Below are positions 1-64,000 of a stretch of DNA of 64,000 nucleotides, one piece after another. The DNA comes from Klebsiella planticola ATCC 33531 (GTDB lineage: Bacteria; Pseudomonadota; Gammaproteobacteria; Enterobacterales; Enterobacteriaceae). The DNA is taken from NCBI RefSeq assembly GCF_000735435.1, contig NZ_JMPP01000051.1, positions 1-64,000 of the forward strand, given 5' to 3'. Position numbers and translations under genes: made by a program. The first letter of the stretch is position 1. Every line of letters begins with the position of its first letter. The notes beneath the pieces are model-generated. The model was given only the letters and a program-made list of their open reading frames with translations. It was not told the origin of the DNA and made no database searches.

Positions 1-5
1 GTTTT

Positions 6-1958
6 TTATGAGTTTTCCGTGGCGGAATCCGCGGCGGGCTTCTTGTCTTTCGTTTTCGCTTTGCTTTTACCTTTGCTAAAACTCTTTTTACCGCCGCCCG
101 GGGCGACAATGCCGCGGAACTGACGCACCGGCGTACTCCTGGCCTGCTCAATCAGCTGATAAAGCGTGCCGACCAGCGGCTGCATAAAGTCCTGATAACG
201 GCACTGCTTCTCGCTGATTTGCGTCAGTACCGACTCCCAGTGGGCGGTCATATCCGGCCGCGCAGCCATCTCCGGCAGGGAGTGAATCAGCGCGCGTCCG
301 GCATCGGAGGAGTGAATATAGCGTCCCTTTTTAACTAAAAAGCCCCGCTTAAACAGCAGCTCGATGATCCCGGCGCGGGTCGCTTCCGTACCCAGACCGT
401 CAGTCGCACGCAGAATCTTTTTCAGTTCTTTATCCTGCACAAAACGGGCAATCCCGGTCATCGCCGACAGCAGCGTTGCATCGGTAAAATAGCGCGGCGG
501 CTGAGTTTGCCGTTCCACCACTTCGCCCTTTTCACACAATAGCTCGTCGTCTTTTGCCACGACCGGCAGCGGGGTACCGTCGTTCTCTTCATCCCGCTCT
601 TTGTTACCCAGCAGCGCGCGCCAGCCGGCTTCGGCGAGGAAACGCGCTTTGGCGACAAATTTGCCATTGGCAATATCAAGATCGATCTGACACTTGCGGA
701 ACACCGCATCCGGGCAGAACTGCATCAGATACTGGCGCGCAATCAGGCTATACACCTTCTGTTCGTTATCGGACAGTTTCACCTGACTACTGCGGGCGGT
801 CGGGATGATCGCATGGTGCGCATCAACTTTTTTATCGTCCCAGCAGCGGTTGCGGATTTCCGGATCAACCGCCGGCTGCGGCAACAGATCCGCCGCATGA
901 ACCCCGATGGCATTAAGAACCGCATGCCGACCGGCAAAATGCTCTTCCGGCAGATAGCGGCTGTCCGAACGCGGATAGGTAATCAGTTTGTGGGTTTCAT
1001 ACAGTTTCTGGCAGATATCCAGCACGTTTTGCGCGCTAAAGCCAAAGCGCTTCGCCGCCTCAATCTGCAGCGTCGAAAGCGAAAACGGCAGCGGCGCCGG
1101 CTCCGAATCTCGCTTATCGTTGTAGGCGGTCACCCGCGCTGGCTGGCCCGCAATGCGCGCAACCACGTGTTCGGCCAGCGGACGATGCAGCAGACGCCCC
1201 TCTTCATCCTGATACGGTTCGCAGGCATCGCTCGGCACCCAGGTGGCGACGAAACGCTCATCCTTCGGCGTCACGATATGCGCCTTGACGTCAAAGAAAT
1301 CTTTGGCGACAAAGTTCTCAATCTCTTCGTCACGCCGCACTACCAGCCCCAGCACCGGCGTCTGCACCCGCCCGACCGACAGCACGCCCTGGTAACCGGC
1401 ATTGCGGCCGAGCAGCGTATAGGCGCGGGTCATATTAATCCCGTAGAGCCAGTCAGCGCGGGCGCGGGCCAGAGCCGAAACGCATAGCGGAATAAACTCG
1501 CTGTTAGCGCGCAGGCGAGATATCGCCCGCTCCACCGCCTGCGGGTTAAGATCGTTAATCAGGCAGCGCTGAACCTGCTGGCGCTTTTCCGGCGCCAGCT
1601 GCAGATAGTCGAGAACTTCGTCGACCAGCAGCTGTCCCTCTCTGTCCGGGTCACCGGCGTGAATCACCTCCTGCGCATCGCCCAGCAGACGCTTGATGAC
1701 GTTGAGCTGTTTGGTCACCGACGGTTTTGGCTGCAGCTGCCACTTTTCCGGCACAATAGGCAGGTCGAGCAGATTCCAGCGCGCATAGCGCCCGTCATAG
1801 ACGTCCGGCTGAGCCTGCTCGAGCAAATGGCCGATGCACCAGGTGACCACCTGCCCGTTACCGCACTCAATATAACCATCACCTTTGCGATGCGGTTTGG
1901 GGAGCACGTCGGCGATGGCGCGACCAAGACTGGGTTTTTCCGCAATAAACAACCGCAT
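6..1958 (-). CDS. topB: DNA topoisomerase III
   Basis: Type IA topoisomerase that relaxes and decatenates DNA by single-strand passage in the cytoplasm. The 650 aa product begins with the Toprim start [12 protein letters not shown] (acidic Glu7) and carries the Toprim acidic motif [10 protein letters not shown] near residue 100. The active-site tyrosine lies in the segment [12 protein letters not shown] at about residue 330. The C-terminus is lysine-rich and low in complexity, as in E. coli TopB, and the length is close to the 653 aa of that protein. It starts 4 nt after the selD stop on the same strand, so the two are almost certainly co-transcribed, as in E. coli. The stop lies 6 nt inside the left window edge. 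Identification is by recognised sequence similarity. Confidence 0.97.
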
Positions 1959-1962
1959 GTAA

Positions 1963-3006
1963 TCAACGGATCTCGATCATGGGACGTCCGCCGCGTGCGG
2001 TCACCAGCTCGCCGATGGCGGCAAGCTTAATTCCGAACTCTTCGGCTGCGGCACGCACTTCGGCTTCCGCTTCCGGCGTCACCGCCAGCAGCAGACCGCC
2101 GGAGGTTTGCGGGTCACACAGCAGATCGCGCCACGCCGCCGGCATGTCGCCCATCAGATGGCCGTAGCTGGCAAAGTTGCGCCCGGTGCCGCCGGGAACG
2201 GCGCCCGCCGCAATGTACTCTTCAACGCCCGGCAGTTTCGGGATATCCGCGTAGTTCAGTAGCGCCTGAACACCCGCGCCGCGACACACTTCGCTCAGAT
2301 GCCCCAGCAGGCCGAAACCGGTAACGTCGGTCATCGCTTTTACACCGCCGATGGTGGCAAAGGCCGCGCCGGCGAGGTTCATCTGGCACATGGTTTCCGT
2401 TGCCAGCCCCTGGTGCTCCGGTTTGAGCAGCGATTTTTTCTCTGCGGTGGTCAGCACGCCAATGCCTAGCGGCTTAGTAAGATAGAGTCTGCAGCCCGCC
2501 TCGGCGGTGCTGTTTTTCTTGATCCGCTCGGTGGGCACCACGCCGGTGACCGCCAGACCGAAAATCGGCTCCGGGGCGTCAATCGAGTGGCCACCGGCCA
2601 GGGAGATGCCCGCCTGCTGGCAGGCAAAACGCCCGCCGTCCACGACTTCGCGGGCAATTTCCGGCGCCAGGGTATTAATCGGCCAGCCAAGAATGGCAAT
2701 CGCCATAATCGGTTTTCCACCCATCGCGAAAATGTCGCTGATGGCGTTGGTGGCGGCGATACGACCAAAGTCGAACGGGCTGTCGACTATCGGCATAAAA
2801 AAGTCGGTGGTGCTGATGATCGACGTCCCGTTGCCAAGGTCGTAAACCGCCGCATCATCACTGGTCTCATTCCCCACCAGCAGGTTCGGATCGATAAACT
2901 TCGCCCGATCGCTCTTCAGAATAGTTTCCAGTACTTTAGGGGAAATTTTACAACCACAACCGGCTCCGTGGCTGTATTGCGTTAAACGAATAGCTTGCTC
3001 GCTCAT
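1963..3006 (-). CDS. selD: Selenide, water dikinase
   Basis: Makes selenophosphate from selenide and ATP, the selenium donor for selenocysteine tRNA and 2-selenouridine. I chose the second in-frame ATG (3006): an AGGAG box sits 6 nt before it, whereas the first ATG (3012) directly abuts that box. The resulting 347 aa protein puts the catalytic cysteine at position 17 (GAGCGCK), as in E. coli. The Asp-rich metal/ATP segments ([16 protein letters not shown]) and the glycine-rich [10 protein letters not shown] are present. It is followed 4 nt later by topB. In E. coli ydjA lies directly upstream; here ydjA is displaced by about 3.4 kb of inserted DNA. Confidence 0.97.
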
Positions 3007-3322
3007 GGACATCTCCTGTCATTGCAATCCCGCTATGGTAGCGCTCAAACGCCAAGGTGGTAAGTATGACAGTCCGAAATCGCGAATGGTTGCTCATTAA
3101 GCAGACAAATAGACGATTTTGCGATGGACAACCCTCTTGAGCGCGCTATTTTCACTGTCGCTGAAAGTCCGATGAGGTTCAGGATTATCAGACATCTCAG
3201 ACAAAATGCGGATCGGCGGGACGGTAAAAATCAGCGCCTTCCATCGCGAAATTCTGCGCCCGGGATCCTGCCGCCATTTTCACGCTTAGCGGGCCAGCCT
3301 GCCACCGAGCGGCAGCGCGCCG
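3007..3322. other. Intergenic region, no gene seen
   Basis: About 316 bases between the selD start and the end of the GntR gene. It should contain the selD-topB promoter, since selD no longer follows ydjA. The only open frame (3124-3354, plus) lacks a ribosome site and any family-like features. This is the left junction of the DNA inserted between selD and ydjA; no direct repeats or mobile gene remnants were noticed. Confidence 0.5.
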
Positions 3323-4072
3323 CTATGGCGCTTCTCGACGTAGCTCAAGCGTAAAATCATAGTAATCATTCAGGCACCAGGTCCGGGTGTATTCCACGGG
3401 CCTGTCATCGTAGGTGAAGCCAATCCGGGTCACCAGCAAAAGCGGCTCATCTTGTTTGATGTTCAGATAGTAAGCCAGCTGACTGTCCGTTGATACGGCC
3501 CTGAAGTGCTGAGTTGCCCGCAGTACCGGTGAGCCTTTGGTCTCCAGGTGCTGATATAACGATTCATCCATTTCGCTGATTTTATCCAGCAGAAGCGCCG
3601 GCAAAACCGCCGTCTGCAAAGAAACGGCGATACCGTTAATTTTCCTGAGCCGGGTCAGTTCGACAATTTCACTTTGACCTTCTGTCAGTTGCAGAGCATG
3701 GCGCTCCTCCTGGGTTGCTAACCGCCGCAGATATCCCACCAGCTCGCTTTGTGCTGTGCCTCCGCTCGCTGCCGCCATTTCAGTAAAACTTTCCAGCGAC
3801 GGCAGGGACTGGCGCACATGAGGAGCCACGAAGGTCCCGGATCCCTGATTGCGGATCAGCACCCCCTCCTCCAGCAACTGCTGTAATGCTTTTCGGGCTG
3901 TGCCTCGCGCAATATTCAGCATCTCTACCAGCGCCCGTTCTGACGGCAGAACATCGCCAGGACGGAGCCGGCCTTCAGAAACGGCTAACTTAATGGCATT
4001 CACCAGTTGCATATACAGCGGCAACGCGCTGGATTGATCGAGATAAAACCCGGGATGCGAAGTTGTGTTCAT
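3323..4072 (-). CDS. GntR family (HutC/UTRA type) transcriptional regulator
   Basis: 249 aa regulator. An N-terminal winged helix-turn-helix typical of GntR proteins spans roughly residues 8-75 (LPLYMQLVNAIK, GDVLPSERALVEML, GTARKALQQLLEEGVL). It is followed by the NQGSGTFVAP linker and a UTRA-type effector domain to the C-terminus. The frame is open to a TTG at 4117, but the ATG at 4072 begins where GntR proteins usually begin and has GAGAGA just upstream. It is divergent from the micro-ORF and TIM-barrel gene at 4301-5340, so it probably controls them and itself. TGAACCA/TGGTTCA repeats in the shared region are candidate operators. The inducer is unknown; UTRA domains usually bind sugar phosphates or other small metabolites. 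Confidence 0.85.
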   Translation of the reverse strand: MNTTSHPGFYLDQSSALPLYMQLVNAIKLAVSEGRLRPGDVLPSERALVEMLNIARGTARKALQQLLEEGVLIRNQGSGTFVAPHVRQSLPSLESFTEMAAASGGTAQSELVGYLRRLATQEERHALQLTEGQSEIVELTRLRKINGIAVSLQTAVLPALLLDKISEMDESLYQHLETKGSPVLRATQHFRAVSTDSQLAYYLNIKQDEPLLLVTRIGFTYDDRPVEYTRTWCLNDYYDFTLELRREAP

Positions 4073-4109
4073 CGTCTCTCTGCGCAAGTGGTAACTGGTC
4101 CAGTTTCTG

Positions 4110-4270
4110 TGAACCAATTCTTAACCAGGAATCGCTCGTTGTCATCCTCAAATCAGCGACAGAGAAAAGCCTCTCAGATCACAAAATGGCCATTTTGTCG
4201 TAGGCAGGATCCATTTTTATTCTGTATGGTTCACTAATGGTACACAAGTGGTTTAGTTTTAACTGAACCA
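4110..4270. promoter_or_regulatory. Candidate GntR operators (TGGTTCA/TGAACCA repeats)
   Basis: The heptamer TGGTTCA at 4227-4233 and its exact complement TGAACCA at 4264-4270 form an inverted pair with a 30 nt gap. A third copy (TGAACCA) lies at 4110-4116, just upstream of the GntR start. The spacing suggests operators shared by the divergent GntR gene and the 4301-5340 unit. This is inferred from sequence symmetry only. Confidence 0.45.
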
Positions 4271-4300
4271 AAGATGGCTGATGATGACTGAGGTAAATTG

Positions 4301-4414
4301 ATGCAGGGAATTTTTTCCGCCAGCATGCCGCGGCGGGTCGAGGCGCTGATACTGCCTGCTCAGGCCGCAGGAAAAATCAGAGAACTGACTCAGCAACGAG
4401 GCATATATCAATGA
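4301..4414 (+). CDS. Putative 37-residue leader/coupled micro-ORF
   Basis: An ATG-initiated frame of 37 codons preceded by TGAGGTAAATTG (AGG about 7 nt before the ATG). It ends in TGA overlapping the ATG of the next gene (ATGA at 4411-4414), the classical arrangement for translational coupling. The product starts MQGIFSASMPRR and ends RELTQQRGIYQ; it has no signal peptide or membrane segment. I do not recognise it. It could be a genuine small protein, a coupling leader, or the shortened remnant of a larger upstream gene such as a transporter component lost by deletion. The coupling geometry is seen directly; translation is inferred. Confidence 0.45.
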   Translation: MQGIFSASMPRRVEALILPAQAAGKIRELTQQRGIYQ

Positions 4415-5340
4415 CAACTAAACGTTTACTGGACTGCTGTGCTTCCGATTTTGTGTCGATGAATAAAGCGCAGCTGCTGTATGCCATTCGCGCCAGCGAA
4501 GGCCGGGTCATGGTCAGTGAATCTATCGCCATCACTCAGCCATTGCTGAACAATGTCACCAATGCCGAGCTTGCCGCATCGCAGGGCGCGGATATCCTGC
4601 TGATTAATATGTTTGACTGTGAAAACCCGCATATTGAGGGGTTGCCTGCCGATATCGCGCCGGAAAAAACGCTGCATGAACTGCAGCGCCTGACCGGGCG
4701 CATTATTGGTGTCAATCTGGAGGCCGTAGACCCGGAATTTGCGGTTGCCCATGACGATATCTGGAAAATGAGACCGGGGCGCTCGGCAACGGCTGACAAT
4801 GCCCGTAAGCTGGTCGCCATGGGGGCGAAAATTCTGGTGTTAACGGGCAACCCGGCTAACGGAGTCAGCAACCGGGCGCTGGGGATCGCCGCCGAAGAGA
4901 TTCGCCAGGCGGTGGGCGACAGCGCGGTGATTATCACCGGGAAAATGCACGGTGCGGGAGTGGTGCGCGAAAGCGGCAGCAGCATTATCAGCGAGCAGGA
5001 TGTTAGCTGGTTCGCCGCCCAGGGGGCGGATATTGTGTTGCTCCCGGCCCCAGGCACGATACCGGGAATGAGTCAGCAACGTGTGGCATCGCTTATCGAT
5101 ACGGCGCATGCGCATGGCGTGCTGGCGATGACGGCGATTGGGACCTCCCAGGAAGGCGCTGATGTCGGCACCGTTCGTCAGATAGCGTTGATGAGTAAAA
5201 TGGCGGGCGCCGACCTGCACCATATTGGCGATACGGGTTATATGGGGATGGCATTACCGGAGAATATTCTGGCCTACAGTATTGCTATTCGTGGGGTCAG
5301 GCATACCTACACCCGCATCGCACGTTCGGTTTATCGGTAA
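4411..5340 (+). CDS. Predicted TIM-barrel enzyme of unknown function (DUF7916-like)
   Basis: 309 aa soluble protein, sometimes annotated in databases as haloacid-dehalogenase-like or PEP-phosphonomutase-like without experimental basis. Alternating strand/helix segments with glycine- and Asp-containing turns (GADILLINMFD, GRIIGVNLEAVDP, GAKILVLTGNPA, GADIVLLPAPGTIPG, GVLAMTAIGTSQEGAD) look like a (beta/alpha)8 barrel; the last motifs resemble phosphate-binding loops. No HAD DxDx motif is present, so the HAD label is unlikely. It has GAGG 9-10 nt before its ATG and overlaps the micro-ORF stop. It is divergent from a GntR regulator and followed by a 12-bp-stem hairpin. The substrate cannot be told from the sequence. 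Confidence 0.7.
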   Translation: MTTKRLLDCCASDFVSMNKAQLLYAIRASEGRVMVSESIAITQPLLNNVTNAELAASQGADILLINMFDCENPHIEGLPADIAPEKTLHELQRLTGRIIGVNLEAVDPEFAVAHDDIWKMRPGRSATADNARKLVAMGAKILVLTGNPANGVSNRALGIAAEEIRQAVGDSAVIITGKMHGAGVVRESGSSIISEQDVSWFAAQGADIVLLPAPGTIPGMSQQRVASLIDTAHAHGVLAMTAIGTSQEGADVGTVRQIALMSKMAGADLHHIGDTGYMGMALPENILAYSIAIRGVRHTYTRIARSVYR

Positions 5341-5366
5341 ACAGGTATCAAAGGTACCTGAGTCGT

Positions 5367-5402
5367 CTCTCATCCGGCAAAGAAAAACGCGCCGGATGAG
5401 AG
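5367..5402 (+). terminator. Hairpin after TIM-barrel gene
   Basis: A perfect 12-bp inverted repeat, CTCTCATCCGGC and GCCGGATGAGAG, encloses 12 nt and lies 27 nt after the stop. The following T-run is weak (AGTTTAG), so termination may be inefficient. Confidence 0.55.
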
Positions 5403-5427
5403 AGTTTAGCGTCTATCCCGGCAGGCG

Positions 5428-5565
5428 TTATTGGCACAGGCAGGTTGCGCACGGGCCGCCCTGAAAGGTGAAATCGTTGTCAGCGTTGCCCGGGGCAAAA
5501 TGCTCCGCAAAATAGCCCTGAGGAGACAGACTCTTAATTTCAGCAAAACAATGGATCTTAATGCG
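5428..5565 (-). pseudogene. Gene-tail remnant (about 45 codons, no start)
   Basis: Read on the minus strand, a frame of 45 codons opens directly after a TGA, contains no ATG and ends in TAA at 5428-5430. Its residues look protein-like ([16 protein letters not shown], then DFTFQGGPCATCLCQ), with a C-terminal Cys-x-x-Cys-x-Cys pattern. It lies between the hairpin of the preceding gene and the phosphatase start. I read it as the 3' end of a gene whose body was deleted when the neighbouring insertion formed. I do not recognise the family. A chance open frame is possible. Confidence 0.35.
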
Positions 5566-5611
5566 TCAGTTTCGCTCCATTGTCCCCCTCCACCACAATA
5601 AGGATATCTTG

Positions 5612-6358
5612 ATGAAAAAGCGTGTACTCGCCCTTTGCCTTGCCAGCCTCTTTTCAGTTAGCGCCTTTGCGCTGGTTCCCGCCGGCAATGATGCCACCAC
5701 CAAGCCCGATCTCTACTATCTGAAAAATGCCCAGGCCATTGACAGCCTGGCGCTGTTGCCACCGCCGCCGGAAGTGGGCAGCATTGCGTTTTTAAACGAT
5801 CAGGCGATGTATGAGAAAGGCCGTCTGCTGCGCGCCACCGCCCGCGGCAAGTTGGCGGCAGAGGATGCCAACCTGAGCGCGGGTGGCGTGGCCAACGCCT
5901 TCTCCGCAGCATTCGGCTCCCCGATCAGCGAAAAAGACGCCCCGGCGCTGCACAAACTGCTCACCAACATGATTGAAGACGCGGGCGATCTGGCGACCCG
6001 AGGCGCGAAAGAGAAGTATATGCGTATTCGTCCGTTTGCCTTCTACGGCGTGTCCACCTGCAATACCACCGAACAGGATAAGCTGTCGAAAAACGGCTCC
6101 TACCCTTCCGGACACACCTCTATCGGCTGGGCGACCGCCCTGGTGCTGGCCGAAATCAACCCGCAGCGCCAGAATGAGATTCTCAAGCGCGGCTATGAGC
6201 TCGGTGAAAGTCGGGTGATCTGCGGTTACCACTGGCAGAGCGATGTTGACGCCGCGCGGATTGTCGGCTCGGCGGTGGTTGCAACCCTGCATACCAATCC
6301 GGCCTTCCAGCAGCAGCTGCAAAAAGCCAAAGACGAGTTTGCGAAACAGCAGAAATAG
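5612..6358 (+). CDS. phoC: Class A non-specific acid phosphatase (PhoC/PhoN type)
   Basis: Periplasmic phosphomonoesterase of broad substrate range. The start is the ATG at 5612 with AAGGAT upstream; the frame is open further but lacks a signal there. The 248 aa precursor begins with a signal peptide ([20 protein letters not shown]). It has the full class A signature KEKYMRIRP, then PSGH in the segment [10 protein letters not shown], then [12 protein letters not shown], that is KX6RP-PSGH-SRX5HX3D. Length and motifs match the Klebsiella and Morganella PhoC enzymes. It is convergent with ydjA and shares a bidirectional terminator with it. The symbol phoC is used for the family; orthology was not tested. 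Confidence 0.9.
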
Positions 6359-6366
6359 TCGGCGCG

Positions 6367-6398
6367 ACAGCCCGGCGGTTCACGCCTGCCGGGCTGTT
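6367..6398. terminator. Bidirectional terminator between phosphatase and ydjA
   Basis: CAGCCCGGC (6368-6376) pairs with GCCGGGCTG (6388-6396) between the convergent phosphatase and ydjA genes. Confidence 0.6.
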
Positions 6399-6413
6399 CT
6401 GACTCTGCGTTGC

Positions 6414-7097
<684 letters not shown>

Positions 7098-7130
7098 TTA
7101 GCCCATTTTTAACAATGTTAGGGAGAATAC

Positions 7131-8984
7131 ATGCGAACTCTTTGGCGGCTGCTCGCCGGATTTTTTAAATGGACATGGCGGGTACTCAACTTTATTCGCC
7201 AGCTCGCACTGAACGTGGTTTTCCTGTTGCTGGTTCTGGTTTGTGTCGGTATCTGGGCACAGTTCAGCAGCACCACAACGGAACATACCGCTCGCGGCGC
7301 GCTGCTGATGGATATCACCGGCGTGGTGGTCGATAAACCGTCCGCCAGTAGCAAACTCGGCGTGATCGGTCGTCAGCTCTTTGGCGCCAGTTCCGACCGT
7401 CTCCAGGAAAACTCGCTGTTTGATATCGTACAGACCATTCGTCAGGCGAAAGATGATCGCAATATCACCGGTATCGTCCTCGATCTGAAAAATTTTGCCG
7501 GCGGCGATCAGCCTTCAATGCAGTATATCGGTAAGGCGCTGCGCGAATTCCGCGATAGCGGTAAACCGGTGTATGCCGTGGGGAGCAGCTACAGCCAGGG
7601 GCAGTACTATCTGGCAAGCTTCGCCAATAAAATCTGGCTTTCGCCGCAGGGTGAGGTCGATCTGCACGGTTTTGCCACCAACGGCCTGTATTACAAATCT
7701 CTGCTCGACAAGCTAAAAGTCTCAACCCACGTTTTCCGCGTCGGGACCTATAAATCGGCGGTCGAGCCGTTTATCCGCGACGATATGTCGCCTGCCGCCC
7801 GTGAAGCCGACAGCCGCTGGATTGGCGAGCTGTGGCAAAACTACCTCAATACCATCGCCGCTAACCGCCAAATCACGGCTCAGCAGCTGTTCCCTGGCGC
7901 TCAGGGGCTGATTGACGGTCTGCGTAAAGTGGACGGCGATACGGCGCAGTACGCGCTGAACAACAAGCTGGTAGATGAGCTGGGTACCGCCACCGACGTG
8001 GAGAAGGCGCTGACCAAACAGTTCGGCTGGAGCAAAGCGGATAATAACTATCGCGCGATCAGCTATTACGATTACAGCGTGAAAACGCCGTCTGACCAGG
8101 GCGCTACCATTGCGGTGATCTTCGCTAACGGCGCGATCATGGACGGCGAAGAGACGCCGGGTAACGTCGGCGGAGACACGACCGCCGCACAGATTCGCGA
8201 TGCCCGCCTCGATCCGAAGGTGAAAGCGATTGTCCTGCGCGTCAACAGCCCGGGCGGCAGCGTCAGCGCCTCGGAAGTGATTCGTGAAGAGCTGGCGGCG
8301 GCGAAAGCCGCAGGTAAACCGGTGGTGGTCTCCATGGGCGGCATGGCCGCTTCCGGCGGCTACTGGATCTCCACGCCGGCCAACTATATCGTCGCCAACC
8401 CAAGCACCCTCACCGGCTCGATTGGCATCTTCGGCGTCATTAACACCGTCGAAAATACGCTGGATTCGATCGGCGTCCATACCGATGGCGTGGCGACGTC
8501 GGCGCTGGCCGATGTCTCCACCACCAAATCGCTGCCGCCTGAGGTTCAGCAGTTGATGCAGCTGAGCATCGAAAACGGCTACAAACGTTTTATCACGCTG
8601 GTGGCCAACGCGCGTAACAGTACGCCGGAGAAAATCGACCAGATTGCCCAGGGCCATGTCTGGACCGGTGAAGATGCGAAAGCTAACGGGCTGGTTGATA
8701 GCCTGGGCGACTTTGACGACGCGGTGGCAAAAGCCGCGGAGCTGGCGAAGCTTAAACAGTGGCATATCAACTACTATCAGGAAGAGCCGACGTTCTTCTC
8801 AATGGTGATCGATAGCCTGACCGGTTCGGTCCGCGCGTCGCTGCCAGCGGCACTGCAGGCCTGGCTGCCGGCGCCGGTTGCCGCCGCGGCCAATGCCGTC
8901 AAGGCTGAGAGCGATAAGCTCGCCGCGTTCAACGATCCGCAGAACCGCTACGCGTTCTGCTTAACCTGTGCCAATATCCGCTAA
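7131..8984 (+). CDS. sppA: Protease IV, signal peptide peptidase SppA (67K form)
   Basis: Inner-membrane serine protease that degrades cleaved signal peptides. The 617 aa protein has one N-terminal membrane anchor (about residues 25-45, [16 protein letters not shown]) and two tandem SppA domains. The Ser/Lys dyad is visible: Lys208 in GTYKSAVEP and Ser408 in [12 protein letters not shown], one position off the E. coli numbering. The start has AGGGAG about 6 nt before the ATG. It is followed by a strong GC hairpin and then ansA. Confidence 0.97.
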
Positions 8985-9004
8985 TTCCTCCATCTGGCCC
9001 CTCT

Positions 9005-9032
9005 CCCCCGACAACGTCAATGTTGTCGGGGG
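9005..9032 (+). terminator. Hairpin after sppA
   Basis: CCCCCGACAAC and GTTGTCGGGGG form an 11-bp perfect stem about 20 nt after the sppA stop. No T-run follows, so it may act as a partial terminator or an mRNA-end stabiliser. Confidence 0.55.
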
Positions 9033-9039
9033 AACACGC

Positions 9040-9076
9040 GCCCCAACGCACCTGCAACTTGAAGTATGAAGGGGAT
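9040..9076. repeat. Truncated ERIC element (right end only)
   Basis: The segment ending CCAACGCACCTGCAACTTGAAGTATGAAGGG matches the terminal arm of the ERIC repeat, which is found complete at about 18.5-18.63 kb. The other arm and the central hairpin are missing. It sits just upstream of the ansA promoter. Confidence 0.6.
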
Positions 9077-9141
9077 TGCGCTGTATTTTTTTTAGCGGTC
9101 ACCTTATACTGCGCCTGTCTATGTACAACCTAAGCGATGAT

Positions 9142-10158
9142 ATGCAAAAGAAATCGATTTACGTTGCCTACACCGGTGGGACCATCGGTATGCAGCGCTC
9201 AGAACACGGTTATATTCCCGTTTCCGGCCACCTGCAGCGTCAGCTGGCGCTGATGCCTGAGTTCCACCGTCCGGAGATGCCGGACTTTACGATTCATGAA
9301 TATGAACCGCTGATGGACTCTTCCGATATGACGCCAGAAGACTGGCAGCACATCGCCGACGACATCCGCGCGCATTACGACGAGTACGACGGCTTTGTTA
9401 TCCTGCACGGCACTGACACCATGGCCTTTACCGCCTCAGCGCTGTCGTTCATGCTCGAGCATCTGGGTAAACCGGTTATTGTGACAGGGTCACAAATCCC
9501 GTTAGCCGAGCTGCGCTCCGACGGGCAGATCAATTTGCTGAATGCTCTGTACGTTGCCGCTAATTACCCGATTAATGAAGTGACGCTGTTCTTCAATAAC
9601 CGTCTCTATCGCGGCAACCGCACGACCAAAGCCCATGCCGATGGTTTCGATGCCTTCGCCTCCCCTAATCTGGCTCCTTTACTGGAAGCCGGGATCCACA
9701 TTCGTCGCCTCGGCACGCCGCCAGCGCCACACGGTATCGGCGAGCTGATTGTGCATCCCATCACGCCGCAGCCAATTGGCGTCGTTACGATTTATCCGGG
9801 CATTTCTGCCGATGTGGTGCGAAATTTCCTGCGTCAGCCGGTGAAAGCGTTGATTCTGCGCTCCTATGGCGTCGGCAACGCCCCGCAAAACGGCGAGTTC
9901 ATCCAGGTTCTGGCGGAAGCCAGCCAGCGCGGGATCGTGGTCATTAACCTGACCCAGTGCATGTCCGGCAAGGTCAATATGGGCGGGTATGCCACCGGTA
10001 ACGCCCTCGCCCAGGCAGGCGTCATCAGCGGTTTTGATATGACCGTTGAGGCCACGCTGACCAAGCTACACTACCTGCTGAGTCAGAATCTGAGCGTCGA
10101 TGAGATTCGCAACCTGATGCAGGAAAACCTGCGTGGCGAACTGACCCCCGATGAGTAA
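9142..10158 (+). CDS. ansA: L-asparaginase I (cytoplasmic)
   Basis: Hydrolyses L-asparagine to aspartate and ammonia in the cytoplasm. The ATG at 9142 gives a 338 aa product starting MQKKSIYVAYTGGTIG, identical in layout to E. coli AnsA; the longer frame upstream overlaps the promoter and is rejected. Catalytic threonines are Thr14 in TGGTIG and the one in HGTDTMAF near residue 91. There is no signal peptide, which separates it from the periplasmic AnsB. It ends 9 nt before pncA and probably forms an operon with it. Confidence 0.96.
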   Translation: MQKKSIYVAYTGGTIGMQRSEHGYIPVSGHLQRQLALMPEFHRPEMPDFTIHEYEPLMDSSDMTPEDWQHIADDIRAHYDEYDGFVILHGTDTMAFTASALSFMLEHLGKPVIVTGSQIPLAELRSDGQINLLNALYVAANYPINEVTLFFNNRLYRGNRTTKAHADGFDAFASPNLAPLLEAGIHIRRLGTPPAPHGIGELIVHPITPQPIGVVTIYPGISADVVRNFLRQPVKALILRSYGVGNAPQNGEFIQVLAEASQRGIVVINLTQCMSGKVNMGGYATGNALAQAGVISGFDMTVEATLTKLHYLLSQNLSVDEIRNLMQENLRGELTPDE

Positions 10159-10167
10159 GGAGAACCG

Positions 10168-10809
10168 ATGACGAATCGCGCACTACTGCTGGTCGATTTA
10201 CAAAACGATTTTAGCGCGGGCGGCGCACTTGCCGTACCGGAAGGTGATAGCACCATAGATATCGCCAACCGACTTATCGACCATTGTCTCGCCCGCGGCG
10301 AAACCGTTGCCGCCAGCCAGGACTGGCACCCGGCAAACCACGGCAGCTTCGCCAGCCAACATCAGGTCGAACCTTATACCCAGGGACAGCTCGATGGCCT
10401 GGCGCAAACGTTCTGGCCCGATCACTGCGTGCAGAACGGCGAAGGTGCGGCGCTGCATCCGCTGCTGCAGCAGCAGGCGATAGCCGCGGTGTTTCATAAA
10501 GGGGAAAATCCGGCGATCGACAGCTACAGCGCATTTTTTGACAACGGACATCGGCAAAAAACCCGGCTTGATGAGTGGCTGCGCCAACGCGATATCACCG
10601 ATCTGATCATTCTTGGGCTGGCGACCGATTACTGCGTCAAATTCACCGTGCTGGATGCGCTGAATCTCGGCTATACCGTCAACGTCATTACCGACGGCTG
10701 CCGCGGGGTCAACCTCCAGCCGCAGGATAGCGCGCACGCCTTTATGGAGATGGCCGCCGCGGGCGCTACGCTGTACACCCTCGACGACTGGCTGGAAACT
10801 CAGGCTTAA
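10168..10809 (+). CDS. pncA: Nicotinamidase / pyrazinamidase
   Basis: Converts nicotinamide to nicotinate in the NAD salvage pathway. The 213 aa protein shows the catalytic triad Asp10 (LLLVDLQNDF), Lys111 (FHKGENP) and Cys156 (ATDYCVKF), and metal ligands Asp52, His54 and His86 (DWHPANH, WPDHCV). A TAAGGAGAACCG ribosome site overlaps the end of ansA, which fixes the start and suggests translational linkage. A strong bidirectional terminator separates it from the convergent ydjE. Confidence 0.97.
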   Translation: MTNRALLLVDLQNDFSAGGALAVPEGDSTIDIANRLIDHCLARGETVAASQDWHPANHGSFASQHQVEPYTQGQLDGLAQTFWPDHCVQNGEGAALHPLLQQQAIAAVFHKGENPAIDSYSAFFDNGHRQKTRLDEWLRQRDITDLIILGLATDYCVKFTVLDALNLGYTVNVITDGCRGVNLQPQDSAHAFMEMAAAGATLYTLDDWLETQA

Positions 10810-10841
10810 AACAGGCCGGCGGGAAACCTGCCGGCCTGTTA
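10809..10841. terminator. Bidirectional terminator pncA/ydjE
   Basis: AACAGGCCGGC and GCCGGCCTGTT form an 11-bp perfect stem around a GGGAAACCT loop, flanked by A and T runs, between two convergent genes. Confidence 0.75.
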
Positions 10842-10843
10842 TC

Positions 10844-12202
10844 TCAAACCAGAGTTGAAATCTCTTCCAGCGAAACCTTGCGCGTTTCGATGCCAAAGCA
10901 GAACAGAATCAGCGCACAAAGCACCAGCATCACGCCGAGGACGATAAAGACCGTAATCGAGCCGTAGCGGGTCAACAGAATGGCGACGCCGTAGGGCGTA
11001 AATACGGCGACAATTCTCCCCACCGCGTTAACAAAGCCCGAACCACGTAATCGGAGATGCGTTGGCCACAGCTCCGGTACATACACCGCCGAGGCAAAGC
11101 AGACATACATGTACAGGAAAAAGATCATCACCAGGCCGTAGCTCAAAATAGCCCACTCTTCTGTTTGAATGGAATAGAAGTACCCGAGCATTGCAATAAT
11201 AATCAGCAGGGATGAGCCAAATAATCGCCGCGGAAAACGGTCAATAATCAGTGCAGCAATAAATATCCCAACCGGCGCGCCAATCATAATAATCGCGGTC
11301 ATCAAGATAGATTTTGTCACGTCGATCCCCGAATTGACAAAAATCGTCGGGATCCACACCGTAATGGTATAGAGCGAAATATTCATGGCGATAAGTACCG
11401 TGATCGCCACCAGCGTTCGCCGCAGCATCTGGCCTTTAAACAGTAGCCAGAACGACCCGCTTTCCACGCCCGGGTCCGCCATATGGCCAGCGCTGTGCCA
11501 GGCGGGCAAGGTGATTTTTTTCTCTTCCTCGATTTGTGACTCCACCTGCAGGAGGTGCTTTTCCGCCGCGCTTCGCTGTCCTTTGCCCGCAAGCCAGCGA
11601 GGAGATTCAATAAAATATTTCCCCGACAGATACCAGGCCAGCAGCATTGCCGCACCGCCAAGCAGGAACATCACCCGCCAGCTTAAAAAGGCAATAACCA
11701 CGACGCCAATTGCCGCCGATAGCATTGGCGACCAGTTGCCGACAAATGACAGCCGGGCAGACCATTTCCCGCGCACCGCGGGAGGAATAAATTCGGTAAA
11801 TGAGGCATAGCCCACCATAATTAGCGCCCCCATTCCAGTGCCCATCAAACAGCGGAAAAAGATAAGCCAGTACATGTTGGGTACAAAGGTTGCCGCGCAG
11901 GCAGAGACCCCGACGATCAGTAAATTCACGCGAAATGCTTTACGTCGTCCGAGATAATCGCCAATAAACCCACCGGCCAGCGACCCGAGAAAGTAGCCAA
12001 ACATCAGTGCCGAGGTGAATGCCGCATTGAGGTAATTATTTGACCAGCCGTTACTGACTAACTTGGCCAACACCACGTTACCGGAATAGCTGAGAAAGCC
12101 AGTGATTAATAAACTAAAACTAATGATACCGAAAATACGAAAATGAAATCGGGATAAGGGTAAGCGATCTAATCTTGCGCCGATAGGGTCACATTGTTCC
12201 AT
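10844..12202 (-). CDS. ydjE: MFS transporter YdjE
   Basis: 452 aa major facilitator superfamily protein of the sugar/acid porter type, equal in length to E. coli YdjE. Twelve hydrophobic segments are evident, with the conserved loop GDYLGRRKAFR after TM2 and ESPRWLAGKG before TM7. It lies downstream of ydjF on the same strand at the end of the ydj cluster and resembles YdjK in the same cluster. The substrate is unproven; cluster enzymes suggest a sugar or sugar acid. Confidence 0.93.
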   Translation of the reverse strand: MEQCDPIGARLDRLPLSRFHFRIFGIISFSLLITGFLSYSGNVVLAKLVSNGWSNNYLNAAFTSALMFGYFLGSLAGGFIGDYLGRRKAFRVNLLIVGVSACAATFVPNMYWLIFFRCLMGTGMGALIMVGYASFTEFIPPAVRGKWSARLSFVGNWSPMLSAAIGVVVIAFLSWRVMFLLGGAAMLLAWYLSGKYFIESPRWLAGKGQRSAAEKHLLQVESQIEEEKKITLPAWHSAGHMADPGVESGSFWLLFKGQMLRRTLVAITVLIAMNISLYTITVWIPTIFVNSGIDVTKSILMTAIIMIGAPVGIFIAALIIDRFPRRLFGSSLLIIIAMLGYFYSIQTEEWAILSYGLVMIFFLYMYVCFASAVYVPELWPTHLRLRGSGFVNAVGRIVAVFTPYGVAILLTRYGSITVFIVLGVMLVLCALILFCFGIETRKVSLEEISTLV

Positions 12203-12341
12203 CTGGATGCCTCAAATTCAGCTAAAATATAGAATATGGCGAGCGCAGCAGAGTCATTTTCCCGCGCCACCATCATCATTAAATTTTTATGGCATGATCC
12301 AGGTACAAGCTAAAATAATATCGACACGACCAACCCTGGAG

Positions 12342-13100
12342 TTAATAAACGAGTTGAATATTATTTTCTTTACAAAATGCAATCCACTCTGCACCCGGAG
12401 CCTTATTGGTTATAAGATAATTAATATGGCTAAAATCCACGAGTTGGACGAAAGCTTTACGATCAAATTTTGAATGATCGACCAGCAGAGCCACTTCCGT
12501 GGCCTGGCGGATCATGGTTTTCTTGATTTCTGCTTCCGCTTCGTTAGAGTCAAGCGCCCCGCTCTGCATATCCAGACCTTTGCAGCTCATCACCATAATA
12601 TCAACATGATAACGACTAATAATTTCCTTAGTGATCCTTCCCTGCAGCGACAGCGTATTCTTATTCAACTCGCCGCCGGTAGAAACCACGTTGATTTCAG
12701 ACTGCGCCAGCTCATGAAAGGCTTCAGCCGAGTTGGTTAGCAGCGTGAGATCGTTGCGTTCCTTCAGCAGCTTTAATAATTCCATCGCCGTACTGCTGGA
12801 GTCGGCAGCCATAGTAGTTTTATTTTTAATAAATGGTAATGCATTACGAGCGATGGTCTGCTTCTCTTCTAAAAAAGACTTTGCACGTTTATAAAAATGA
12901 ATATTGTCGGACAACGCGGTAGTATTTAATACCGCACCACCATAGGTTCGGGTCAAAAAACCTTCATTTTCTAGTTTTTCCAGATCGCGGCGAATGGTTT
13001 CTTCAGTAACCTGAAAAATTGAACTTAAATTAGAAACCGCCACCCTCTTATCGTTCGCAACCATTTGCTTGATGGTCTGAATTCTGTCTTTTGCCGCCAC
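12342..13100 (-). CDS. ydjF: DeoR family transcriptional regulator YdjF
   Basis: DeoR regulator of 252 aa, likely controlling the ydj cluster. I chose a GTG start at 13100, with AGGGG upstream, because it gives exactly the E. coli length and alignment (AAKDRIQTIKQMV). The helix-turn-helix VAVSNLSSIFQVTEETIRRD is followed by the DeoR motif LTRTYGGAVL. The C-terminal phosphosugar-binding domain contains MAADSSSTAMELL and LSLQGRIT. It lies between ydjG and ydjE on the same strand. Tandem AAATCTTTA repeats upstream of ydjL are a possible target. Confidence 0.92.
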   Translation of the reverse strand: MAAKDRIQTIKQMVANDKRVAVSNLSSIFQVTEETIRRDLEKLENEGFLTRTYGGAVLNTTALSDNIHFYKRAKSFLEEKQTIARNALPFIKNKTTMAADSSSTAMELLKLLKERNDLTLLTNSAEAFHELAQSEINVVSTGGELNKNTLSLQGRITKEIISRYHVDIMVMSCKGLDMQSGALDSNEAEAEIKKTMIRQATEVALLVDHSKFDRKAFVQLVDFSHINYLITNKAPGAEWIAFCKENNIQLVY

Positions 13101-13235
13101 GATGACACCCCTGTTTCCTGCAAAGTAATAATAAGACCCAAGTATCTCACAGACTATATTTACTTTCAAAAAAACATGTCTGAATCACAGATTTTAATGT
13201 TATTTCACACAGAAACAGAGGTCAATACATCAATC

Positions 13236-14219
13236 TTATTTCGTCTCCAACGCTTCCGCCATTCGCCTCATCAACAATGAGTCCTCATCGGTCAAGGCAA
13301 TGGTCAGGGCGTCGACATTTTCACGCACCTGCTCTGGCGCCGTTGCGCCGCTCAACAAAGTGATTAAAGCGCTTTGCTTTAAAATCCACGCGAGCGCCAG
13401 TGCGGGGATAGTACAGCGATATTTATCACAAAGCGGCTGCCACTGCTCAAGCATATCAATCACCCGCAGCATGTTTTCACGCTGGAACCAGACTTTATTG
13501 GCCCGCGCACCGCCCGGGATATAATCTCGCGCGATAGTGCCCGTCAGCAGTCCCTGCTCAAGCGGTGAATAGACCTGTAACACGATGCCATGCTGCTCGC
13601 ATAACGGCAGTAGTTCTGCTTCCAGCGCTCGATCGAGAATGCTGTACTTAGCCTGCACGATATCCAGCTCGCCATGCCTGAGATACTCCCTGATATGCCC
13701 GGCATCCACGTTAGCCGCACCAATTGAACGTATTTTCCCCTCCTTCTTCAGCTCGTTTAGCGTGCTGACGGTTTCAGCAATCGGCGTAAAAAAGGGTTCA
13801 ACCGACTGCCAATGGGTCATATAAATATCGATGCTTTCGATGCCAAGTCTTTGCAGGCTGGCATCCACCTCCTCCCGAATCGACTCGGGGGTAAGGTTTT
13901 TATACAGCTGGCGATCGCCGACTTTATTAAACAGACTGCCCGTACGCTCCCAGACAATACCGCATTTGGTTTCAACCACGATCTCGCTGCGCGGCAGGTG
14001 CTTCAGCGCCTGACCGACAATGACTTCGCTGTTACCGAAGTTGTAGCCTGGCGCGGTATCAATCAGATTAATGCCACAGCGATGCGCCTCAACAATGGTG
14101 TCGATACAAATCTGCAGGTCGAGATCGCCGTTCCATGCCGGGCCGCCGCCAATGGCCCATGTCCCTAATCCCATGCGAGAAAGCGTAATATCCGTACTGC
14201 CTAAAGGAATCATATTCAT
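13236..14219 (-). CDS. ydjG: Aldo/keto reductase YdjG (methylglyoxal reductase type)
   Basis: 327 aa aldo/keto reductase; the E. coli protein reduces methylglyoxal with NADH. The AKR tetrad is visible: Asp in NLIDTAPGYNFG with Tyr in PGYNFG, Lys in VVETKCGIV and His in YMTHWQSV. The C-terminal nucleotide-binding part reads LLSGATAPEQVREN. It is part of the leftward ydjLKJIHG run, 9 nt after ydjH, so it is very probably co-transcribed. Its natural role in the ydj pathway is unclear. Confidence 0.93.
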   Translation of the reverse strand: MNMIPLGSTDITLSRMGLGTWAIGGGPAWNGDLDLQICIDTIVEAHRCGINLIDTAPGYNFGNSEVIVGQALKHLPRSEIVVETKCGIVWERTGSLFNKVGDRQLYKNLTPESIREEVDASLQRLGIESIDIYMTHWQSVEPFFTPIAETVSTLNELKKEGKIRSIGAANVDAGHIREYLRHGELDIVQAKYSILDRALEAELLPLCEQHGIVLQVYSPLEQGLLTGTIARDYIPGGARANKVWFQRENMLRVIDMLEQWQPLCDKYRCTIPALALAWILKQSALITLLSGATAPEQVRENVDALTIALTDEDSLLMRRMAEALETK

Positions 14220-14228
14220 CTGCCGCTA

Positions 14229-15176
14229 TTACCCTTCGTATTCGTCGAGAAGTTGTTCAACCAGCTTTCTGTTTTTCACGCCCGTCGTGGCGCCCACGCT
14301 AAGCACCGAGATCGCAGCCGTTGCGTTAGCAAACAATGCGCACTCGCGCAGCGGCTTACCTTCAAGCAGCGCGGAGATAAATCCCGAGGCAAAGTTGTCC
14401 CCCGCGCCGATGGTGTCGATGGCGGTAATTCCTGAAACCGCCGGAACCTCCATCTTCATATCAGCACGCTTAATAAAGCAGCCTCTCTTGCCGGTCTTAA
14501 TGACCACCGTTTTCACGCCGCAGCTCAGGAAACTGTCGGCAATCTCATTCAGCGTCTCTTTGCCGGTGAGCAGTTTTGCTTCGGCAAAATTGGGAAACAA
14601 ATAATCTACGTAGCTCAGCGCCTGTCGAATATCTTCCAGCGTTTCGTTAAGCCGCGGCTTAATCATATCGGCACAAATAATTAATCCGTGCGCTTTCGCC
14701 TGAATGAAAATCTCCGTTAACGCTTTACCGTCGAGCAGCGGACTATTAAAAATACTCGCCAGCGACAGCAGCTTTGCCTGAGAGAAGCGGTCAAAATCGA
14801 CATCATTAATATTCAGCTTCCACAGACTGCCGTTGCGGTTAGTCACAAAAGTACGCTCGCCATCAGCGGTAACTAAGCCCACGTTGATTGAGGTATCAAT
14901 TTCGCCATCCTGCCTCAGACTGTGAATATCAATATTCTCACGCCGGCAGTGCTCTACTATAAAATGCCCGGCAGCGTCATCCCCTATCCGGCTAATTAAC
15001 GCGGTACGATGACCAAGACGAGAAATAATAGTCGCTTCATTAATTGCGTCTCCCCCGGTGGTCATGGCGATTCGTTCTAAAGGATAAGAGTCGACATCAA
15101 AAATATTTTTACTCACCGGCTGTAAGGGAATATCAACGATTGCCGCCCCTATACAAATAACCTCGATATGATCCAT
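14229..15176 (-). CDS. ydjH: PfkB-family sugar kinase YdjH
   Basis: Ribokinase/PfkB family kinase. The ATG at 15176 gives 315 aa, the E. coli length, and avoids overlap with ydjI; an upstream in-frame ATG (15206) lies inside the ydjI end. N-terminal motif MTTGGDAINEA and the ATP/anion-hole motif DTIGAGDNFASGF with the catalytic Asp are present. E. coli YdjH has been reported to prefer longer carboxylated sugars, which would fit phosphorylation before cleavage by the YdjI aldolase. That role is established knowledge applied by homology. Confidence 0.94.
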   Translation of the reverse strand: MDHIEVICIGAAIVDIPLQPVSKNIFDVDSYPLERIAMTTGGDAINEATIISRLGHRTALISRIGDDAAGHFIVEHCRRENIDIHSLRQDGEIDTSINVGLVTADGERTFVTNRNGSLWKLNINDVDFDRFSQAKLLSLASIFNSPLLDGKALTEIFIQAKAHGLIICADMIKPRLNETLEDIRQALSYVDYLFPNFAEAKLLTGKETLNEIADSFLSCGVKTVVIKTGKRGCFIKRADMKMEVPAVSGITAIDTIGAGDNFASGFISALLEGKPLRECALFANATAAISVLSVGATTGVKNRKLVEQLLDEYEG

Positions 15177-15180
15177 ATTG

Positions 15181-16017
15181 TCATTCCGCTTTACCGTCAG
15201 AGCCAAACAGTTTGATTTTCTCCAGCGCGCGCTGTTTTACCGCTTTGCGGACTTCGCGCTCAACGTGCAGGAAAGGCTGATTCTGGTTCTCCTGCACAGC
15301 CGACATTGCCGCCTGACACAGTTCAGTGTGGATATTGATTTTCGAAATACCTAATGAAATGGCCTTCTTAATATCCGCATCGCTAATGCCGGACGCGCCG
15401 TGCAGAACCAGCGGCACGGAAACCGCCTCGCGCACGCGTTTAACCACATCAAAATTCAGTTTCGGTTCAGAAGTATAAACGCCGTGCTGGTTGCCAATCG
15501 CCACCGCCAGTGAATCGCAGCCGGTACGCTCGACAAATTCCGCAGCCTGATCCGGGTCGGTATAGTGATAGCCCGCCAGCGCTTCTTCGTAGACCGTTTC
15601 ATTCCCCACGTGCCCCAGCTCCGCTTCGACCGGAACACCCAGCGGATGGAAGTAGTCCACCGCCTCTTTGGTCAGGCGAATATTCTCTTCGAAATCAAAG
15701 GCGGATGCGTCGCGCATCAGTGAATTCATGCCGTGGGTCCAGGCGTTGTGGATAATCTCCATACTGCGCCCGTGATCCCAGTGGGTGATCACCGGTACCG
15801 AAGCCTTTTTCGCCATAGAAACCATCATATGCGAAAAATCTTCAAACGAAGTATTTCCCACAAATCCGGTGCCGAAAGAGATAATCACCGGTGATTTAGA
15901 CTCTTCCGCCGCATCAATTACCCCCATTAACATTTCTGCATTCCACACGTTAAAGTGGGCAATCGCATAATGTTTATTCTGAGCATCGTTTTCCCAATAT
16001 TTAATATCTGCCAACAT
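15181..16017 (-). CDS. ydjI: Class II aldolase YdjI
   Basis: 278 aa zinc-dependent class II aldolase of the fructose-bisphosphate aldolase family. It shows THWDHGRS (catalytic Asp and zinc His), VEAELGHVG (Glu region), GNQHGVYT (zinc His) and LHGASGISD (phosphate-binding Gly-Ser loop). Length equals E. coli YdjI. It stands between ydjJ and ydjH in the operon and would cleave the phosphorylated sugar acid made by YdjH. The start has GGGAGAAACAACC upstream. Confidence 0.94.
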   Translation of the reverse strand: MLADIKYWENDAQNKHYAIAHFNVWNAEMLMGVIDAAEESKSPVIISFGTGFVGNTSFEDFSHMMVSMAKKASVPVITHWDHGRSMEIIHNAWTHGMNSLMRDASAFDFEENIRLTKEAVDYFHPLGVPVEAELGHVGNETVYEEALAGYHYTDPDQAAEFVERTGCDSLAVAIGNQHGVYTSEPKLNFDVVKRVREAVSVPLVLHGASGISDADIKKAISLGISKINIHTELCQAAMSAVQENQNQPFLHVEREVRKAVKQRALEKIKLFGSDGKAE

Positions 16018-16041
16018 GGTTGTTTCTCCCTTTCCAATAAA

Positions 16042-17085
16042 TTAATGATTAACTTTAATAACGCCTTTAATAATTTCGCGTTTGTTGTTAACGGATTCAT
16101 CAAACGCGCGCTGAACATCCTCATAATCGTAAATATGTGTCACCATCGACTTCACATCGAAACGCCCGGAAGAGATAGCTTCAATGGTGACCGGATAGCG
16201 GTTGGCATAGCGGAAGACAGTCTGAATCGAAACTTCACGGTTAATCTTGAGGAAGTTAATCGCTGAATCGCCGGGAACCGTACCGACGATCATGATTTTT
16301 CCCCCACGCATAACCAGATAGGGTGCCTGCTTAACGGTGATGGCCGAACCGGCAGTTTCGAAAACGATATCGGCCCCCATCTCGCCGGAGAACTGCTGGC
16401 AGCGCGCAAGGGTGTCCTCGTTTGCCCCGTTGATAACGGTTTTGGCCCCGAGCTTCCCGGCCATGGCAAGGCGTTTATCCAGCACATCAACGACAGCGAT
16501 GTCGGTTGCGCCCATGCACTTACACGCCTGGAGGGTCATTAAACCAATACAGCCTGCGCCAAGAATAACGATCTTCTTACCCGGCTTAACGTCCGCCAGC
16601 ATCGCAGCGTGCATACCGACCGCAGCGGGTTCCACCAGCGCCCCTTCCATGGTGTCCATGTTATCAGGTAGCCTGTAAGTGAAGCTCTCTGGATGGCACA
16701 GATAGTGGGTTAGCGCGCCGCGGTAATTAGGCTGCGTGGCCATAAAGTCAACGTCGGGACAAATATTATATTTCCCCTCCAGGCAGTAGCGGCAGTGGCC
16801 GCACGGCACGCCGGGTTCAATATTCACCCGGTCGCCCGGCTTAAATTTGCTAACACGATTTCCTACCGCCACCACCGTACCGGCGCATTCGTGCCCCAGG
16901 CCAATTTCCTGATGGGGATCTTTCGGCGGAATAAAGGGGCCTGACTCAAACCCGTGAACATCTGAACCGCAAATACCGACGTATTCAATTTTGATCAGCA
17001 CTTCATGTTCTTTGGGCACCGGGATATCGGCAGCAATAATTTTCATTGTGCCCGGAGTTTGCAATATCGCTTTCGAATTTTTCAT
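16042..17085 (-). CDS. ydjJ: Zinc-type alcohol/polyol dehydrogenase YdjJ
   Basis: 347 aa medium-chain dehydrogenase close to sorbitol dehydrogenases. Catalytic zinc ligands are in GICGSDVHGFE and GLGHECAG. A four-cysteine structural zinc loop (PCGHCRYCLEGKYNIC) and the NAD-binding motif VILGAGCIGLM follow. It lies 17 nt after ydjK and 24 nt before ydjI on the same strand. It probably oxidises a hydroxyl of the transported sugar before phosphorylation; the substrate is unproven. Confidence 0.93.
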   Translation of the reverse strand: MKNSKAILQTPGTMKIIAADIPVPKEHEVLIKIEYVGICGSDVHGFESGPFIPPKDPHQEIGLGHECAGTVVAVGNRVSKFKPGDRVNIEPGVPCGHCRYCLEGKYNICPDVDFMATQPNYRGALTHYLCHPESFTYRLPDNMDTMEGALVEPAAVGMHAAMLADVKPGKKIVILGAGCIGLMTLQACKCMGATDIAVVDVLDKRLAMAGKLGAKTVINGANEDTLARCQQFSGEMGADIVFETAGSAITVKQAPYLVMRGGKIMIVGTVPGDSAINFLKINREVSIQTVFRYANRYPVTIEAISSGRFDVKSMVTHIYDYEDVQRAFDESVNNKREIIKGVIKVNH

Positions 17086-17102
17086 TTTATTTCCTGTGAA
17101 TA

Positions 17103-18482
17103 TTATTTACTGGTAACTGCATCAATACCGAGACTTTCGACAGAGACGCCTTTGGTTTCAATTCCGATAGTAGCGATAGCAATAGCGACAATAATTGAGA
17201 CGGCCCCCAGTAGCACAAACACCCCCGTCACGCCGTAAGCGCTAAGCAATACCGCAACTGCATAGGGCGCAGCGATACCGCTGATTCGCCCGACCGCGTT
17301 CGCCAGGCCAGAACCGCGGAGCTTCGCTTCGGTTGGCCATATTTCCGGGACATAAACCGCAGAGGCGTAACAAACGTACATATAGACAAAAGTAATCAGG
17401 AAGAAACCAATTAACGTAATCAACAGCATGCTAGTTTGCAGCGAGTAGATATATCCCAGGACGGCAATTAACACTAACAGTCCCACCCCCATGGTCTTTC
17501 TGGGTATTTTATCCATCACCAGCATGGCAATAAAAATCCCGAACGGTGCGCCGAACATACTCATGGTATTTAAAACTATAGAGTCTTTCAGATTAATTCC
17601 CTGGGTCATAAATATCGTCGGCAGCCAGTTAATCAAGGTGTACTGCACGACATTCATGGCAATCAGGACGAAGGAGCCTAAAATAACCCGTCTGAGTAAT
17701 ACGCCCGTTAACAAGGCCGAATAGGGAACGGCACGCGGCGGTTTTCCGTCATCTTCGAGAGCCACCGGCGGCAGCGGCTTGCCCGTCTGCTGAACCACGC
17801 CCTCTTCAATGGTCAGCATCACCTTTTCAGCTTCCGCATAGCGTCCGCGAGACTCCAGCCAGCGGGGCGATTCAGGGAAACTGCGCCAGGCAATAACGGT
17901 GGCAATCAGCGACAGCACGGCAGGGATCAGCAATTGCACGCGCCAGTTCCATTCCGCGCTAATTAGCGGCGTTAATCCCATTGCAATCAGTGAACAGAGT
18001 GGATAGGACCAGTTGCCGATGAACGAGACCCGACTGGACCAGGTGCCACGATTTCTACCGGGCATATATTCAGTAAAACCGGCAAATAAGGTCACCAGCA
18101 GCGCGCCTAATCCCACTCCCATGACAAAACGGCAGGCGATCAGGAAGTGCATATTCGGGGAAAACGCCCCGACGACCATGGCAATAATATGAATCGCTTC
18201 ATACAGAATGAACGCGTTTTTACGGCCGATCTTATCGCCAATGATGCCGCCGCCGAGCGCCCCAAGAAACATTCCCGCCGTCGTCATGGCGGAAAACGTA
18301 GCGGTAGTAGAATTATCAGTCCAACCGAGTTCTTTTAACTGCGCAAGAATTAACCCGCCGACGGCATTACTCCAGCAGACCAGTAGTCCGAAAGCGACCA
18401 TGGCAAACATCGTAGTGTGCCAGCGACAGTCAGGCAGGCGATCCAGCCTGGCGCCGCAGTGCGGTTTTGCTATCTGTTCCAT
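17103..18482 (-). CDS. ydjK: MFS transporter YdjK
   Basis: 459 aa major facilitator protein matching E. coli YdjK in length when started at the ATG at 18482 (MEQIAKPHCGARLDRLPD). The longer frame runs into the ERIC element and is rejected. Twelve membrane segments, GDKIGRKNAF after TM2, PGRNRGTWSSR and PESPRWLESRGR are seen. It is the probable uptake protein for the ydj pathway. The ERIC element sits between it and ydjL, so the two may still be co-transcribed through a structured spacer. Confidence 0.93.
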   Translation of the reverse strand: MEQIAKPHCGARLDRLPDCRWHTTMFAMVAFGLLVCWSNAVGGLILAQLKELGWTDNSTTATFSAMTTAGMFLGALGGGIIGDKIGRKNAFILYEAIHIIAMVVGAFSPNMHFLIACRFVMGVGLGALLVTLFAGFTEYMPGRNRGTWSSRVSFIGNWSYPLCSLIAMGLTPLISAEWNWRVQLLIPAVLSLIATVIAWRSFPESPRWLESRGRYAEAEKVMLTIEEGVVQQTGKPLPPVALEDDGKPPRAVPYSALLTGVLLRRVILGSFVLIAMNVVQYTLINWLPTIFMTQGINLKDSIVLNTMSMFGAPFGIFIAMLVMDKIPRKTMGVGLLVLIAVLGYIYSLQTSMLLITLIGFFLITFVYMYVCYASAVYVPEIWPTEAKLRGSGLANAVGRISGIAAPYAVAVLLSAYGVTGVFVLLGAVSIIVAIAIATIGIETKGVSVESLGIDAVTSK

Positions 18483-18499
18483 CCGAAAACCTTCCTTAA

Positions 18500-18626
18500 T
18501 ATGCCCTGAATAATTCGAGTTGAAGGAAGGCGGCAATTGAACGAAACCCGATGAGCTTACGGTAGTAAGTGATTCGGGTGAGCGAACGCAGCCAGCACAC
18601 CTGCAACTTGCTGTATGACGGGTATA
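18500..18626. repeat. ERIC element (enterobacterial repetitive intergenic consensus)
   Basis: An imperfect palindrome of about 127 bases fills the ydjL-ydjK spacer. The central stem is ACCCGATGAGCTTAC paired with GTAAGTGATTCGGGT, followed by GAGCG, matching the ERIC core. The outer arms are TTCGAGTTGAAGGAAGGCGG and CACCTGCAACTTGCTGTATG. Inside an operon it would fold in the mRNA and may affect processing. Confidence 0.85.
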
Positions 18627-18632
18627 AATGGA

Positions 18633-19709
18633 TTATTTATCAAAGTCGTAAGTCATAATGACCTTAATCGCGGTTTTATCGACCATGGCGTCAAAACCTT
18701 CGCGCCATTGCGACAGGCCAATGCGGTGAGTAATCATCGGCTTGACTTTGATCGCGCCGCTGGCGAGCAGGCGGATGGCGTGGCGCCAGGAAGTGGAGTC
18801 ATAGGCCATATGGCCAATAATGCTTTTATTCCAGGCGGTGATGTCGTTGATGGAGAAGTCCAGCGGTTTGAAGCCCATACCCACGCGAACCACTTCACCG
18901 TTTGGACGCAGCATTTCTATAGCTTGTTTGAGGGCAATATTGGCGCCCGAACATTCGATGACCAGCCCCAGATTGTCTTTACCGCAGATATCCTGACAAC
19001 GCGCGACCACATCTTCGGTCGAACCGTTGACCACTGCCGTCGCGCCCAGCGCTTCAGCAATCGGGAAGCGCACCGCCACATCCTCTTCCAGCCCAACCAT
19101 CACGATATTGACGGCCCCCATAATGCGCGCCATCTGTACGGAAAAGAGCCCTAATGGGCCGGTACCGAAAACCACGACATCCTGACCGGGAAGAAATTTG
19201 GATTGCTGGGCGATAGATTTGTAGGCGTTGCAGATAGGATCCAGCACAGCGGCTTCTTCATAATCAACACCCTGCGGGATTTCCCACAGCGCATGACGGT
19301 GAATTTTGAGGATTTCCCCCGGTACCAGGCAGTATTTCGAGAAGCCGCCCCCCCAGGTATTGTTGTCCAGACCGAGGTTGACTTTTTCTGTACAACACAG
19401 AAAATCACCTTGTTCGCAGGCAGGACAAACGCCACAAACGTGTCCGCTGTTGTCAGAAACCACCCGCTGACCAACTTTCCAGTCTTTAACCTTGTCACCC
19501 ACTCGCACAATTTGACCGGCGAATTCGTGACCACGAACCGAGTTGAATTGATCGGATCCGCTATCAACATTGTAGTGTTTCATGTCCGCACCACAGATGG
19601 CCGCTGCTTTGATTTCAATCACTACGTTGTCCGGGCCACACTTTGGTTCTGGTACGTCAATCAACTTATAGCCGCCAAAGGCCTTACCAAATCTTGCCAG
19701 TGCTTTCAT
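18633..19709 (-). CDS. ydjL: Zinc-dependent alcohol dehydrogenase YdjL
   Basis: 358 aa medium-chain dehydrogenase, same length as E. coli YdjL. Catalytic zinc motif AAICGADMKHYN with VRGHEFAG, structural zinc cysteines in CGVCPACEQGDFLCC, and the NAD motif VVFGTGPLGLFS are present. It is the first gene of the leftward ydjLKJIHG run, with AAGAGGCA before the ATG. The second dehydrogenase of the cluster, it likely acts on a different carbon or intermediate than YdjJ. Confidence 0.94.
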   Translation of the reverse strand: MKALARFGKAFGGYKLIDVPEPKCGPDNVVIEIKAAAICGADMKHYNVDSGSDQFNSVRGHEFAGQIVRVGDKVKDWKVGQRVVSDNSGHVCGVCPACEQGDFLCCTEKVNLGLDNNTWGGGFSKYCLVPGEILKIHRHALWEIPQGVDYEEAAVLDPICNAYKSIAQQSKFLPGQDVVVFGTGPLGLFSVQMARIMGAVNIVMVGLEEDVAVRFPIAEALGATAVVNGSTEDVVARCQDICGKDNLGLVIECSGANIALKQAIEMLRPNGEVVRVGMGFKPLDFSINDITAWNKSIIGHMAYDSTSWRHAIRLLASGAIKVKPMITHRIGLSQWREGFDAMVDKTAIKVIMTYDFDK

Positions 19710-19761
19710 TGCCTCTTCCCTTATGTTTGGTGTGCTTCAGTGACAGCAATACTTAACCACA

Positions 19762-19790
19762 AAATCTTTAAGGTCAATGTGAAATCTTTA
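19762..19790 (-). promoter_or_regulatory. Tandem repeats upstream of ydjL, candidate YdjF operator
   Basis: AAATCTTTA occurs at 19762-19770 and again at 19782-19790, exactly 20 bp apart (about two helical turns), 52 bp upstream of the ydjL ATG. DeoR-type regulators often bind spaced repeats. Binding by YdjF is an inference. Confidence 0.4.
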
Positions 19791-19903
19791 AAAAGCAGAT
19801 ATTGATCTGCTTTTCACAACTTAGATCACAAATACGCCTGCGCAGTTTCAGGGAATGACGCAAGGAGGGACGACTATCGCAACGCTGATACAGCCGTGAA
19901 CCT

Positions 19904-19986
19904 CTTCGCAGTTTTACTCTGCGGAAGATGCTAGTCTTTACAGGCTGTTTTTTCGCCACGCCATTCACGTGGCGTGTTTGTTTTTT
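19904..19986 (+). terminator. Two-hairpin leader with terminator-like end upstream of chitinase
   Basis: A first hairpin (CTTCGCAG at 19904-19911 with CTGCGGAAG at 19919-19927) is followed by a second (CGCCACG at 19954-19960 with CGTGGCG at 19968-19974). The second runs straight into TGTTTGTTTTTT, a good intrinsic terminator, 34-46 nt before the chitinase ATG. It could be an attenuator or the end of a short separate RNA. No leader peptide was recognised. Confidence 0.5.
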
Positions 19987-20019
19987 AATGTCACTTATTT
20001 AAGTCAAAGAGGATCTGAT

Positions 20020-21273
20020 ATGAAGCTTTTGCCTTTACTGGCAGCATTACCCCTGCTCTGCGTTTCCGTGGTCTCCGCCAGCTCCCTGATGTCCGTCGGC
20101 TACTTTAACGGCGGCGGCGACGTCACTGCCGGTCCCGGTGGCGATATCGATAAGCTGGACGTGCGGCAGATAACTCATCTCAACTACTCGTTTGGTCTGG
20201 TCTATAACGACGAAAAAGACGAAACCAATGACGCTTTAAAAGATGCCAGCAAGCTGCATCAGATTTGGCTGTCGCCGAAAGTACAGGCTGACCTGCAGAA
20301 AATCCCGACATTGCGCCAGCAGAACCCGAATCTGAAAGTCCTGCTTTCCGTCGGCGGTTGGGGGGCGCGCGGATTCTCCGGCGCAGCGGCGACGAAGGAA
20401 TCCCGGGCGGTGTTTATTCAGTCCGCGCAGGAGATTGTTGAAAAGTATGGTCTGGATGGCATCGATCTCGACTGGGAGTATCCGGTCAATGGCGCTTGGG
20501 GACTGGTCGCCAGCCAACCGGCCGATCGCGATAACTTCACGGCCTTACTGAAAGAGCTGCGCGCGGCATTTGGGACGAAGAAACTGGTGACCATCGCCGT
20601 GGGCGCTAACGCAGAGAGCCCGAAAAGCTGGGTGGATATCAAAGCGATTGCTCCGTCGCTCGACTATATCAACCTGATGACTTACGACATGGCCTACGGT
20701 ACCCAGTACTTCAACGCCAACTTGTACGATTCAACCCGCTGGCCGACGGTAGCGGCTGCGGATAAGTACAGCGCCGATTTTGTGGTCAATAACTATCTCG
20801 CCGCCGGTTTAAAACCGAGCCAGATGAACCTGGGGATCGGCTTTTATGGCCGGGTGCCAAAACGCGCCCTTGAGCCGGGTATCGACTGGACGAAGCCGGA
20901 TGCGCAAAAAAATCCCGTCACTCAGCCGTGGTTCGGACCACAGCAAATCGCCCTGTTTTTATCGCTGGGCTTTGATCTGACTAAAGACACGTACGTGAAA
21001 TATAACGACATCGTCGAGAAAATGCTTAACGACCCGCAAAAACGCTTTACCGAACATTGGGATGATGAGGCGAAGGTGCCGTGGCTGTCGGTCCAGTCGG
21101 CAGACGGCAAAGCGCTGTTCGCATTGTCGTACGAGAATCCGCGTTCGGTGGCGATAAAGGCTGATTACATTAAGCAAAAAGGTCTGGCGGGGGCTATGTT
21201 CTGGGAGTATGGCGCCGATGACCACAATCAGCTGGCGAAGCAGCTCGCGACATCGCTTGGGATTAAACATTAA
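20020..21273 (+). CDS. Secreted GH18 chitinase-like glycosidase
   Basis: Glycoside hydrolase family 18 protein of 417 aa. The ATG at 20020 has AGAGGATCTGAT upstream and opens a signal peptide (MKLLPLLAALPLLCVSVVSA); the longer frame would bury it. The catalytic motif DGIDLDWEYP gives Asp146, Asp149, Asp151 and the proton donor Glu153. The SVGGWG strand-3 motif, NLMTYDMAYG and the late MFWEYGADD motif complete the barrel. No chitin-binding domain is present. It is not part of the E. coli gene order here and lies divergent from ydjL. Export by Sec to the periplasm is predicted; release outside the cell is not shown. Confidence 0.9.
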   Translation: MKLLPLLAALPLLCVSVVSASSLMSVGYFNGGGDVTAGPGGDIDKLDVRQITHLNYSFGLVYNDEKDETNDALKDASKLHQIWLSPKVQADLQKIPTLRQQNPNLKVLLSVGGWGARGFSGAAATKESRAVFIQSAQEIVEKYGLDGIDLDWEYPVNGAWGLVASQPADRDNFTALLKELRAAFGTKKLVTIAVGANAESPKSWVDIKAIAPSLDYINLMTYDMAYGTQYFNANLYDSTRWPTVAAADKYSADFVVNNYLAAGLKPSQMNLGIGFYGRVPKRALEPGIDWTKPDAQKNPVTQPWFGPQQIALFLSLGFDLTKDTYVKYNDIVEKMLNDPQKRFTEHWDDEAKVPWLSVQSADGKALFALSYENPRSVAIKADYIKQKGLAGAMFWEYGADDHNQLAKQLATSLGIKH

Positions 21274-21336
21274 TCGGCGATCGGCCGTCGGGTGATTGAG
21301 CGGCGTCTTACCCGAGTTGTCAATTGTCACAACCTT

Positions 21337-21364
21337 GCCCGGTAGCGGCGTTGCCTTACCGGGC
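21337..21364. repeat. REP palindrome
   Basis: GCCCGGTA and TACCGGGC form a perfect stem around GCGGCGTTGCCT, a typical REP unit, between the convergent chitinase and yeaC genes. Confidence 0.75.
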
Positions 21365-21497
21365 CTACGTCATTCAACCTCAGGCCCGGAAGGGTGACTT
21401 AACGGGCCTGCGCTATCCAACTACAGGCCTGCCGGAGTTGCCTTAACGAGCCTGCGCTATCCAACTACAGGCCCTGAGCCGGGCATCAGGCGCTGGG
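21365..21497. repeat. Degenerate BIME-like repeats
   Basis: The phrase GCCTGCGCTATCCAACTACAGGCC occurs twice, around 21401 and 21449, joined by REP-like half palindromes (GGCCCGGAAG, GAGCCGGGCATC). It fills the gap before the yeaC stop; no gene is seen. Confidence 0.6.
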
Positions 21498-21776
21498 CTA
21501 CTGCATTTTCAGCGTTGCAATCGGTTTGGGCGCGATGCCAAAATCTTCTTTCAGCTGCTGCTTGCTCTTCATCACCATCTGGCCGTTGGTGTCGATGGTC
21601 ATGTGCTGCGCGTCGCTGTTATGTCGCGCCTGATAAAGCATCACCAGCTGCAGGCTGTTCTCTTTCTGCCCGGAAGTTAAGGCCACACCATCCGGCCATT
21701 TTCCCAGCTCCACCGCCGTCGCCAGGCGCTGATACACTTCCGGCGTCATACTGTCTATTATTTGCTCGATTTCCAT
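21498..21776 (-). CDS. yeaC: YeaC family protein (DUF1315)
   Basis: Small 92 aa cytoplasmic protein, clearly the E. coli YeaC orthologue (segments SMTPEVYQRL, ELGKWPDGV, NGQMVMKSK). Function unknown. It follows msrB by 44 nt on the same strand, so it is likely co-transcribed with that oxidative-repair gene, as in E. coli. Confidence 0.9.
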   Translation of the reverse strand: MEIEQIIDSMTPEVYQRLATAVELGKWPDGVALTSGQKENSLQLVMLYQARHNSDAQHMTIDTNGQMVMKSKQQLKEDFGIAPKPIATLKMQ

Positions 21777-21820
21777 GGTCCGCTCAACTCCGCACTGGAA
21801 TAATTTGCTGAATCGTTTCT

Positions 21821-22234
21821 TTAGCCTTTAATCTGCTCGCCATTATCGTCGTCATTGAAGCTTAATGAGGCCGAATTGACGCAAAAACGCTCACCCGTCG
21901 GCTGCGGTCCATCGGGAAACACATGTCCCAGATGCGCATCGCAGTTTCCGCAGCGAATTTCAGTGCGCTGCATACCGTGAGAGTAATCGTTCAGATAGCG
22001 AATCGCCTCCTCGCTTACCGGCTCGTAAAAGCTCGGCCAGCCGCAGCCTGAATCATACTTCGTTTGCGAGTGAAACAGCGGCGCGTCGCACACCAGGCAG
22101 TGGTAGACGCCGTCCCGTTTGTTATGGAGCAGTCGTCCGGTGAACGGCGGCTCAGTACCGTGATTCTGCGTCACGTAAAACTGCATCTCGCTCAAATTTT
22201 TTTTGAGCTCGTCCGAGGAGGGTTTATTCGCCAT
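21821..22234 (-). CDS. msrB: Peptide-methionine (R)-S-oxide reductase
   Basis: Repairs the R isomer of methionine sulfoxide in proteins. The 137 aa start [12 protein letters not shown] (ATG 22234) matches E. coli; five upstream codons are rejected. Zinc cysteines 46, 49 (CLVC) and 95, 98 (CGNC) and the catalytic Cys118 (RFCVNSAS) are all present. It is divergent from gapA across a 339-bp regulatory region and followed by yeaC. Confidence 0.96.
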
Positions 22235-22351
22235 GTGCTTGCTTCTCACTGTGAAAGGACAACTTTACGCCTCGATTCTAACAAAACATTAACAATGAAG
22301 CGTGGACTTTTGTTCTAAACTTATTCGATGCCAAAAGGCAGCCCAGATAAT

Positions 22352-22367
22352 TGTGATTAACATCACA
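22352..22367. promoter_or_regulatory. CRP binding site upstream of gapA/msrB
   Basis: TGTGATTAACATCACA is a perfect TGTGA-N6-TCACA palindrome about 207-222 bp upstream of the gapA start. In E. coli one gapA promoter responds to cAMP-CRP, so this fits; it could also act on the divergent msrB. The rest of 22235-22573 presumably holds the several gapA promoters, which I did not resolve. Confidence 0.75.
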
Positions 22368-22561
22368 TTTTTATCTTTAACGCCCTTTAAAATTCCGGGC
22401 GCGGCCCCAATATGGAATTGGGCTCAAAGGGAGAGTGAGGCAAAACATTCGAGCAAAGGTATGCTCAGGATTGATTTGTCGCAATGATTGACACGATTCC
22501 GCTTGACGCTGCGTAAGGTTTTTGTAATTTTACAGGCAACCTTTTATTCACTAACAAATAG

Positions 22562-23569
<1,008 letters not shown>

Positions 23570-23590
23570 GTTGAGATGAGACATTGATCC

Positions 23591-23618
23591 AAAAAGGCGA
23601 CTTCGGTCGCCTTTTTTT
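23591..23618 (+). terminator. gapA intrinsic terminator
   Basis: AAAAAGGCGAC-TTCG-GTCGCCTTTTTTT: a UUCG tetraloop hairpin with a seven-T tract 22 nt after the gapA stop. Confidence 0.95.
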
Positions 23619-23656
23619 ATGGCTTCACGTTTACGGCTAACCTTTAGGATTGCACC

Positions 23657-24544
23657 ATGATTAACAAAATTTTTGCTCTCCCGGTAGTTGAACAACTTAC
23701 CCCTGTCCTCTCCCGCCGCCAGCTTGATGAGCTGGAGCTTATCGTTGTTGACCATCCGCAGGTGAAAGCCTCCGTTGCGTTTCAGGGCGCGCACCTGCTC
23801 TCCTGGAAACCGGCTGGCGAAGAAGAAGTGCTGTGGCTCAGCAACAATACGCCATTCAAAAACGGCGTGGCCCTGCGCGGCGGCGTGCCGGTTTGCTGGC
23901 CGTGGTTCGGCCCGGCGGCGCAACAGGGTTTACCGTCCCATGGCTTCGCCCGCAACCTGCCGTGGGCGCTGAAAGGCCACGATGAAGATGAAAGCGGCGT
24001 GATGCTGACCTTTGAACTAAAAAGTAGTGATGCAACCCGCAAATACTGGCCGCACGAATTTACGCTCTATGCGCGTTTCAAGCTGGGTAAAACCTGCGAG
24101 ATCGAGCTGGAGGCGCACGGCGAATTTGAAACCACCTCCGCACTGCATACCTACTTCAACGTCGGCGACATTGCGGCAGTGAAGGTCAGCGGTCTGGGCG
24201 ACCGTTATATTGATAAAGTGAAAAATGCCGAAGAAGGCGTATTAAGCAACGGAACAGAGACCTTCCCTGACCGTACCGACCGCGTATATCTGAATGCCGA
24301 AGCTTGTAGCGTGATTCACGACGCTGCGCTGAACCGCAACATCGATGTTGTCCACCACCACCACAGCAACGTCGTGGGCTGGAACCCAGGTCCGGCGCTC
24401 TCCATCAGCATGGGCGATATGCCGGATGACGGGTACAAAACCTTTGTTTGTGTCGAAACCTGTTGCGTCACCGAAGCGCAGAAAACCAGCGAAGAGAAAC
24501 CGTCTCGCCTGGCGCAAACTATCCGCGTGGTAAAACGAGGCTAG
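23657..24544 (+). CDS. yeaD: D-hexose-6-phosphate mutarotase family protein YeaD
   Basis: Aldose-1-epimerase-like protein of 295 aa that interconverts anomers of hexose 6-phosphates. Family features include QGAHLLSWKP, RGGVPVCWPWFGP, HGFARNLPW, the histidine in SALHTYFNVGD and PGPALSISMGDMPDDGY. It lies directly downstream of gapA, as in E. coli, which suits a role in carbohydrate flux. It has its own promoter region after the gapA terminator and ends at a shared terminator with the DASS gene. Confidence 0.94.
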   Translation: MINKIFALPVVEQLTPVLSRRQLDELELIVVDHPQVKASVAFQGAHLLSWKPAGEEEVLWLSNNTPFKNGVALRGGVPVCWPWFGPAAQQGLPSHGFARNLPWALKGHDEDESGVMLTFELKSSDATRKYWPHEFTLYARFKLGKTCEIELEAHGEFETTSALHTYFNVGDIAAVKVSGLGDRYIDKVKNAEEGVLSNGTETFPDRTDRVYLNAEACSVIHDAALNRNIDVVHHHHSNVVGWNPGPALSISMGDMPDDGYKTFVCVETCCVTEAQKTSEEKPSRLAQTIRVVKRG

Positions 24545-24581
24545 TCCCTTCCACTCCCGATTGCCGGGAGATGAGGGATTA

Positions 24582-24607
24582 AAAACAGGGCGATATCGCC
24601 CTGTTTT
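24582..24607. terminator. Bidirectional terminator after yeaD
   Basis: AAAACAGGGCGAT and ATCGCCCTGTTTT are exact complements with no loop bases beyond the centre. They lie between the convergent yeaD and DASS transporter genes. Confidence 0.85.
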
Positions 24608-24635
24608 GTTTGCTGACACTCGTGACGTTTTTCCG

Positions 24636-26093
24636 TTACCAGAATCCCACCAGTTTCATCCACGCGCCTCCCAACACTAACCAGATAGCAATAGAGGCCA
24701 GCGATACCACGAAACTGACTCCCCACCACTGCCCTGTCGTGTTATATCCCGAGCCAAACAGCGCTGGCCCCGGGCCCCCGGAGTATTGCGTGAGCCCCAT
24801 CGACAAATTAGAGGTATACCCCAGCACCAGCGCGGCAAAAAGCGGCGGTACGCCGACGGAAACGGCCACGGCAAGAAACGCCAGATACATCGCGGAAATA
24901 TGCGCCATCGCCGACGCGAAAAAATAGCGGGTGTAGAAATAAACCACGACAAGCAGTAAAAAAACCGTTATCCATTCGAAGTGACCGACATAGCCGACAA
25001 TTCGCTCAGATATCCAGCTAATCATGCCGTACTTATTGAGCGCATTTGCCATCATCACCAGTACGGCAAACCAGAACATGGTGTCCCAGGCCGTTTTTTC
25101 TTCAATAATATTCTTCCACGACATGATGTTGCTGATAAGCAGCACCATCAGCCCAATAAACGCCGAAAGCGTCGCGGGAATCGAAAAGAAAATATCACCG
25201 ACGGTCCATAGCAATATCAGCAGGACAAAATCAAACGCCAGAATTTTTTCTGCCAGCGACATCGGTCCCATTTTGCGCAGCTCTTCCCGGGCAATCGATG
25301 GTATCTCCGGCGTCTTCTTCAACTGCGGCGGATAAATCGCGTAAATCACCAGCGGCAGCAGGATCAGTGAGACAATCCCCGGAGCGATGGCCCCGACAAA
25401 CCACGTCGTCCAGGTGATCTCTATTCCCTGGCTTCTTGCCAGTTCGGCGACCAGCGGGTTACCCGCCATCGCCGTTAAAAACATGGTGCAGACGATGGCA
25501 TCGATCTGTGAAACGCAAATCATTAAAAAGGCGCCGGCTTTTCTCGCCGTCGCGCCAGGTTCTGACTGGTACGCCGTGGCAATGGACTGCGTAATCGGGT
25601 ACATAATTCCACCGCCCCTCGCTGATGCCGAGGGGATCCCCGGTCCGAGGACGACATCTGACAGCGCCAGTCCATAGGCAACACCCAACATGCTGGAACC
25701 GCATTTAGAAATAAACCACAGCGCCACCCGCTTACCCAGCCCGGTCTTGATCACCGCCCGGGAGATGAACATAGCGATACCAATCAACCAGATAGTACCG
25801 TTGGCAAATCCGGATAACGCCGCAACTTTGTCGCTTTTACCCGGCGAGAGAGGCGTCACGCCCAAAAACGCAGAGACGATCAGCGCAATCATCGTCACCG
25901 CCCCCATCGGGAGCACCTTAAGAATGATGGCAAAGATAGTGGCGGCAAAAATGGCAAACATTTGCCATGCGTGGAGGGCGAGTCCATCAGGCGGCGGAGT
26001 AAACCAGATAATAACGCCAAAGAGTATCGTGAGAATCGCTTTCCACAGCGGGAAAGCCAGCTTCACATCCAGAGGCTTGTTCAGTTCAGTCAT
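24636..26093 (-). CDS. DASS family anion/dicarboxylate symporter
   Basis: 485 aa protein with about a dozen hydrophobic segments, of the divalent anion:sodium symporter (SLC13/CitT-like) family. Typical parts are FANGTIWLIGIAMFISRAV, GPGIPSASARGGGIMYP, and the C-terminal NLSMGLTQYSGGPGPALFG followed by a Trp-rich end. AAGGAG lies 6 nt before the ATG. In E. coli yeaD and yeaE are adjacent, so this gene is an insertion or a lineage-specific retention. The exact substrate (citrate, tartrate, succinate or similar) cannot be told from sequence. Confidence 0.9.
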   Translation of the reverse strand: MTELNKPLDVKLAFPLWKAILTILFGVIIWFTPPPDGLALHAWQMFAIFAATIFAIILKVLPMGAVTMIALIVSAFLGVTPLSPGKSDKVAALSGFANGTIWLIGIAMFISRAVIKTGLGKRVALWFISKCGSSMLGVAYGLALSDVVLGPGIPSASARGGGIMYPITQSIATAYQSEPGATARKAGAFLMICVSQIDAIVCTMFLTAMAGNPLVAELARSQGIEITWTTWFVGAIAPGIVSLILLPLVIYAIYPPQLKKTPEIPSIAREELRKMGPMSLAEKILAFDFVLLILLWTVGDIFFSIPATLSAFIGLMVLLISNIMSWKNIIEEKTAWDTMFWFAVLVMMANALNKYGMISWISERIVGYVGHFEWITVFLLLVVVYFYTRYFFASAMAHISAMYLAFLAVAVSVGVPPLFAALVLGYTSNLSMGLTQYSGGPGPALFGSGYNTTGQWWGVSFVVSLASIAIWLVLGGAWMKLVGFW

Positions 26094-26189
26094 GTAAATC
26101 TCCTTTTTCTTTTATCTTTAAGGAGATAATCACCACTGAACCTTGATTTTCATCAACTAAGCGCCAGTGTTTTGGCGAATAATTGTTCT

Positions 26190-27044
26190 TTATACCATAT
26201 CGAGCGGGACTTTTTTGCCCGGCGCGGGAAAGGCATTATCCAGCTGCGCCAGCTCCTGCACGGTGAGCGTTATCGTCAGCGCATCGGCATTTTGGGCCAC
26301 ATGTTCTACGCTTGCGGCTTTCGGGATAGCCATGACGCCCGGATGACTGATAACCCAGGCCAGCAGAATTTGGGCCGCGCTCACCCCTCGCTGTTCAGCA
26401 ATATTTTTCACAACGCTGTGATTTAAAAGTCCATCGCGCAAGCGTCCGGCCTGAGCCAACGGGCTGTAGGCCATTACCGGCAGCGACCGTTGCTGACACC
26501 ACGTCAGCAGGTCATGCTCAATTCCTCGCGACGCCAGGTGGTACAGTACCTGATTGGTCGCGCACCGTTGGCCACCGGCAACCTGCCACAGCGCCTGCAT
26601 CGCGGCAGTATCGAGATTCGATACGCCCCAACGGCGAATTTTTCCCTGCGCCACCAGCGTCTCCATGCCCTCAACGGTTTGCGCAAAGGAAAATTCGCCG
26701 GCCCAGTGCAGCAGGTACATATCGAGGTAGTCGGTCCCCAGGCGGCGCAGGCTGGCTTCGCAGGCATCCATCATCTTCTGTCCAGCGGCATGCCACGGGT
26801 ATACTTTGGAGACCAGTACGACGCGATCCCGCAGGCCGCGAATCGCCTCTCCGACCACCTCTTCCGCACCGCCATGCGCGTACATTTCAGCGGTGTCGAT
26901 GACCGTCAGCCCGCGTTCCACGCCCGCTCGTAGTGCAGCAACCTCCTGCGCGCGTCGGGCCCTGTCTTCACCCATATACCAGGTGCCCTGCCCGATGGCA
27001 GGAACTGCCGCACGATCGCCAAAAGATACCGTTTTTTCCATCAT
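26190..27044 (-). CDS. yeaE: Aldo/keto reductase YeaE (methylglyoxal reductase)
   Basis: 284 aa NADPH-type aldo/keto reductase, same length as E. coli YeaE, which reduces methylglyoxal. The AKR tetrad is visible: Asp and Tyr in VIDTAEMYAHGGAEE, Lys in LVSKVYPW, His in YLLHWAGEF. The C-terminal AIPKAASVEHVAQNA binds the cofactor. Two adjacent ATGs at 27044 and 27041 both follow AAGGGGGCG, so the exact start is ambiguous by one codon. The DASS gene lies 96 bp downstream on the same strand. Confidence 0.93.
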   Translation of the reverse strand: MMEKTVSFGDRAAVPAIGQGTWYMGEDRARRAQEVAALRAGVERGLTVIDTAEMYAHGGAEEVVGEAIRGLRDRVVLVSKVYPWHAAGQKMMDACEASLRRLGTDYLDMYLLHWAGEFSFAQTVEGMETLVAQGKIRRWGVSNLDTAAMQALWQVAGGQRCATNQVLYHLASRGIEHDLLTWCQQRSLPVMAYSPLAQAGRLRDGLLNHSVVKNIAEQRGVSAAQILLAWVISHPGVMAIPKAASVEHVAQNADALTITLTVQELAQLDNAFPAPGKKVPLDMV

Positions 27045-27080
27045 CGCCCCCTTCGGTTATGCCGTTGCACCACCGTAATG

Positions 27081-27107
27081 CAAAACAGGGCGCGACGCCC
27101 TGTTTTG
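27081..27107 (-). terminator. mipA terminator
   Basis: CAAAACAGGGCG-CGA-CGCCCTGTTTTG, a 12-bp perfect stem ending in T-rich sequence on either strand, between mipA and yeaE (both leftward). Confidence 0.8.
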
Positions 27108-27168
27108 ATGCACGAATTTCTTCGTTATGGTGCACGATCGTCTGCTCGACGATCGCGCTCGTGTTCAA

Positions 27169-27915
27169 TCAGAAGGTGTAGGTAATCCCCGTGGAGATCA
27201 GACCGCTCCAGGATTTGTCCACCATCGGGCTGTCGGTGATTTCATTAGACAGGCGGGTGTAACGCGCCGCGCCATACACGCTCCAGTCGCCGAGGAAACG
27301 GTAGTTAGCCGACAGCTCAAGATACGGGTTCCAGCTGCTATCCGGGTCGTAGCTACGCATGCCGCTACGATTCGACTCATGCTGTGAAACGCCGTAGTAG
27401 TATTCGTTCTGGTTATCGCTGTTCCACTCCAGGCCAATCCCCGGCGTCAAGGTCAGGTTGCCGTTGGTATAGCGATAAAGCCAGGCCGTATCCCAGGTGA
27501 TACCGTTGCTGTTACCCAGCGTGTCGCCCGCAAGCGTAGTACGCAAGAAGCCGTACTGCGTGTTGTGGACATAAGAGAGCCCGGCCATCATGGTTGTTTT
27601 ACGGCGATCCAGCTTGCGCATTTGCTCACTATCGCTGTCGCCCGGCTTGAAGTACATCGGCGACCAGTAAGCGGTCACGGACAGCTTATCGGTGTTGTCA
27701 TTCCACAAATAGTAGCCGCCGCCGAGACCACGAAACCAAAAGCTGTCGCTCTCATAGCTAATTGCCGGGACGGGGAAAACATCGGCATCGTATTGTTTAT
27801 AAGGGTTCTCGACGATACCCACGCCGGCCCCTAACGTAAATTTCCCTTCCGCGTGGGCAGCCGAAACAGAGGCCGCAAGGCACACGCTGAGTGCCAGAGG
27901 TTTGATCTTATTCAC
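27169..27915 (-). CDS. mipA: MltA-interacting outer membrane protein MipA
   Basis: 248 aa outer membrane beta-barrel-like scaffolding protein that links murein hydrolase MltA with PBP1B in E. coli. A signal peptide ending SAAHAEG, the WFRGLGGGYYLW segment, many alternating aromatic strands and a terminal phenylalanine (ISTGITYTF) are seen. Length equals E. coli MipA and the gene order with yeaE and yeaG is the same. Confidence 0.95.
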   Translation of the reverse strand: MNKIKPLALSVCLAASVSAAHAEGKFTLGAGVGIVENPYKQYDADVFPVPAISYESDSFWFRGLGGGYYLWNDNTDKLSVTAYWSPMYFKPGDSDSEQMRKLDRRKTTMMAGLSYVHNTQYGFLRTTLAGDTLGNSNGITWDTAWLYRYTNGNLTLTPGIGLEWNSDNQNEYYYGVSQHESNRSGMRSYDPDSSWNPYLELSANYRFLGDWSVYGAARYTRLSNEITDSPMVDKSWSGLISTGITYTF

Positions 27916-28225
27916 AATCCATATTCCCGTTTGTCAATTAATACGCCGGGGCAGTTTACCGTCGTAGGCCTCATGCCTCAAATTCTTTACCCGTCATTAC
28001 ATAAACCATTCAATTTCTCATCGCCAGATGACCATAACTTGCAGCCGGATGACAGCACCATGACGCGGCCTGGCAAGACGTGCGAAAAAGCGCCTTTTTT
28101 CCGGATGAGTTATTGATATGTCATTGAAATTGATTTTTGACGGCATGCAAGTTTTCTAAATGCATCTACGCTTTAATTTAGAAGAAGTGATTTTAGCGCA
28201 CGTTGTCTGTGTCGCTTCGACAACC
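27916..28225. other. Intergenic region mipA/yeaG, no gene seen
   Basis: Divergent regulatory region. It should hold the mipA promoter and activator sites for the sigma-54 promoter at 28226. I saw no coding frame with a ribosome site and could not assign NtrC sites with certainty. Confidence 0.5.
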
Positions 28226-28241
28226 TGGCATAAGGGTTGCT
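28226..28241 (+). promoter_or_regulatory. Sigma-54 promoter of yeaGH
   Basis: TGGCATAAGGGTTGCT matches the -24/-12 consensus TGGCA-N6-TTGCW with correct spacing, 101 nt upstream of the yeaG ATG. E. coli yeaG is known to be sigma-54 and NtrC dependent, so the assignment is well supported. Confidence 0.85.
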
Positions 28242-28341
28242 GGAGAATCGATGAACGTCGCGCAGTTTACCTCTTCCGGGAGCTCCCACTATTCATATGA
28301 ACGGCTCTCAACTTGTGCTAAAAACGAAAGGACGGCATGCC

Positions 28342-30276
28342 ATGAATATATTCGATCACTATCGCCAGCGTTATGAAGCTGCCAAGGACGAAGAGTTCAC
28401 ACTGCAGGAGTTTCTTACCATCTGCCGGCAAGATCGCAGTGCTTATGCCAACGCGGCAGAACGGCTGCTGATGGCCATTGGTGAGCCAGTCATGGTCGAC
28501 ACGGCCCTGGAACCCCGGCTGTCCCGTCTCTTTTCAAACCGGGTTGTCGCGCGCTATCCGGCATTTGAAGAGTTTTACGGTATGGAAGATGCTATCGAGC
28601 AGATCGTCTCTTACCTGAAACACGCCGCACAAGGTCTGGAAGAGAAGAAACAGATTCTGTATCTGCTGGGCCCGGTGGGTGGGGGTAAATCGTCGCTGGC
28701 TGAACGTCTGAAATCCTTAATGCAGCGTGTACCTATCTATATCCTGAGCGCCAACGGTGAACGTAGCCCGGTCAACGATCATCCGCTGTGCCTGTTTAAC
28801 CCGCAGGAAGACGCGCAGATTCTCGATAAAGAGTATGGCGTGCCTACCCGTTATCTCGGCACCATTATGTCGCCGTGGGCGGCAAAACGCCTGCATGAGT
28901 TCGGTGGCGACATCACCAAATTCCGCGTGATCAAAGTGTGGCCCTCTATCCTTGAGCAAATTGCCATCGCCAAGACCGAACCGGGTGATGAGAATAACCA
29001 GGATATCTCCGCGCTGGTCGGTAAAGTGGATATTCGTAAACTGGAGCATTATGCCCAGAACGATCCGGACGCCTACGGCTACTCCGGCGCCCTGTGCCGC
29101 GCCAACCAGGGGATTATGGAGTTCGTCGAGATGTTTAAAGCGCCTATCAAGGTGCTGCATCCGCTGCTGACCGCGACCCAGGAAGGCAACTATAACGGGA
29201 CCGAGGGCATTTCGGCCCTGCCGTTTAACGGCATTATTCTCGCCCACTCCAACGAATCCGAATGGGTGACCTTCCGTAATAACAAAAACAATGAGGCCTT
29301 CCTCGACCGCGTGTATATCGTCAAGGTGCCTTATTGCCTGCGCATTTCCGAAGAGATGCGTATCTACGAAAAACTGCTTAACAACAGTGAGCTGACCCAC
29401 GCGCCGTGCGCCCCGGGGACCCTGGAGACGCTGTCGCGCTTCTCAATACTGTCGCGGCTGAAAGAGCCGGAAAACTCGAGCATTTACTCCAAAATGCGCG
29501 TGTACGACGGTGAAAGCCTGAAAGATACCGACCCGAAAGCGAAATCCTATCAGGAGTACCGCGATTATGCCGGCGTCGATGAAGGGATGAACGGTCTGTC
29601 CACCCGCTTCGCCTTCAAAATATTGTCGCGCGTGTTTAACTTTGACCACGCCGAGGTCGCCGCGAACCCGGTCCATCTGTTCTACGTCCTGGAACAGCAA
29701 ATCGAGCGCGAGCAGTTCCCGCAAGAGCAGTCGGAACGTTATCTGGAGTTCCTCAAAGGCTATCTGATCCCGAAATACGCCGAGTTTATCGGTAAAGAGA
29801 TTCAGACCGCCTATCTTGAGTCCTACTCCGAATACGGGCAGAACATCTTTGACCGTTATGTCACCTATGCGGACTTCTGGATTCAGGATCAGGAATACCG
29901 CGATCCGGACACCGGCCAACTGTTTGACCGCGAGTCGTTGAACGCAGAGCTGGAAAAAATTGAGAAGCCGGCCGGGATCAGCAACCCGAAAGACTTCCGT
30001 AATGAGATAGTCAACTTCGTCCTGCGCGCCAGGGCTAATATCAACGGACGGAACCCGAACTGGACCAGCTATGAAAAACTGCGCACGGTTATTGAGAAGA
30101 AAATGTTCTCCAATACCGAAGAGCTGCTGCCGGTGATTTCGTTTAACGCCAAAACGTCCACCGACGAGCAGAAAAAACACGACGATTTTGTCGATCGTAT
30201 GATGGAGAAAGGCTATACCCGTAAGCAGGTCCGTCTGCTGTGCGAATGGTACCTGCGCGTACGTAAATCATCCTGA
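28342..30276 (+). CDS. yeaG: PrkA-family serine protein kinase YeaG
   Basis: 644 aa kinase of the PrkA family, involved in nitrogen-starvation and stationary-phase adaptation in E. coli. Started at ATG 28342 it equals E. coli in length; the upstream codons are rejected. An N-terminal AAA-like domain contains the Walker A motif GPVGGGKS at 110-117, and a C-terminal PrkA kinase-like domain follows. It is very highly conserved in sequence. It forms an operon with yeaH across a spacer that holds a BIME repeat, behind a sigma-54 promoter. Confidence 0.97.
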   Translation: MNIFDHYRQRYEAAKDEEFTLQEFLTICRQDRSAYANAAERLLMAIGEPVMVDTALEPRLSRLFSNRVVARYPAFEEFYGMEDAIEQIVSYLKHAAQGLEEKKQILYLLGPVGGGKSSLAERLKSLMQRVPIYILSANGERSPVNDHPLCLFNPQEDAQILDKEYGVPTRYLGTIMSPWAAKRLHEFGGDITKFRVIKVWPSILEQIAIAKTEPGDENNQDISALVGKVDIRKLEHYAQNDPDAYGYSGALCRANQGIMEFVEMFKAPIKVLHPLLTATQEGNYNGTEGISALPFNGIILAHSNESEWVTFRNNKNNEAFLDRVYIVKVPYCLRISEEMRIYEKLLNNSELTHAPCAPGTLETLSRFSILSRLKEPENSSIYSKMRVYDGESLKDTDPKAKSYQEYRDYAGVDEGMNGLSTRFAFKILSRVFNFDHAEVAANPVHLFYVLEQQIEREQFPQEQSERYLEFLKGYLIPKYAEFIGKEIQTAYLESYSEYGQNIFDRYVTYADFWIQDQEYRDPDTGQLFDRESLNAELEKIEKPAGISNPKDFRNEIVNFVLRARANINGRNPNWTSYEKLRTVIEKKMFSNTEELLPVISFNAKTSTDEQKKHDDFVDRMMEKGYTRKQVRLLCEWYLRVRKSS

Positions 30277-30287
30277 TAACGGAAATT

Positions 30288-31691
<1,404 letters not shown>

Positions 31692-31698
31692 CCAATAA

Positions 31699-31733
31699 AA
31701 ACAGTCAGTTACATTAAGATCCTGACTGTTTTC
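31699..31733 (+). terminator. yeaGH terminator
   Basis: ACAGTCAG and CTGACTGT followed by TTTT, 8 nt after the yeaH stop. Confidence 0.8.
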
Positions 31734-31826
31734 CTTGAAGGCTGGCCGTTAAGTATTTGCGCGTCAATTCCAATAATGACGTTTGAATAAGCCTGAATCA
31801 GTGTCTGACTGGAAGCGACTGCCGCT

Positions 31827-32480
31827 ATGCGCCTTACCGCCCACCTCTACGTTCGTCTGCCCCTGCTGATTTCTATCGTTCTGGGCGTCGTCTGTTTTTT
31901 CTTGCTTCCGGCACACCTGGGAACCTTGCAAAGAGTGCTGATCGGCTGGAATACGCTGGCATGGCCTTATCTGATTTTTATCTGGATCCGCATGTTGATT
32001 ACTGATGTATCGGGCATTCAGCGCATTGCCCGATTACAGGACCAAAGCGCGATGCTCGTGCTAACGATAGTGATTGTGGCCTGTGCAGCCAGCATTGTCG
32101 CCATTTTAAGCGAACTCTCCGCGTTGAAAGAGCTCTCCGGCACGCCGCGCATAGTGCATCTGCTGTTGACGGTGGCAACCCTCATTGTCTCCTGGGCCCT
32201 CCTGCCCAGCTCTTTCGCTATGCACTATGCCCATCAGCACTATCTGCATCGGACGCAGGACGTCACCCCGATGATATTTCCTGAAAAGCCGGAGGACCCT
32301 GGATACTGGGACTTCCTGTACTACGCGTTTACGATTGCGGTGGCCTCGCAAACCGCCGATGTGGCCACCGGGACAACCGGGATTCGTCAAATCACGCTGC
32401 TACAATCGGTTATCTCCTTTGTGTTCAATCTCGCGATACTGGGTCTGTCGGTCAACGTCGGCGCAGGTCTGCTGAATTAG
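31827..32480 (+). CDS. DUF1345 inner membrane protein
   Basis: 217 aa with about five membrane segments (roughly residues 11-28, 35-55, 71-95, 110-130, 193-215). The DUF1345 hallmark DFLYYAFTIAVASQTADV is near residue 160. Function unknown; the family resembles half of a channel-like protein in the latter motif. It takes the position of yeaI in the E. coli order, downstream of yeaH. No strong ribosome site is seen (AAGCGAC region before the ATG). Confidence 0.8.
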   Translation: MRLTAHLYVRLPLLISIVLGVVCFFLLPAHLGTLQRVLIGWNTLAWPYLIFIWIRMLITDVSGIQRIARLQDQSAMLVLTIVIVACAASIVAILSELSALKELSGTPRIVHLLLTVATLIVSWALLPSSFAMHYAHQHYLHRTQDVTPMIFPEKPEDPGYWDFLYYAFTIAVASQTADVATGTTGIRQITLLQSVISFVFNLAILGLSVNVGAGLLN

Positions 32481-32869
32481 TCCCTCCGGATCCCGTTTCA
32501 ACTGGCGCAACCAAAGCCGACTGTCGTTCCAACATGACGCGGCGGAGGTTGCCCTTCCCCCAGCCCCCTCTCCCAAGCGGCTCCTCAGGGTCAGCGTTGC
32601 CTTTAAAACGCTTATTTTTGTGCGTTAGTCCACAATTTAATATTCCGCAAGGGCAATATTTACTTTTAAATAAATGTGCTGTTTTAGAGCCGCAGGTTAC
32701 ACCATACACTATGCCTGAACGTGCAATAGCGCCTGAAAAATTAATATTCTTTTATAGCAATTAAAATATTTTACCTTTTTAACCGCCACCAGCAGCGGCT
32801 GAAATTTAATAATTAAATCCCGTGCAATTTGTTACGGAAATTATATTTTAAAACACCAGGAATTAATTA
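32481..32869. other. Intergenic region upstream of porin
   Basis: 389 bases. The first half is GC-rich with pyrimidine runs; the second half is AT-rich and ends in the porin leader with CAGGAATTAATTA before the ATG. It presumably contains the porin promoter. No CRP palindrome or small gene was recognised. Confidence 0.45.
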
Positions 32870-34201
32870 ATGAAAAAATCTTTATTGCCCCTTGCCATTG
32901 CGTCGTCACTTTCAATGGTGTCCACAGCCGTATTTGCAGATGATAAAACAGATGCCCCATCCAAAACCGTTACCGCCACCGACACCTTAGCCGGCATTGA
33001 TTTTTATGGATATTTCCGTTCAGGCATGGGCGCCAGTGACGGCGGTGGTTCGATGAAAGACGCGACCGGTGGCAGCTTCGAGAAGAATAAACTCGGCCGT
33101 CTGGGTAATGAATTTGACACCTACGCTGAAGTTGGCTTTGGTAAAGAACTATATCGTTCAGGAAGTCAGTCTGTATATATTCAGACGATGATCAATATGT
33201 ACGACGGCGATACCAATAGCAGCCACGAAAATAAGTTCGGCTGGGAAAATATGAATATCCAGTTCCGTAACTTCATGGGCCTTGATGAAACAACCTGGGC
33301 GGGTATTCGCCAGTATAATAAATACAGTATTGACGCCAACGACTACGATTACTGGAACCATACCAACGTCGGCGGCGGTATTGAAAAAATGAGTCTCGGT
33401 CAGGGGAAACTTTCTGTCGCATTCTTACATCGCGATATTGATGAAGATCTTTCTGCCTTTGCCGAAGGCGAAGTGGACGCTCAGCAGCTGATCGATTCCA
33501 ATCAACTTGAACTCATGTATGACAGCCAGCCTCTGTGGGATGGCGCAACGTTAGCGGTGGGTTATAAATATCTCCACGCAGATGCTAACGATGAACAAGT
33601 CGAGCGAGCCAACCACGATTATGTCGATGGCCAAACCGCGATGGTGGTGTTGAAACAGCCGATCTTCGACAAAGGCGTTAACAATACGGTTATCCAGTAT
33701 TATGGCAAAGGCTCTGCCCTGCAAGGCGTGACCTTCGGCGCTGCGGACACGCTCAATGGCACGGTTAAAGAGGGTGAAGGTTGGGCACTGCGTAACTACG
33801 GCACCATCCCGGTTGCCGCGGATTGGGATGTCAGCCATGCGCTGAACTATGCTGCCGCCAACGATGTTGAGCTGTGGAATGGTGATAAGGGCGATGCGTC
33901 AACGGCGTCCGTCAGCGCGAAAGTGACCTATCACTGGTCTGATTACACCCGAACGTATCTTGAAATGGGTTATTTCGACGACAAGAAAACGGTTAACGGG
34001 ACTGACTACGATCGCAGCGGAGCAAAGTACACCCTTGCTCAGGCGCTGTCCTACGGTCGCGATAAGCCAGAATTACGCGTATTCGTCAGCCACTACGATA
34101 GCGACCGGGATAACTGGACGGATGCCAGCGAATCGTCCTTCAATAATGGTCTGGACAACGACACCTGGGCTGTGGGTATTCAGGCTAACGTCTTCTGGTA
34201 A
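32870..34201 (+). CDS. LamB-type carbohydrate-selective porin
   Basis: 443 aa outer membrane protein of the maltoporin (LamB/ScrY) family. A signal peptide (MKKSLLPLAIASSLSMVSTAVFA) is followed by the family start GIDFYGYFRSGMGAS, strands such as GRLGNEFDTYAEVGFGKELY and KYTLAQALSYGRDKPELRVF, and the terminal aromatic GIQANVFW. The C-terminal Trp is typical of LamB. No sugar permease or PTS genes lie beside it, so it is an orphan porin. Substrate unknown; the lower GC and unique position suggest lineage-specific acquisition. Confidence 0.9.
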   Translation: MKKSLLPLAIASSLSMVSTAVFADDKTDAPSKTVTATDTLAGIDFYGYFRSGMGASDGGGSMKDATGGSFEKNKLGRLGNEFDTYAEVGFGKELYRSGSQSVYIQTMINMYDGDTNSSHENKFGWENMNIQFRNFMGLDETTWAGIRQYNKYSIDANDYDYWNHTNVGGGIEKMSLGQGKLSVAFLHRDIDEDLSAFAEGEVDAQQLIDSNQLELMYDSQPLWDGATLAVGYKYLHADANDEQVERANHDYVDGQTAMVVLKQPIFDKGVNNTVIQYYGKGSALQGVTFGAADTLNGTVKEGEGWALRNYGTIPVAADWDVSHALNYAAANDVELWNGDKGDASTASVSAKVTYHWSDYTRTYLEMGYFDDKKTVNGTDYDRSGAKYTLAQALSYGRDKPELRVFVSHYDSDRDNWTDASESSFNNGLDNDTWAVGIQANVFW

Positions 34202-34386
34202 TCATGCACTGTCTACTGCGGGCGACTGGCATAAGCTGCCCGCAGTCGGCAAACCGGCGAAGGGTGCTGTCTGAGCGAATGCGCCGGGCAGCAAAGTCGC
34301 GGTGATAAGCCAGACCTGAACCACGCAAAGATGCGCCTGTCAGGGCGGCTCAGGCAGCCCTGTGCCAGCAGGAAAGATGGCTGATT

Positions 34387-34734
34387 TTATGACTTCTTAT
34401 TGAGCATCGATTTTAAATCCGCAAAGGGATTATAGGTTGCGGCGGCTACATCCTTTTGCGCATCCTCCCCCGCTACCACTCGAGTGCCGTACTGGTCCGC
34501 CTCGGTGTATTTGGAGTGCTCATGGTCGTGGCAGTACAGACACAATAACTCCCAGTTGCTGCCATCTTGCGGATTATTGGTATGGTCGTGATCGATATGG
34601 TGGACCGTTAATTCGCGCAGGTTGGAATAGACAAACTCCCGCGAGCAGCGCCCACATACCCACGGATAGATTTTTAGTGCTTTTTCACGATAGCCGCTTT
34701 CCAGCCGGGCATAGTTTTTAGGGATCAGAGCCAT
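34387..34734 (-). CDS. yajD: HNH endonuclease family protein YajD
   Basis: 115 aa protein very close to E. coli YajD (start MALIPKNYARLESGYREKA, same length). The HNH fold is visible: CGRCSREF, then HHIDHDHTNNPQDGSNW, then CLYCHDHEH, with paired Cys for structural zinc. In E. coli yajD lies near tsx and secF, not here, so this is either the relocated orthologue or a second copy. Biological role unknown; no phage or restriction genes are nearby. Confidence 0.88.
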   Translation of the reverse strand: MALIPKNYARLESGYREKALKIYPWVCGRCSREFVYSNLRELTVHHIDHDHTNNPQDGSNWELLCLYCHDHEHSKYTEADQYGTRVVAGEDAQKDVAAATYNPFADLKSMLNKKS

Positions 34735-35103
34735 TGGAGAGGTTACCTGTTACAAAGAGATAATGGGTTAGATAGTACCTCCAATCGGGTCCGCAAGGGA
34801 ACAGAAGGCCTGATGAAAGCGCAACAGGCAACGGACGAGAGTCTGGAAGCAAAACGGTGAGGCGCTCCCCGGCATCAACGTAAGACGGCCTTCCGCTTAC
34901 CGCGAGCGCCTTGGTTTTGAATACGCGCCATTATAATTAGCCGTCGCAAAATTCAGGCTAAAAGGTCTTTCGTTTTACATGACCTGCCGTTCGGCTGACT
35001 GCCGCTCCCCGTTGGCCGGCCCTTCCGCCGGATTATCCCTGTGGCGTAAATCCCCCCTTTTTGACTCCTGCTATTGTGCTGGTTGACCGGGAATCTGGTG
35101 CAT
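34735..35103. other. Intergenic region, no gene seen
   Basis: About 370 bases between the yajD start and the terminator of the glycosyltransferase. It contains several short CG-rich inverted repeats but no supported frame. The yajD promoter should be at its left end. Confidence 0.45.
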
Positions 35104-35132
35104 AAAAAAGCCAGCGATCTTGTATCGCTGGC
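35104..35132 (-). terminator. Terminator of the GT9 gene
   Basis: On the minus strand GCCAGCGAT-ACAAG-ATCGCTGGC is followed by TTTTTT, a standard intrinsic terminator about 50 nt past the stop. Confidence 0.85.
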
Positions 35133-35181
35133 CACGTGATGATGCCCTGCTGCCGGACGTACCCTCTGCCAGCAGCGACGA

Positions 35182-36360
35182 TTATCGATCGTTGAGACCA
35201 TCCCGCCCGGGCTCTTTTGCCAGCACGCCACCTTCAATCTCACTCATAATCAGACTGGCCAGATTCTCCATGTGATGGACCTTGCCGCATTTGACAATGA
35301 TCTGCCGCGCGTTGTCATATCCCGGCGCCCACAATCGGTTGTTCATGCGCACATCTTTATAGATAGCCACCAGCGGTTTTCTCCACGCTGCCGCCATATG
35401 GACCACCGAGGTATCCGGTGAGATAACCAGATCGGCATCGGCAATCAGCGCCATGGCGTGATGCAGCGTTTTGAAAGGGTTAATGCGAACCTTTTCTGGC
35501 AGCGGGAGTCGGATCTCATTGCGGTGATCGAGCAAAATGATCTGTACATCGGGATAGGCCTCCTGCAGTTTGCCGATGAGGGATGACAACTGCGCCTGCG
35601 ACAGGCTGCGGTCCGGATGCCCGGCAAAAATATTAATGATGACTTTTCGCCCGACAATCCCCGCCAGATACTGCCGGGTTTGCTGATAAATATCTTCTGG
35701 AATATGGAGGTCATAGCGCTCCAGATGTTTTTTATCCAGATTCAGATGCTCGGCGATAAACGTATAGGTTTTGCTGACATGCCAGTTTTCACAATCAAAA
35801 TCAAAGGATTTTGAATAGTGATTAATAGATGCCCATTTATTAAACCCCAGGACCGACTTTGCTTTTATTTGCCGCAATAACAGCATCCGGTGTATGGGCA
35901 TGTCGAATAAAGAGGGATCGATAACAATGTCATACTTATTATTCGCAAGCTCATTAATAACGGACTCAGGAACATTATGGGTAAATTTATGCAGGAAATC
36001 ACCGGAGGCTACATTCTCAGCCTCATAGATCCGGCGAATGCCCGGATGATACCGCATCACCTGGCTATTCGATTTTGTCAGCAGGAAATCCACGATAAAC
36101 CCTGACTGATGAAGGCACTTAACCAATGCAGAATCGACAACCACATCCCCGATAGCGCCTTCATTGCGCATCAGCAGCACCGTTTTTGCCGATGACAAAT
36201 CCGGCTCATGACGCGCAGGGCTATCCCACAGCGTTTTTGCGATATAAACCCGTAAGGCGTTACGCACTCTTTTTGTAAAATAATTACGGCGCCTGTTAAG
36301 TTCCCTTATTTTTTTAAACTTCTTCGGGGATACCCGCACCGCTGTGTTATCTATCATCAT
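35182..36360 (-). CDS. Glycosyltransferase family 9 (heptosyltransferase-like)
   Basis: 392 aa soluble GT-B fold protein of the ADP-heptose transferase family. N-terminal KTVLLMRNEGAIGDVVVDSA is the GT9 acceptor-domain start. The C-terminal donor-site motif is LVISPDTSVVHMAAAWRKPLVAIY. Unlike LPS core genes it stands alone, with its own terminator and about 365 bp of AT-rich DNA upstream. Its 5' half has lower GC than neighbouring backbone genes, consistent with horizontal transfer. Two adjacent start codons (36360, 36357) are possible. Acceptor unknown; it may modify core oligosaccharide or another surface glycan. Confidence 0.85.
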   Translation of the reverse strand: MMIDNTAVRVSPKKFKKIRELNRRRNYFTKRVRNALRVYIAKTLWDSPARHEPDLSSAKTVLLMRNEGAIGDVVVDSALVKCLHQSGFIVDFLLTKSNSQVMRYHPGIRRIYEAENVASGDFLHKFTHNVPESVINELANNKYDIVIDPSLFDMPIHRMLLLRQIKAKSVLGFNKWASINHYSKSFDFDCENWHVSKTYTFIAEHLNLDKKHLERYDLHIPEDIYQQTRQYLAGIVGRKVIINIFAGHPDRSLSQAQLSSLIGKLQEAYPDVQIILLDHRNEIRLPLPEKVRINPFKTLHHAMALIADADLVISPDTSVVHMAAAWRKPLVAIYKDVRMNNRLWAPGYDNARQIIVKCGKVHHMENLASLIMSEIEGGVLAKEPGRDGLNDR

Positions 36361-36725
36361 ATCCTCGTAACCACAATTAACCGCACTACTATCGATTTTG
36401 TTAAGGACTCAATAAAATGAGAAAAGTTCTATTGCTTAATAAATTCTTTCCATTTTGTCGTGAGGAGTGCTTTGGCCAACGATAAATTGAAGAGAATTTG
36501 CTTAAATTATGAATTAAATACGAATAATCCGATGAGAAGATATGAATTGGCCCTCACCGTTCGCGGAGGTATTGATCGTTGAGCATCATGTCGTTTATCC
36601 CTCTCCTCTCAGGTCAACATTCACCGCGCAAGCAATCAGAACAAAATGCTCCTACGGGCTCCGTGGGTTCTCATCAGGCGTGAAGAAGATTATGCTGACG
36701 GCTTTGTCATGCTGGAAAGATTGAG
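36361..36725. other. AT-rich intergenic region upstream of GT9 and yeaK
   Basis: 365 bases with promoters for two divergent genes. A 22-codon frame at 36417 (MRKVLLLNKF...) is probably chance. The right half matches backbone composition. Confidence 0.45.
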
Positions 36726-37226
36726 ATGAACATGCCGGAAAAACGCAACACCCACCGTCAGCTGCTCGCGCTGCTTGAACAGCATCAGGCACGCTATCGC
36801 GTCGTAGAACATGAGGCCGTGGGGAAATGTGAGGCCGTGTCGGAAATTCGCGGTACCGCTTTGGGCCAGGGCGCAAAAGCGCTGGTCTGTAAAGTCAAAG
36901 GGAACGGCGTGAACCAGCATGTGCTGGCGATCCTCGCCGCCGATCAACAGGCAGACCTGTCACGCCTGGCGCAGCATATCGGCGGCAGCAAGGCGTCGCT
37001 GGCCAGTCCGGCGGAAGTCGATACGCTCACCGCCTGCGTTTTTGGCGCCATCCCACCGTTCAGCTTTCATCCGGACTTGCGGCTGATTGCCGATCCGCTG
37101 CTGTTCGATCGCTACCCTGAAATTGCCTTTAACGCCGGCCAGCTGGATAAATCCATTATCCTCAACACCAGGGATTATCTGCGCATCGCCCGCCCGGAAC
37201 TGGTCGCCTTTCGCCGCGAAAGCTGA
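36726..37226 (+). CDS. yeaK: YeaK, mischarged aminoacyl-tRNA deacylase (YbaK/ProX family)
   Basis: 166 aa YbaK-domain protein that hydrolyses wrongly charged tRNA in trans. The family segments HEAVGKCEAVSEIRG and KALVCKVKGNGVNQHVL (with the conserved lysine) and PPFSFHPDLRLIADP are present, closely matching E. coli YeaK. GGAAAG precedes the ATG. It re-enters the conserved yea gene order after the variable 31.8-36.4 kb segment. Confidence 0.92.
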   Translation: MNMPEKRNTHRQLLALLEQHQARYRVVEHEAVGKCEAVSEIRGTALGQGAKALVCKVKGNGVNQHVLAILAADQQADLSRLAQHIGGSKASLASPAEVDTLTACVFGAIPPFSFHPDLRLIADPLLFDRYPEIAFNAGQLDKSIILNTRDYLRIARPELVAFRRES

Positions 37227-37292
37227 GGTGTGATAGTACGCCGCCACGCAAAATTGTGCAGATGCCTGAATACGCGGTCGTTCGTCAAAAAA

Positions 37293-37333
37293 AGCCTGTC
37301 TATTCACGCTATTACGCGTAAAGTAGACAGGCT
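37293..37333 (+). terminator. yeaK terminator
   Basis: AGCCTGTCTA and TAGACAGGCT form a 10-bp stem extended by an inner ACGC/GCGT pairing, with TTATTATTTT following. Confidence 0.75.
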
Positions 37334-37359
37334 TATTATTTTGGCAAGGATCTCCCTTC

Positions 37360-37806
37360 ATGTTCGATACAACCCTGTTTATTCTGCTGGGGCTGGCCGC
37401 GCTGGGTTTTATCAGCCATAACACCACCGTGGCCATTTCTATCCTCGTTTTAATCATCGTTCGCGTCACGCCGCTCAACGTCTTTTTCCCGTGGATTGAA
37501 AAACAGGGGCTGACGATCGGTATTATTATTCTGACCATTGGCGTCATGGCCCCCATTGCCAGCGGCACGCTGCCGCCGTCGACGCTGCTGCACTCGTTCG
37601 TTAACTGGAAGTCGCTGCTGGCGATTGCGGTGGGCGTATTCGTCTCATGGCTGGGCGGTCGCGGCGTGGCGCTGATGGGGTCGCAACCGCAGCTGGTCGC
37701 CGGGCTGCTGGTCGGCACGGTCCTTGGCGTAGCGCTGTTCCGCGGCGTACCGGTTGGCCCGCTGATCGCCGCTGGCATCATTTCACTGTTTATCGGGAAG
37801 TCGTAA
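37360..37806 (+). CDS. yeaL: UPF0756 membrane protein YeaL
   Basis: 148 aa inner membrane protein with four hydrophobic segments, near identical in layout to E. coli YeaL ([45 protein letters not shown]). AAGGA lies 9 nt before the ATG. Its last 17 nt overlap the end of the convergent nimR. Function unknown. Confidence 0.92.
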
Positions 37807-38581
37807 CCAGACTCGCCAGGTAGCGCCCTGGCGTCTGGCCCAGCCCCTTTTTAAACATCGTAATAAACGCGGTCGTCGAGTCATATCCCAGCGTTTGCGC
37901 GGTCTGCTGGACCGTTTGCCCGCGAATCAACATCTGCAGGGCCAGGATCAGCTGCAGCTGATGTCGCCAGCGGCGAAAGCTCAGCCCGGTCTCACGCACC
38001 ACCAGCCGCGCCAGATTCCGTTCGCTCATCGCAAATTCCGCCGCCCACTGCCCCAGCGTCTGCCAACGGGCCGGATCAACCGCCATGAAATCCGCCATCT
38101 GGCGAATCTTCGGATGGGGGGAAACCGGCAACTGCAGATGTTCCTGCGGCTGTCGTGGGAGCTCATCGAACAGCACCTGTACCAGCCGTTGAGTAGTCGG
38201 ATGGGCAAACGCCTCCCCGTGACGTCCGGCGAGGGTCAGGATAAGCTCGCGAACCAGGGGAGAAATTTTTAAGGTACAACAGTGCGCCGGCATTGCCGCA
38301 GCATCCGGTTCAATAAACAGAAAACTGATTTGCGCCCCCGGCGTGGCGCGGTTGCTGTGGGGCATCTGACCCGGTACCCACACCGCGTACTGCGGCGGCA
38401 CCATCCACATAGCGTTCTCCACCTCGCAAGTGAGCGCTCCATGCAAGGCGAGGATCAGCTGGCCTTTGCGGTGCTGATGGCGAGGGATGAACTGCTCGTC
38501 CTCCACCACCTGAATGCGAAAAGCGAGGGCCGATTCATGGCCGCTGTCCGGATCGTAGCCATCCAGGCCAAGTCCTATCAT
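37790..38581 (-). CDS. nimR: AraC-family regulator NimR (YeaM)
   Basis: 263 aa regulator; in E. coli it represses nimT and affects 2-nitroimidazole sensitivity. An N-terminal cupin-like sensor ([16 protein letters not shown]) and a C-terminal pair of helix-turn-helix motifs ([22 protein letters not shown], then [22 protein letters not shown]) are seen. It is divergent from nimT across 100 bp, the expected operator region. It overlaps yeaL tail to tail. Confidence 0.92.
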
Positions 38582-38681
38582 GATTTTGTCCGATATTAGC
38601 GATAATCTGTCATTTTAGCTTGATTTAAACCATCGGCAAACGCGCTATTGTAGCCGCCCTGTTTACTCGTCAGAGATTGCC

Positions 38682-39866
38682 ATGAGTTCTGTTCTGCCTT
38701 CTACCGGCCGCCGTCATCTGCTGCTGATTGCCGGGATTTTATTGATTGCCTCCACGCTACGCGTGACTTTTACCGGCGCAGCCCCGCTGCTGGACGCCAT
38801 TCGCGCGGACTATGGTCTCTCCACCGCACAAACCGGGATGCTCACCACATTGCCGCTGCTGGCCTTTGGCCTGGTATCGCCGCTAGCGGCAGGCGTCGGT
38901 CGCCGGCTAGGCATTGAGCGCAGTCTGCTGGTCGCGTTAGTCCTTATTTGTCTGGGTATCGGATTGCGTTCGCTTCCTTCCACCGCCTTACTGTTCGGCG
39001 GTACGGCGATCATCGGCTGCGGAATTGCGCTCGGTAACGTTCTGCTGCCAGGTCTGATCAAACGCGATTTCTCACAGCATGTTGCGAGGATGACCGGGGC
39101 CTACTCGATCACTATGGGCGGAGCGGCCGCGCTGGGTTCAGCCATGGTGGTGCCGCTGGCGCTGGCGGGTTTCGGCTGGCACGGCGCGCTCTTGATGTTA
39201 ATGGTCTTTCCGCTGCTGGCGCTGCTGGTATGGTTACCGCAAACGCGCAAGACCGCGACTGCGCCGCTCACCGGTTCCGGCGCCATGCACAATCGCGGAA
39301 TCTGGCGCTCCGCGCTCGCCTGGCAGGTCACGCTGTTCCTCGGCATCAACTCGCTGGTCTATTACGTTATTATTGGCTGGCTGCCGGCCATTTTGCAGAG
39401 CCTTGGCTACAGCGAGGCGCAGGCGGGCTCTCTGCATGGTTTGCTCCAGCTGGCCACCGCGGCCCCCGGGCTGGCGATTCCGCTGATTCTTCATCGCCTT
39501 AAAGACCAGCGCGCCATCGCGGTCATTGTGGCGCTGATGTGCGCCATCAGCGCCTGCGGGCTGTGGTTCTGGCCGGGACAGGCGGTAGTCTGGACGCTGA
39601 TCTTTGGTTTCGGTTCGGGGGCGACCATGATTCTGGGATTGACGTTTATCGGCCTGCGCGCAAACTCTGCGCACCAGGCAGCGGCCTTGTCGGGGATGGC
39701 ACAGACCATCGGATACCTGCTGGCCGCCTGCGGACCACCGCTCATGGGGAAAATTCATGATGCCAACGGCGACTGGCAGATCCCGCTTATCGCCGTGGCG
39801 CTGATTTCAGTCGTCATGGCGCTGTTCGGTGCACTGGCCGGACGCAACCGGGAGATAAACGGATAG
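38682..39866 (+). CDS. nimT: MFS exporter NimT (YeaN, CynX family)
   Basis: 394 aa, twelve membrane segments, cyanate-permease-like MFS subfamily; the E. coli protein exports 2-nitroimidazole. Conserved segments include TLRVTFTGAAPLLDAIR, GCGIALGNVLLPGLIKRDF, GINSLVYYVIIGWLPAIL and TIGYLLAACGPPLMG. It is divergent from its regulator nimR. Confidence 0.93.
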   Translation: MSSVLPSTGRRHLLLIAGILLIASTLRVTFTGAAPLLDAIRADYGLSTAQTGMLTTLPLLAFGLVSPLAAGVGRRLGIERSLLVALVLICLGIGLRSLPSTALLFGGTAIIGCGIALGNVLLPGLIKRDFSQHVARMTGAYSITMGGAAALGSAMVVPLALAGFGWHGALLMLMVFPLLALLVWLPQTRKTATAPLTGSGAMHNRGIWRSALAWQVTLFLGINSLVYYVIIGWLPAILQSLGYSEAQAGSLHGLLQLATAAPGLAIPLILHRLKDQRAIAVIVALMCAISACGLWFWPGQAVVWTLIFGFGSGATMILGLTFIGLRANSAHQAAALSGMAQTIGYLLAACGPPLMGKIHDANGDWQIPLIAVALISVVMALFGALAGRNREING

Positions 39867-39977
39867 CGCTTTGATAAGCCGCCATTACGATGGCGGCAAT
39901 ATTTTCCTGCTCGCCCGCGCCGCCGGGGTGATGCCGGCAATGCGGACTCAATCCAGTAAGATTAACCGGCGGTGAGA

Positions 39978-40670
39978 TTACTGGCTTGCGGCATGTAAAA
40001 ACGCCTGCACCAGCGGTGCGGGACGCCCTTCGAGGGCATGACGTTCATGCTGAAACAAGGTCGCCACAAAGAACGGATGTGTGACCAGTTCCACCGCGCG
40101 AATCTCCCCCTCTTCATCCCATCCGGTTACCCGCAGCTCCCCCTGCTCCAGTTCACGGGCAAAGCTGTCGGCGATACCGTAGTTGCAGTGGTAGCCCTCT
40201 TCAATATGATCGCGACCGTACGCACGGGCAATCAGGGTATGAGCGCGCAGCTCAATGGTGTCCGACTTTTCAACCAGCGAACAGCTGAGCGGCGCTATCA
40301 CCATCCGTCCTTCGGTATCGGTTTCAGCATGTGCCGCATCCTGCCAGCCCATCACGTTACGCGCATATTCGATTATCGCGTGCTGAAAACCACCGCAGGT
40401 TCCAAGGAAAGGCACGCTGTTTTCGCGCGCGTAGCGAATGGCGGTAAACGCGCCTTCGGCATTTTCGTACGGACTGGCGGGCACGACCCAGATAGCAGCG
40501 TAATCCACCAGCGCATCGGCATGATGAATATCACGAGTTGCCAGCCACTCATAGCGCACGGGCAGCTCCAGCACGGCAGCAGCATCGTCGATAGCCAGGG
40601 GGATAGCTTTATGGGCAATCACGTCAGGATTGTAGTCGCCAACCAGGGCAATACGCAGGGGGGTGTTCAT
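39978..40670 (-). CDS. CTP synthase C-terminal-like glutamine amidotransferase
   Basis: 230 aa stand-alone class I amidotransferase domain related to the C-terminal half of CTP synthase, a family that in some bacteria carries selenocysteine. The nucleophile elbow FLGTCGGFQHA gives Cys92 (a normal TGC cysteine codon here). At the place of the usual catalytic FHPE motif the sequence reads FQHERHALEG, so the His-x-Glu pair is altered. No synthetase domain is attached. Function unknown; hydrolase or ligase partner activity is possible. Confidence 0.78.
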   Translation of the reverse strand: MNTPLRIALVGDYNPDVIAHKAIPLAIDDAAAVLELPVRYEWLATRDIHHADALVDYAAIWVVPASPYENAEGAFTAIRYARENSVPFLGTCGGFQHAIIEYARNVMGWQDAAHAETDTEGRMVIAPLSCSLVEKSDTIELRAHTLIARAYGRDHIEEGYHCNYGIADSFARELEQGELRVTGWDEEGEIRAVELVTHPFFVATLFQHERHALEGRPAPLVQAFLHAASQ

Positions 40671-40861
40671 AGCAGGATCCTTATGTCAGAGCGATTTTCG
40701 GGCAACACAAGGAGCCTCAGATTAGCGATCTCCGTCGCGGAACACAACCCCTGTTTTCACCACGGCAGAAGGCCATTCGTGCTTTCGGATTGCTTTGTGC
40801 GCGGGTAATTTCCCCGCGCAGGCGCTATTGTATAGCGCCGAGGAATAATGATGGACCGCCT

Positions 40862-41371
40862 ATGAAAAGCAAAATTTTGGTCAGCGCCTGCCTGATGGGT
40901 TTTCAGGTTCGCTATAATGGCAGCCAAAAAGCGCAGCTTGCCGACGCGCTGGCGCGCTGGCAGCGCGAAGGTCGGCTGGTAATTCATTGCCCGGAGCTGG
41001 CCGCCGGGCTGCCGGTCCCCCGACTGCCGGCCGAAATCCTTCACGCCCAGGGCGCGGATGTCATGCAAGACCGCGCGCGTATCGTTGAAAGCGACGGTCA
41101 GGACGTCACCCCGCACTATCAGCTGGCCGCATGGCTGGCCCTGCGCGCCGCACAGGATGCCGGCTGCGAGGCCGCGTTGTTAACCGATGGCAGCCCGACC
41201 TGTGGCAGCCAGTTTATTTACGACGGGACGTTCAGCGGGCAGCGAAAGCCGGGCTCAGGCGTGGCGGCGGCGCTGCTGCGTGAACACGGAATCGCCGTTT
41301 TTTCCGACCAACAGCTGCCCCAACTCCTCGCCTGGATGCAACAGAGAGAAAATAGCGATGATTCACTGTAA
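40862..41371 (+). CDS. DUF523 family protein
   Basis: 169 aa from the ATG at 40862 (GGA upstream); longer frames reach into the promoter. The family motifs ILVSACLMGFQVRYNGS, CPELAAGLPVPR and LLTDGSPTCGS, with conserved cysteines, are present. DUF523 proteins are of unknown function, sometimes linked to metal or purine desulfidase roles. It overlaps yeaO by 14 nt and so is translationally coupled to it. Confidence 0.85.
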   Translation: MKSKILVSACLMGFQVRYNGSQKAQLADALARWQREGRLVIHCPELAAGLPVPRLPAEILHAQGADVMQDRARIVESDGQDVTPHYQLAAWLALRAAQDAGCEAALLTDGSPTCGSQFIYDGTFSGQRKPGSGVAAALLREHGIAVFSDQQLPQLLAWMQQRENSDDSL

Positions 41372-41714
41372 ACGCGTTTATGATCCGGCAGAGGCCGGCG
41401 ACGGTTACCGCGTCCTGGTCGACCGACTCTGGCCGCGCGGGATGAAAAAAGAGGCTTTGCGCTACGATGAATGGTGCAAATCGCTCTCGCCCTCTTCGGC
41501 GCTACGTAAAGCGTTCCACGGCGAGGCGATCGATTTTGCCAGCTTCAGTCAACAGTATCGCCAGGAACTCGACGCCCGGCGTGACGAAGGATTACGTCTC
41601 GCCGGGCTGGCTCGCCAACAGCCCTTAACCTTGCTGTATGCCGCCAAAGATACCCGGCAAAACCATGCGCTGGTGCTGGCTAACTGGCTTGAGAATCTAC
41701 CGGTTACGGCTTAG
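41358..41714 (+). CDS. yeaO: DUF488 family protein YeaO
   Basis: 118 aa protein clearly orthologous to E. coli YeaO (KRVYDPAEAGDGYRVLVDRL, WPRGMKKE, LTLLYAAKD). AGAGAG lies about 10 nt before the ATG at 41358, inside the end of the DUF523 gene. The 3' end overlaps the convergent yoaF by 11 nt. Function unknown. Confidence 0.9.
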   Translation: MIHCKRVYDPAEAGDGYRVLVDRLWPRGMKKEALRYDEWCKSLSPSSALRKAFHGEAIDFASFSQQYRQELDARRDEGLRLAGLARQQPLTLLYAAKDTRQNHALVLANWLENLPVTA

Positions 41715-41955
41715 CGGGGTGATCCCGGCGCCACAGTTCCCATTCATCGAGGGTTTCCCCGCCGGGCAGCTTACAGTCGCTGCGCACGCCCTGCGGCGTC
41801 TGAACCGGAATCAGACTACCGCCTTTTTGCGTACAGTAGACGGAAGCCGGGTTGGCCATGCCGATAGTCTGCGGCGGCGGCGGGGCATCTTGCGGCTGCG
41901 GTTGCTTCGCGCATCCGGCCAGGGTCAGCGGCAGTAGCATTATCATCCACTTCAT
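41704..41955 (-). CDS. yoaF: Lipoprotein YoaF (DUF333)
   Basis: 83 aa lipoprotein. Lipobox LAGC puts the modified cysteine at residue 15, followed by a Pro/Gln-rich linker and the DUF333 motif GMANPASVYCTQKGGSL with CKLPGGETLDEWELWR. Matches E. coli YoaF. No Asp at +2, so outer membrane sorting is likely. Function unknown. Confidence 0.92.
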   Translation of the reverse strand: MKWMIMLLPLTLAGCAKQPQPQDAPPPPQTIGMANPASVYCTQKGGSLIPVQTPQGVRSDCKLPGGETLDEWELWRRDHPAKP

Positions 41956-42047
41956 TTCTGCTCCTTCTTTGCACAGAGCAGGTATTTGCCCTGATTCTTC
42001 ATGGTTTCTCCATTTTAACTACACTTTTGCCCCGTAGAGTAGCGCTT

Positions 42048-42123
42048 GTTCTCGAACTGACCAGAGAACAGATCATTCCATAATCAATGAGTTTTCCCCG
42101 TCGCCCCCGACGGGGCTTTTTTT
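42048..42123 (+). ncRNA. Candidate small RNA (two hairpins, U7 terminator)
   Basis: Between the leftward yoaF and rightward dgcP there is a strong intrinsic terminator (CCCCGTCG at 42096-42103, CGACGGGG at 42108-42115, then C and seven T) on the plus strand, with no plus-strand gene in front of it for 380 bp. Upstream, GTTCTC (42048-42053) pairs with GAGAAC (42064-42069), and a 26-nt AU-rich unpaired stretch separates the hairpins, the usual layout of an Hfq-dependent RNA. A weak promoter fit (TTTTAA, 17 nt, TAGAGT at 42036-42041) would start the transcript at the first hairpin. Not identified with any known RNA. Confidence 0.45.
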
Positions 42124-42254
42124 CCCCGCTGCGATCGCAGGTATTCCCTTCATTAATGTGTTAAATTTGTTGTATCTATGTTTACTCTTCGTTGGTAGCC
42201 GTTTTCCAGCATAAATGACTGACGGCCCCACCCGCGATCGGGAGCCGTACATTC

Positions 42255-43268
42255 ATGTCAGATTTTATTCTTGCTCGCGTCTCGCAAACGCTCGCCAATG
42301 AACATTCCCTCGAAATGTTAGTCAGGCAGCTGCTAGAGATGCTGGAGCTTGTGACCAGAATGGAGTCGACTTATCTGACTCGTATTGATTTAAAAGCGCA
42401 GCGCCAGCTGGTCCTGTACGCGCATAACAGCAGCGAAATGCAGATCCCGGAAGGGTTTTCGGTGCCGTGGAATGAGTCGCTGTGTAAACGTGCAATCGAT
42501 GATAACTGCCAGTTCAGTAACGATGTCAACACCCGCTGGCCGTCGTGCATCGCCGCTCAGGGCATGGGTATTATCACCTTCTTCAGCATTCCCGTGCGCC
42601 TCGCCGACGGTTCGCTGTACGGCACATTGTGTGCAACCAGCCGCAATAAGCAGCCCTATAACCTCGAAGGCGAGCAGGTGATGGAGCTGTTTGCTAACTT
42701 AATTTCTCACTATATTGAGAAAGAGACGCTGGTTGATCAGCTTCGCACCGCCAACGTCGCGCTGGAAATGCACTCCTATACCGACGAGCTGACCGGCTTA
42801 GCCAATCGCCGGGCGCTGTTTAAGCATCTGTCGTCAATGTTTCCCCGCGAGCGCGAACGGCAGCGCAATCTGCTGATGATCTTTATCGACCTCGATGATT
42901 TTAAAGCGATCAACGATCGCTTTGGTCATCAGTGCGGCGACAGCTTTTTGATCCAGATTGGCGAACGGCTGAAGGCGAATATTCGCCAGGGAGACCTGGT
43001 GGGGCGTCTGGGCGGCGATGAGTTTTTGGTCGTCGGCACCGAACTGGACACTGTGCAACAACAGTCCTTTGTTGCGACCCTGCGAGAGGCCTTACGCGGA
43101 GTTTACTTTCTGGGTGAACACCGAATTAACTATCCCGGTGCCAGTTTTGGCGTCACTGAGGTGAATCCGCAGATTCAGGATGTCGAAAGTGCGCTGCGCG
43201 CTGCGGATGATGCGATGTATCAGGATAAAAAGTCCCGTCGGCGTGATTCCTTTCTGAATATTGATTAA
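42255..43268 (+). CDS. dgcP: Diguanylate cyclase DgcP (YeaP), GAF-GGDEF
   Basis: 337 aa cytoplasmic diguanylate cyclase making cyclic di-GMP. N-terminal GAF domain about residues 20-155, C-terminal GGDEF domain about 172-330 with the intact active site GGDEF at 253-257. A product-inhibition I-site RQGD lies at 244-247. Close to E. coli DgcP (341 aa), including the MSDFILARVSQTLANE start. GGAG lies about 10 nt before the ATG, and the terminator at 42123 isolates it from upstream transcription. Confidence 0.93.
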   Translation: MSDFILARVSQTLANEHSLEMLVRQLLEMLELVTRMESTYLTRIDLKAQRQLVLYAHNSSEMQIPEGFSVPWNESLCKRAIDDNCQFSNDVNTRWPSCIAAQGMGIITFFSIPVRLADGSLYGTLCATSRNKQPYNLEGEQVMELFANLISHYIEKETLVDQLRTANVALEMHSYTDELTGLANRRALFKHLSSMFPRERERQRNLLMIFIDLDDFKAINDRFGHQCGDSFLIQIGERLKANIRQGDLVGRLGGDEFLVVGTELDTVQQQSFVATLREALRGVYFLGEHRINYPGASFGVTEVNPQIQDVESALRAADDAMYQDKKSRRRDSFLNID

Positions 43269-43388
43269 AACCTGACGGCGATATCCAGTATGATAGCGAG
43301 GTTTTCCGGTAAGCTGTGGCGATGTAATGCAACGGCTTAATGGTTTTGTGGCAGGACAGGTCATATTTTTAGCTTCAGGGGTAACATC

Positions 43389-43490
43389 ATGAGATTGGGT
43401 ATTCTTTTCCCGGTGGCCATTTTTATCGTCGCCGTTGTTTTTCTCGGTTGGTTTTTTGTCGGCGGCTACGCGGCTCCGGGCGGCGCGTAA
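43389..43490 (+). CDS. yoaK: Small membrane protein YoaK
   Basis: 33 aa single-pass membrane protein (MRLGILFPVAIFIVAVVFLG, then WFFVGGYAAPGGA), one residue longer than E. coli YoaK. AGGGG lies 8 nt before the ATG. Its TAA overlaps the yoaJ ATG by one base. Function unknown. Confidence 0.92.
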   Translation: MRLGILFPVAIFIVAVVFLGWFFVGGYAAPGGA

Positions 43491-43564
43491 TGAAAAAAAG
43501 TACCATTCTGATGATTATCATCGCGATCGTGGCCCTGGCCGGCGTTCAGTTCGGCTGGTGGTAG
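43490..43564 (+). CDS. yoaJ: Small membrane protein YoaJ
   Basis: 24 aa membrane peptide (starts MKKSTILMIIIAIVALAG, ends GWW), same length as E. coli YoaJ. Its ATG shares the last A of the yoaK stop (TAATG), so it is probably translated by termination-reinitiation. Function unknown. Confidence 0.92.
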   Translation: MKKSTILMIIIAIVALAGVQFGWW

Positions 43565-43705
43565 CGCCTGCGGCCGGGGATCATTCGTCAGAGCGTTATT
43601 GCGGAGTTATCCTATCCACTCAATAAGTTAACGCTATACACTCACTTCATCAGCCGACTCCGCAAGCTCTTTGCCCGCGGACGGTGGACAACGGAGAAGT
43701 GAGAA

Positions 43706-43828
43706 ATGAAAAAACCGATCGTGTTATCGTTGATTCTTGCGCTATGCACGCTGTTATCGGGATGTATTGTTGAGGACGGCTATCACCACAGGCACCACCA
43801 CCATCATCATGACGGCCGCGGCTGGTGA
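43706..43828 (+). CDS. Histidine-rich mini-lipoprotein
   Basis: 40 codon frame with GGAGAAGTGAGAA before the ATG. Residues 1-20 form a lipoprotein signal with lipobox LLSGC (Cys20). The mature part is only 21 residues, CIVEDGYHHR followed by six histidines and DGRGW, eight His in all. Such a cluster would bind Zn, Ni or Cu in the envelope. It lies between yoaJ and a convergent small membrane protein gene. I do not recognise a named family; signal, lipobox and ribosome site together make translation likely. Confidence 0.7.
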   Translation: MKKPIVLSLILALCTLLSGCIVEDGYHHRHHHHHHDGRGW

Positions 43829-43870
43829 CGGAAGGGTTAAACAGGGCGAACGCGCGTTCGCCCCATAGTC

Positions 43871-44134
43871 TTAGTCCTGACGGTCAGAACCTAAAAAGAA
43901 GAAACCCAGCGGGATGGAAAACAGCAGCGTGAACACGATGCTGTACACGGTCACCATCGCCCCCTGCAGGAAAAACATCGATGTGCTCCATTCGGAGTAC
44001 GGCATATTGTATTCGCTAACGACCCCGCCAAACGTTGCGCGGCCCACCACGGTAAGCGCGATGGCAAACACAATCCCTATCGACAAGAAGAATTTCTTGC
44101 TGTTTTTGTTACTGATGAGCTTTTGCAGAATCAT
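43871..44134 (-). CDS. Small inner membrane protein (two TM segments)
   Basis: 87 aa protein with a basic N-terminus (MILQKLISNKNSKKFF), two hydrophobic helices (about 15-37 and 52-80) and a polar hinge with the segment SEYNMPYSEWSTS. It begins upstream of leuE on the complementary strand and is convergent with the histidine-rich lipoprotein gene. I could not assign it; I considered the small cell-division protein DrpB/YedR but cannot confirm that from memory of the family. Confidence 0.65.
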   Translation of the reverse strand: MILQKLISNKNSKKFFLSIGIVFAIALTVVGRATFGGVVSEYNMPYSEWSTSMFFLQGAMVTVYSIVFTLLFSIPLGFFFLGSDRQD

Positions 44135-44260
44135 CCGGGTTCCCTTTTCTCTGACCGATAATCGGCTGTATATGTAACATTAATGCAATAAAAACTGAAG
44201 GGTTTTTGTTACAAGCCAGAGGATATCGCTATCAGGCCGGAATCACGACCGGCCTGCGGT

Positions 44261-44899
44261 TTACGATTGCAACGTTGCCAGACGCGCAGCAAAACCGACA
44301 AACACCAGACCAATCAGACTGTTGCCGATTTTTGCCAGTTTCTTTCTGGTCTTCACGTAGCGCGTCACGAACGAACCGGACAGGATCAAGAAGCTCATGT
44401 ACATAAAGCTAATCACTTCCAGCGTCAGCGCGAGGATAAAGAACGCCAGCCCGGGCGTTTTCGCGCTAACGTCGATGAACTGCACGAAAAAAGAGACATA
44501 GAAAAGAATGGCTTTGGGATTCGTCAGGCTAAGCGTCAGCGAGCGTTTCAGAATCGCGCTTCCCGGTTCAGCTCCGGCGTCCGCGTGCCCTTCCCGCTGG
44601 GTCAGAACGGAATAGAGCATTTTGCCCCCCAGCCACAGCAGGTAAATCGCCCCCAGATAGCGAACGATATTAAACAGCACCGGCGTGGTCTTAATCAGGG
44701 TCGCGACGCCGGCAAACGCCAACAGCATCAGCACAGCGTCGCCGATAAACACGCCAGCCGCCGCCAGATAGCCCTTTTTAACGCCGTGCGCAATACCGGT
44801 TTTCAGAACAAAAAAGGTATTAGGGCCGGGCACCAGGATGATAAAAATAGCCCCGACCAGATAGGTCAGATAATTCAACACACCAAACTCAGCGAACAC
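44261..44899 (-). CDS. leuE: Leucine/threonine exporter LeuE (RhtB/LysE family)
   Basis: 212 aa amino acid exporter with six membrane segments. A GTG start at 44899 with AAGGAG 7 nt upstream gives exactly the E. coli LeuE length; the ATG-initiated longer frame (44923) is less likely. Family motifs [21 protein letters not shown] and [18 protein letters not shown] are present. In E. coli yeaQ-yoaG-yeaR lie before leuE; here they are absent. Confidence 0.92.
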
Positions 44900-44990
44900 G
44901 CTGCACTCCTTCGCTTTCAACAAAAAACATGATCGCGCTCACGTTAACGCAACTGCCGCGATTTTGAAAGCGCTTACGGTGCTTGTTGGC

Positions 44991-45905
44991 TTAGTAGAGT
45001 GAGCCCTCGCCCAGCGGGCGGGTTTTGAAACGCCGATGTACCCACAGATATTGCTCCGGCGCGCGCAGAATCTCTTTTTCAATCACCCGGTTGATGTAGC
45101 TGGCCGCATCCTGTTTATCTTCACCAGGATAGTCATTCAGCACATCGCTGATGTATAAGGTGTAACCTTTCCGGTCCATCTTGCGCACCATACTGATGCT
45201 CAGCATCTTCGCACCGGAGAGACGCGACAGGACGTAGGTACCGTTTGTCGTCGCCGCCTGAGGGACGGAGAAGAACGGCGCAAACACACTGCCTTTCGGG
45301 CCATAATCCTGATCCGGGGCGAACCATACCGCTTCGCCGGCTTTCAGCGCGTGCACCAGACCAGATAAATTACGGCGATCGATCATCGCTTTATTCGAAC
45401 GCAGGCGTCCGCGGGTTTGAACCCACTCCATCAGCGGGCTGTTGTGCGGGCGATAGGTCGCCATCATTGGCCGACACAGGCCCATGGTACGGCCACCGAG
45501 TTCCAGCGACATGAAGTGCACGCCAACGACCATAACGCCCTGCCCGGCGCTTAATGCTTTGCTCAGATTCTCAAAGCCTTCAACGTCGAACCATTTTTTA
45601 ACCCGCTCGTCGCTCCAGAACCAGGCCATACCGGTTTCGATAAGCCCCATCCCCAGCGACATAAAATTCTGCTCAATCATCTTATCCCGCGCTTGCGGCG
45701 ACATGTCCGGAAAACAGAGTTCAAGATTGCGGCGGGCAATATGTTCGCGGCGCTTAAGGAAGCGGCGCGACGCCTTTCCTGCGCTGGTGCCGATGATATG
45801 TAACAGAGGATAAGGCAATTGCACGATTAACCAGAGAATGGCCAGGCCAAACCAGGTCCCCCAGTTGCGAGGGTGCAGAAGACTTTTATTAAAAGCGCAA
45901 GGCAT
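44991..45905 (-). CDS. lpxP: Lipid A late acyltransferase, LpxP/LpxL family
   Basis: 304 aa membrane-anchored acyltransferase of lipid A biosynthesis. One N-terminal membrane segment (about 16-40) and the catalytic pair His130-x4-Glu135 in GVHFMSLELGGR are seen. The segments ERVKKWFDVEGFENL and APDQDYGPKGSVFAPFF are closer to E. coli LpxP (cold-induced palmitoleoyl transferase) than to LpxL as I recall them. AGGAAAAATC precedes the ATG. It stands alone here, outside the E. coli lpxP context. Acyl chain preference is not provable from sequence. Confidence 0.85.
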   Translation of the reverse strand: MPCAFNKSLLHPRNWGTWFGLAILWLIVQLPYPLLHIIGTSAGKASRRFLKRREHIARRNLELCFPDMSPQARDKMIEQNFMSLGMGLIETGMAWFWSDERVKKWFDVEGFENLSKALSAGQGVMVVGVHFMSLELGGRTMGLCRPMMATYRPHNSPLMEWVQTRGRLRSNKAMIDRRNLSGLVHALKAGEAVWFAPDQDYGPKGSVFAPFFSVPQAATTNGTYVLSRLSGAKMLSISMVRKMDRKGYTLYISDVLNDYPGEDKQDAASYINRVIEKEILRAPEQYLWVHRRFKTRPLGEGSLY

Positions 45906-46637
45906 GATTTTTCCTGTAAACGTCTATAAATGAGTAGCGCTTAAGGAAAAAACGAAGTCCATTCATCAGTCGTTAGGCGGTACGTATAGCAACTCTGACA
46001 ATAGTAATCCGGCTAAATTCACTCCGGCAAGTAAAAAACATCCCCGCGGTGAAAAAAGCATAATACCCTCACAGTTGTAACAGAATGTAAAATAAAAAAG
46101 AAGATCTCATTACAAATATTTACTATGGCAACCCTTTTCTCGCTAATTATTTCGATTCGCTGATTGCACATTATTAAATCAATTTGTACTTTTCAGTATC
46201 ATATTGCTTCGCAACCCCTGCTGTCACTGGCCGGCGACATCCTACCGCCCTCTCATCCTGCGCGCGGCGGCGCGGAGGTAAAAAGTATAAACGTCGCTAA
46301 AGAATCGCGGCAATCAATATAACGCTTCTCCATATATCAGAGTCATAACCTATGAAATAGCATGCAACGTATCTTTTCATTCCTTTTCTATATATCAAAT
46401 AAGAATCACCTTATTTTATAAATCCGCGCAATATCTGGCGCCTTCAGAAAATAAATCGCACATCATTCGTTTGTAACGAACAATTATCATTTTTTATCCC
46501 CCAATCTTCGGCGATCAGCCGCCCGTAACGCAGGCCTGAGAGCGGATACCGTGAAATCAACAACATTTCCCAATCGCAACAGTCACTTATTGAAATTATT
46601 GTTCGCGCGGCCCATTTTTGCGCCGCCTTTTAATTGT
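45906..46637. other. Long AT-rich intergenic region upstream of fecI
   Basis: About 730 bases between lpxP and the fecI control region, clearly richer in A and T than its surroundings. The only frame with an ATG (46551) has no family features and overlaps the Fur box, so it is rejected. No hairpin terminator, tRNA or insertion sequence was noticed. It marks the left border of the fec segment. Confidence 0.5.
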
Positions 46638-46656
46638 AATGATAACCATTCTCATA
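46638..46656 (+). promoter_or_regulatory. Fur box at fecIR promoter
   Basis: AATGATAACCATTCTCATA matches the Fur consensus core (ATGATAATCATT) and lies 40-58 bp upstream of the fecI ATG, as expected for iron repression of fecIR. Confidence 0.8.
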
Positions 46657-46695
46657 TTAACATATCACTATTGATAACCTGTTCTGAATCTGCTC

Positions 46696-47214
46696 ATGTC
46701 TCAGCTTTCCGCCGCCACACCGTTCACGCTCGCCTCTCTGTATCAGGCCCATCACGGCTGGCTGACAACCTGGTTAACCGGCAAGCTGCAATCCGCCTTT
46801 GACGCCGATGATGTCACTCAGGATACCTTTCTGCGCGTCATGGGCAGCGAATCTCTGCCCGCTATCCGCGATCCTAAGTCCTTCCTGTGCACCATCGCCC
46901 GACGGGTGATGATCGATCTGTTTCGCCGTAACGCGCTGGAACGCGCGTGGCTGGAGATGCTTGCCCAGCTTCCGCAGGCCATGGTCCCTTCGCCGGAACT
47001 ACAGCACATCCAGCTGGAGACGCTGCAGCAGGTCGATGCCATGCTGGATGGCCTGAGCCGGAAAGCCCGCGCGGCCTTTTTATTTTCGCAACTGGAGGGG
47101 CTGACGTATGCCGAGATTGCCGAACGCCTGATGGTCTCGGTCAGCTCAGTGAAAAAATATGTTGCCAGGGCAACTGAGCACTGCCTGCTTTTTCGCCTGG
47201 AGAATGGCCTGTGA
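46696..47214 (+). CDS. fecI: ECF sigma factor FecI
   Basis: 172 aa extracytoplasmic-function sigma factor that directs RNA polymerase to the fecA promoter when FecR relays ferric citrate binding. Region 2 ([35 protein letters not shown]) and region 4 ([24 protein letters not shown]) are clear. It is close to E. coli FecI (173 aa). The stop overlaps the GTG of fecR. A Fur box lies upstream. Confidence 0.96.
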
Positions 47215-48158
47215 GTTCCGCATTAACCGAATCCCGTCGCCTGGCCCTGCGTTCCGCATCGCGCTGGTACGCGGTATTAAGCGATGGTCGCGTTAACCCA
47301 CAGCAAGAGGCCCGCTGGCAACAGTGGTATGAACAAAACCGCGATCACCAGTGGGCGTGGCAGCAGGTCGAAAACCTGCGCCAGCAGATGGGACAACTTC
47401 CCGGCCCCCTTGCCAGCCGGACGCTCAACGACAGTCGCCTGACGCGTCGCCAGGTACTGAAAGGGCTGATGCTGCTGGTCGCCGCCGGAGGCGGCTGGCA
47501 AATGTGGACCAGTGAACTGGCGGAAGGATTGCGCGCCGATTACCGCACGGCAAAAGGCCTGCCGCTGCGGCAAACCCTCAACGACGGCACTCTGCTGACG
47601 CTCAATACCGACAGCGCCGCCGATGTGCGCTTTGATGATCGCCTGCGCCTGGTTCGCCTGCGCTACGGCGAAATTGCCGTTACTACCGCCCGTGACCGCC
47701 GACAGCGACCGTTTCGCGTCCAGACCCGCGATGGTTTACTTACCGCGCTGGGCACCGAATTTACCCTCCGCCAGTTTCCCCGTGACACGCGCCTGACGGT
47801 GCAAAAGCACGCTGTCGAGGCGGTGCTGTCAGGCGGACAGCGCAAGATTGTCCACGCCGGCGAGAGTCTGTGGTTTACCCACGACACCTTCTCCCACCTT
47901 CAGCCGCTGAATGGCAGCGACGTAAGCTGGACGCAGGGCGTCCTCAGTTTCCGCGATCGTCCCCTGCATGAGGTGCTCGCCACACTCTCCCGCTATCGCC
48001 CGGGGATCTTGCGCTGCGATCCCGCCGTCGCCGGTTTACGTCTGAGCGGCACCTTTCCACTGGGCGACACTGATGCGATTTTGCGCATCATCGCGCAGAC
48101 CCTGCCGGTAAAACTGCAGTTTGCCACCCGCTACTGGGTCACTGTCGTCGCGGCCTGA
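47211..48158 (+). CDS. fecR: FecR, transmembrane signal relay / anti-sigma regulator
   Basis: 315 aa, GTG start overlapping the fecI stop (GTGA). N-terminal cytoplasmic part to about residue 80, then a twin-arginine-like membrane segment [19 protein letters not shown], then the periplasmic FecR domain and the C-terminal part with [14 protein letters not shown] that contacts the FecA N-terminal domain. The twin-arginine feature agrees with Tat-dependent insertion described for E. coli FecR. It is 94 bp before fecA. Confidence 0.95.
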
Positions 48159-48171
48159 GAAAAAAACAAAA

Positions 48172-48206
48172 AATTAGCCTTCTCCATTGTCCCTTTTCAC
48201 CTGCTC
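48172..48206 (+). promoter_or_regulatory. FecI-dependent fecA promoter (predicted)
   Basis: The segment around CATTGTCCCTTTTCACC resembles the -10 region and downstream bases of the E. coli fecA promoter (TTGTCCTTTTTACC). It lies in the fecR-fecA gap about 60 bp before the fecA ATG. Assignment is from remembered similarity. Confidence 0.55.
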
Positions 48207-48252
48207 GTTCGACTTAACAGGTGATGACAACCAAAACGATTGTGGAGAACAC

Positions 48253-50583
48253 ATGACGCCTTTACGCGTATTACGCAAACCGATGCCTCTGGTGATGGCA
48301 ATCCGTTTAAGCCTGCTGCCTCTCGCGGGGCTGGTCGCTGCCCCCACTTTGGCGGCAACGCAGTTTGACATTGCCGCCGGGGATTTAGACAGCGCCCTGA
48401 ACCAATATGCCGCCCGCAGCGGCATTACGCTCTCGGCGGACGCCGGCCTGACTCGCGGAAAACACAGCGATGGCCTGCACGGCAGCTATGAGGTGGAAGA
48501 CGGTCTGCAAACGCTGCTCGACGGTAGCGGGCTGCAGCTGAAGTCTCTGGGCAATCAGGCCTGGACGCTGGAACCGGCGCCGGCGAATACGGAATCCACG
48601 CTGACGGTGGTCGGCGACTGGCTTGGCGACGCCCGGGAAAACGATGTTTTTGAACATGCTGGCGCCCGCGATGTTATCCGCCGCGACGATTTCGCCAAAA
48701 CCGGCGCCACCACCATGCGCGAAGTCCTGAATCGCATTCCCGGCGTCAATGCGCCGGAAAATACCGGTACCGGCAGCCACGATCTGGCGATGAACTTTGG
48801 CATCCGGGGGCTGAACCCACGCCTCGCCAGCCGTTCTACGGTACTGATGGACGGTATTCCGGTACCTTTCGCCCCCTACGGTCAACCTCAGCTATCGCTG
48901 GCGCCGGTATCGCTGGGCAACATGGATGCTGTAGATGTGGTTCGCGGCGCAGGCGCCGTGCGCTACGGACCGCAAAACGTGGGCGGCGTAGTGAACTTTG
49001 TCACCCGGGCCATCCCGCAGGATTTTGGCATAGCGGGCGGCGTGGAAGGTCAGCTCAGCCCGACCTCCTCGCAGAACAATCCCAAAGAGACCCACAACCT
49101 GATGCTGGGGGGGACCGCCGATAACGGACTGGGGGCTGCCCTGCTCTATTCCGGTACCCGCGGCAGCGACTGGCGTGAACATAGCGCCACGCGCATCGAT
49201 GACGTGATGCTGAAAGGCAAATATGCGCCAAACGCGGTGCACACGTTCAACAGCTTGCTGCAATACTACGATGGTGAAGCCGATATGCCCGGCGGCCTGT
49301 CCCGCGCCGATTATGCTGCCGATCGCTGGCAGTCCACCCGCTTAAAAGATCGCTTCTGGGGACGACGTCAGCTTGCCAGCCTCGGCTATCAGTTCCAGCC
49401 GGATGCACAGCACAAGTTCAACATTCAGGGCTTCTATACCCATACGCTGCGCAGCGGTTATCTGGAGCAAGGGAAGCGCACCACGCTTTCCCCGCGTGAA
49501 TACTGGGTGCGTGGTATCGAACCGCGCTACAGCCAGAGCTTTATGCTTGGCGCTTCCGCTCATGAAGTCGGCGTCGGCTATCGCTACGTGAATGAATCCA
49601 CGCACGAGATGCGCTACTACACCCCCACCATCAGCGGCAAGTTGCCCGACACCGCCAGTCCGTACGACCGCGATACCCGCTCTGGCACCGAGGCTCACGC
49701 CTGGTATATCGACGATCGTATTGATATCGGCAACTGGACGGTCACGCCGGGCATGCGTTTCGAACATATTGAGTCTTACCAGGATGACAGTCTGAAAGGC
49801 ACCCGTCAGCAGGTCAGCTATAACGCCCCGCTGCCGGCGCTTAACGTACTTTATCATCTCACCGACAGCTGGAATCTTTATGCCAACACAGAAGGATCGT
49901 TCGGTACCGTACAGTACAGCCAAATTGGCAAGGCTGTGCAAAGCGGCAATGTGGAACCGGAAAAAGCCCGTACCTGGGAAGTCGGTACTCGCTACGACAA
50001 CGGCGCGCTGAGCGCGGAAATGGGACTCTTCCTGATTAACTTCAATAATCAGTACGACTCCAACCAGACCAACGATACCGTCACCGCTCGCGGTAAAACG
50101 CGCCACAGCGGACTGGAGACGCAGACGCGTTACGACCTTGGCGATCTCAATCCGCAGCTGGAAAATCTGTCGGTCTATGCCAGCTATGCCTATGTCAACG
50201 CCGTCATTCGTGAGAAAGGCGATACCTACGGTAACCAGGTGCCTTTCTCACCCAGACATAAAGGTACGCTTGGCGTGGACTACAAACCGGGTAACTGGAC
50301 GTTCAACCTCAATAGCGATTTTCAGTCCAGTCAGTTTGCAGACAACGCCAACACCGTGGCGGAGAGCGCTGACGGCAGCAACGGCCGCATTCCGGGCTAC
50401 ATGCTGTGGGGCGCCCGCGTCGCCTATGATTTTGGCCCGCAAATGGCCAATCTCAACCTGGCATTCGGCGTGAAAAACATTTTCGACCATGAGTACTACA
50501 CCCGCTCATACGACGATAACAACAAAGGCATCTATGTCGGCCAGCCGCGGACCTTGTATCTGCAAGGTGCCATGACATTCTGA
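48253..50583 (+). CDS. fecA: Ferric citrate TonB-dependent outer membrane transporter FecA
   Basis: 776 aa from ATG 48253 (GTGGAGAACAC upstream); the track frame is longer but starts before the promoter. A signal peptide (to about residue 35) is followed by the N-terminal signalling (STN) domain ([19 protein letters not shown] to about 110), a TonB box-like TLTVVG, the plug ([45 protein letters not shown]) and a 22-strand barrel ending in Phe (LYLQGAMTF). Very close to E. coli FecA over its length. Unusually no fecBCDE permease genes follow. Confidence 0.96.
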
Positions 50584-50623
50584 TGACGACCTGGGGGTGA
50601 GCAAAAGGTTGTGCGGGTATTCC

Positions 50624-50660
50624 GTCACCGTCCCGCCATAGGGCGGTGACGGTGACGTTT
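50624..50660 (+). terminator. fecA hairpin
   Basis: GTCACCGTCCCGCC and GGGCGGTGACGGTGAC form a long, slightly mismatched stem 41 nt after fecA, followed by GTTTTA. Confidence 0.65.
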
Positions 50661-51109
50661 TAGCACGCCTTTCAGCCTTGATGCCGACGTTTGGCGCTGT
50701 AAAGGCGTCTCGCCCCCGACAACTCGCGAGGAAACTGCGTCTCCGTCAGCGGCGGCCGGCAAGCGTTCATCACCCCATCACGCATCTTGTTCTAAAATTC
50801 GTTTTGCCGACGATCGAATCAGATATGTATCATCCCGGCAGCGAGATAACGCAAGTGGCTCACGACAATGTATTTTCTTTTTATGAGCAAAATGATTAAC
50901 TGACGTCTGTTAAAAACTTTTTCACGCTTTTATGCGTCTTTGTCGCCATGCATTTCGGGCTTGAGTATTGCTATAAATGAAATTATTTCGGGATTTACTC
51001 GCCGATCATTTCGCCACGTACTGGCGTCTCTACCCTCTGCTGGCGTTATCTGGATACAGACCACCGGAATGAGCCGATATTATCCCAATCACGCGGATGG
51101 AGAAAAACG
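50661..51109. other. Intergenic region fecA to HD-GYP gene
   Basis: About 450 bases at the place where fecB would be expected. I see no fecB remnant. A 31-codon frame at 50977-51072 (MKLFRDLLADHF...) has only a weak ribosome site and is left unannotated. The right half is AT-rich and likely holds the promoter of the 51110 gene. Confidence 0.5.
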
Positions 51110-52297
51110 ATGCGTCTCGCCTTAAAATCAGCATTGATGCTAACCACGCGCGTTATACAGATAATCAACCCGGAACTTCAGTTGCATATGCAACGCACGG
51201 CGCTAATTGCTCTCGAGCTCGCGTTAGCTCTGGAACTGCCGCGGTCGCAGCAGCAGACCATATTTTGCGCCGCACTGCTTCACGATATTGGCGTGCTCGG
51301 GGATAAGCGAATCGTCACTTCGCTGAATGACATTGATAATATCGAAGACCCCCACCAGCATCGGGGCGCCGAGATGCTCGGCGGCTTACCCACCTTCGCG
51401 CCTGTTTTGCCTGTTATTCGCCATCACCACTTTAACCCGGCGTATAAAGGTAACCTCGAAGAGCATATCGTTTTTTTTGCCGATGCTTTTGAACGTCTGC
51501 TCTCCAGCGGAAATATCACCACAGATCATCACCCCGACATTATCATCGACACCTTTCGCACATCGCATCATGAGATTGATCCGATGCTCTGTGACACCGT
51601 CTGCCAGCTCGCGCAAAAAGAGCATTTCTGGCTGCATCTTCATCCCGGACATATCCAAAGGATGCTGGAGATCATCGGCCCGATTAACGAGCTGTACATC
51701 GATATCGACGGGCTGAAAGATATTTGTTTGTTAATTGCCAAAATTGTCGATACCTACAGCAGCTTCACCGCCAGTCACAGTATTATGGTCGGCGAAATAT
51801 CCTGCCTGCTGGCAACCTATATGCATCTGCCGGAAGAGGAGTGTAAAAAAATCGAGATTGCCGGCTATTTGCACGATATTGGTAAAATTAATATCCCGTT
51901 GGATATCCTGGAAAAGCAAAGCGAACTCACGCCTGATGAACTGCGTCAGGTGCGAGAGCATAGCTATATGACCGGTGAAATTCTCAGCGCCTTTAGTGAA
52001 CTCGGTGAAATCATTAACTGGGCGGCCAACCACCATGAAAAACTCGATGGCAGCGGCTATCCGCTGCATCTGAATCAGGATTATCTGCAACTCCCTGACC
52101 GTATCATCGCCATTGCCGATATTTTTACCGCCCTGACCGAAGATCGCCCCTATCGCGTTGCCATGCGTTATCAGGATGCATTACAGCTGATAGAGAACGA
52201 TGTTATAAATGGCGCCCTGGATAAAGATGTTTTTTGTACGTTATGCCAGCATGCCGACACGCTACATAGCACGATTATTCGGAAAAAACGCGACTAA
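51110..52297 (+). CDS. Tandem HD / HD-GYP domain protein, likely cyclic di-GMP phosphodiesterase
   Basis: 395 aa cytoplasmic protein with two HD-type domains. The first (about 25-150) has AALLHDIGVLG with His58-Asp59 and HHH at 105-107, but no GYP. The second (about 215-390) has the complete HD-GYP signature: HDIGK at 255-259, His284, HHEKLDGSGYP at 308-318 and IADIFTALTEDRPYR. Such proteins cleave cyclic di-GMP to GMP or pGpG. GGAGAAAAACG precedes the ATG. It ends 82 nt before a membrane GGDEF gene on the same strand, so the two may form a synthesis/breakdown pair. HD-GYP proteins are uncommon in Enterobacteriaceae. Confidence 0.85.
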   Translation: MRLALKSALMLTTRVIQIINPELQLHMQRTALIALELALALELPRSQQQTIFCAALLHDIGVLGDKRIVTSLNDIDNIEDPHQHRGAEMLGGLPTFAPVLPVIRHHHFNPAYKGNLEEHIVFFADAFERLLSSGNITTDHHPDIIIDTFRTSHHEIDPMLCDTVCQLAQKEHFWLHLHPGHIQRMLEIIGPINELYIDIDGLKDICLLIAKIVDTYSSFTASHSIMVGEISCLLATYMHLPEEECKKIEIAGYLHDIGKINIPLDILEKQSELTPDELRQVREHSYMTGEILSAFSELGEIINWAANHHEKLDGSGYPLHLNQDYLQLPDRIIAIADIFTALTEDRPYRVAMRYQDALQLIENDVINGALDKDVFCTLCQHADTLHSTIIRKKRD

Positions 52298-52379
52298 CCC
52301 TCTGCCCGCAAATGGGCAGAAGCGGGTTCTATAATTAGACGTAACGTCATTTGTTCATCTGCATGCAAGGAAAATTCGG

Positions 52380-54164
52380 GTGAGAATCGCCACCATGACC
52401 AACTGGGCCTACGGGATCACCGTTTGCCTGACCATCACTTCCGGTATTGCCATGCTGATGGCGTCCAACGCGGAGACCGCCGAACGCCAGGTCGTACAAC
52501 AGCGGCAGATCTTCGACCAGCTAACCGAAACGGTTGAAACCGAGAGCTGGGAATTATCCGACCTCGCTCGCGCTTACGTCATTAACAAAAATCCGGATGT
52601 GTTACAGGAATACCGCCAGCAGGCCCGTTCGCTGACGACGATAGAGCACCGGCTGGAAAAGCTGAAAGATCGGGGAGCGACGCCGCAGGAGCTGATGTTG
52701 CTGCGCGAGGGGCTGCAGATAGCGGATGAGCTGCAGGATGAACAGCAGGCCGCGCTTGCCAGTATTGAACGTGGAGCAGACAGCGAGGCGCTCACCCTGC
52801 TCTACGGCAAGCCTTATGAACAGGAGCTTGAACGGGTACAGACACAGATCGATCACTTCCGCCTTATGCTGGAAGGCCGGGCCGCCAGCGCCATTGCGCA
52901 AGCCACGGAAAAATCGCACACCTGGCGTACGTTATCAGAAATAATGGTCGCGCTGACGGCGCTGATGTTCCTGTTTGTCCTCGGATTTATCCTGCAACGG
53001 CGGGTATTGTACCCGGTTGTTCGTTTAAGTGATGTGGTACAACGTCTTGCCTCACAGGATTATGCCGTCGAAGCCCCCCAGTTCACGCAGATCGATGAGA
53101 TTGGCGATATGGCCCAGGCGATCCGTATTTTCCGCGAAAATGGCCTGGCGCGTCAGCGTCTTGAGCAAGAGCGGGATGCCGACTGGGCGATTCGGGAACT
53201 GCTGGCGCGCATGACGCAGCGTCTGCAGGGCTGCGAATCTTTTGACGATGTTATCAAGGTCGCCGAGCTCTTCGCTCCGAATATCGCCCCCGCAATTCCC
53301 GGGCGCCTGTATGTTCTCGAAACCAATCCCTGGCAGTTGCGCTGTGTGGCTCAATGGCTCTCGCCGCCGGATGAACCCGAGGTCTTTTATCCTGACAACT
53401 GCTGGGCCGTGCGCCGTGGATTAAGCCATCCGCCGGTCAATGGTGAGCCTGACATCGCCTGCACCCACCTGCCCGACGCCTGCATTCATCAATCGCTTTG
53501 CGTGCCGCTGGTTGCGCAAGGAGAAGCGATCGGCCTGCTCTCCTTCAGGAATGTCACTCCCGCCACCGCCCCTTCTCGCGCCTATCTGGAGCTGATGGCC
53601 GAAGCGCTGGGTCTGGCGCTGGCAAACCAGCGTCTGCGCAGCGCGCTGCTGGAGAAAGCGCTGTTTGATTCGCTGACCGGGCTGCGTAACCGTCATCATC
53701 TGGATGATGCCCTGCATACGCAAATCAATCTCGCGGTGCAAAACCATGCTCCGCTGAGCTGCCTGATGATCGATATCGATCACTTCAAAACGATTAACGA
53801 TCGGTATGGTCATGAAGCCGGCGATCTGGTGATCAAGAGCGTGGCGGTCATTGTCCAACGCGCGGTACGCGACAAAGGCATGGCTTTTCGCTACGGCGGC
53901 GAGGAGTTTCTGGTGCTACTTGCCGGCGCCAATGAAGAGACGGCCCGGGCCTGCGCAGAGGAGATTTACGACAGTGTCCGCAGCCTGACCCTGCGCGATG
54001 GTCTCACCGAGATTGGCCAGGTGGATGTCTCAATCGGCATTGCCAGTTTCCCGCAGCATACCCAGAGCGACAGTCTGCTGCGAGCCGCGGATGCCGCACT
54101 TTACCGGGCCAAAGAGCAGGGGCGCTCCCGGATAGTCAGTTTCGGCATGCTGAAATCCGACTAA
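52380..54164 (+). CDS. Membrane-bound HAMP-GAF-GGDEF diguanylate cyclase
   Basis: 594 aa. GTG start (AAGGAAAATTCGG upstream); an ATG five codons on is an alternative. TM1 about 9-29, a helical periplasmic sensor about 30-180 (four-helix-bundle style), TM2 about 186-206, HAMP about 207-260, GAF about 275-420, GGDEF about 425-590. The active site is GGEEF at 506-510, compatible with cyclase activity. The I-site position reads RDKG (497-500) instead of RxxD, so feedback inhibition is probably lost. It follows the HD-GYP gene. Signal unknown. Confidence 0.87.
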   Translation: MRIATMTNWAYGITVCLTITSGIAMLMASNAETAERQVVQQRQIFDQLTETVETESWELSDLARAYVINKNPDVLQEYRQQARSLTTIEHRLEKLKDRGATPQELMLLREGLQIADELQDEQQAALASIERGADSEALTLLYGKPYEQELERVQTQIDHFRLMLEGRAASAIAQATEKSHTWRTLSEIMVALTALMFLFVLGFILQRRVLYPVVRLSDVVQRLASQDYAVEAPQFTQIDEIGDMAQAIRIFRENGLARQRLEQERDADWAIRELLARMTQRLQGCESFDDVIKVAELFAPNIAPAIPGRLYVLETNPWQLRCVAQWLSPPDEPEVFYPDNCWAVRRGLSHPPVNGEPDIACTHLPDACIHQSLCVPLVAQGEAIGLLSFRNVTPATAPSRAYLELMAEALGLALANQRLRSALLEKALFDSLTGLRNRHHLDDALHTQINLAVQNHAPLSCLMIDIDHFKTINDRYGHEAGDLVIKSVAVIVQRAVRDKGMAFRYGGEEFLVLLAGANEETARACAEEIYDSVRSLTLRDGLTEIGQVDVSIGIASFPQHTQSDSLLRAADAALYRAKEQGRSRIVSFGMLKSD

Positions 54165-54172
54165 ACGCCATA

Positions 54173-54199
54173 CGGGGATAAGCTGTCTGCTTATCCCCG
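54173..54199. terminator. Hairpin between GGDEF gene and histidine phosphatase gene
   Basis: CGGGGATAAGC and GCTTATCCCCG form an 11-bp perfect stem with loop TGTCT between the two convergent genes. It overlaps the last codons of the leftward one. Confidence 0.7.
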
Positions 54200-54799
54200 C
54201 AACAGCAAATGGGTGGCTATCCCCCATTTCACCAGCGATAACCGACCTTCCGCGCGCTCCAGAACCGAGTAGCTGCCATTCAGATGCGCATAGCGGGGAA
54301 AGTTCTCCGCACCATGGCCGTCAAGCGTAGAGATAACCGCCTGCATGACCTGGCCATGAGAAACCACGCACACGCACCGGTCCCCCGCCTCACCGGCTTC
54401 AAGCAGCGCCGCTGTTGTTCTGGCGACGGCAGCGGCCAGCGACTCGCCGTGCGGTGGCGTCACGTGCGGATCGCCGGAGTAGATCGCATCGAACAACCTC
54501 CGCTGCTCGTCGTTGAGCTGCGAGTAGACCGTTCCCTCTAATGGCCCGAAGCCCCTTTCAATGAGCCGCGCATCAAAACGGATCGGACAGGCAAAATGGG
54601 CCGCGATCGGCGTGGCCGCCGCGACGGCGCGACCTGCGGGAGAAGAGACCACTCGATCGATTTTCTCACCGTCAAGCGCGCGGATCAGCGCCGCAATTTG
54701 TCTATGCCCGCGCGCGGTCACCGGGCTATCAAGGTGCCCCTGCAGGCGGTTAACGCCATTCCATTCAGTTTCACCATGTCTTACGAGCAATATCTTCAT
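54191..54799 (-). CDS. Histidine phosphatase superfamily protein (phosphoglycerate-mutase-like)
   Basis: About 202 aa. The phosphohistidine motif LLVRHGETEWN lies at the N-terminus, with Arg in VSSPAGRA, the acid Glu in LIERGFGPLEG and the second His in VVSHGQVMQAV, so all catalytic residues are present. It is similar to small CobC/GpmB-type phosphatases. The start could be 54808 (three codons longer); neither has a clear Shine-Dalgarno. Substrate unknown. Confidence 0.85.
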   Translation of the reverse strand: MKILLVRHGETEWNGVNRLQGHLDSPVTARGHRQIAALIRALDGEKIDRVVSSPAGRAVAAATPIAAHFACPIRFDARLIERGFGPLEGTVYSQLNDEQRRLFDAIYSGDPHVTPPHGESLAAAVARTTAALLEAGEAGDRCVCVVSHGQVMQAVISTLDGHGAENFPRYAHLNGSYSVLERAEGRLSLVKWGIATHLLLRG

Positions 54800-55052
54800 T
54801 AGCAGCATCGGGTTACCCGTTATCGGGCAACATTACCATCCGTCGGGAATAAAAAGAAAGTGATGCCCGGTCCGGTTTTCCCTGACGCGCACTCCGTGAC
54901 GGTCAGAGCACCCGGCAGGACAGAAAATCAGACCGTTGCACTCAGGACGTTGTTCGCGTTCTGCTATCCACAACGCGGATGGCAGATAAAATGAAATAAG
55001 GATGATATGATCTTCGGCAAATGATACCGGCATTAACCTAAGGGCCTACTTA

Positions 55053-55298
55053 ATGAATAATGAAATACCGCTAAAGTATTATGACATCGCCGATGAGTAC
55101 GCGACGGAATGCGCAAAGCCGGTCAGTGAATCAGAACGCGAACCTCTGGCGCACTATTTTCAACTGCTGCTCACTCGTCTCATGAACAACGAGGAGATCA
55201 GCGAAGAGGCCCAGGCAGACATGGCGCGCGAAGCCGGTCTCCCCGCGGATCGTATCGATGAGATCGCGATGTTCCTCAATCAGTGGGGCAATGAGTAG
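55053..55298 (+). CDS. ymjA: YmjA (DUF2543) small protein
   Basis: 81 aa acidic cytoplasmic protein recognised as E. coli YmjA ([41 protein letters not shown]). Function unknown. It is located elsewhere in E. coli, near the puu genes. Confidence 0.9.
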
Positions 55299-55484
55299 CC
55301 TCAGCAGGGCTCTCTGGCCAGGATAAACGGGCGTGTTGTTATTCTGACGCACGCTATTCCCCCTCGCATAGCCAAAATTTATCGTCCAGACTGAAAGCAA
55401 AGACGTGGTCTGCGCAGGCGTTGTGCATTACACTGCGCGCTGCAAAAATTGAGTTAATACACGATTAAGTAGGTGGTAACGGCG

Positions 55485-55961
55485 ATGAACGGAACAATCA
55501 CAACCTGGTTTAAAGATAAAGGTTTTGGATTTATCAAAGATGAAAACGGCGATAACCGCTATTTTCATGTGATTAAGGTCGCCAATCCTGATCTGATTAA
55601 GAAAGATGTGGCGGTGACCTTCGAACCCACCACCAATAACAAGGGTTTGTCAGCTTATGCGGTGAAAGTGGTGCCGGAAAGCAAATACATCTATATCGCC
55701 GGCGAGCGCCTGAAGCTCACGTCGATCAAATCCTACCTGGTCTACAGCGAAGAAGTGCCTGCCGATACCCGCATTGATAAAGAAAATGCGGTGCTGTCCG
55801 TGGGGATCCTGATGAGCAGCATCAAGCCGAAATCCGACGTTAAGCCCGGTGACATGCGCTCGCTGAAAAAACTGGCGATCACCACTTTTCAGGGAACGAC
55901 ATTGATCTTCTCAGAAGATGAGATTGACATTGATGCCACGGTGAAACTGCTTAAAGTCTGA
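55485..55961 (+). CDS. Cold-shock-domain protein with C-terminal extension
   Basis: 158 aa from ATG 55485 (TAGGTGG about 9 nt upstream). The first 65-70 residues form a cold-shock OB fold with WFKDKGFGFIKDENG and RYFHV, a variant of RNP1/RNP2. The remaining about 90 residues (SKYIYIAGERLKLTSIKSYL onwards) are a separate uncharacterised domain. Family members are common in enterobacteria but unnamed to me. Likely a nucleic-acid-binding protein. Confidence 0.8.
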   Translation: MNGTITTWFKDKGFGFIKDENGDNRYFHVIKVANPDLIKKDVAVTFEPTTNNKGLSAYAVKVVPESKYIYIAGERLKLTSIKSYLVYSEEVPADTRIDKENAVLSVGILMSSIKPKSDVKPGDMRSLKKLAITTFQGTTLIFSEDEIDIDATVKLLKV

Positions 55962-56260
55962 TTGCCTTCTGACCGCCCCTGGGCCGACATTCTGCCGCTT
56001 TCTGCCGCAGCCTGGCGGCCCTTCAAACCGCTCTCCATACGCATTCTCTTGCCGCCGGTTCTGCGACTGCATTGCAATATGGCGGCCATAATGCAAGCCC
56101 TGTGCGGCGTCCATTGGGGCCGACCTCCGGTTAACACAGCGTGGGGATGTGTTCATTGATGCCATGATTGGCCGAATGGCACAAATGGAAAGATGCCCCT
56201 CCCGCCTCCTGTGCACAATCACTTCCGTGTCCATGCTTGTCACTCACCAGGAGTCAGTTG

Positions 56261-57016
56261 ATGTTGAGAGGTAAAAGAGCCGTTATTACGGGCGGAGGAA
56301 GCGGATTTGGGCAGGCGCTGGCCGTCTGGCTGACCCGCGAAGGGGTCAGCGTCGATTACTGCGCCCGGCGCCCGGCGGATATCCAGGAAACCAGCACTCT
56401 GATCGCGGCGGAGGGCGGGACGGCGCAAGGATACCTGTGTGATTTAGCGCAACCGGCATCCATTGCGCAGTTTTCCGCGCAGCTATTACAGTCTGAGACG
56501 CCGGTGGATATTCTTATTCTTAATGCGGCGCAATGGTTGTCCGGCAATTTAGACGATCGCTCGCCCCCGGAGATCGTCGATACCCTTCATTCCGGGTTAA
56601 CAAGTTCGGTGTTGTTAGTTCAGGCGTTATTACCGGCATTAAGACGCTCGGAGCAGGCGGATATTGTATCCATGATCTCCGCCTGCGGTATCCCGCACTT
56701 TACCGATTCAATCGCGCATCCTGCTTTCTTCGCCAGCAAGCATGGTCTGAGCGGGTTTACCCAGACGCTCTCGCACCAGCTGGCGGCTGAAAACATCCGC
56801 GTCACCGGGCTGTATCCGCCGGATTTTGAACTGAGCGGTTTAGACGAACATGTCGACGATAGCGTCAAAATGGGCGAACGCCTGCTGAACGGGCGATCGG
56901 TCTGGGAAACCATTCGCTTTGTCCTCACTCAGCCCCGCAGCTGTCATATCAGCACCCTCTATTTTCAGGGGCCTACACGGGAAGATCTCGCGCGCAAGAG
57001 CCGCCTGCGCGAATAA
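56261..57016 (+). CDS. Short-chain dehydrogenase/reductase-like protein lacking the catalytic Tyr
   Basis: 251 aa from ATG 56261 with CAGGAG upstream. The N-terminal NAD(P) motif TGGGSGFG, the LNAAQW version of NNAG, and Ser140 (SMISACG) are present. The normal YxxxK active site reads FFASK (156-160): Phe stands where catalytic Tyr belongs (codon TTC). It therefore keeps the fold and cofactor site but may not be a standard reductase. Substrate unknown; no clear operon partner. Confidence 0.8.
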   Translation: MLRGKRAVITGGGSGFGQALAVWLTREGVSVDYCARRPADIQETSTLIAAEGGTAQGYLCDLAQPASIAQFSAQLLQSETPVDILILNAAQWLSGNLDDRSPPEIVDTLHSGLTSSVLLVQALLPALRRSEQADIVSMISACGIPHFTDSIAHPAFFASKHGLSGFTQTLSHQLAAENIRVTGLYPPDFELSGLDEHVDDSVKMGERLLNGRSVWETIRFVLTQPRSCHISTLYFQGPTREDLARKSRLRE

Positions 57017-57267
57017 GTACAACGTTCGACGCAGGACTCTCCGCCAGCCTTGGCGCAGTGGGGTTGCTCTTCGACCATGAAGATGACTCATGTTGTAATG
57101 AAATTATGTCGCTTTCACTCATCCAGGGACTCTGGCATAAAATATGTTCTATTAATCAGAGACAATATGATGATTACTGAATGACATAACCAGATAAAAA
57201 GAAAGGATATGCTGGGATTCAGGGAATACATTCAGTTTTCATATCAGACTTAGGGTGCACCATCGCG
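57017..57267. other. Promoter region of mesX-mesD
   Basis: 251 bases, AT-rich toward the right. AGGGTG lies 9 nt before the mesX ATG. I looked for MetJ-type (AGACGTCT) and MetR-type (TGAA-N5-TTCA) operators and found none convincing. Confidence 0.4.
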
Positions 57268-58251
57268 ATGAATAAAGATTTTACTTTTACGATTAAACGT
57301 AGTTGTTTTGACGCGCATTATAACCCCGCTGAAAATACGCGAATTACAACCAATTTCGCGAATTTGGCCAGAGGGGAAAACCGCGAGGACAACTTACGTA
57401 ACACGCTGACGATGATTGACAATCGTTTTAATGCGCTGGCGTACTGGGATAACCCACAAGGCGATCGTTATTCTGTCGAACTTGAAATTATTTCAGTTGA
57501 AATGACACTCAATGACCAGCACCGCAGCGGCAGCTTTCCGGTCATTGAGATCTTAAAAACAAACATTCTCGATAAAAAAACGCACGAACGTATTGACGGC
57601 CTCGCCGGGAATAATTTCTCCTCTTACGTACGCGATTATGATTTTAGCGTGCGGTTGTTAGAGCATAACAAACAGCAATCCGCATTTAGCATCCCGGATG
57701 ATTTTGGTGAGTTACATGGCAATATCTTTAAACACTTCGTTAGTTCTACTGTATACCAGCAGAACTTTAACAAACCGCCGGTAATCTGCCTCAGCGTATC
57801 GAGCAAAGACACCTATCAGCGGACGGGAAATCAGCATCCGGTATTGGGTATCGAATATCAGCAAAATGGCTCGTCGTTGACTGAACAATATTTTTCCCGT
57901 ATGGGATTAAAGGTTCGCTATTTTATGCCGCAGAATAGCGTTGCACCGTTAGCGTTTTATTTTTCTGGGGATCTGCTTAGTGATTACACTAATCTTGAGC
58001 TTATCAGTACCATCAGTACGATGGAGACATTCCAGAAAATTTACCGGCCTGAAATTTACAATGCCAATGCCGCCGCAGGGCAATATTATCAACCGAACCT
58101 GAATCACCAGGATCATTCATTAACAAAAATTGTTTATGATCGGGAAGAGCGCAGCCAGCTGGCGATCGAGCAGGGAAAATTTACTGAAGAGCATTTCATC
58201 AAGCCTTACCAGAATATTCTTGAGAAATGGTCTGCTGGCTACGCGCTTTAA
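57268..58251 (+). CDS. mesX: DUF1852 protein, MesX-type partner of methionine synthase MesD
   Basis: 327 aa soluble protein of the DUF1852 family. DUF1852 genes occur next to a short core MetE gene, and the protein (named MesX in that setting) is required for the folate-independent methionine synthase MesD, which depends on oxygen. The sequence starts MNKDFTFTIKRSCFDAHYNP and has the family segment NFANLARGENREDNLRNTL. No transmembrane or signal parts. It is 27 nt before mesD on the same strand. Assignment rests on the family pair. Confidence 0.85.
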   Translation: MNKDFTFTIKRSCFDAHYNPAENTRITTNFANLARGENREDNLRNTLTMIDNRFNALAYWDNPQGDRYSVELEIISVEMTLNDQHRSGSFPVIEILKTNILDKKTHERIDGLAGNNFSSYVRDYDFSVRLLEHNKQQSAFSIPDDFGELHGNIFKHFVSSTVYQQNFNKPPVICLSVSSKDTYQRTGNQHPVLGIEYQQNGSSLTEQYFSRMGLKVRYFMPQNSVAPLAFYFSGDLLSDYTNLELISTISTMETFQKIYRPEIYNANAAAGQYYQPNLNHQDHSLTKIVYDREERSQLAIEQGKFTEEHFIKPYQNILEKWSAGYAL

Positions 58252-58278
58252 TTCACCGAACATACAAGGCTTTCTATT

Positions 58279-59310
58279 ATGAAAAAATTATTACCCACCT
58301 CGACGGCTGGCAGCTTACCTAAACCTTCCTGGCTGGCAGAGCCTGAGAAACTATGGTCGCCCTGGAAATTACACGATCAGGAATTAATTGAAGGGAAAAA
58401 AGATGCGCTAAGCCTGTCCCTGTATGATCAGCTACGCGCAGGAATTGACATTGTCAGCGATGGCGAGCAAACGCGCCAACACTTTGTCACCACCTTTATT
58501 GAGCATCTCAGCGGCGTGGATTTTGAGAAGCGCGAAGTGGTGAAAATTCGCAATCGCTATGAGGCGAGCGTGCCGACGGTCGTGGGTGAAGTGGCGCGTC
58601 AGAAGCCGGTTTTCGTTGAAGATGCCCGTTTTTTACGTCAGCTGACCCGACAACCTATTAAATGGGCCCTGCCAGGGCCGATGACGATGATCGATACCCT
58701 CTATGATAACCACTATAAAAGCCGTGAAAAGCTGGCCTGGGAATTTGCCAAAATTCTCAATCAGGAAGCGAAAGAATTAGAGGCGGCGGGTGTCGATATT
58801 ATCCAGTTTGATGAGCCGGCATTTAATGTCTTTTTTGATGAGGTGAATGACTGGGGGATCGCTGCGTTAGAAAGAGCGATTGAAGGACTAAAATGTGAAA
58901 CGGCGGTACATATCTGCTATGGATATGGCATCAAAGCCAATACTGACTGGAAAAAGACGCTGGGGTCAGAGTGGCGCCAGTATGAAGAGGCGTTCCCAAG
59001 GCTGCAAACATCGAATATCGATATCATCTCGCTGGAGTGTCATAACTCGCGTGTCCCCATGGACCTGCTTGAGCTGATTCGCGGCAAAAAGGTGATGGTG
59101 GGCGCGATTGACGTGGCAACCAATGCTATTGAAACCCCGGAAGAGGTCGCCGGTACGCTACGTAAAGCGCTTGAGTTTGTCGATGCCGATAAGCTTTATC
59201 CTTCGACCAACTGCGGGATGGCGCCCCTCTCTCGTCAGGTCGCCAGAGGCAAACTCAATGCGTTAAGTGCAGGCGCAGAGATCGTCCGCAAGGAACTGCT
59301 GGCGAAATAA
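58279..59310 (+). CDS. mesD: Core MetE methionine synthase, MesD type
   Basis: 343 aa, equal to the catalytic C-terminal half of MetE only; the N-terminal folate-binding half is absent. The zinc site is intact: His211, Cys213 (HICYGYG), Glu253 (SLECHNS) and Cys312 (STNCGMAPL). The homocysteine-site start TSTAGSLPKPSWLAEP and the substrate segment IIQFDEPAF are present. Paired with the DUF1852 gene it fits the MesD family, which makes methionine without folate from an unidentified methyl donor. This would supplement MetE/MetH, which are not in this window. Confidence 0.85.
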   Translation: MKKLLPTSTAGSLPKPSWLAEPEKLWSPWKLHDQELIEGKKDALSLSLYDQLRAGIDIVSDGEQTRQHFVTTFIEHLSGVDFEKREVVKIRNRYEASVPTVVGEVARQKPVFVEDARFLRQLTRQPIKWALPGPMTMIDTLYDNHYKSREKLAWEFAKILNQEAKELEAAGVDIIQFDEPAFNVFFDEVNDWGIAALERAIEGLKCETAVHICYGYGIKANTDWKKTLGSEWRQYEEAFPRLQTSNIDIISLECHNSRVPMDLLELIRGKKVMVGAIDVATNAIETPEEVAGTLRKALEFVDADKLYPSTNCGMAPLSRQVARGKLNALSAGAEIVRKELLAK

Positions 59311-59498
59311 CGCGGGCGGTGTCAGCGCGCTGAAAGAGAAGTCCGGGTCAGGCGTTCGGATCGCTATCCAGAACCCTGGCCGGACCGAACAGCGCGCAGC
59401 AGGACCGAACATAAAGCCTGAAGCCCCGCGCGTTCATCTCCCCTTTCACCGCCGTGCGGCCCGTCGGAATACGTGACTTTTGTCTGCCTCCACGAGCA

Positions 59499-59975
59499 TT
59501 AATCGGATAACGTCCTGCTCATATTGATTCCCGTCACCCAAAAGCCGGCAGACTCGTAGACGTGGCGGGCTCGTTGGTTATCTCCGGCCACGCGAAGTCG
59601 AATCTGTTCAATCCCCTGCTCTCGCATCTCCCGCTCAAAAGCGCGTAGCGCCTGCGTGCCCAGCCCCTGCCCCTGGCAGGCGTTGAAGATATAAAAATCA
59701 AAGATGAACACGGTTTGCGTGGCGGTATCGGGTTTGTACCAGAGGTAACCGACGTGCTCGTCGCAATGGTCTGCCTGGTTAAAGAGACACAGCAAAACCT
59801 GCCCGGGCGTATTCACCCCCTCAGGAAGATCCTCTGCGATTTCACGCTTCGCTCTTGCCAGCGAATCCTCCGCGCTAAGCCGATAGTTGGCGGCAATTTC
59901 ACGCGCGTAATCCGCAATAAAGTATTCCAGATATGCCGGGTATTCTTCTTCGCCCATCGGGCGGAGCATAATCAT
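59499..59975 (-). CDS. GNAT family N-acetyltransferase
   Basis: 158 aa with ATG at 59975 (AAGGA 7 nt upstream); an ATG two codons later is possible. The acetyl-CoA loop NACQGQGLGTQALRAFE matches Q/RxxGxG/A, and the C-terminal NQRARHVYESAGFWVTGINM is typical of GNATs. Substrate unknown. yaiL is convergent in orientation with nothing else; the two lie 108 bp apart on the same strand. Confidence 0.85.
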   Translation of the reverse strand: MIMLRPMGEEEYPAYLEYFIADYAREIAANYRLSAEDSLARAKREIAEDLPEGVNTPGQVLLCLFNQADHCDEHVGYLWYKPDTATQTVFIFDFYIFNACQGQGLGTQALRAFEREMREQGIEQIRLRVAGDNQRARHVYESAGFWVTGINMSRTLSD

Positions 59976-60082
59976 TGATTCATCCTTTGATAGGGAGCGA
60001 CATTTTTCGCAGCGAGACGATGCATTCATCCCTTTCAGCGACGCGGCCATTCATAGGCACAGATGACGAACGGCAAGGCCAG

Positions 60083-60622
60083 CTACCACATTAAATCATC
60101 AGGCACTTTGAAATCAGCATACGGATCGTCTTCATCCTGCTCTTCCTGGCTGAGCGCGCTGTGTAACACAATGCTGTCCGCATCGCGCTGCGCAATTTTA
60201 TCCGCGACGTTAGCCGGAATAATCGCGTATACGCTCTCGCCGCTGCTGTCTGTCACCAAACGCGCGATCGCGAGACGGCCGCTAATCAGTTGAGCCTGAA
60301 TCAGCTTATCGACAAAAATTTTTTTAATGAGATTGTTGTCGGTAAAGTTAAAGCCAATGTCGCCTTTTGCCGGAACAATCCGGTTCATTTCAATCAGCTG
60401 CTTGACCTGGGCTTTATATTCTTTGGCTAAAGCGGCCTGCTTTTGCTGTTCGCCCAGCAGCTTATCGCGTTCGAGCTGCGCTTTTTTGTTTTCTTCCACC
60501 GCCTCTCGCGCTTCACGCGCCTGTACCCGTGATTTTTTGGCCGTTCTTTGCACTTTAGCGACCTTTTTGCTGGTCACTAACCCGGCTTTCAGCAGCTGCT
60601 CTTGTAAGGTGAGTTTTGTCAT
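60083..60622 (-). CDS. yaiL: YaiL (DUF2058) nucleoprotein-like protein
   Basis: 179 aa, same length as E. coli YaiL (MTKLTLQEQLLKAGLV start, KVPDDLMW end). Lysine-rich N-terminal coiled-coil-like region at 15-75, then a compact domain containing GDIGFNFTDNN and an acidic tail DEDDPYADF. Annotated elsewhere as polynucleotide-associated; function unproven. In E. coli it is found near frsA/phoA, not here. Confidence 0.88.
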   Translation of the reverse strand: MTKLTLQEQLLKAGLVTSKKVAKVQRTAKKSRVQAREAREAVEENKKAQLERDKLLGEQQKQAALAKEYKAQVKQLIEMNRIVPAKGDIGFNFTDNNLIKKIFVDKLIQAQLISGRLAIARLVTDSSGESVYAIIPANVADKIAQRDADSIVLHSALSQEEQDEDDPYADFKVPDDLMW

Positions 60623-61158
60623 TTCGTCTCTGAACCCGTTGAGAAATTTCTGCGATTATAGCGGGAATGTTGGCGGCTATACCAGGACTGCATCGCCGGA
60701 AGGCGGCCTGGTTTATGGAAGACGCCGCCCTTACAGGTAGAGGGAACCATAGCGGCTATGGGCGAAAATTGACATTGGATATAAGTGAGCAGGAGTTCTC
60801 CTGAATGTTTTCAGCGCCCGTTATTATCATTCTGGATTCATTTCGTATGCTGATTTCTCACCAACGTTTATCTGCAAACAAAGTTCCTATTTCCCTCGGC
60901 CAGTTTTTAAGACTGACGGAGCCTGGCCTAGTATATGATCCGGTCATAATCAGCAATAACTGACAGAAGACCTGAACTATCAAGTTCACATATGTGTAAT
61001 AACTTATCCCGACACATCGCGCGAAATATTTGAAAATCTACCATGGTATTTCTTCAGGATGACTGAAAATAATCATCTGGGCTTATGAGTTAGAAAAAGT
61101 AAACTCAGGAGAAAATCTAATTAGAGGGCGGGATCGCACAACTGATATAAATTAAACG
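60623..61158. other. Intergenic region without recognised gene
   Basis: About 535 bases between the yaiL start and the LysR terminator zone. It contains the yaiL promoter and a GC-rich inverted segment (GCCGGAAGGCGGC near 60695) but no frame with support. Confidence 0.45.
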
Positions 61159-61159
61159 A

Positions 61160-61207
61160 TAGTTTAGTTTGCTAAACTAAAACAGAGAACTCCTGTCGGT
61201 GTTCTCT
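61160..61207 (-). terminator. Terminator zone of the LysR gene with adjoining palindrome
   Basis: On the minus strand AGAGAAC-N10-GTTCTCT (61207-61184) is followed by GTTTTAGTTT, a terminator 13 nt after the LysR stop. Next to it lies a perfect palindrome TAGTTTAG-TTTG-CTAAACTA (61160-61179). Confidence 0.6.
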
Positions 61208-61220
61208 TTCTGAAGGCAGT

Positions 61221-62120
61221 TCAAGTGGGGTATTCATTTTTGTTAGCAGCTGCAGTGGCCGAGAGCCAGTCCCGAAACCGTCGGCTTATTCGCTGTAAAG
61301 TGGCCGATTCGTGATACACCAGGTAGTACGCTATCGGTGAATCAATGGCCATCCGCAGCGGATTGATAAGCGTCCCGTTTTTCAGTTCTTCCCGGATCAG
61401 CTCGTCACGGATAAGGGCTATACCTTTCCCTGCTAGCGCCGCCTCCAGTACGCCATTCGAATCGACAAAAACGGGACCTTTATCGGTATCGGCGCCAGCA
61501 ATACCCACTGCATTAAACCAGAGAGCCCAGTCCATCCGGTGTTCATCATGCAACAGAGTATACCGGGTGATATCAAACGGCGAAGAGAGTGGTTGCTCCT
61601 GAGGGACAAGACTTGGGCTGCATACGGGCCTCAGCCGGTCGTTCAGAAGACATTCCGATTCCAGACCGGGATAATAGCCGGTGCCGTGTCTGACGGCAAA
61701 GTCGATCCCTTCTGACAATAAATCAACCCGCCGGTTAGTGGTGCTGATTTGCACCTCCACCCCGGGGTTCTCCTTTTCAAATTCTGGTAGTCGCGGCAGC
61801 AACCACTGGATCGCAAAACCGCTGGTGCAACTGATGGTAATTTTATTCGACTTCCCTTCATTCATCAGCCGCTGCGTCGCTTCTGCTATCTGACTGAACG
61901 CCGGGCGGATTGCACGCAGATAGATCCGGGCTTCATCGGTCAGTTCAAGACTTCGTGGACTCCGGATAAAAAGACGTATGTGTATCATGCCTTCCAGTTT
62001 TGCAATCTGCTGGCTGACCGCACTAGCGGTGACGCACAATTCTTCGGCCGCTTTTTTCATGCTTAAATGCCTGGCGGCCGACTCAAAGCACATAAGTGCA
62101 TGTAAAGGAGGAAGTTTCAT
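61221..62120 (-). CDS. LysR-type regulator (GcvA-like)
   Basis: 299 aa from ATG 62120 (AGGCAG upstream). N-terminal helix-turn-helix MKKAAEELCVTASAVSQQIAKLEG, with the GcvA-like start KLPPLHALMCFESAARHLS, and a C-terminal co-inducer-binding domain. It is divergent from an EamA-family transporter gene across 152 bp, so it likely regulates that gene. Effector unknown. Confidence 0.88.
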   Translation of the reverse strand: MKLPPLHALMCFESAARHLSMKKAAEELCVTASAVSQQIAKLEGMIHIRLFIRSPRSLELTDEARIYLRAIRPAFSQIAEATQRLMNEGKSNKITISCTSGFAIQWLLPRLPEFEKENPGVEVQISTTNRRVDLLSEGIDFAVRHGTGYYPGLESECLLNDRLRPVCSPSLVPQEQPLSSPFDITRYTLLHDEHRMDWALWFNAVGIAGADTDKGPVFVDSNGVLEAALAGKGIALIRDELIREELKNGTLINPLRMAIDSPIAYYLVYHESATLQRISRRFRDWLSATAAANKNEYPT

Positions 62121-62272
62121 AATCTGCCTGAACCTATGCATTAGTTAAACTGAATTATAAAAGAAAAACTTGTTTGTGTGTTTGCTGACATGCCTTTAAA
62201 GTTTTTTATGTTTAAGTTTTATTAACCAAGATTATATACGACATTTTTATTTTAATAGAAAGAGGAGTTAAA

Positions 62273-63187
62273 ATGCGTGTGGCCGATTATATCCGATTAT
62301 TACTTCTTGCCGCCATTTGGGGAGCTAGTTTTTTGTTCATGCGAATTGCCGCACCTGAATTTGGTGCGATAAACACTGCTTTTTTACGTGTTTTTTTTGG
62401 CTTTAGCGGGCTTGCAGTTATTTTATTCACCCTTAAATCTTCATTTAATTTTGAAGATAAGTTCAAATCATCTATTATTTTAGGGGTAATTAATTCTGGC
62501 TTGCCTTTCTTAATGTATTGTCTTGCTGCAAGATGGTTGCCAGCCGGATATTCAGCTATTCTCAACGCAACTACACCATTAATGGGAGCATTGCTTGGAT
62601 TTACTTTCTTCAGTGAAAAACTGACAACACGAAAATGGGGTGGTGTGTTACTTGGGTTGGTCGGGATAATAGTCATCACCAGCGTCGGAGAGTCTCGTTC
62701 TACGAATGAAACTATCGCTGGCGTTGTGGCATGCCTTGTGGCTACTGCATGCTATGGTATAGCTGGTTTTCTCACCCGTCTCTGGATCTCAAATAAAGGT
62801 GGGCTGGATCCAAAGACTGTCGCCTTCGGCAGCCAGATCGGCGCGACTTTATTTTTACTGCCTTTTTTTATCTGGAGTACCACAACCGGGCCGTCAGTTC
62901 ACTGGCTGCAGGGAGATGTATGGGCGAGCATTCTCGCCGTCGGGATAGTTTGTACTGCTTTTGCTTATATTTTGTATTTCCGCCTGATCGCTGATATTGG
63001 TCCACTGCGCTCACTGACTGTCACCTTTCTGATCCCACCATTTGCGGTGCTGTGGAGCTATCTGGCGCTGGGTGAAACCATTAATGAAGGGTTTATTATC
63101 GGTGCGTTAATAGTGTGTATTTCTGTGTGGTTGGTTGTCAGTCCGGAAAAAATTCCGACAGATATAAAAAACAAAGCGGCAAAATAA
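62273..63187 (+). CDS. EamA/DMT family transporter
   Basis: 304 aa, ten hydrophobic segments arranged as two EamA repeats (LLLLAAIWGASFLFMRIA; VVACLVATACYGIAGFLTRL). AGAGGAGTTAAA precedes the ATG. The first 400 bases are distinctly AT-rich compared with neighbouring genes, hinting at transfer from a lower-GC donor. Probably a metabolite exporter under the divergent LysR protein. Substrate unknown. Confidence 0.9.
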   Translation: MRVADYIRLLLLAAIWGASFLFMRIAAPEFGAINTAFLRVFFGFSGLAVILFTLKSSFNFEDKFKSSIILGVINSGLPFLMYCLAARWLPAGYSAILNATTPLMGALLGFTFFSEKLTTRKWGGVLLGLVGIIVITSVGESRSTNETIAGVVACLVATACYGIAGFLTRLWISNKGGLDPKTVAFGSQIGATLFLLPFFIWSTTTGPSVHWLQGDVWASILAVGIVCTAFAYILYFRLIADIGPLRSLTVTFLIPPFAVLWSYLALGETINEGFIIGALIVCISVWLVVSPEKIPTDIKNKAAK

Positions 63188-63550
63188 TACACTGGTTGAT
63201 GACCAGGCAAGAATTACTCGAGCAGTTCAGCAACAGCTGCTCGTATCCGCCGTATCGGTTATCTCCTACCGGTAGTTGTTCCACATCTTAATTCTTTACA
63301 ATAGCAGAATCCGCAGATTAGTCTTACCTGCGAACCTTTCAGCCGACAAAGCGGCTGAAAATTGAGAACGTAGATATCTGGATTTCCTTGTCCAGTCTGC
63401 CAGATAGCAATCTGGTAATGTGCCGTTGGGAAAATCGCACATTTTATTGTCTGAGAACCACTTTTGGTAAAATCCGGGCCGGCAAGCCTCTGTTCATAAA
63501 GCAAAACCGAACATTCACAATTTGAGCGCATTCACTTCTGACCATCATGG
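63188..63550. other. Intergenic region between convergent EamA and GGDEF genes
   Basis: 363 bases with a perfect hairpin TTCAGCCG-N6-CGGCTGAA at 63338-63359. A minus-strand frame of 90 codons (63259-63531) has no ribosome site and no recognisable domain and is not called. Confidence 0.45.
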
Positions 63551-64000
63551 CTATTGGCTATGCCCACTGACCACGACTCTATTTCGTCCTTGTCGTTTAG
63601 CCTGATATAACGCGGAATCAGCTGCCATGAGGAGTCGCTCGTAGTCACCCTCATAATCTTTTAGCCCCGCGACACCGATCGAGACCGTAAGGTGCCCTGC
63701 CTCAGAGAACTCGGTAGCCGATATGACCTGGCGGATCCGCTCGGCTATCGCAGCAGACCCGGCGAGCGTGGTTTCCGTCAAAAGGATAACGAACTCCTCT
63801 CCACCAAAGCGGCTGATAACATCCTCTTTTCGGCATGTCAGTCTGAGTAAATCCGCCGTATGAACCAGCACGTCATCCCCCGTACTGTGTCCGAACCGAT
63901 CGTTAATAGCTTTAAAATGATCGATATCTACTGCAATCGCGCACTGATTTTTCAGGTTCTTGATATAAGTTAATTGCTCATAGAAACCACGCCGGTTATA
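63551..64000 (-). CDS. GGDEF domain diguanylate cyclase, C-terminal part (5' end beyond window)
   Basis: Open in frame to the right window edge; 149 residues visible. The frame runs from YNRRGFYEQL through DIDHFKAINDRFGHSTGDD to the active site FGGEEFVILL, so a GTG in the middle (63871) is internal, not the start. An I-site RKED lies five residues before GGEEF, so product inhibition is possible. It ends in QGRNRVVVSGHSQ. Sensor part not visible. Confidence 0.88.
   Translation of the reverse strand, partial: YNRRGFYEQLTYIKNLKNQCAIAVDIDHFKAINDRFGHSTGDDVLVHTADLLRLTCRKEDVISRFGGEEFVILLTETTLAGSAAIAERIRQVISATEFSEAGHLTVSIGVAGLKDYEGDYERLLMAADSALYQAKRQGRNRVVVSGHSQ

Follow-up and report, generated by a model that had tools for sequence, protein, structure and literature searches.

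The window, by which we mean the whole 64,000-nucleotide stretch of DNA that was analysed, carries two adjacent genes, mesX and mesD, preceded by a candidate regulatory region (Table 1). The product of the first gene covers the entire PF08908 (DUF1852) profile (positions 1-323 of 323; 612.4 bits, cut-off 25), a family whose current Pfam name is 'Putative oxygenase MesX', and a whole-genome search found only this one copy. The product of the second gene matches the catalytic domain PF01717 (132.9 bits) and the NCBIfam equivalog NF006589/PRK09121, 'methionine synthase' (701.9 bits, cut-off 392); proteins in the MesD position in Acinetobacter (713 bits), Sphingomonas (677 bits) and Rhodococcus (665 bits) also pass NF006589, which supports the MesD identity of the window protein. 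The description of this protein as a half-length MetE is correct because it covers only positions 419-748 of 750 in the full-length MetE model NF003556; to TIGR01371 it aligns over positions 425-752 with 106 bits against a cut-off of 930, short of a two-domain MetE of about 750 aa. The mesX-mesD spacing is consistent with a single operon, and the distance from the MesX match to the MesD match is 25-35 in 117 of 147 mesX loci (31 in the window, stop codon included). Each of the 147 fetched loci with mesX, among them two copies of the window, has a MesD match next to that gene; in one locus (L110) mesD lies in two pieces. At positions 28297-31691, elsewhere in the window, a PrkA kinase-type AAA gene (PF08298/PF06798) is followed by a DUF444 gene (PF04285), which we take to be a yeaG-yeaH-like arrangement.

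Table 1. Coordinates of the mesX-mesD locus in the window and of FMN reductase genes next to mesX in other loci
Feature	Position	Strand	Remarks
MetR-type site ATGAAGATGACTCAT	57077-57091	+	one mismatch to ATGAA-N5-TTCAT; 191-177 bases upstream of the mesX start codon
Promoter-like TTCACT-18-TAAAAT	57114-57143	+	downstream of the MetR-type site; consensus match only
mesX (DUF1852, PF08908)	57268-58251	+	327 aa; putative oxygenase partner of MesD
mesX-mesD gap	58252-58278	+	27 bases, from ORF coordinates
mesD	58279-59310	+	343 aa; core methionine synthase without folate domain
PF03358 FMN reductase	L170:3375-3956		upstream of mesX
PF03358 FMN reductase	L099:3876-4451		upstream of mesX
PF03358 FMN reductase	L146:865-1398		upstream of mesX
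PF03358 FMN reductase	L148:855-1391		upstream of mesX
PF03358 FMN reductase	L149:2568-3098	minus	upstream of mesX

Price et al. (PMC7857596) recognize MesD proteins by a phmmer score of 560 bits to ACIAD3523; with MesD of Acinetobacter lactucae as a stand-in for that query, the window MesD scored 697.6 bits and the full-length MetE of the same genome 105 bits. The residues expected of the enzyme are likewise present. The zinc ligands H211, C213, E253 and C312 and, for homocysteine, S12, E63 and D178 do not vary when five MesD proteins are aligned with the catalytic half of MetE from the same genome and with an additional MetE-like paralogue; they are the counterparts of the residues that Price et al. 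list for MetE and MesD (PMC7857596). An earlier note on this DNA had proposed a MesX-MesD pair, composed of a DUF1852 gene next to a half-length MetE-like gene with an intact zinc site, and each of these points, down to the gene coordinates, is borne out. By its sequence, then, the pair is MesX-MesD, a regular member of a published family, and the system itself is already known. The same genome encodes a second protein of the half-length MetE type (G000:C40:27374-28474, L164:1875-2975), a PRK06520-subfamily member of 367 aa that scores 725 bits.

Upstream of mesX, a block containing ATGAAGATGACTCAT is conserved in 19 sequences (the window, Raoultella ornithinolytica and congeners), and the site within it resembles the MetR consensus given by Leyn et al. 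(PMC4239095). The weight of this site comes from its conservation among relatives and not from the match in the window, where three MetR-type matches occur against 2.0 expected over the 64 kb and the site alone is no better than chance. At up to one mismatch within 250 bases, a MetR-type site is found in 110 of 132 distinct mesX upstream regions versus 2.8% of dinucleotide shuffles, a contrast whose strength is overstated because the regions are related by descent but were counted as independent. These 132 regions are the 147 extracted minus two window copies and 13 identical sequences; L149 was left out of the set because its match starts late. When a 13-base form of the motif was sought within 200 bases, the real motif occurred in 101 of the 132 regions and the 23 permuted motifs in at most 43, one permuted motif giving 12 perfect sites. 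The site is kept at distances from mesX that range from about 100 to 250 bases, it is present at up to one mismatch in 13 of 15 upstream sequences from the genus, and a site of the same type lies in the metR-metE intergenic region of the same genome. The promoter-like sequence downstream of it belongs to a class for which the consensus scan returned 7 sites in the stretch versus 3.8 expected, and it is partly conserved in the genus in the upstream alignment of 19 sequences.

Taken together, these sites suggest that MetR probably activates mesX in response to homocysteine accumulation. This agrees with the 2014 prediction that placed 'PF08908-metE2' in a well-conserved MetR regulon (Leyn et al., PMC4239095), to which it adds nothing categorical. 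Leyn et al. (PMC4239095) report no MetR orthologue in the Moraxellaceae and yet an Acinetobacter locus (L102) has a perfect MetR-type site upstream of mesX, so some of the sites may serve another regulator. Two further modes of control were considered and rejected. A MetJ operator was set aside on finding no match to AGACGTCTAGACGTCT, at up to three mismatches, in locus L001. Riboswitch control was set aside as well: the window has no Rfam match at all, to the cobalamin riboswitch or otherwise, and the riboswitches found elsewhere face away from mesX. The latter lie in two Rhizobium loci among 13 related ones (L121:4469-4678 and L124:4497-4705, minus strand), where a cobalamin riboswitch precedes mesX by about 300 to 530 bases but is on the opposite strand and hence points away from the gene.

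What such a pair would do is known chiefly from work on other bacteria. Complementation of E. coli with the Sphingomonas koreensis pair succeeded only with both genes and only with oxygen, and in E. coli MesD needs MesX and oxygen but neither MetF nor cobalamin; the same authors predict that MesX provides the methyl group as an oxidase or oxygenase that uses flavin (Price et al., PMC7857596). The DUF1852 transcript of A. baumannii falls by about 8 log2 units with methylcobalamin (PMC12892962), and N2O reportedly does not affect MesD in isolates of Acinetobacter and Rhizobium (PMC13059711). Both observations fit a cobalamin-free backup of MetH. The methyl donor is named in none of the passages found in the MesX/MesD literature, and it is for this donor that the family is of interest; the copy in the window, as a standard member, adds little.

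On this basis, a mechanism can be proposed for the window pair. MesD, in which the zinc and homocysteine residues are present, would bind homocysteine as a zinc thiolate and, judging from its family, would form methionine by methylating it, the folate domain of MetE being absent. MesX would supply the methyl group in an oxygen-dependent reaction, most likely drawing on FMNH2, the reduced flavin that a separate flavin reductase would provide; in enterics, this reductase may act from elsewhere in the genome. MetR, if it binds the site described above, would activate mesXD upon homocysteine accumulation, and the cell would profit by making methionine aerobically with no need of either methyl-folate or cobalamin. 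As a single account, an ordinary mesX-mesD operon that encodes a third methionine synthase, with this mechanism and MetR control, is in our judgement very likely the best explanation of the locus.

The flavin step draws its support from the neighbourhoods of mesXD in other lineages. A RutF/HpaC-type flavin reductase (PF01613) lies just downstream of mesD in 8 of 80 named loci, namely four from Acinetobacter and one each from Cellvibrio, Rhizobium, Pseudochrobactrum and a record titled Bacillus subtilis, and it occupies the same position on an A. lwoffii plasmid; the Cellvibrio protein does not reach the curated cut-offs of RutF and HpaC. An MsuE-like FMN reductase (PF03358) instead lies upstream of mesX in Acidovorax (at 44 bases), in three genomes of one genus (at about 110 bases) and in Burkholderia paludis (at about 550 bases; 1 of 80 named loci). 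The two reductase families are mutually unrelated, and no surveyed locus has both types beside mesXD. That unrelated reductases adjoin the pair in different lineages supports the use of reduced flavin by MesX. Neither type adjoins mesXD in the window or in any fetched Enterobacterales locus, in a survey that covered these two families and, for part of the loci, 1.5-kb flanks that could hide more distant reductases; with this absence, and with counts of 8 of 80 (PF01613) and 1 of 80 (PF03358) overall, support for the flavin step in enterics is weak. The genome containing the window has seven PF01613 and six PF03358 matches over cut-off, none of them on the window's contig, so reduced flavin could come from several enzymes. 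A RutF-like reductase of this genome was considered as the MesX partner, but the two closest candidates (L153 and L154) tied at about 50% identity and L154 is without a MetR-type site, so that no partner can be named. The Bacillus subtilis SK6B4 record noted above, with mesXD and a flavin reductase, has nearly the same layout and coordinates as the Pseudochrobactrum locus, and may be a mislabelled or contaminated assembly.

These neighbourhoods make a slightly firmer case, at the level of gene order, for a reduced-flavin reaction of MesX, which would be the one modest addition made here to a known system. In the fullest form of this idea, MesX would work as the oxygenase of a two-component system, using FMNH2 to release a methyl group from a common metabolite, or to carry it, on behalf of MesD; different lineages would have recruited unrelated reductases (RutF/HpaC-like PF01613 or MsuE-like PF03358), and enterics would use a reductase encoded elsewhere. 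We put this forward tentatively, as something just short of an even call. Should the flavin reading be true, a cognate reductase of either type combined with FMN, MesX and MesD would offer a direct in vitro assay with which to screen methyl donors.

The strongest competitor concerns the role of MesX and leaves that of MesD in place: MesX might not generate the methyl donor as an oxygenase but serve MesD as an activator, carrier or chaperone that requires oxygen, in which case MesD would take its methyl group from a small molecule already present. Structure offers such a reading some room. No solved structure is related to MesX by sequence, the single match in searches with one sequence and with a profile (E 0.31 and 0.24) being taken as noise, and no cofactor motif was identified; Price et al. 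(PMC7857596), for their part, leave open that MesX binds a methyl group covalently. An AlphaFold2 model of MesX built from a 60-row alignment (mean pLDDT 82.5, pTM 0.85, residues 273-287 below 50) had no match to the PDB with E <= 0.001 by Foldseek, while VIA-align gave a best Z of 4.6 to two SMC-type heads (76 and 97 aligned residues) among unrelated rows, and these model-based searches indicate neither a new fold nor a family, so that they contribute nothing to the mechanism proposed here. Against an activator or carrier, the occurrence of two unrelated flavin reductase families beside mesXD in different lineages suggests a redox reaction, and we judge it unlikely, if still a serious contender to an oxygenase.

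The window belongs to a genome of 5.67 Mb in 83 contigs. The earlier note had presumed that MetE and MetH are also present and had suggested looking for their genes, and both were found elsewhere in the genome: MetE at its full length of 753 aa (TIGR01371, 1128 bits against a cut-off of 930), with MetR encoded beside it (704 bits, cut-off 382), and a MetH (1950 bits, cut-off 1011), to which is added MetF (356 bits, cut-off 294). Since these three proteins are encoded in the same genome, the products of mesXD are predicted to form a third methionine synthase beside MetE and MetH, and the three routes could be compared in one cell.

The note had also called the presence of the pair in an enteric bacterium notable, a view that its distribution does not uphold. 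Every one of the 20 genomes searched in the genus has a mesX match (broken in one), as have 78 of 295 genomes of the family (36 of 154 genera) and 44 of 398 genomes of the phylum. The closest named locus is that of Raoultella ornithinolytica NBRC 105727 (MesX 97% and MesD 100% identical), which would make a Raoultella or Klebsiella the most likely source of the window, and a K. pneumoniae pair, VK055_0304/VK055_0305, appears in a 2023 expression table (PMC10269446). Price et al. (PMC7857596) report that genomes with MesD/MesX often also have MetH (75%) or MetE (32%). Among the mesX-positive family genomes in the MetE matches listed, 33 of 34 encode MetE at full length with a score over cut-off, and in the remaining one (G131) it is in two pieces, an overlap count that may be incomplete, with 15 MetE-negative genomes outside those listed. 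Given the spread in genus and family, the co-occurrence with MetH and MetE and the K. pneumoniae pair in print, presence in an enteric is unremarkable. For E. coli, none of 5,426 genomes matched positions 57100-59400 in a 'distant' blastn search, which compares at the DNA level only. In G131 (C1:2807206-2809442), metE consists of two overlapping pieces in different frames, by frameshift or sequencing error, and the mesX and mesD matches are unbroken. A mesX match was also found on 209 of 72,556 plasmid records. In the single stretch viewed, from a K. pneumoniae plasmid record, the mesXD pair has ppsA, ydiK and menI nearby and looks like chromosomal DNA, on which ground recent mobile acquisition was rejected as a special feature of the system. 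Two records labelled Acinetobacter phage (CAKLQH020000007.1 and CAKLQF020000011.1) contain a DUF1852 gene 75% identical to MesX and are possibly bacterial DNA.

With MetE and MetH already catalysing the reaction, mesXD might be a methionine synthase by ancestry but in this genome no more than a functional relic or a backup that is nearly silent. Intact MetE, MetH and MetF in the same genome would be in keeping with this, as would the mesX copies broken by stops in one of the 20 genus members (G005, C1:3193470-3194428, in two pieces) and split in two in one family genome (G179). Yet all functional residues of MesD are kept, the mesX match is unbroken in 19 of the 20 genus members, the upstream site is retained across the genus as described above, and the K. 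pneumoniae pair is expressed and responds to deletion of ompR (PMC10269446). A relic is therefore improbable in our estimation. That the half-length protein belongs to another core synthase family (MesA, MesB or MesC), with which it shares PF01717, or is a fragment of a split MetE can be dismissed as next to impossible, given that other half-length synthase models, whichever of these families they may stand for, stay below cut-off (PRK04326 232/406, PRK00957 129/258, PRK01207 93/399), that the full-length MetE is encoded separately and that no N-terminal MetE half adjoins mesD.

Several known systems can be set beside the functional mesX-mesD operon that we favour. The genome's own full-length MetE shares the zinc site with MesD, to which its catalytic half is 29% identical, and differs in having the N-terminal half that MesD lacks. 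Among solved structures, the best chain for MesD is 3RPD (673.9 bits over residues 3-342), titled 'Methionine synthase (B12-independent)' in the PDB and described by Price et al. (PMC7857596) as MesD bound to selenomethionine; its Ser22, Glu73 and Asp188 correspond to S12, E63 and D178 of the window protein, and it represents the MesD partner only. The Acinetobacter baylyi ACIAD3523/ACIAD3524 pair and the Sphingomonas koreensis MesD/MesX pair (Price et al., PMC7857596) share both families with the window, with the two genes adjacent, and four Acinetobacter loci outside A. baylyi (L081-L083 and L102) share the gene order, at 89-90% identity in MesD and 75% in MesX. The window differs from the Acinetobacter and Sphingomonas pairs in that neither of the two reductase types searched for adjoins it and in that MetE, MetH and MetF are present as well. 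Nearest in kind is the K. pneumoniae pair VK055_0304/VK055_0305, a DUF1852 protein and a 'methionine synthase' from the same or a close genus (PMC10269446), although the position of the pair may differ between the two, as it lies near ppsA, ydiK and menI on the K. pneumoniae plasmid and between an SDR gene and a GNAT gene in the window.
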